From a virus, in IMG/VR virus record IMGVR_UViG_3300008267_001620, positions 1 through 22,917 of that record: DNA of 22,917 bases; one strand, 5' to 3'. The position numbers and the translations under genes were made by a program. Under the pieces are notes generated by a model, which worked only from the letters and a program-made list of their open reading frames with translations, had not been told where the DNA came from and searched no databases. Positions 1 through 22,917 of this stretch are shown here, one piece after another (position 1 is the stretch's first letter; the number at the start of each line of letters is the position of its first letter).

Positions 1-444
1 ATTAAATTTGAGAGCGGCAATAGTATGATACTTGACCTAAGTAAGGCTGAGTTTATCAAAGAGCAGTTTGAAGGCTGTAAGATTGGAATCTTCTACAAGT
101 TCAAAGAAGAGTACAATGCACTGAAGCAGATATTTGGTGATGACTTAACCTCTGAGTTAAGTGTCTTTGAAGACACTCATAAGAACATAGCATTACAGAT
201 TGTAAGTGGACGTGAGGGAATCAGTTTAAAGCAGGCTGAGTACTTGGTTTACTACAACATTGACTTCAGTGCTACGAGTTATTGGCAGAGCAAAGACCGG
301 ATGACTACAAAGGAACGACTCGAGAATCAAGTGTATTGGATTTTTTCTAAGGGTGGTATTGAACACGACATCTATAAGGCTGTCACAAAGAAGAAAGACT
401 ACACTGTTAACCATTTTAAAAAAGATTTTTATGACAACGACTGA
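1..444 (+). CDS. C-terminal part of a superfamily 2 (SNF2/DEAD-like) helicase, 5' truncated
   Basis: The frame is open to the window edge (eight codons precede the first ATG at 25), so this is the 3' end of a longer gene. Numbering from that ATG, the fragment shows the second RecA-like lobe of an SF2 helicase. A motif V-like segment (QIVSGREGISL, about 58-68) is followed by an aromatic-rich strand (YLVYYNIDF) and a motif VI-like QSKDRMTT (about 88-95). The motif VI arginine would be R92, the presumed ATP-contacting finger. The Walker A and B motifs must lie upstream of the window. SF2 helicases of this type in phages usually act in DNA replication or recombination. The next gene starts inside its last codons, so the two are probably co-transcribed. 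The helicase assignment is fairly firm, but the exact subfamily cannot be decided from a third of the protein. Confidence 0.8.
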   Translation: MKFESGNSMILDLSKAEFIKEQFEGCKIGIFYKFKEEYNALKQIFGDDLTSELSVFEDTHKNIALQIVSGREGISLKQAEYLVYYNIDFSATSYWQSKDRMTTKERLENQVYWIFSKGGIEHDIYKAVTKKKDYTVNHFKKDFYDND

Positions 445-1069
445 TTCAAATGTATTAAACATCAACATCCCAAACCTTAAACTAAAAGTAAGAAGGAGTT
501 GGCTTACCAAAAAAGAAAGCGACAGCTTAACGTTTGACAACTGCTACGCCTTTGCAATACAAAGCATAGCCGGGAAGATACTTACGTTTCACATTATGAC
601 CGACTACGGAATGCTTCGCAGTAGAGTCCCTATCTCAGAGTTGTTTTACGAAGAGCCATCTAAAGATATACCTGCAGACTTCAAGCAATTGTGGGATTGT
701 TTTAGTGAGAACGTTAGTGTAGTTGAGTACTTGTACTTAGCTGAAAAAAGATGCAAGGTTATCTTGAAAGATAAGTCACTTGTATGGGCAACTTATATGT
801 TTACAGTAGATTGGTTTAGTAATCCATACTCAGATGAGCCGAGCGATTATAAGTGTGGTCACATATTATTGGCTGACGATGGATACTTGTTATGCCAACC
901 TAACAACAGAATATTTTGGAAAGATTCTAACTTCATTACCAATGAGTTTCCTGTAAATCCAAAAGAGTTTAAAGTGGACACCACGCTGCAATGCGTAGAA
1001 GCTGAGAGTGACAGATGGGTTAGTTCAAATGGTGACTCTTTTTATTACGACATTAACGAAATAAAATAA
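431..1069 (+). CDS. Conserved phage hypothetical protein, 212 aa
   Basis: I do not recognise a function. The frame is open from an ATG at 353, but the ATG at 431 is preferred. It overlaps the helicase stop by only 14 bases, whereas the earlier start would bury 26 basic, shadow-like residues inside the helicase gene. From 431 the protein begins MTTTDSNVLN, with no signal peptide or membrane segment. It is rich in aromatic residues (many W, Y, F) and in Asp/Glu, as in a compact beta-rich globular protein. Cysteines are scattered without a zinc-binding spacing. Its place in a tight run with helicase and nuclease genes suggests an accessory role in DNA metabolism or host takeover, but that is inference from position only. 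Confidence 0.75.
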   Translation: MTTTDSNVLNINIPNLKLKVRRSWLTKKESDSLTFDNCYAFAIQSIAGKILTFHIMTDYGMLRSRVPISELFYEEPSKDIPADFKQLWDCFSENVSVVEYLYLAEKRCKVILKDKSLVWATYMFTVDWFSNPYSDEPSDYKCGHILLADDGYLLCQPNNRIFWKDSNFITNEFPVNPKEFKVDTTLQCVEAESDRWVSSNGDSFYYDINEIK

Positions 1070-1074
1070 GTTGT

Positions 1075-1239
1075 ATGACCCCGGTAGAGGAAATATTTAA
1101 AGCATTAGAATCACTTAATCAGAATGACTTTATAGATTGGTTATTAGCAAACAAACAAACACTAATTAAAAATGGTAAAATGTATCTGCATCAACGACAA
1201 GAATCGTCCGAGCAAAATACCACAGAACAAATGGCTTAA
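1075..1239 (+). CDS. Possible small 54-aa protein overlapping the next gene
   Basis: A 54-codon ORF starts with ATG five bases after the preceding stop codon and ends TAA at 1237-1239. The first 35 or so residues (starting MTPVEEIFKALESL) have the acidic, leucine-spaced look of an amphipathic helix. The tail is Gln/Glu-rich, and it is read out of frame through the first 68 bases of the next gene. Without this ORF there would be a gap of about 100 bases in an otherwise gapless run, which argues for it. The long overlap and low-complexity tail argue against it. Function unknown. Confidence 0.45.
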   Translation: MTPVEEIFKALESLNQNDFIDWLLANKQTLIKNGKMYLHQRQESSEQNTTEQMA

Positions 1240-1498
1240 AGAAGGACAAGAGTACACCATCATCTTCACGCTAATAGTTCTCCCACAGAAAACTTTAGCC
1301 GTGCAGTTGGACGAGATTGACCTTGACGAAAGCTGTATGCCTTACGAGTTCTTTTTAGCCAACAGGTTCGCCTTTACGCAAGATGAATTAGAAAAGTTAA
1401 TTGCATTTATTGAGGAATGCAATCACGTTAGTCTTTCTATTAAAGACTTATTAAAACAAACGAATGAAAGAACAGCAAGTACAAGCCAAGAAAATTAA
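1172..1498 (+). CDS. Conserved phage hypothetical protein, 108 aa
   Basis: A small acidic protein beginning MVKCICINDKNRP, with a central LDEIDLDESCMPYEFF segment and a predicted helical C-terminus rich in E, K and L. The N-terminal pattern (CI-IND-NRP-IP--KW-KEGQEY) resembles a small hypothetical protein common in Bacteroidota phages. Those also carry the LDE-DLDESC-PY-F core, and none has an assigned function that I know of. The two early cysteines (C4, C6) and the later C in DESC could bind a metal, but the spacing is not that of a classical zinc finger. It overlaps the nuclease gene that follows by 35 bases, suggesting translational coupling. Confidence 0.75.
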   Translation: MVKCICINDKNRPSKIPQNKWLKEGQEYTIIFTLIVLPQKTLAVQLDEIDLDESCMPYEFFLANRFAFTQDELEKLIAFIEECNHVSLSIKDLLKQTNERTASTSQEN

Positions 1499-1769
1499 AG
1501 AGTTAGAGGCTCAGGGATACTACGTTATTAAGCTCACGATGACTAACAAGAATGGGATACCGGACTTGCTTGCCATACCAAGAGACAGTGACGTGATATT
1601 CATTGAGGTCAAAGCAATCAACGGTAAATTGTCTAAGTTACAAGAGTACAGATTAAAAGAACTTCAAAACCACGGAGTGAAGGTTGAGGTATTTAGAGAA
1701 GAAAAAATCAAATCAAATGAAAAGAGCAAAGGAATGGTACCGGATAAAGGGAACGATGCAACTGATTAA
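1464..1769 (+). CDS. VRR-NUC family endonuclease, 101 aa
   Basis: A compact PD-(D/E)XK nuclease of the VRR-NUC type. The N-terminal helix (Q4 to about E15) precedes a strand (YYVIKL). Then comes GIPDLLAI with catalytic D34, the FIEVKA strand with E48 and K50, and the trailing helix with Q60 (KLSKLQEYRLKEL). This is the standard order and spacing of the family, whose stand-alone phage members are about 90-110 residues. VRR-NUC proteins cut branched or structured DNA and in phages probably resolve replication or packaging intermediates. The C-terminus after about residue 82 is Lys/Glu-rich and likely disordered, and it overlaps the next gene. Family and catalytic residues are clearly visible. 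The substrate is inferred. Confidence 0.9.
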   Translation: MKEQQVQAKKIKELEAQGYYVIKLTMTNKNGIPDLLAIPRDSDVIFIEVKAINGKLSKLQEYRLKELQNHGVKVEVFREEKIKSNEKSKGMVPDKGNDATD

Positions 1770-1917
1770 AGATGAAAGAGTTATTAGGGAATACCGGTTT
1801 AATGACATTTATGCAAGAAGGAGAGTACTAAGAATATGGAACGCTGAAATAAAACCAAATGGGATATGTAGATATGAATTAATCATCATACCCGAAATTG
1901 ATACAGATGTACGTTAA
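1717..1917 (+). CDS. Small basic phage protein, 66 aa
   Basis: The frame is open from a TTG at 1684, but ATG 1717 is preferred because it gives MKRAKEWYRIKGTMQLIKDERVI with less overlap of the nuclease gene. ATG 1756 (MQLIKDERVI) is also possible. The protein has an Arg-rich central helix (YARRRVLRIW) followed by a strand-like RYELIIIPEID. I recall similar short proteins in Bacteroidota phages, without a known function. The positive charge would suit nucleic-acid binding, but no named motif is present. It overlaps the end of the VRR-NUC gene by about 50 bases and is probably translated from the same message. Confidence 0.65.
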   Translation: MKRAKEWYRIKGTMQLIKDERVIREYRFNDIYARRRVLRIWNAEIKPNGICRYELIIIPEIDTDVR

Positions 1918-1923
1918 AAAAAC

Positions 1924-1931
1924 TAATTTTG
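1924..1931 (+). promoter_or_regulatory. Possible Bacteroidota -7 box (TAATTTTG)
   Basis: TAATTTTG matches the Bacteroidota -7 consensus TAnnTTTG and lies 25 bases before the ATG at 1957. The nearest upstream TTG (1898-1900) is 23 bases away, at the far limit of the usual 17-23 spacing, so the match is weak. It lies in the only short gap of this run. A chance match in AT-rich DNA is quite possible. Confidence 0.25.
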
Positions 1932-1956
1932 TTAAAACGCTTATGCGAATCCAAGA

Positions 1957-2145
1957 ATGGACAACAACATAGAGAACGCTCGAGCACAGCGTATCGCCTT
2001 TAGAATAAACGAACAACACTTGTTGTTGGCAAACATCTACGAGAATCTCGTGGACAGGGACTTTGTCCCCGCAGAACGAGACATAAGAAATCTTGTTGTA
2101 GACCTGCGACTAATATTAAAATCATTAGAAGACGATGACTTTTGA
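1957..2145 (+). CDS. Small helical hypothetical protein, 62 aa
   Basis: An acidic, almost certainly all-helical protein (MDNNIENARAQRIAFRI...). It has two Leu-rich segments, one around EQHLLLANIYENLVD and one around IRNLVVDLRLILKSLEDD, as in a short helical hairpin or coiled-coil dimer. There is no recognised family. It starts after a 39-base gap and overlaps the start of the next gene by 11 bases, so the two are likely coupled. Codon use and composition match its neighbours, which supports it being real. A regulatory or partner-binding role is a guess. Confidence 0.65.
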   Translation: MDNNIENARAQRIAFRINEQHLLLANIYENLVDRDFVPAERDIRNLVVDLRLILKSLEDDDF

Positions 2146-2548
2146 AACAGAGGTAGACTTAATCAGAGAGAAGAAAGCAATTGAATTATTCATTAGCATC
2201 TTCGGAGGCTCATACAAAAAGTTAGACCCACACGATATAGACTACAAGGTATTTGACAAAGACAAGAACCTTATTGCATATGCTGAGGTTAAAGGTCGTA
2301 TCAGAACAATACGTGCAGCATATCCGCTACCTGTCGCTGCTAAAAAATTAGTTAAACTAATTGACAAGAGAATTACGCCTGTATTGATATGGGCGTGTGA
2401 TGATGGCATTATCTATGGCAAAGCCAATAAACTTTACGGAGAGATTAAATGGGGAGGTCGCCCTCCCCGTGATGGTTCATCTAATGATGCTGAGATGATG
2501 GTCTACTATGATAAGCAGAAGGAACTAAAGTACGTTAGGTATGTTTAA
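2135..2548 (+). CDS. PD-(D/E)XK-like phage protein, 137 aa
   Basis: The pattern HDIDYKVFDKDKNLIAYAEVKGR (about 33-55) has the layout of a PD-(D/E)XK nuclease core. D34 or D36 sits on a beta-hairpin, then E51 and K53 on the next strand. An N-terminal helix carries E17 and a downstream helix is basic. Similar phage hypotheticals sharing the IAYAEVKGRIR block come to mind, usually unannotated. A nuclease or an inactivated nuclease-fold DNA-binding protein is the best reading, but activity is inferred. It is the last gene of the + block. Its stop codon directly abuts the stop codon of the opposite-strand giant protein gene. A GC-rich hairpin lies within its coding sequence (2451-2468). Confidence 0.65.
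   Translation: MTFETEVDLIREKKAIELFISIFGGSYKKLDPHDIDYKVFDKDKNLIAYAEVKGRIRTIRAAYPLPVAAKKLVKLIDKRITPVLIWACDDGIIYGKANKLYGEIKWGGRPPRDGSSNDAEMMVYYDKQKELKYVRYV
2451..2468. other. Perfect 7-bp GC hairpin inside a coding region
   Basis: GGGGAGG (2451-2457) and CCTCCCC (2462-2468) form a perfect stem around a four-base loop, in otherwise AT-rich DNA. No T-run follows on either strand, so it is not a standard intrinsic terminator. It encodes WGGRPP in the 137-residue protein about 80 bases before the convergent gene ends, and could slow polymerase there. This may equally be only the codons needed for Gly-Gly-Arg-Pro-Pro. Confidence 0.4.
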
Positions 2549-5500
2549 TTACTGACCGAATTTATCAGACCCAAAACCATCTTTGCTTTTCTTTTTAGTT
2601 GTACCTCCAAATCCTTCTGAGCCAAATCCTCCTTTGCTTTTCTTAGGCTTTGGGGTATATTGATACATCTCATCTTTCATTGCTCTCTCTAAGCTATCAG
2701 CCGACTTCTTAAGTGTTCTTTTTGCTTGTTGCTCATCGTAGTCAGGAGCATCAGGACCAAATGTTTTATTCCAAAGCTCAGGGTTATAGCGTTTCATATC
2801 TTCACTATTCTCATAACCTTGTAGCTTCTCATCATTTGCCTTCTTTTTATCTCCTGAAGTCTTCTCCGCTTTTTCAAGGTCTTTGTATATATCTTTCATT
2901 ACAGCCTTGCGAATATCTTTGTACAATGGAACAAGACCTAAGTTACCTAATACCTCTAATGGAAGACGAACATTTAATTCTTTCTCTCTTCTTGCAATAG
3001 CATCCTCCTTTTTCTTTGGTTTCTCTGTTGCTTTTTTATATATAAACGCAGCAGTATTTAAAGCAGGGGTATAAGCACCACCGGCATTCATAAGTAGTTT
3101 CCCTAAATCGGTATCTCTTGAATCATCTCTTGGTATTAATGTGTTAGCAATACCATCCTTATACGGGTCGTATTCTCCTTCTCTTAAAAAATCAAGGAAC
3201 TCTTCGTTAGCTTCCTCTACACCATAATTTAATATACTTTTTACTGCGTTACCAAAATCTCTACCAATTAATAAAGAAGAGAATGCAGAAGCAAATGCTT
3301 GCCCAAGTTTCTGAAGAAATGACTTTTCTGTTTCCGGTTCATCATCATCAAAGAATAATCCCATAAGACCATTACCCATCATCTGAATAAGAAGACCATA
3401 TACAACCATACGAGTAGTAACAGCAGCAAGAACTGCAGCACCCTGCTTCTTAGTTAATGAACCATTACCTAATGCAGCGTTAACGGCTGTACGTGCGGTA
3501 ACATATTCAAAAATTAAGAACTTAGTCATAAAGTTATTGAAGTTATTAAATGCTCTAAGTAAAGGTTTCTGCTCAGGTTTTATGGTACCCTTCAATATCC
3601 CCATAAATGGATTATCTGTAGCACCAATCATTACAGACCTTTCGTCAGCTTTTTTAGTAGCCTTATCAAGAGCCTCCTTATTATCAGCCATATAAGTCTC
3701 ATCATTGGCTGAAATCTTATCAAAGTCAACATCTTTACCTGTAATAGTTTTAAACTCATTAGCGAATGAGCCAAACCACATAGGTCGCATTGTGGCTTTA
3801 TCCGGAGTAGAGATTAGAGTATCAGCAATTAACTCAACTGTATTTACAAATTTCTTTCCTGACAAGTTATAAATCTGCTGAATTTTATTGGCAACAATAT
3901 TTTTAGCCTTACCTCCTTTTATACCACTTGCTTGACTAAGTATTGACGCATCTACTAATCTGCCTGATAACGCATCAGTAGGGAATATTCTGCTTGTCTG
4001 CTTACTTTTTAAATTCTCCATAATAACAGGAGCATCAGCAGACATAATAACACCTCTATCTTTAAATGCAGTCTCCATAGCCTTAGGGTCACTGATAACA
4101 GCGAATCCAATGTTTGAACTAAGTTCAGATACGAATCTGCTTGTACCCGCAAGAACAGCACGGTAACCTTGTTTGCTAAGGTAATCAGACGCCATATCCA
4201 ATAAAGAATCTTGAGTAAATGAATTTGTCAATAATCCTTCAACTGATTCTTCAAATGCATTATTAACTGCATTTAGTATCTGTCTTTGCTCTTTAGGTAT
4301 TCTTCCCTTTTCTTCTAAGTTTTTAGTCGCTTCGTTAATTGTTTTACGTGCAGTACGAATCGGTTCTGTTAGGTTATAATCCATCAATACAAACTTGGCA
4401 CCACGCTCGGCACTTGAGAATACATTAAAGTTTAATGGAGATACCTTACCGGTTCTCGCAATTAAAGACTTTGCTTTTGTAGATGGTCTTAATGAATTGT
4501 TATATTCGGTTACAAATGCACTACCTGTAGTTAAATCATTAGGCTGATATTCGTGCAATACGTTCAAATGAACATAGTTATTAAGTGGGTTAATCCTATC
4601 ACCACGAATAATTGCTGCAGTAAATTCAGCCTTCTCTCTAAGAGACTCATTGATACCACGAATATCATTGATGGCATCTTTCTCTGCTTGGTTGAATGAC
4701 TTATATAACTTTTCGTTGTCAATGTTGCCATCAGCATCAGCGTATGTATCAAGTATGTCTTGTAACATTTCAGCGTCACGCTCTCCAAACTGAGACTTTC
4801 CGTCATCAATATGCTTAATGGTTGCCTTTAAGTAATCAGCAGCAGGGTTAACTTGTTTGTTTCCTTTATTTGAATCATACTCAAGTTGAACCATATAGGT
4901 CATCATCTTAAACTTAGACATTGTTGTCTTATTTGAATCAAGTTTAAATGACTTAGCGACTTTCTGCTCAGCATTTTCTAATACGTTTTGAACCCTACTT
5001 AATTCAGTTTTGAATATAGCTGCAGCTTTTGCAGAGTCTTCAAAAATAGAATCAAATATTTCCTTGGTTTTAAAGTTCCCAAATAATTGGTCAATGTAAA
5101 ACAAAGGGTTTCTTCTAATCATTTCAGATATTCCTGTTCTTCCCTGCATTGCAACAACTGCCTTAGCATTTGAGTACAACTTAGAGAACTTAGCTATCTT
5201 ACCTTTTACTACAGCGTTTTCATATCCAACTGCCTTGTTTTTAGCATTCAGTTTTTCTATCATTAACTCTGCGTAATGAGGAAAATAATTGTTATTGATA
5301 TTGTCAATTACCTTAAGTAAGTTCTTTAGTTCTGTATTAGTTAAACCATTAACAGCATCAGTATTAATTAGCTTAGCTAACTGTTTTGATTTATCTCTTT
5401 CATCTTTGCTTGGTAATTCAGAGCCATCAATACGAGATTTTTTAACAACAGATACAAGTTCATTCTTTTCTTGTTCTGCCTCCTCTTCTGTTAATTCAGT

Positions 5501-6214
5501 TTCTTCAACTTGAGGAGCGATGTCCTCTTTATACTTACGCATTACATCGGCTTGTTTCTCATCAATCTCTTTCTCGTCAAGCATCTTCTTAATAGATGCT
5601 GCATAGTCTAACTTATCATCCTTGAATACCTTATTCTCTGAGTAATTAAACTTGTCAGCTAACTCGTCAGCCTTTGATTGTTCTGCGTCAATCTCATCAA
5701 GTATATCGTTAACGTCTTTTGTTACTACTGACTTCTCTTCAAGGTTAAGAACAGCTTGTCTTGCAGAGAACATATCAACCAATTCTAAGTAACGCTCAAG
5801 GTATTGGTCAGGGATAAGTGTTGGGTTAATTGAGAATAATCTTTGTAACGGACCCACTAAACCATCTGCAATACCAATCTTGGTAACGATGTTCTTCTTA
5901 GCTGCTTTAAGTTTGCTCTTAGCTACGTCAATTTTGTTGGCATATTCTGCGTTAGCAAATACCTTAGCCATATAGTCAACAAAGTTGGATACTGAAACTT
6001 CATTTAGCATATTTACCTTACCAAATCTTGATACGATATTTGCTGCTTGAACGGCTGTAATCTTACCGGTAGAAGCCATCTCCCTAATCTCTTTTGCTAT
6101 ATCTTTAGCGGCATCTCTTGATAAGTCTCTGATACGTTTAATAACAAGCATCTTTTCTGCTCTTGTGATATTGGTAATATCTTTTAATGCACCAAGAACA
6201 CGACCAATATACAT
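2549..6214 (-). CDS. C-terminal half of a giant virion (ejection-type polyvalent) protein
   Basis: About 1,221 residues from the ATG at 6214 (MYIGRVLGALKD). The frame is open upstream to 6289, but those 25 residues read like an out-of-frame copy of the preceding gene's end. The protein is mostly helical and highly charged (Lys, Glu, Asp, Asn), typical of virion internal or ejection proteins. A long middle region ends in a conserved-looking RAFNNFNNFMTKFLIFEYVTART block. About 15 residues later comes a hydrophobic, probably membrane-active stretch (around 3352-3450), followed by an acidic DDDEPE. The C-terminus is basic with two Lys-rich GFG--GFG/KFG repeats. I recall similar C-terminal regions in giant proteins of uncultured Bacteroidota phages. 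Most likely it is the continuation of the gene at 6138-9950 after a frame change, rather than an independent gene. A separate late start is the alternative. Confidence 0.7.
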   Translation of the reverse strand: MYIGRVLGALKDITNITRAEKMLVIKRIRDLSRDAAKDIAKEIREMASTGKITAVQAANIVSRFGKVNMLNEVSVSNFVDYMAKVFANAEYANKIDVAKSKLKAAKKNIVTKIGIADGLVGPLQRLFSINPTLIPDQYLERYLELVDMFSARQAVLNLEEKSVVTKDVNDILDEIDAEQSKADELADKFNYSENKVFKDDKLDYAASIKKMLDEKEIDEKQADVMRKYKEDIAPQVEETELTEEEAEQEKNELVSVVKKSRIDGSELPSKDERDKSKQLAKLINTDAVNGLTNTELKNLLKVIDNINNNYFPHYAELMIEKLNAKNKAVGYENAVVKGKIAKFSKLYSNAKAVVAMQGRTGISEMIRRNPLFYIDQLFGNFKTKEIFDSIFEDSAKAAAIFKTELSRVQNVLENAEQKVAKSFKLDSNKTTMSKFKMMTYMVQLEYDSNKGNKQVNPAADYLKATIKHIDDGKSQFGERDAEMLQDILDTYADADGNIDNEKLYKSFNQAEKDAINDIRGINESLREKAEFTAAIIRGDRINPLNNYVHLNVLHEYQPNDLTTGSAFVTEYNNSLRPSTKAKSLIARTGKVSPLNFNVFSSAERGAKFVLMDYNLTEPIRTARKTINEATKNLEEKGRIPKEQRQILNAVNNAFEESVEGLLTNSFTQDSLLDMASDYLSKQGYRAVLAGTSRFVSELSSNIGFAVISDPKAMETAFKDRGVIMSADAPVIMENLKSKQTSRIFPTDALSGRLVDASILSQASGIKGGKAKNIVANKIQQIYNLSGKKFVNTVELIADTLISTPDKATMRPMWFGSFANEFKTITGKDVDFDKISANDETYMADNKEALDKATKKADERSVMIGATDNPFMGILKGTIKPEQKPLLRAFNNFNNFMTKFLIFEYVTARTAVNAALGNGSLTKKQGAAVLAAVTTRMVVYGLLIQMMGNGLMGLFFDDDEPETEKSFLQKLGQAFASAFSSLLIGRDFGNAVKSILNYGVEEANEEFLDFLREGEYDPYKDGIANTLIPRDDSRDTDLGKLLMNAGGAYTPALNTAAFIYKKATEKPKKKEDAIARREKELNVRLPLEVLGNLGLVPLYKDIRKAVMKDIYKDLEKAEKTSGDKKKANDEKLQGYENSEDMKRYNPELWNKTFGPDAPDYDEQQAKRTLKKSADSLERAMKDEMYQYTPKPKKSKGGFGSEGFGGTTKKKSKDGFGSDKFGQ
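2556..2641 (-). repeat. Duplicated 35-bp segment encoding Lys-rich GFG motifs
   Basis: Two diverged 35-bp copies (2556-2590 and 2607-2641), separated by 16 bases, encode the end of the giant protein: KSKGGFGSEGFG and KSKDGFGSDKFGQ. Both copies share the KSK(G/D)GFGS core. The basic Gly/Phe tail is probably disordered. Confidence 0.65.
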
Positions 6215-9200
6215 CCGATTTTCTGATGAAGGTATCCAAGTTAGATATAATCTTAGCCTCAGCAATACCTCTTGTTTTTTGACGAGCAATTAACTCGTCA
6301 GCCTTAACCATAAGTGCGTCATACTCCACCTGAATAGGAGCAATCTGAGTAACAGCATTAATACCATTGATGACATCACGGCTGTTTACATTGTTATCTT
6401 TAGCAACTCTTTTAATAGCTTCTTGTAATGCTACACCAACATCAACTAATGCTTTTACAGCTTTAATAATAGCTTTCATTGCAGGAAGTGCAATGTTCAC
6501 ACCAAGGTTCTCTCTTTCAAACTTCTCAATATCTTTAAGTGCTTGTTCAAGAGCAGCAGATATTTTTTGTCCTGTGGTCTTATCATTAGGGTCTAATGCA
6601 AGTAATTCATCAAGTGTTCCTTCAACATCTTCTGTAACCTCTTCAACTGTTGGCTCAGACTTAGTTTTAGCTTTAGCTTTAGCTTTTTTAGCTTCAGCCT
6701 TAGCTTTATCTTTTGCTTTTTTCTTAGCAACCTTGTCAAACTCTTTCTTTTGAATCTTATTCCAACTATCAGCAATAGCTTTTTTAGCATCACCTAAAGT
6801 TTCAAATCCGTCTAAATTAATCTCTCTTCCATCAGCATCTTCTGCTGTGAAGTAAAATATTTTATCCTCGTCAGTAATTTTAGTGATGGTTCCTATCTCA
6901 TCACCATCTGCATTAGTTACCTGTACAGTTATTGATGATAAATATGAAACTACTCTTCCACTATCTGTTTCTTTTTCATCTTCTTCATAAAACAAAGCAT
7001 TGTCTCTTGTAAATGCATCATTCTTTACATCAGATACTTTAAGTGGTACAAACTTTTCTTCTTCCTCAATCTCAATATCTCTTTCTTGCAATCCTTCAGG
7101 ACGCATTGTTACATCCCCTTCTTCAGCCTCATCAAATTGAGAGAACTCTTCAGGTAGTAAACCAATCTTTTGCTCAGCAAAAAGTCCTTCTTGGTATATT
7201 TTATCTACAATAGCTTTTGCTCCTTGTTCATCACCTTGCTCACGTAACTTTCTTGCCTCCTCTCTCATCTTATCAATTCTTTCATTAACACCTGAGAAGT
7301 TTACGTAAGAGTTTTGACCACGAGTTTCAGTAGTCATTGCCCTTCTTGCAAGTGGCGAGAACATACGTGCGTGGATATTCCAAGCGTTCTCTTCCCCTTT
7401 AGGACCAAATGAGTTGCCTAATTCAGCGTGACCATAGAAGTCGTGAATTGCACGGAACACATCATTAACCAATAGCGTATTGCCTTTGGCATCTTTAAAT
7501 CCTGAATCTTGAAGTAAAGGGTTTCTTTGTCTTTGCTCTTCAGTAATTGGATTGCTACCAAATCCTGCTTCAGTAGAGAATATCTTGATACGATTATTAT
7601 TTTTTAAATCATCAATCATCTCCTGAGAATTGTTGTATGGTTCTTCGTTATCTACTTCAATAGTAAATCCGGCATCAACAAAGTCTTTATATTGGTCTAA
7701 TGTTTCTTTAGACATAGCATCATAAGCAGCACGAACCTCAGGATTAGTGGGGTCGTCCTTCATTGCTATATAAGCATCAGCTATTCTTTTACCTCTTTCT
7801 TCATCAAGTTTTCTTGTACCGGCAAACTTGGGTCTTTCGGTATTGAAAACTCTTTGATAATATCCATTCGCAACTTCCTTAGCTTTCGGGAGTGGCTTAT
7901 TGAAGAGTCTGTTTCCTGCGATAGGTCCGGCTGTTGGGGTTGTTGTTGGTTCTCCATTTTCTTGAATTTGAGTTGTTATTTCTTGCGTGCCCTGAGGCGT
8001 GATGGTTTCTTTGGTCCCTGTGGCAACGACTTTAAGTCCTTGGTCTCCTTCGACCACTTGCTGCAATCCCACTTGGGGTTGTTCTGTGCGTAGCACGCTT
8101 TCATCTGCTGCTTGTTTTTGAATGGCATCTTGTTCTGTTTTTAAAGTTTCTAATTCTGTTTGCAATTTAGTTTTTGCTTCAGGAAGTATATCAGGAGCAG
8201 CAACTTCTTTCTCAATTTCAGCAATCCTTGCTATTCTTTGAGCAGCTTTTTCAGGTGCCTCAATAATAGTTTTAGTCCCCTGTGGCTTACCTTGTAGAGC
8301 GTCAAACTCTTCTTGAGTAATCTCTTTACCATCTACCACATACTTCTTAGTCCCCTTAACTTCTTCTTGTAATTGATTTTCTTGGATGTTTTTAATCTGT
8401 TGTCTAATAACAGCAGCTTTATCTTTCCCTGTTTGGGTAGTGTTGCCTTCTAATTTTTTTAATTGCAACTCTAAATCAGTAATAGCATTTAGACTTGGCT
8501 CATTCAAATCAGGGTTACCTTGTCTTACTTGTTCTTTAATTGAAGACGTAACTATTTTATTCTGCATCTTTATTTTAAGAGCAGGGTCATTTTTTATATC
8601 AATGTTTGCTTTTGCTAAATCAGGAGCATCCATATTATCAATAAGGTTGCTTATAATTTCAGGAGATTCAATCTTTATACCATTTAATTTGTAAGAAGAA
8701 GGTCCACCGTTTGCAGCTTGAGTCTCAAATGACTTCATCTGATTCTCTACCATATCAGCTTCGTCTTTCTTCCCTTGACTTCTTAATAACTTAGCGTTTG
8801 CCCCCATTGCGTTTAGCAAGAAGCCTACACCAAAACCTACACCACCTGATTCACCAACACCTTCAAATAGTTCTTGGTTAGTATTGTAAATGTCTTGTGC
8901 TGATTTGTTTGCATATAATTGTTGAAGTACTTCTGTGGTCATTTCTTCTAAACCACCCGTAATACCTGCAACACCTTTTGTTTTAATGTAATTAGAAATA
9001 CCACCGGCAGAGGCTTGGTTAAACCTCTTCATAAACTGCATAACAGGAATCTTTTCTAATACCGAACCAACTGCTGCGTTTTTATAAAATGCTTCAAACG
9101 CTTGGTCATCTGTAGCTCCTGCTTGTTTTGCTCTTTCAAATTCTGATTGACCCATAGACAATCCCGCACTCACAGCCACAGGGCTTGCTAACTCAGTAGC

Positions 9201-9950
9201 AAGAGTCTTTGCTGCTTGTACTGCTGCTGCACCCTTACCTGCTGTAGCTGCTGTTTGACCAACAAGAGCCGCACCTTTAGATGCTGCACCGGTAGCCCCA
9301 CCTGTTGCCACTAATGAAGCAACCTGTCCAAATGCTTGACCAAATTGGTCACTTAAACTACCTTTAAAACTTTCGTCTTGAGGCGTAAGTTCATCAATTG
9401 TTTTATTGAAGTAATCTCCAAAGTTTATTAAAGCATCACTTATAAACGCTTTTCCTGAACCACCTGTAATTTTTGCAGTAGCACCTTGAAGAAGTGTTCC
9501 CAATCCTTTTACAGGACTACCTATAAAGTTTTTGTAGAATCCTTTATCTAATGCAGATACCGTATTTAAAAGCCAACCTTGCTCATCCTTTTGTGGTGCT
9601 TGTTCTTTTGGCTTAACAGGCTCTGTTAGTTTTGGTTTGACAATAGTATTGTCTTGTACTGCACGTTGTTTCTCAATCTTTGGTAAGACCGAAGAACCAA
9701 CTTCCAAAGGCAATGCCGTATCGACTTTTTTTTTAGAAGGAACACCTGAAGAAAATTCAGGGAACTTTGCAAATACCTCATCTTCTGTAGTATATTTACC
9801 GCTATTTGATGTGGCTACAAAGTCTCTTAATACTTGAATATCATATCCTTTTAATTCAGGAAACTTAGATAATAAAGTGGCTTCATCAGCGTATTTACCG
9901 CTATTAGAGGTGGCAACAAAATCTTTTAACGCTTGTCTTAAATCCGGCAT
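6138..9950 (-). CDS. N-terminal half of a giant virion polyvalent protein
   Basis: A 1,270-residue ORF with this order. Two tandem DFVATSNSGKY...KFPE modules (residues 8-33 and 41-66) come first, then a Lys/Pro linker. A Gly/Ala-rich, probably membrane-interacting region follows (about 145-385). Next are charged coiled coils (about 470-620) and a Thr/Gln linker. A compact conserved domain (about 686-940) carries VFRAIHDFYGH, GEENAW and SPLARRAMTTETRGQN. After it come an acidic segment, an Ala/Lys helix (KKAKAKAKTK) and another helical stretch. The last 25 or so residues (DVYWSCSWCIKRYYQ...) are Cys/Tyr/Trp-rich and unlike the rest, as expected of an out-of-frame read, so the protein probably continues in the frame of the next ORF. 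Family context suggests an internal virion or ejection protein. The start ATG at 9950 leaves a 12-base gap after the preceding gene. Confidence 0.8.
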   Translation of the reverse strand: MPDLRQALKDFVATSNSGKYADEATLLSKFPELKGYDIQVLRDFVATSNSGKYTTEDEVFAKFPEFSSGVPSKKKVDTALPLEVGSSVLPKIEKQRAVQDNTIVKPKLTEPVKPKEQAPQKDEQGWLLNTVSALDKGFYKNFIGSPVKGLGTLLQGATAKITGGSGKAFISDALINFGDYFNKTIDELTPQDESFKGSLSDQFGQAFGQVASLVATGGATGAASKGAALVGQTAATAGKGAAAVQAAKTLATELASPVAVSAGLSMGQSEFERAKQAGATDDQAFEAFYKNAAVGSVLEKIPVMQFMKRFNQASAGGISNYIKTKGVAGITGGLEEMTTEVLQQLYANKSAQDIYNTNQELFEGVGESGGVGFGVGFLLNAMGANAKLLRSQGKKDEADMVENQMKSFETQAANGGPSSYKLNGIKIESPEIISNLIDNMDAPDLAKANIDIKNDPALKIKMQNKIVTSSIKEQVRQGNPDLNEPSLNAITDLELQLKKLEGNTTQTGKDKAAVIRQQIKNIQENQLQEEVKGTKKYVVDGKEITQEEFDALQGKPQGTKTIIEAPEKAAQRIARIAEIEKEVAAPDILPEAKTKLQTELETLKTEQDAIQKQAADESVLRTEQPQVGLQQVVEGDQGLKVVATGTKETITPQGTQEITTQIQENGEPTTTPTAGPIAGNRLFNKPLPKAKEVANGYYQRVFNTERPKFAGTRKLDEERGKRIADAYIAMKDDPTNPEVRAAYDAMSKETLDQYKDFVDAGFTIEVDNEEPYNNSQEMIDDLKNNNRIKIFSTEAGFGSNPITEEQRQRNPLLQDSGFKDAKGNTLLVNDVFRAIHDFYGHAELGNSFGPKGEENAWNIHARMFSPLARRAMTTETRGQNSYVNFSGVNERIDKMREEARKLREQGDEQGAKAIVDKIYQEGLFAEQKIGLLPEEFSQFDEAEEGDVTMRPEGLQERDIEIEEEEKFVPLKVSDVKNDAFTRDNALFYEEDEKETDSGRVVSYLSSITVQVTNADGDEIGTITKITDEDKIFYFTAEDADGREINLDGFETLGDAKKAIADSWNKIQKKEFDKVAKKKAKDKAKAEAKKAKAKAKTKSEPTVEEVTEDVEGTLDELLALDPNDKTTGQKISAALEQALKDIEKFERENLGVNIALPAMKAIIKAVKALVDVGVALQEAIKRVAKDNNVNSRDVINGINAVTQIAPIQVEYDALMVKADELIARQKTRGIAEAKIISNLDTFIRKSDVYWSCSWCIKRYYQYHKSRKDACY
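7131..7895 (-). other. Conserved HDFYGH/GEENAW domain in the giant protein
   Basis: Residues about 686-940 of the ORF starting at 9950. Dense invariant-looking residues are H836, D837, G840, H841 (HDFYGH), E853, E854, N855, W857 (GEENAW), H860, then SPLARRAMTTETRGQN and a C-terminal FAEQKIGLLP. I recall this pattern in unrelated large phage and polyvalent proteins. The clustered His/Glu/Asn/Arg looks like an enzyme active site, but I know of no established activity. Confidence 0.6.
9753..9929 (-). repeat. Two tandem 33-residue DFVATSNSGKY...KFPE modules
   Basis: Codons 8-33 (9852-9929) and 41-66 (9753-9830) encode L(K/R)DFVATSNSGKY then an acidic variable stretch and KFPE(L/F). They are separated by a 7-residue linker (KGYDIQV), giving a period of 33 residues. 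The core of 11 residues is identical between copies. The DNA of the two copies differs at several third positions, so the protein motif appears to be under selection. Confidence 0.85.
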
Positions 9951-9962
9951 AATTAATATTTT

Positions 9963-11672
9963 TTATCTTTCATTTCCTCCTGTTACCGTTGTCTTTGGTT
10001 GTGCTTTTGGCTGTGCTTTCGGCTGTGCTCCAAATATATTTGCTGCTGCTTTTCTATCAAATCTTTTAATAATTAAATCTTGAATAGCTGCTGCATCTTC
10101 TAAGTTGTCAACGTTAAATGAACCAATAACCTTTCCGGTTGAGTCTGTTACGTCAATCATATCATCCGTAAATCCATTCGTATAACCCCTGAAACTGAAG
10201 CCTAAGTTACGGAACTTATTTATTAAATTATTCTGAGTTTTTTTAGGGTCATCAGGAACAATTAAACTTTCTATTCCTGCTGCGATTTCAGCAACTTTAG
10301 GAGTATAATCTTCAGCTCCTTGAACACCTGCTCTGCTTGACCTAACACCTGAGAAGTCAGTAATTGCTCCATATGTTGTTCCGCCTCCGCCTGCTTTCAC
10401 AGCTTTTTGTCTGTCAACTACACCGTGTAATTCAACGCCTTTACCTGCAAAATCAAATAATGTAGAACCTTGCATTGGAATCTCTCTATTCTTTTTAGCA
10501 TCAGCATATGTTAATATTACTGTTCCCGGTTTAGTTTCTAAGTCGATACCAAGTAGCCCTTGTGCTTGAGCATTTGGCGTACCCAATAATATATCTGCAG
10601 CATCTCTTTTAGCAGCAGCAGTTTTACCTGTATATAATTGGTTCCAAGCACCTGCAGCAGCTTGTTCATCTTTTGCTTGTTGACCTGCAGCATATTGCCA
10701 AGCCTGTGGTTGAGGACCATAAGGAATAGTTCCTGTAACGTCAATATCTCTCTTGTCATCTATCTTACCCAATAACTGAGTTCTAACCCAATCACGAGCT
10801 TCTTTCTCTTGCTCTTTATAATGAGCACCACTCTTGTCAATGATAGGCAATCCTGAGCTTTGATTAATCTTTAAAAGAATCTTGCTCTTGTCTTTTGCTG
10901 CTACATCTTTGTCATAAGTAAATGACTCTTGACTATACTTCCCTGTGTTCTGAGTAAGAACAGAAGAGATATTATAGTCATTAGCAAAGTATGAATCAAT
11001 CGTGCTATTGATTGCAGAATTTGCTTTATCAATTGAATCCTGAAACTCAGGATGCTTTTTTACCTCGCCTTGTAATGCTCCAATTCCTAATAACTTAGTT
11101 ACCGTGCCTGCACCTGTTTTAGTTGCAGCTTGATAGATATAATCCATACTTGCACCTAAATTCTTGACAGTATTATTCATAGCCTCCTCTACTTTAAAAG
11201 CAGGTGCTTTTGATTTTGAGAAATCAGCGAACCCTTCAACTGATGCCATATTAGCTCCTGTTAAAGCCTGAAGTTCTCCGCTTTGGATACCATCCATTTT
11301 CTTTTTGTAGTTATCTTGATATAATTTCTGTAAATCAAACAATGTATTTGTTCCATCTACATAGTTTTGTCTTCTAAAAGTAAAGTCTTGCAGCTTCATT
11401 TGACCTGACTTTAATAGTCTATTGTCAATCATCTGCTGCTCCATCATTGAATGGGCGTAATCATTTGTAAATTTATTTCCATCTTGGAACTGACCTTGCG
11501 GTGCATTCTCTAATGTTTTCTGAAACTCACGAGTCGCTTGGTCAATTGCGGCTTTCTTTTGCTCACGAATAGATGTCTCTTCTTTAAGCATATCAGATAT
11601 GCCTTTGCCTACCTCTGCCCAATTTACTTGACTATCGGCACTTCGTTCTGCGTATTTATAATATGTTGCCAT
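9963..11672 (-). CDS. Probable internal virion protein, 569 aa
   Basis: The frame begins with a TTG at 11675, immediately followed by the ATG at 11672 that I choose (MATYYKYAERSADSQVNW). The N-terminus is helical and charged (about 20-150). A helical middle follows, then a probably globular C-terminal half with a GGGGTTYG linker and strand-like segments. The protein ends in a short (AQPK)n repeat. There is no signal peptide and no clear membrane segment. Its place between a T7 gp14/P22 gp7-like small Ala/Gln-rich protein and a giant ejection-type protein suggests it belongs to an internal core or ejection set, by analogy with T7 gp14-gp15-gp16. No sequence motif proves this, so it is inference from size, composition and order. 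Confidence 0.65.
   Translation of the reverse strand: MATYYKYAERSADSQVNWAEVGKGISDMLKEETSIREQKKAAIDQATREFQKTLENAPQGQFQDGNKFTNDYAHSMMEQQMIDNRLLKSGQMKLQDFTFRRQNYVDGTNTLFDLQKLYQDNYKKKMDGIQSGELQALTGANMASVEGFADFSKSKAPAFKVEEAMNNTVKNLGASMDYIYQAATKTGAGTVTKLLGIGALQGEVKKHPEFQDSIDKANSAINSTIDSYFANDYNISSVLTQNTGKYSQESFTYDKDVAAKDKSKILLKINQSSGLPIIDKSGAHYKEQEKEARDWVRTQLLGKIDDKRDIDVTGTIPYGPQPQAWQYAAGQQAKDEQAAAGAWNQLYTGKTAAAKRDAADILLGTPNAQAQGLLGIDLETKPGTVILTYADAKKNREIPMQGSTLFDFAGKGVELHGVVDRQKAVKAGGGGTTYGAITDFSGVRSSRAGVQGAEDYTPKVAEIAAGIESLIVPDDPKKTQNNLINKFRNLGFSFRGYTNGFTDDMIDVTDSTGKVIGSFNVDNLEDAAAIQDLIIKRFDRKAAANIFGAQPKAQPKAQPKTTVTGGNER
9997..10032 (-). repeat. 12-bp tandem repeat encoding AQPK
   Basis: Three 12-bp units (9997-10008, 10009-10020, 10021-10032) differ by one to three bases and encode the C-terminal PKAQPKAQPKAQPK-type tail of the 569-residue protein. 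Such short in-frame tandem repeats readily change copy number. Confidence 0.75.
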
Positions 11673-11695
11673 CAACTGAATGTTTTATTTTACTA

Positions 11696-12514
11696 CTAAA
11701 AAAGTTTTTTATAGGTCGATGGTTGAAAAGGATTGAAGCCGTACATATTAAGACCTTGTTGTCTTAAGTTTCTTAAAGCATCTCCACTTTGTTTTCCCAT
11801 AAAATCTTGGTATTGAAATCTATTCATTGAGCCTACCTTACTATAATCAACACCACCAATTGTTCCTAATCCTGCAATTTGTTGTTGTGTTTGCTCAGGG
11901 GTCATACCTTGTTTTTGACCCATACTCTCAATTCTTCCTAACTGACGAGCACCTGCACTCTTCTCATATAATGGAGCCATACTTGCAAGCTGACCTGCCA
12001 TACTTGTTACGCCTTCAAATCCTTGTTGAGTTGCTTGTGCACCTAACTCAGCCGCATTTGCTGCAGCTAACTGAGCACCGGCTACTTCTTCCAAATCTAA
12101 TTGCATACCAATATCTCTAAGGCGACCTTCTTCTTGTGCACTTAATCTTTCAAGACCCATTAAGTCTTGACCCATAGCAGTTCTAATTCCTGCCTGTCCT
12201 TCTTGTTGTGCCATTTGAATACGACCTGCTGTAGCAGCCGCACCTCTTTCGCTCTCTACACCTGCTTGAATAGCTTGAGCACCCTGAGAAAGCAATGCTT
12301 CTCTTTCCAATTCGTATGGTTCTTTTTGGATGCTTAGCTTGTCATAAACATTGACTTCAAGTTTTTTTCTTGCCTCTTGCATAGCTTCTGCCGCATCACG
12401 CTCAGCATTACGCTGTGCTTGTTTCTGCTTGCCTGCTTGAACAAATGACATTGTAGTTGTGCCGGCTGTTGCGGCTAACCCAATTCCTGCTGCGATTGTA
12501 GTAAATGCTGCCAT
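11696..12514 (-). CDS. Ala/Gln-rich internal virion protein (T7 gp14 / P22 gp7-like role), 272 aa
   Basis: The first 25 residues form a hydrophobic Gly/Ala segment (FTTIAAGIGLAATAGTTTMSF), compatible with membrane insertion on ejection. A long Ala/Gln/Glu-rich helical region follows (about 28-180), rich in QAQR and AAEAMQEARKK-type heptads and typical of coiled coils. The C-terminus is Gly/Gln/Asn-rich and ends in FNPFQPSTYKKLF. This architecture is that of small podovirus internal core or ejection proteins. The start ATG lies one base after the stop of the broken acetyltransferase gene, and the stop lies about 20 bases before the 569-residue gene. Function is inferred from architecture and position. 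Confidence 0.7.
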   Translation of the reverse strand: MAAFTTIAAGIGLAATAGTTTMSFVQAGKQKQAQRNAERDAAEAMQEARKKLEVNVYDKLSIQKEPYELEREALLSQGAQAIQAGVESERGAAATAGRIQMAQQEGQAGIRTAMGQDLMGLERLSAQEEGRLRDIGMQLDLEEVAGAQLAAANAAELGAQATQQGFEGVTSMAGQLASMAPLYEKSAGARQLGRIESMGQKQGMTPEQTQQQIAGLGTIGGVDYSKVGSMNRFQYQDFMGKQSGDALRNLRQQGLNMYGFNPFQPSTYKKLF

Positions 12515-12515
12515 A

Positions 12516-12858
12516 TTATAATACTTTTATCATTTCTGCTGTATAAGAATCTCCCTTGATATATCCAAGTTCTTCGTACATTCCTATAAGGCTTTCATTT
12601 TTAATTAATGCGTAACTATATTTACTTCCCGATTTCTTGCAAATCTCTGTCAACGCTGACTACCCAAGCCACTTTTGAATTAGTGATGTACATAAATCCT
12701 GCACATACAGGAGTTTCTTCATCATATATAATTATACCACCCTTACCATCGTTAGGCAGGAAGTCTCTTTGAGGAGGCGTCCAACCCCACTGTTCCCACC
12801 ATCCTACGAGAATATTATCGTAGTCAGTTTCGTTCAGTTCTCGTATAATTAATTCCAT
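12516..12858 (-). pseudogene. Broken GNAT-type N-acetyltransferase gene
   Basis: An ORF from ATG 12858 reads MELIIRELNETDYDNILVGW... to VAWVVSV and stops at 12622 after nine more residues (ending DLQEIGK). The +1 frame continues with LTEICKKSGSKYSYALIK and then MYEELGYIKGDSYTAEMIKVL, stopping at 12516-12518. Both parts look like phage GNAT proteins. The first has the N-terminal strand-helix region and the CAGFMY strand; the second has the C-terminal NESLIGMYEELGY region. From memory an intact relative has about 20-25 further residues between the halves, covering the acetyl-CoA-binding loop and helix. The simplest reading is an internal deletion that also changed frame. A stop (TAG) in the downstream frame just before the junction shows a simple one-base slip would not give an uninterrupted long frame. 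A short 78-residue product could still be made. Confidence 0.7.
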
Positions 12859-12865
12859 ATTCTTA

Positions 12866-12873
12866 CAAAGATA
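12866..12873 (-). promoter_or_regulatory. Possible -7 box (TATCTTTG) before the broken acetyltransferase gene
   Basis: On the minus strand TATCTTTG fits TAnnTTTG and sits 7 bases before the ATG at 12858, which would give an almost leaderless message. No TTG lies 17-23 bases upstream, so support is weak and chance is possible. Confidence 0.25.
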
Positions 12874-12879
12874 TTAAAT

Positions 12880-13683
12880 TTAAGGAAAACTTTTCATAAC
12901 CTCAGACTCTACAGCAAACAATTCTACTTTGTCTGCAGACGTGTTCTCTATATTGAATGTACAATAATGACCTAAGACTCCGTGTGACTCTGCAACTGAG
13001 TTCTTAATGTATAAGAAAAAGGCATCTTGAATAGGTATTGGAGTTGTCCCCGGAATGGTTGTATTTATTGTAATTCTATTAATACCATTAACTAAATTCA
13101 CTGTAATTGCCGTAACAGCCCCTGCAAGAACAGGAGTGGTATATGGAGGCAATGAGAAATAGAAATAGTCCCCAACACTAATGATGCTGCCAATCTCAAT
13201 TGACGGAGCAAAATTAATGACATTACCACCGGTAACACTTGTGCTTCTGCCTATACCATTGACACTTCTTAAAGCGAGTTCGCCTATTGCATTGTTTCTC
13301 ACAAAAGCAAAGAATGAAGCCTCTTTCTTCTCAAACCAATTGGCTTGAATAAACCCTGAAAACTGTAAGTCAGTCTCTAATGTTACGCCCCACTTGGCAT
13401 CCCCTTCCAAGTTAATAGTCTTAAATAACTTGTTTTCAAGAGGTGCTGTATTGAATGCACTTTGTAATGTAGTTGGGGTAAAATCACCTGAAGGATTCCC
13501 AATCTTCACCCACCAAGGGCTATAAAAGGTATTACGACTTGCGTTTACATTATGCCTATAAAGGTCTCCTCCTTTGAACGTATAGAAATAGTTGTTCATT
13601 CCTATCATCCAATCAGGATAATAAGAGTAGAAGGATACCCACCCTCCAACCATATCGCTAAACGATAATGTATAATTTGCCAT
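12880..13683 (-). CDS. Phage structural (tail-associated) protein, 267 aa
   Basis: The protein opens with an aromatic-rich segment (MANYTLSFSDMVGGWVSFYSY, then PDWMIGMNNYFYTF and GGDLYRHN, residues 1-45). I recognise this from tail or virion proteins of Bacteroidota phages, where it looks like a beta-propeller blade or jelly-roll lead-in. The rest is strand-rich with repeated Ile/Thr/Val/Asn patterns (AVTAITVNLVNGINRITINTT, about 188-208) and lacks long helices, as in a fibre, plug or decoration protein. It lies 11 bases from the Cys-rich protein gene upstream and precedes the broken acetyltransferase. A tail-associated structural role is inferred. The exact location in the particle is unknown. 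Confidence 0.65.
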   Translation of the reverse strand: MANYTLSFSDMVGGWVSFYSYYPDWMIGMNNYFYTFKGGDLYRHNVNASRNTFYSPWWVKIGNPSGDFTPTTLQSAFNTAPLENKLFKTINLEGDAKWGVTLETDLQFSGFIQANWFEKKEASFFAFVRNNAIGELALRSVNGIGRSTSVTGGNVINFAPSIEIGSIISVGDYFYFSLPPYTTPVLAGAVTAITVNLVNGINRITINTTIPGTTPIPIQDAFFLYIKNSVAESHGVLGHYCTFNIENTSADKVELFAVESEVMKSFP

Positions 13684-13694
13684 AGTTATCTATT

Positions 13695-15080
13695 TTATAC
13701 GCAAGCAGTATCGCATACTGCAAATGTATTTAAGTTTAATGTTGTTCCTAAATCCCCTGATACCACAGTATAAACTGATGTAAATATACTTGCGGCTCCT
13801 GTTGAAGAGCAATCAGCATCAGCAATTATTCCCAAACAATATGCATTTGCATATGTTCCACCACCACCTGTACATTGGTCGCAAGTAACTTGTACATTAA
13901 TAGTGTCTCCTACAGATACAGTATATGTTCCACTCGCTGTAGTACTTCTACTTTCAACAATAGAGCCATTAACATACAAGTCCATAGTACCTACAGAACC
14001 ACCTGCCTCTGTAAATGACCAAGCCAAAGACGCAGTTGTTGGAACTCCACAAGATGCCTCGCATAATTCTAATGTTGCATATGTTCCTGTTCCATCACCC
14101 GGGTCTGTACAAACTCCTTCAACACAATTGTATGAAACTTCGGGAGGTGCTGCACAAACACCCAATGCAATAACCACCCCTGCTGAACTTACTTGAAACC
14201 AATCATTACTACCGGTAATTGAACCTTCGGCAAGATAGAATCCTGCTGTTAATGGAGTTGAACCATAAGCATCAGCATATACAAAATCATATAATCCAAC
14301 TGTGCCCGGGGTATTTGCTAATGAAGCATTATAGTAAGTAACGGTCTCAGTCAACTCGCACACTGCTGTACTTGTTGCAGCCATTACACTTGAACTAAAT
14401 CCTGTAAGTAATTCAGGACAAGCAACTGACATTTGCCAAGCTGTACCTGAACAAGGACCAACTACCTCAAAGTTAATAATGGATGGAGACGCTGTTAATT
14501 TTGGTATAACCATCATTGTACTACCGGGAGCAGATACTCCCAATGATACATCCCCCGCATTAACGGTTATACTTTGAGTGTCGCCTGTTGCAACAAAAGC
14601 TGTTCCATTGTAACTAAACTCTGTCAAAGCAGGGTAAGTCGTTCCTGATATTCCACAATCACCACCTGTTTGTCCTACATAAGTAAAGTTCCCTGAAGTA
14701 CTACTTTGGTGTAATCCATCAACAGGAGAAGTTAGTTTATTATAAACATTTGCTCCAAGTGTTGCTCTTATGCCGTCAGGGACCCCATACGGGTCGAATC
14801 TTACTATAATAGCACCAACATCACCTCCTGTACTTCCGGTGTCTAAATCAAGCAAATAAATGCCTTGACCGCCACTTGCATTAATAGTCTCTCCGCAAGG
14901 AGTTGCACAAGTAGGACAATTTTGTTGTGGTAATAATACTCCTCCAACCTGCTCTCTCACGATAACTCCATTGGAATAAAATCCATCAGCCGCAAGAGTA
15001 GTCAAACCTTCATTTGTAAATACTGCTGTTGCAGACCCAAGAGAAGGAGCGTTTAAATAATATGATGCACTTGTTGCCAT
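13695..15080 (-). CDS. Cys-rich beta-structured tail fibre/appendage protein, 461 aa
   Basis: The N-terminus (SYYLNAPSLGSATAVF, DGFYSNG, then VLLPQQNCPTC at about 48-58) matches a module I recall from many environmental Bacteroidota phage appendage proteins. It is almost all beta with Gly, Thr, Ser, Ala and Val. A second, weaker copy of the N-terminal unit occurs at about 248-309 (TYYNASL, YADAYGSTPLTAGFY, GVVIALGVC). A Cys-rich mini-domain follows (317-344, four Cys: YNC, GVC, LC, SC). The last 110 residues resemble an Ig-like or sandwich domain with CDQC and further Cys. Together this suggests a modular surface-exposed adhesin or fibre. It is placed between the nozzle-like protein and the other tail genes. 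Receptor binding is inference. Confidence 0.7.
   Translation of the reverse strand: MATSASYYLNAPSLGSATAVFTNEGLTTLAADGFYSNGVIVREQVGGVLLPQQNCPTCATPCGETINASGGQGIYLLDLDTGSTGGDVGAIIVRFDPYGVPDGIRATLGANVYNKLTSPVDGLHQSSTSGNFTYVGQTGGDCGISGTTYPALTEFSYNGTAFVATGDTQSITVNAGDVSLGVSAPGSTMMVIPKLTASPSIINFEVVGPCSGTAWQMSVACPELLTGFSSSVMAATSTAVCELTETVTYYNASLANTPGTVGLYDFVYADAYGSTPLTAGFYLAEGSITGSNDWFQVSSAGVVIALGVCAAPPEVSYNCVEGVCTDPGDGTGTYATLELCEASCGVPTTASLAWSFTEAGGSVGTMDLYVNGSIVESRSTTASGTYTVSVGDTINVQVTCDQCTGGGGTYANAYCLGIIADADCSSTGAASIFTSVYTVVSGDLGTTLNLNTFAVCDTACV
14049..14132 (-). repeat. Cys-rich module, copy in the fibre protein
   Basis: Codons 317-344 encode YNC-EG-CTDPGDGTGTY-TLE-CEASC. A close relative occurs at 15435-15518 at the end of the 1616-residue protein, with all four Cys and the DPGDG(T/S)GTY core conserved. 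Confidence 0.8.
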
Positions 15081-15092
15081 TTATTTTTTATT

Positions 15093-18000
15093 TTAAGATG
15101 TTCCGCATATTGGTAACATAGACCAAAATGACTGATGGGTTAACGATGTACTTGATGTAGCTATTATTGTTCCTCCTGAGTTTCTTAATTCAAGTGTAAA
15201 GTAAACAGGGGTCGCTGAACCGCTTGGCTCAAAATATGTTATTTGACCATTATCAGGGTCTGAATCTGATATAGTCACAGTAGCCGTAGAAGAAGGGAAA
15301 CCTGTAGTTACAGTTATGTAAGACCCAACCGGAGCGTTTGATGTGTTTATACCATATCTAACTGTACAAGCTGCGTTGTCATTACAATTGTTCTCTCTAC
15401 ACTCAGGAGCACCTAAGGATATTGATGCCGCAAAACAGTTTGCTTGACAGTCCTCTAAGGTAGAGTATGTTCCACTTCCATCTCCCGGGTCAACACAACT
15501 TCCACTTTCGCAGTTGTAAGACTCTACCACAGGAGCACCACATCCACAACAAGCATCACTTGCACTTTCGTCAGAATAGCACAATGTTGTTGAAATGGCT
15601 TCTCTTAAATCCCAAATAAAGTACAAGTAATCCTGTAATGCAGGAACTGTAAAGTCTGCAAAATTATTTGTGCCTCCTCCTTGATTAGGTGTAGCCGTAG
15701 TAGCCAACCCTAATAAAGTATTAATATCAGAGGTATTATTACCGTATAAAGTATCTGATGTATAGTACTTAAACTCGTCTGTTGCAGGATTAAATACAAA
15801 TGTGTCCGTAGCAAATTGATTAGTAATTAAACTAACCGTACTACCTGCAGGAGGAAATGCCCCTGTTCCTACAGCACCCGTTGTCACATTATATCTTGAT
15901 ATAAGAGGTGTAGTTGTTCCTGATGCAAACGTTACAAGACTTGACTGTAATGGAGAAGTAAACGCCCCATCTACATATCTGTATTGCGTATGAATGGTAT
16001 CACCTGAGTCATAGTCATTAGTCAATACAACCTGAACGATTGTTAATTGAGCCGCTTGACAACAATCAGCAAGTACACTTAAGATAATATCTCCTGTATA
16101 ATTAATTGTAATTGAAACAGTTTCTACCGATACGTTGTTCTTATCAAATGTTATTACGCCACTTTCAGTTACAAATCCTGTAGTGTCAGTTGTGCCATCA
16201 TACTCAACTACTATCTCAAACTCACCATCTTGGCTTATTGATACAACTGAATAAATGACATCAGCAAGACCAACAGTAGGACCCAAATCAACACAATAGT
16301 TAAAAGACTTAGTCTCTTCCGCTAATGTAGTTAATGTAAATGTTTGAGATATACCACACTCTAAACACTCAATATTGTAAGGCAAGTCTAACTCATTACT
16401 TGATAGAACATACTCGTTCATATAAGGGTCAAATCCACCAAGTTTCTGTGTATTAAATGAAGTGTTAAACTCATCTCTAAACCAAGTTCTCATATTCATC
16501 TCAGAGATAACTTTCAATTGGTCTTGAGCATAAGAGTCTCCTCTTAGTTGAATAACAGCTCCACGCTTTACATCAGTAAAGTATCTGTCATAACCCCATT
16601 GGACATAACTCTCAGGATTAAAGCTAATGCCATACTTCTCGCTACGAGCAATCTGAGTTCCTAATACCTGAGGCACAGAAGCTACAACGCCTCCTCCTGT
16701 GGAGTCAGAGATAAGATTTTTATCAGCCAATACGTATGAAATCTTGTCTTCTTGTAATACAAGGATATCTGTTTGACGACCATCTAATACAAATATCTCT
16801 CCAAATGATGGCTCACAAACTTTATAGTTAAGTAATCCTAAATTAAATTCATTTAACTTATTTACATTTGATTCATCGCTATATACGCCACTGTATGTAA
16901 TATCAGCAAATCTATCTGTTGCTTTATAATCTTGAGCCGAAACGCTTGTTACTCTATTTCCAAAATTAAATGAGTTCCCTACTATAGAGTCTCTAATCTT
17001 ATAACTCTCAGCTCCGTTTCCAAAAGCAAAGCAGTTAAAGAATTTTGTATCTATAATTGCAGGGATGCCTGCCGCAATATTTTGGTCTTGAATATTACCT
17101 AAGTGGTTTCCTCCAACAATAGGTAGTGACAATTCATTTTCAAAAAATACATCAGGTAACGAATCAGATGGAAGAGTCTCAAATATAATTGTCTTATCTG
17201 AACGGAATACTGTTATATTAACTTCAACATTTGAAGCACGAGCATTAGGATAACCTACACCTGTACAAGGAAGCGTTCCCGTTACCATCAATTGTAATTG
17301 ATTGGTAGCTGTATTTCTATAAAATTTATAGTAGTTAATACATAAGTCAGTTAATATATCTCCTGCCGTATTTGTAATACCGGGAATAAATTCATTATCC
17401 GGAGTACATTGTCCTGCTCCTGCATATCTTGTTCCGTCATTTAAAAACTGCTCAACATCATCGCCTATCCACCAATCGTACATATTGTCGTATGCATTTG
17501 ATGAAATAAGCGTTTTCTCCAAAGTGTTTCTTCTTTCCTCACAAGAATTACCAACACCACCTCTACTCTGTTTAATGCTTAATACAATGCGGCTACCTGC
17601 CGGTACATCATAATCAACCCAAGCTGATGTAGCTGTATCAAATCTATTCATTGGATAGTAAAGAATAGGATAAGGTCCTCCTCTTGGAGATGTTTCAGTT
17701 ACCTTTCCCGGAGCTATAATAGCTAATTCATCCTGAACAATGTTAAAGCTGTTAGGATTAATTTTAGCATATACACCTGCAGGTATTGGTATCATTACAT
17801 CAGGGTCCAATGCACTTGGTATTTCCAAGAAGCCTGATGCTTGAGAAGACTTCTCAAGTATAGTTGCATAAACACAAGAACTTGTAGGACCATTAGAATC
17901 AGCCTTAACAATAAGCCTGTCTCCTGCTTCTACCTTACGTGCGTTCTCACCTTCAAGCAAGAAATATGCATTGTTTGTTATAGGGTCTTGAAAGAAAATG

Positions 18001-19943
18001 CTAACGTAAATCGTTTCATAGTTTTCTTCGTCAGGCTTAATAACAAACTTATATCTTGTTGCCCAAGATGGAGGTAATTGAGTTGGCGGTATTACAACCT
18101 GAATAGCATTCTTAAAAGAAGAAAGTCCACAAGGAATGTGCTCTGTATTATTAGGACTTACAAGAGCAGTTGTTGCTCTATTAAAGTCATCCATATATAC
18201 AATACCAATCTCATAGTCACGATTGCTGTGCAAACTTTGTGGGTTTGCAATCTCTTGGAATGTAGCCTCTGCAAATGATACTGCATAGTACTCATAAAAC
18301 GTTTGAGTAGGAGTACTTAAATTATTAACGTATCGCATTGCAGGGAACTGAAGTCCAATTACACTACTTCCGGGACTTGTTACAATACCAACAGGTTGTG
18401 CAACCGCACTAATACCACTTCCATTCTTAATGAATGCATCTAAGTTATTTGGTATCGCACAGTTGAATGCATCTGTAAATGTTGTTCCATTACAAGCATT
18501 GGCTACTGTTTGAATATTTGCAGCAGTACCTACTGCATTTTGAAACTCTACGCTCGTTGCCAACTGATACACTGATGTATATGTAGTAGACAAAAAGAAC
18601 GCAAAGTTTAATCTAACATTGTCTGTTGTTTCGGTAGGGAACGGAGTTTGACCGGTAAACTGAGAGTGAGATATTGTTATCTCTAAGTTGATTGCCGAAC
18701 CTGACACTAATGTCTGTCCTGCTAAATCAAATGTAACTATAGCGTTTGCAATATTTACACTTCCGTTTATTGAGTAGTTTCCTGATTGAAGACCATCGTC
18801 AATATTTGTATTACCAATAGCAGTAGATACTAAATTAGTAGTGTACTCAAATTTAACAGGAGCACCAAATTGGTCTACTAAATCATATCCCTCAACATAG
18901 TTACCATACATTAATCTGTTACCCATAATTGTCTGAGCCTTGGCAAAACGAGGTACGTTATCGTACAATCTTAATAGCTCAGCCTCAGAAAGGATGGTAA
19001 ATATCTTACTGTTTGTGAATGTATATTGATAGTTGGTATTATCTGCAAGACCTAAATTAGCCTTGTCGAGTTTCTCAATAACCTTAATCACATTGCCATC
19101 TGCTCTCTTAAATAATAAGTCTATACCAACTACAAGAGAACTACCTGAATTGTATGTAACAATTGCTGAGTTACAGAAATTGGTCATACCCTCATTTAAG
19201 AAACTCTCGATGCTAAAACTAAATGGATTAGGTACAAACGCAGGTTGAGACCACTGAGAAGTGGCACTATACTCTCCGTCAATGTATCTGTATCTGTAAG
19301 CAAAGCAAATGAATCTTGTGTTCAAAAAGTTCTCTTGACCATTGGTTACAATTGGCTCAACTCCCGGTGATTCTACCGGTGGCTTCTTGATAACAAGTAA
19401 TGACTCTGCTGTGATTTGGTCTACATTACCAATTGGATTAGGGTAGTTCCTTTTGATGTTCATACATCTCGGAGCATTATAATCATCAGTAAAAAAGAAC
19501 AAATCGTTTAATATATCAATACCCGTAACTAAGTAGTTCGGGTTAAAGTTAAGTGTTGTGTTAACGCCACCACCATCGTCAATAGAGACAATGTGGTATG
19601 TTAATATGTTTGATGAAACATTAAAAGAAACAATTAAGTCAAGTTTTCCCGTAGCACCTTCAGAAAAATTTGGGTCGTGCACAAGCCAAAAGATAGTCTC
19701 AGTTGCACTATCTTGAAGTGCCCCAATACATCTTGCTGATGCACTGAGCGGAGTTCCGTCAATATAAGCCAATGAAGTAAGGGGAAGATTCCCCTTTGTA
19801 TTTTCAATTACCCCAACTTCTGAGTTCTCTGTTGAACCCATCCTGATATTCATAGCATCTATATACTCACCCTCAGGCAGTAAACGTTGGTCTACTACCT
19901 TGTTCATCCTACCTGCTATAAAGTTTCTTGAAATATTTGCCAT
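15093..19943 (-). CDS. Large tail nozzle/muzzle-like protein, 1616 aa
   Basis: The N-terminus (RNFIAGRMNKVVDQRLLPEG then EYIDAMNIRMGSTENSEVG) is a strongly conserved motif that I recall from large tail tube/nozzle or muzzle proteins of podovirus-like and crAss-like phages of Bacteroidota. The body is beta-rich and repetitive, compatible with a multi-blade propeller like T7 gp12/P22 gp10. Landmarks are SEKYGISFNPES and LGGFDPYMNEYVLSS (about residue 1168). After about 1180 come beta-sandwich-like segments, a Cys cluster (DACCGCG), the YNC...DPGDGSGTY module at 1476-1503, and a C-terminal domain ending in FWSMLPICGTS. The length is large for the family because of these C-terminal additions. Its ATG lies one base after the preceding stop (TAAAATG), indicating tight coupling to the ring-type protein gene. 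Role inferred from motif and order. Confidence 0.75.
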   Translation of the reverse strand: MANISRNFIAGRMNKVVDQRLLPEGEYIDAMNIRMGSTENSEVGVIENTKGNLPLTSLAYIDGTPLSASARCIGALQDSATETIFWLVHDPNFSEGATGKLDLIVSFNVSSNILTYHIVSIDDGGGVNTTLNFNPNYLVTGIDILNDLFFFTDDYNAPRCMNIKRNYPNPIGNVDQITAESLLVIKKPPVESPGVEPIVTNGQENFLNTRFICFAYRYRYIDGEYSATSQWSQPAFVPNPFSFSIESFLNEGMTNFCNSAIVTYNSGSSLVVGIDLLFKRADGNVIKVIEKLDKANLGLADNTNYQYTFTNSKIFTILSEAELLRLYDNVPRFAKAQTIMGNRLMYGNYVEGYDLVDQFGAPVKFEYTTNLVSTAIGNTNIDDGLQSGNYSINGSVNIANAIVTFDLAGQTLVSGSAINLEITISHSQFTGQTPFPTETTDNVRLNFAFFLSTTYTSVYQLATSVEFQNAVGTAANIQTVANACNGTTFTDAFNCAIPNNLDAFIKNGSGISAVAQPVGIVTSPGSSVIGLQFPAMRYVNNLSTPTQTFYEYYAVSFAEATFQEIANPQSLHSNRDYEIGIVYMDDFNRATTALVSPNNTEHIPCGLSSFKNAIQVVIPPTQLPPSWATRYKFVIKPDEENYETIYVSIFFQDPITNNAYFLLEGENARKVEAGDRLIVKADSNGPTSSCVYATILEKSSQASGFLEIPSALDPDVMIPIPAGVYAKINPNSFNIVQDELAIIAPGKVTETSPRGGPYPILYYPMNRFDTATSAWVDYDVPAGSRIVLSIKQSRGGVGNSCEERRNTLEKTLISSNAYDNMYDWWIGDDVEQFLNDGTRYAGAGQCTPDNEFIPGITNTAGDILTDLCINYYKFYRNTATNQLQLMVTGTLPCTGVGYPNARASNVEVNITVFRSDKTIIFETLPSDSLPDVFFENELSLPIVGGNHLGNIQDQNIAAGIPAIIDTKFFNCFAFGNGAESYKIRDSIVGNSFNFGNRVTSVSAQDYKATDRFADITYSGVYSDESNVNKLNEFNLGLLNYKVCEPSFGEIFVLDGRQTDILVLQEDKISYVLADKNLISDSTGGGVVASVPQVLGTQIARSEKYGISFNPESYVQWGYDRYFTDVKRGAVIQLRGDSYAQDQLKVISEMNMRTWFRDEFNTSFNTQKLGGFDPYMNEYVLSSNELDLPYNIECLECGISQTFTLTTLAEETKSFNYCVDLGPTVGLADVIYSVVSISQDGEFEIVVEYDGTTDTTGFVTESGVITFDKNNVSVETVSITINYTGDIILSVLADCCQAAQLTIVQVVLTNDYDSGDTIHTQYRYVDGAFTSPLQSSLVTFASGTTTPLISRYNVTTGAVGTGAFPPAGSTVSLITNQFATDTFVFNPATDEFKYYTSDTLYGNNTSDINTLLGLATTATPNQGGGTNNFADFTVPALQDYLYFIWDLREAISTTLCYSDESASDACCGCGAPVVESYNCESGSCVDPGDGSGTYSTLEDCQANCFAASISLGAPECRENNCNDNAACTVRYGINTSNAPVGSYITVTTGFPSSTATVTISDSDPDNGQITYFEPSGSATPVYFTLELRNSGGTIIATSSTSLTHQSFWSMLPICGTS
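15435..15518 (-). repeat. Cys-rich module, copy in the nozzle-like protein
   Basis: Codons 1476-1503 encode YNCESGSCVDPGDGSGTY then STLEDCQANC. This is the partner of the module at 14049-14132, and the two DNA copies remain visibly alignable over the whole 84 bases. Confidence 0.8.
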
Positions 19944-19944
19944 T

Positions 19945-20868
19945 TTATTTTATTTGCTTGTCCATACCTCTTAAGTTCATTAAGAGTCTGCCCGGATGAA
20001 TATTGCTAATTCTAATTTTTGCGTTTCTCAACAATGCACTTTTCTCTTTACGAGCACGAGCAATGATGTATTCTTGCACGCCTAATTTAGAACTTAAAAT
20101 GTCATATTGAATAGATGCATAAATATATTTCTCAAACAACTTATTTACAGTAATTAAAGAATTATCTCCCTGCTCCATACCATCAGAAACGTACTCAAGA
20201 ATACAAGACAATCCTGACATAGACGAATCAAAGTTAATTACTCCCGCTTTTCTATCCACATTAAATGTAGGATTAAAATTAGCTGTCTCTGTATTTAGTC
20301 CATAAGCTGTTCCAATGTTAGCCTCAAAGTACCACATACCATCATAGTTCCATCCCAACTGACCATTGAATTGATTGCCTTGGTTTAAGTAGATACTCTT
20401 CTTAGTCTTAGTTAATCTGTCAAAGTCAATGTTTGAATACTGAGGACTCAATGCGTTTCCGTCTTGGTCAAATAAAATACGACCTGTATTATCTTGTAAG
20501 TACGCCTTAGATGAAAGTGTTTGAATATTTTCAGTCAATGGTCTTAACCAACCATCTTTATACAAAGAAACTCTTACCCAATTGACATAATCAGAAGGTA
20601 AGATGTATCTTAACATATCAGGCACAGTCAACTCTAATACTTTAATTTCTTTAAATGCATCATAGTTTAACTCCTGAATAGCACGCTTAGCGTGGAACAA
20701 TACTTTAAAACGTTCCTCGTTGTTAACCAAAGAATGGTTTCCTGAGTACATCAATAAGAAGTTATTTACAATGTCTTGTAAACTTACATACTGATACGAC
20801 CCCCAATTCTTATCTTCAGGTACAACACCTCCATTTTCGTAATATTGATACTGTGATATATATGCCAT
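19945..20868 (-). CDS. Connector/ring-type head-tail protein, 307 aa
   Basis: The N-terminal part (MAYISQYQYYENGGV, NWGSYQYVSLQDIVNNF, VLFHAKRAIQELNYD, about 1-92) is one of the most conserved blocks I recall in crAss-like and related Bacteroidota phage structural genes. The middle (LRYILPSDYVNWVRVSLYKDG, about 112-132) also fits that family. By position, immediately before the nozzle-like gene, it would be the tail-tubular-A/ring protein that joins portal to tail. It has mixed alpha/beta content with a basic C-terminus (RARKEKSALLRNAKIR, MDKQIK). The start follows a 13-base gap, and the stop overlaps nothing but is one base from the next ATG. Family membership is by recognition only. Confidence 0.75.
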   Translation of the reverse strand: MAYISQYQYYENGGVVPEDKNWGSYQYVSLQDIVNNFLLMYSGNHSLVNNEERFKVLFHAKRAIQELNYDAFKEIKVLELTVPDMLRYILPSDYVNWVRVSLYKDGWLRPLTENIQTLSSKAYLQDNTGRILFDQDGNALSPQYSNIDFDRLTKTKKSIYLNQGNQFNGQLGWNYDGMWYFEANIGTAYGLNTETANFNPTFNVDRKAGVINFDSSMSGLSCILEYVSDGMEQGDNSLITVNKLFEKYIYASIQYDILSSKLGVQEYIIARARKEKSALLRNAKIRISNIHPGRLLMNLRGMDKQIK

Positions 20869-20881
20869 ATCTTAAAAGTTT

Positions 20882-21820
20882 TTATGGATTTTGTTCTTGT
20901 TGCTCCTTAGCCATATTGAATTGTACAACTTCGGATTCACGAATAGATATACCACAATACTGAAGAATCCTTGTAATTAATTTATACTCATCTTCCGGAG
21001 GTAATTCAAAGTCTTGGTAGTCAGATTGTGATTGGTCAAATACAGGCTCACCATTAGCCAAAGTAATGTATGTCCATTTAGGAACCTTAGGGTATCTAAA
21101 ATAGGTTGCAAGAACCTGACCCTTGTTACTTATGGTTGTAGGGTAGAAAGTCAATTCTTCGCCTTGTAATGCGTAAACAGGGAACTCTATTGTTGGTTTA
21201 GTTAAATTAGAGTTAACCAATAAATTAAGTTTACTATTAATTACCTTTTCTGCTTGATTAATAGTTGAAGAAGAAAATATCGCATAAGCGTTACCTGCTG
21301 CCAAAAATATATTTGAATCTAATTGAATTGCTGTATTACTAAGTACCAATACCACGGTAGATACCAAACCTGTAGTAAGATTTGTAACTACATCTCCTGC
21401 TGAAAGACCATTGGTTAAGAATGTTGCTGTACTATCAACCAATTGCCCACTAACTACAGCAGTATTTGTCCCGGTCTTAAGCGTTACAGGCTTGCATTTA
21501 ACATCCAACAACATATAGGTTAAATATCCCGTAGTTGAAGGAGTAGGCATTGAAAATTTATTAGCTGATATTTTTGAAAGATAATCTGTACGTAAGAAAT
21601 ACTCCAACACTTCTGCAATAGGTTGTTCCATATCGGCATAATCTACGCCTGCTGCTCTTGCATTTTCAGCATTTATAACCTTGTTATAGCTGCTAAAATA
21701 TTCCTCGTAAATTTCCATCTGCGAATTTTGAGCATACAGATTGAAATCAGAAGGTGATACATATCCGTAGTTGTTTTTATTCAACACAGATAATACCGTA
21801 TTTCTTACTGAGTTTATCAT
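20882..21820 (-). CDS. Connector/ring-type or head-completion protein, 312 aa
   Basis: The frame is open to 21862, but the ATG at 21820 (MINSVRNTVLSVLNKNNYGY) is chosen. The 14 residues upstream would be read through the terminator T-run and promoter. The N-terminus (TVLSVLNKNNYGYVSPSDF, LYAQNSQMEIYEEYFSSYN, about 8-45) matches a block common in environmental Bacteroidota phages. It is helical and probably the neck-binding end. The middle (about 95-180) is a small beta domain rich in Thr/Val/Asn, possibly an inserted Ig-like fold. The C-terminus returns to conserved helical sequence (FELPPEDEYKLITRIL...GISIRE). Its place beside the other ring-type protein suggests a head-tail connector. A Bacteroidota-type promoter lies directly upstream. 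Confidence 0.7.
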   Translation of the reverse strand: MINSVRNTVLSVLNKNNYGYVSPSDFNLYAQNSQMEIYEEYFSSYNKVINAENARAAGVDYADMEQPIAEVLEYFLRTDYLSKISANKFSMPTPSTTGYLTYMLLDVKCKPVTLKTGTNTAVVSGQLVDSTATFLTNGLSAGDVVTNLTTGLVSTVVLVLSNTAIQLDSNIFLAAGNAYAIFSSSTINQAEKVINSKLNLLVNSNLTKPTIEFPVYALQGEELTFYPTTISNKGQVLATYFRYPKVPKWTYITLANGEPVFDQSQSDYQDFELPPEDEYKLITRILQYCGISIRESEVVQFNMAKEQQEQNP

Positions 21821-21834
21821 TAGTTCTTTTTTTA

Positions 21835-21864
21835 CAAATATACATAAAAAAAAAGAGGGCACAA
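21835..21864 (-). promoter_or_regulatory. Bacteroidota-type promoter (TTG-N19-TATATTTG)
   Basis: On the minus strand TATATTTG (21842 down to 21835) is a full match to the TAnnTTTG -7 box. TTG (21864-21862) lies exactly 19 bases upstream, inside the loop of the terminator hairpin. A second TTG is 22 bases away. Transcription would start at about 21829, giving a leader of about 9 bases before the ATG at 21820. The promoter would drive the connector and tail genes separately from the capsid genes. Confidence 0.6.
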
Positions 21865-21873
21865 CAAGTGCCC
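21846..21873 (-). terminator. Intrinsic terminator after the head-associated gene
   Basis: On the minus strand GGGCAC, loop TTGTT and GTGCCC (21873 down to 21857) form a six-pair perfect stem, seven with the flanking A-T pair. After two bases a run of nine T follows (21854 down to 21846). It lies about 35 bases after the stop of the gene at 21908-22651 and before the next start, exactly where a terminator is expected. Confidence 0.85.
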
Positions 21874-21907
21874 TTCTTTCTAATCATCAATCAATAATCA
21901 ACATCAA

Positions 21908-22651
21908 TTATCCTAAAACAGCCTCTAACATCTTTAAGGAGTCAATGCCATCATCGCTCTGTAAGTAGTGGGCTACCATCTCATATGGGTCCTCTCCAAA
22001 CGGAACAGACAACATCTTCTTCTTATTGGTAGCGGTATTAAACCACACCTCTTTGTCGCTGTTTCTTAATATCAATAATTTGTTCTCAAAGAATGTACGA
22101 ACCTTAGCCTGAAACTTTAATTCAGGGTCGTTTAATATATTCAAGAACTCTTTAGGGTCTCTTTTAGCAAATACCAAAATGTCACGTCTTAATTCAGCAG
22201 TAGACACGGTAGATGGGTCTTTTCCAAACATAACCCTTGTCAACGTTTCAATTTGGTCAAGTGATAACTGACGAGCTTCAATTAGAGCCTCAACTTCTAA
22301 GTTCAAGTCTTCTACCTCAGCAGCAGCGTCTTTTTCTTTATCTACTTCAACAAATATGTTACCGTTCAATGGGTGATAGTGGAGGAACTCCTGTAATACA
22401 GGGTTGTTCTTTGGAACTCTTAAAAAGCCATCTTCAAAGATGATAGGCTCAATAATAAAGTTTCCGTCTTGTTCGTCCTCAAATGGGGACTTTTGATTCG
22501 TGCAATATCTAAGAGCACGATTAACATTGTTCTTCTCGTCAAACCACATTAGTGGGAAACGAGGGTGATTTCTTGACGCTAACGTATATGATAGCGGATT
22601 TCCTATTTTAAGTCTATAGACTTTATCTACAGGAGTAGTACCTTTTGCCAT
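21908..22651 (-). CDS. Head-associated phage protein, 247 aa
   Basis: The N-terminal 100 residues (VYRLKIGNPLSYTLASRNHPRF, ALRYCTNQKSPFEDEQDG) are strand-rich and recall a conserved protein encoded next to the major capsid gene in Bacteroidota phages. From about 103 to 140 an acidic coiled coil (KEKDAAAEVEDLNLEVEALIEAR) follows. The C-terminal part is helical (AELRRDILVFAKRDPKEFLNIL) and ends in FGEDPYEMVAHYL...KMLEAVLG. It is flanked by two intrinsic terminators, and no promoter box is visible before it. It probably depends on readthrough from the capsid message, so its level may be lower than that of the capsid protein. A head decoration, head-completion or scaffold-like role is possible, and position alone does not decide. 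Confidence 0.65.
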   Translation of the reverse strand: MAKGTTPVDKVYRLKIGNPLSYTLASRNHPRFPLMWFDEKNNVNRALRYCTNQKSPFEDEQDGNFIIEPIIFEDGFLRVPKNNPVLQEFLHYHPLNGNIFVEVDKEKDAAAEVEDLNLEVEALIEARQLSLDQIETLTRVMFGKDPSTVSTAELRRDILVFAKRDPKEFLNILNDPELKFQAKVRTFFENKLLILRNSDKEVWFNTATNKKKMLSVPFGEDPYEMVAHYLQSDDGIDSLKMLEAVLG

Positions 22652-22677
22652 TTTGTATTTGATTTAATTTGATTTTT

Positions 22678-22710
22678 AAAAAAAGGAGAGTGTCTTTGAA
22701 GACACCCTCC
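22678..22710 (-). terminator. Strong intrinsic terminator after the major capsid gene
   Basis: On the minus strand GGAGGGTGTCTT and AAGACACTCTCC (22710 to 22685) pair over 12 positions, including one G-U, around a minimal loop; the inner pairs may open to give 4-6 bases. A run of seven T follows at once. It starts about 20 bases after the capsid stop codon and ends 27 bases before the next start codon. Confidence 0.9.
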
Positions 22711-22730
22711 CTATAGATTTTCTTCCTTTA

Positions 22731-22917
22731 TTATCCGTAACGGAATAATACGAAGTTGTTAGCACCCAAGGTACATACGCAACGCTCAGAAAGGAAGTTA
22801 ACCTCCATTGCATCCAAGTCGCTTGTAGCAGCACCACCGGCAGAACCTGTAATCCAAGTTTTGTATCTGCGGTCTTCAGCTTCAGAAGCACGGTAACGAA
22901 CGTGTAAGAAAGGACGC
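22731..22917 (-). CDS. Probable major capsid protein, C-terminal 61 residues only
   Basis: Reading from the right edge, the frame gives RPFLHVRYRASEAEDRRY, then KTWITGSAGGAATSDLDAME, then VNFLSERCVCTLGANNFVLF and RYG, followed by two stop codons in a row (TAA TAA). The gene continues beyond the window. The end pattern (a Gly/Ala-rich loop, DAMEVNFLSERCVCTLGANNFVLF) resembles the last beta-strands of major capsid proteins in environmental Bacteroidota phages. The strong terminator immediately after it and the head-to-tail gene order that follows support this. With only 61 residues the family is recognised rather than proven. A different frame across the same bases (22676-22891) gives a Leu/Val-rich peptide and is a shadow. 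Confidence 0.65.
   Translation of the reverse strand, partial: RPFLHVRYRASEAEDRRYKTWITGSAGGAATSDLDAMEVNFLSERCVCTLGANNFVLFRYG

Follow-up and report, generated by a model that had tools for sequence, protein, structure and literature searches.

Predicted overlap of a terminator and a promoter at the capsid/tail gene boundary of a crAss-like phage and its relatives

Introduction

Phages need hundreds of capsid proteins for every dozen tail-barrel proteins. The gap between the capsid and tail genes of one crAss-like phage raises the question of whether a single short stretch of DNA could end the capsid message and begin the tail message. This gap lies in a 22,917-nt fragment of a crAss-like phage (IMGVR_UViG_3300008267_001620), which we analysed at full length and refer to as the window. 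An original prediction placed here a terminator hairpin whose loop would supply the −33 element of the next promoter and whose T-run would lie in the promoter spacer. In crAss-like phages, the late genes are probably transcribed by the host RNA polymerase (PMC10136315), and a Bacteroidota promoter of the TAHHTTTG type fits late transcription by that polymerase (PMC6847099, PMC9723704).

Layout of the junction

The junction is the minus-strand gap between the stop codon of a 247-aa gene (21908) and the ATG of a 312-aa gene (21820). Read 5′ to 3′, this strand carries AGGGCAC-TTGTT-GTGCCCT, a single C that separates the stem from T9, an ATG, TATATTTG, TAAAAAAAGAACTA and the ATG of the 312-aa gene. 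The features, all on the minus strand, are as follows.

22683 to 22712: second terminator, lacking a −7 box, between the end of the MCP-like gene and the 247-aa gene; serves as internal control
21908 to 22651: 247-aa gene (PHROG 34748, unknown function), final gene of the capsid block and upstream of the unit; in annotated relatives it immediately follows the MCP gene
21856 to 21874: predicted terminator hairpin, from sequence, terminator scan, fold and stem covariation (AGGGCAC 21874-21868, loop TTGTT 21867-21863, GTGCCCT 21862-21856)
21862 to 21864: TTG 19 nt 5′ of the box, two loop bases and one stem base; possible lineage-specific −33 element
21846 to 21854: T9 run, predicted terminator U-tract and AT-rich promoter spacer element (about −16 to −24)
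21835 to 21842: −7 box TATATTTG, matching the Bacteroidota −7 promoter element (TAHHTTTG)
21829 to 21830: predicted transcription start, 4-5 nt past the box, from the −7-to-start spacing in F. johnsoniae (PMC6847099)
21821 to 21834: A-rich TAAAAAAAGAACTA, 14 nt, from box to ATG; predicted leader of 9-10 nt
20882 to 21820: gene for a 312-aa structural protein resembling a tail barrel; opens the tail block (PHROG 14543; AlphaFold model and Foldseek match)
15093 to 19943: muzzle protein homologue, tail-block marker (Pfam PF25731 crAss_MUZ)

The predicted hairpin, T-run and −7 box are all present, and the T-run does lie in the promoter spacer, such that terminator and −7 box share DNA. The original description, a TTG inside the loop and 19 nt from the box, needs correcting: the TTG with a 19-nt spacer (21864-21862) straddles the last two bases of the loop and the first of the 3′ stem arm, and the TTG wholly inside the loop (21867-21865) sits 22 nt from the box. 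A GTG at 21862, a gene start in the ORF list, was rejected as an artefact of the open frame; relatives conserve the ATG at 21820. Rfam and tRNA scans of the window gave no match; thus, these scans place no known riboswitch or leader RNA in it.

A program scan also found a minus-strand terminator-like site at the hairpin, which folds at −17.2 kcal/mol (z = −4.9; 0 of 200 shuffles were as good). A stable, GC-rich hairpin with a T-run right after the stem has the form of an intrinsic terminator, and we infer that these elements constitute a predicted intrinsic terminator of the capsid block. Alternatively, the hairpin could be only an mRNA 3′-end protector, a processing element or a leader element, leaving the −7 box as the sole real transcription signal; it would also lie within the leader of any readthrough RNA. 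We regard this as very improbable, since nearly every copy has 7-9 T directly after the hairpin, the hallmark of an intrinsic terminator, and the stem covaries from C-G to U-A in 6 of 15 distinct close relatives, with 99% of cells paired.

The site lies between capsid and tail genes

The AlphaFold model of the 312-aa protein (pLDDT 84.5) has the tail barrel of phicrAss001 as its best Foldseek match (7qoj_D, E = 7.5e-06); by its modelled fold, the protein is a tail barrel. The third gene matches crAss_MUZ with 32.6 bits against a cut-off of 27. PDB sequence searches with four structural proteins gave no match. In annotated relatives, the gene order is portal, one gene, MCP, a gene of the 247-aa type, a gene of the 312-aa type, the next structural gene and a muzzle-sized gene, which is the order of crAss-like late operons (portal, MCP, tail-barrel ring proteins, muzzle). 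Thus, the tail-barrel fold downstream, the muzzle family and the gene order of relatives put the site at the capsid/tail boundary, where the original prediction had located it.

The T-run and −7 box are locked together across relatives

We collected approximately 160 loci that carry the downstream gene, from both IMG/VR and cultured phages, and clustered their upstream 90 nt at 75% identity, yielding 61 clusters with protein identities from 100% to about 40%. The −7 box occurs in 61 of 61 clusters (TATATTTG in 47, TATCTTTG in 13 and TACATTTG in one), which share one ancestor and do not amount to 61 independent tests. Relatives without the box, named beforehand as evidence against the proposal, were not found among them. 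A terminator directly adjoins the box in 60 of the 61 (58 by script, and loci L140 and L169 by eye); the sole cluster in which none abuts is that of Maribacter phage Panino, which has extra ORFs upstream. A gap of 2-3 nt separates the end of the T-run from the box in 51 of these 60 clusters, and in six more the T-run overlaps the first T of the box. Hairpins of different subgroups share no sequence relationship (GGGCAC, GCACAGA, GGGGCT and others). In a large group of Bacteroidota viruses, one T-run appears to serve both stop and start, an arrangement kept while the hairpin changed.

The spacing bears on plain compaction, in which a gap of approximately 80-90 nt just fits all signals, so that they touch without functional coupling. 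The summed lengths of the elements (ribosome clearance after the stop codon, hairpin, T-run, −7 box and short leader) do roughly equal the gap, and the repression of terminators near stop codons by ribosomes (PMC4824070) would use up the upstream slack. However, the distance from stop codon to hairpin is the loosest interval (15-55 nt) and that from T-run to box is nearly fixed, which compaction alone would not bring about. We give compaction a substantial chance of being correct, if somewhat short of an even one. The conserved feature is the lock between T-run and box, at the position where ordinary promoters of these phages carry an AT-rich −18 element. The elements, their conservation and this lock are direct observations on the sequences.

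The composite of terminator and box is kept in the cultured phages elemo of Flavobacterium and phi38:1 of Cellulophaga and in Calle_1 (phi38:1 and Calle_1 are Pervagoviridae). In Tenacibaculum phage Gundel_1, terminator and promoter are some 40 nt apart, and in phi18:3, whose upstream genes run the opposite way, the box has no terminator. Since Gundel_1 separates the signals, and Panino and phi18:3 keep the box without the terminator, overlap is not obligatory.

In four clusters (L135, L145, L162 and L174), just 4 nt separate the −7 box from the conserved ATG, compared to 12-24 nt in the others. A start 4-5 nt past the box would give a leaderless mRNA there.

The preceding junction has a terminator and mostly no −7 box

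The junction between the MCP and 247-aa genes (window 22712-22683) has a terminator in nearly all relatives, whereas a −7 box follows it in just three clusters out of 56 (MW202828, elemo and L152). The difference from the 61 of 61 at the tail junction gave a Fisher p of 2e-28, although kinship among clusters overstates their independence. Thus, the −7 box is not a by-product of a terminator. The same control excludes the idea that the composite's terminator simply comes with every junction in the capsid block. The T-run is also shorter at the MCP side, with a mean of 5.7 compared to 7.9 nt at the tail junction (52 paired loci, p = 2e-9, with independence again overstated by kinship); that is, the T-run is longer where the promoter shares it. 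With a terminator and no promoter on its MCP side, the 247-aa gene would depend on readthrough.

A repetitive AAATCAAATTAAAT leader lies 3′ of the MCP-side terminator and before the 247-aa gene (window 22676-22652, minus strand) and is kept in many relatives.

Promoter architecture

TATATTTG is a perfect TAHHTTTG −7 element with no G at the two free positions. In the 22.9-kb window, TTG-N17..23-TANNTTTG occurs at three sites only, with a spacer of 18-20 at just two. A scan for E. coli sigma-70 promoters (49 matches compared to 46.3 in shuffles) was uninformative and was set aside; its promoter type is not that of Bacteroidota.

Promoter-like sites of these phages that lack a terminator have AT contents of 0.76-0.96 at −16 to −23, compared to 0.57-0.75 for intragenic boxes, and T9 at −16 to −24 coincides with these AT-rich positions. 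Ordinary promoters of these phages also show a second AT-rich patch at −25 to −32. At the junction this element, near −28, is absent, as the GC-rich 3′ stem arm fills −25 to −32, and for this reason the promoter could be weak. The −28 AT-rich element is a trait of the average F. johnsoniae promoter and not a strict requirement. That average promoter shows a −18 motif, with the −33 motif much less evident (PMC6847099).

Conservation also bears on whether the loop-borne TTG is an essential −33 element that welds hairpin and promoter together, as originally proposed. In its favour, 13 of 16 close clusters retain a TTG at a spacer of 18-20. In 15 distinct sequences from close relatives, loop positions 2 and 3 differ, whereas the first base of the loop and the TTG are invariant. 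At other boxes of these phages (14 genomes), a TTG at 19-20 nt is commoner in intergenic (25 of 130) than in intragenic positions (36 of 674; p = 1e-6). However, only 1 of 45 distant clusters has a TTG at 18-20, at or below the 3.1 ± 1.8 expected by chance; the other 44 all retain the −7 box, and the terminator persists as well. Relatives that have the terminator and lack the TTG had been named beforehand as a finding that would count against the proposal. The −33 element is also generally weak in Flavobacterium promoters (PMC6847099). The spaced TTG thus holds for the close clade and fails as a general rule, excluding it as a universal −33 element, and we consider the essential role unlikely. 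Instead, a −33 TTG seems to be an optional element in these phages, and the one here may be a real, lineage-specific −33 element gained by the close clade.

Two further sets of boxes are candidates for additional promoters. In the window, TTG-N19-TATATTTG occurs near the 3′ end of a 570-aa gene (10060-10031, minus strand), approximately 80 nt before the start of a 1270-aa gene with a vRNAP-like PHROG match; its −7 box is part of a CAAATATATTTG palindrome. This site is a possible promoter of the cargo/RNAP block. In elemo and phi38:1 (L102 and L415 regions), the gap between the portal gene and the next structural gene holds a −7 box and no terminator, which suggests several host-type promoters along the structural block.

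A model for the shared T-run

We consider it likely that the junction combines a capsid-block terminator with an overlapping host-type (sigma-ABfr, TAHHTTTG) tail-block promoter, with the T-tract shared. The T-run would do double duty, as the terminator U-tract in RNA and as the AT-rich promoter element at −16 to −24 in DNA. Most host polymerases that have transcribed the MCP and 247-aa genes would halt at about 21846-21850. The tail message, with a leader of 9-10 nt, would arise from a separate initiation event at 21829-21830, and one message would end and the next start within 40 bp. We propose that, given separate initiation, the tail genes would not merely be carried along by capsid transcription. 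A polymerase that pauses or terminates in the U-tract, with its RNA ending at 21846-21848, would sit over the −7 box, so that termination and initiation are expected to be mutually exclusive in time. Competition between polymerases is geometrically plausible, and it might, as originally suggested, set the head-to-tail protein ratio. The activity of both signals, the start point, the use of host polymerase and the effect on expression are what we infer from the sequence features.

A different possibility is that the polymerase, after releasing the capsid RNA, remains bound to the DNA and initiates again at the promoter approximately 17 bp ahead, making tail output a set fraction of capsid transcription. 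With E. coli RNA polymerase in vitro, downstream reinitiation follows 37-55% of termination events and would depend on the terminator-promoter distance (PMC6978380), which the composite makes minimal. However, recycling would require sigma retention, the precedent concerns a polymerase other than that of Bacteroidota, and the relative Gundel_1 has its signals some 40 nt apart. We judge such recycling improbable. The junction might go further and act as a natural recycling station, in which tail starts draw on just-terminated polymerases and fix the capsid:tail ratio without a regulator; to this we assign a slightly smaller chance still.

The overlap of terminator and host-type promoter has partial counterparts in known systems. 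Like Bacteroidota sigma-ABfr (sigma-A) promoters, with −33 TTTG and −7 TAnnTTTG (PMC6847099, PMC9723704, PMC7366714), the junction has a perfect −7 box, an AT-rich spacer near −18 and a short A-rich stretch before the ATG. It differs in that the spacer is the terminator U-tract, a GC-rich stem arm replaces the −28 AT patch and the −33 TTG occurs in one clade only. The system of PMC6978380 likewise has a promoter close 3′ of an intrinsic terminator, although as separate units on an engineered E. coli template, whereas the signals here overlap in a natural phage.

The T7 terminator T-phi is the MCP-proximal terminator of T7-like phages. In the parts of the report consulted on the T7-like phage LUZ100, an MCP-adjacent terminator limits downstream transcription and the structural block continues beyond it, and these parts describe no overlapping promoter (PMC10134795). 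In contrast to T7-like phages, which use a phage polymerase, the terminator here is overlapped by a host-type promoter and lies at the capsid/tail boundary, one gene farther from the MCP. A limited literature search, which is not proof of absence, returned no description of an overlapping terminator-promoter in Bacteroidota phages.

The junction points to a dual use of a terminator U-tract, which may also form the AT-rich spacer of a promoter in Bacteroidota; such sites would then escape predictors that regard promoters and terminators as exclusive. The conserved stop-start element of 40 bp lies exactly at the capsid/tail boundary and occurs in cultured phages whose hosts are tractable (phi38:1 and elemo), which makes it testable whether the capsid:tail ratio is set by transcript segmentation, promoter occlusion or polymerase recycling.

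Occurrence beyond this phage group

Across 14 phage genomes, 17 terminators have a −7 box within 24 nt, compared to 0.00 per genome in shuffled genomes. One composite pattern (GGGGC/GCCCC stem) was found in 72 viral contigs, some of them probably chance TATTTTTG matches in other hosts, compared to 20 and 8 for two permuted boxes. Viral composites stand 5′ of PHROG 14543 members, a tail protein, GroEL and several unknown families. Their presence in 72 contigs before several unrelated genes rules out a composite unique to this phage group. A composite unique to phages is refuted by bacterial genomes, where Bacteroidota account for 50 of 80 among the matches listed for one composite pattern. Among these listed matches, the composite lies directly before an ORF in 42 of 50 Bacteroidota, compared to 13 of 30 from other taxa.

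An identical composite, GGGGCCTCGAGCCCCTTTTTTTGTTATGTTTG, stands 5 nt before a 579-aa gene at eight loci (L223, L225, L231, L236, L270, L281, L283 and L299), in genomes titled as Crocinitomicaceae, Flavobacteriales or Chryseobacterium gleum MAGs. In an unrelated phage group (L326, L331, L334, L349 and similar viral contigs), the composite is accompanied by a conserved leader, TATCTTTGAAACAAATAA..., and the genes that follow this leader encode proteins starting MHILTTS or MRVLTTS.
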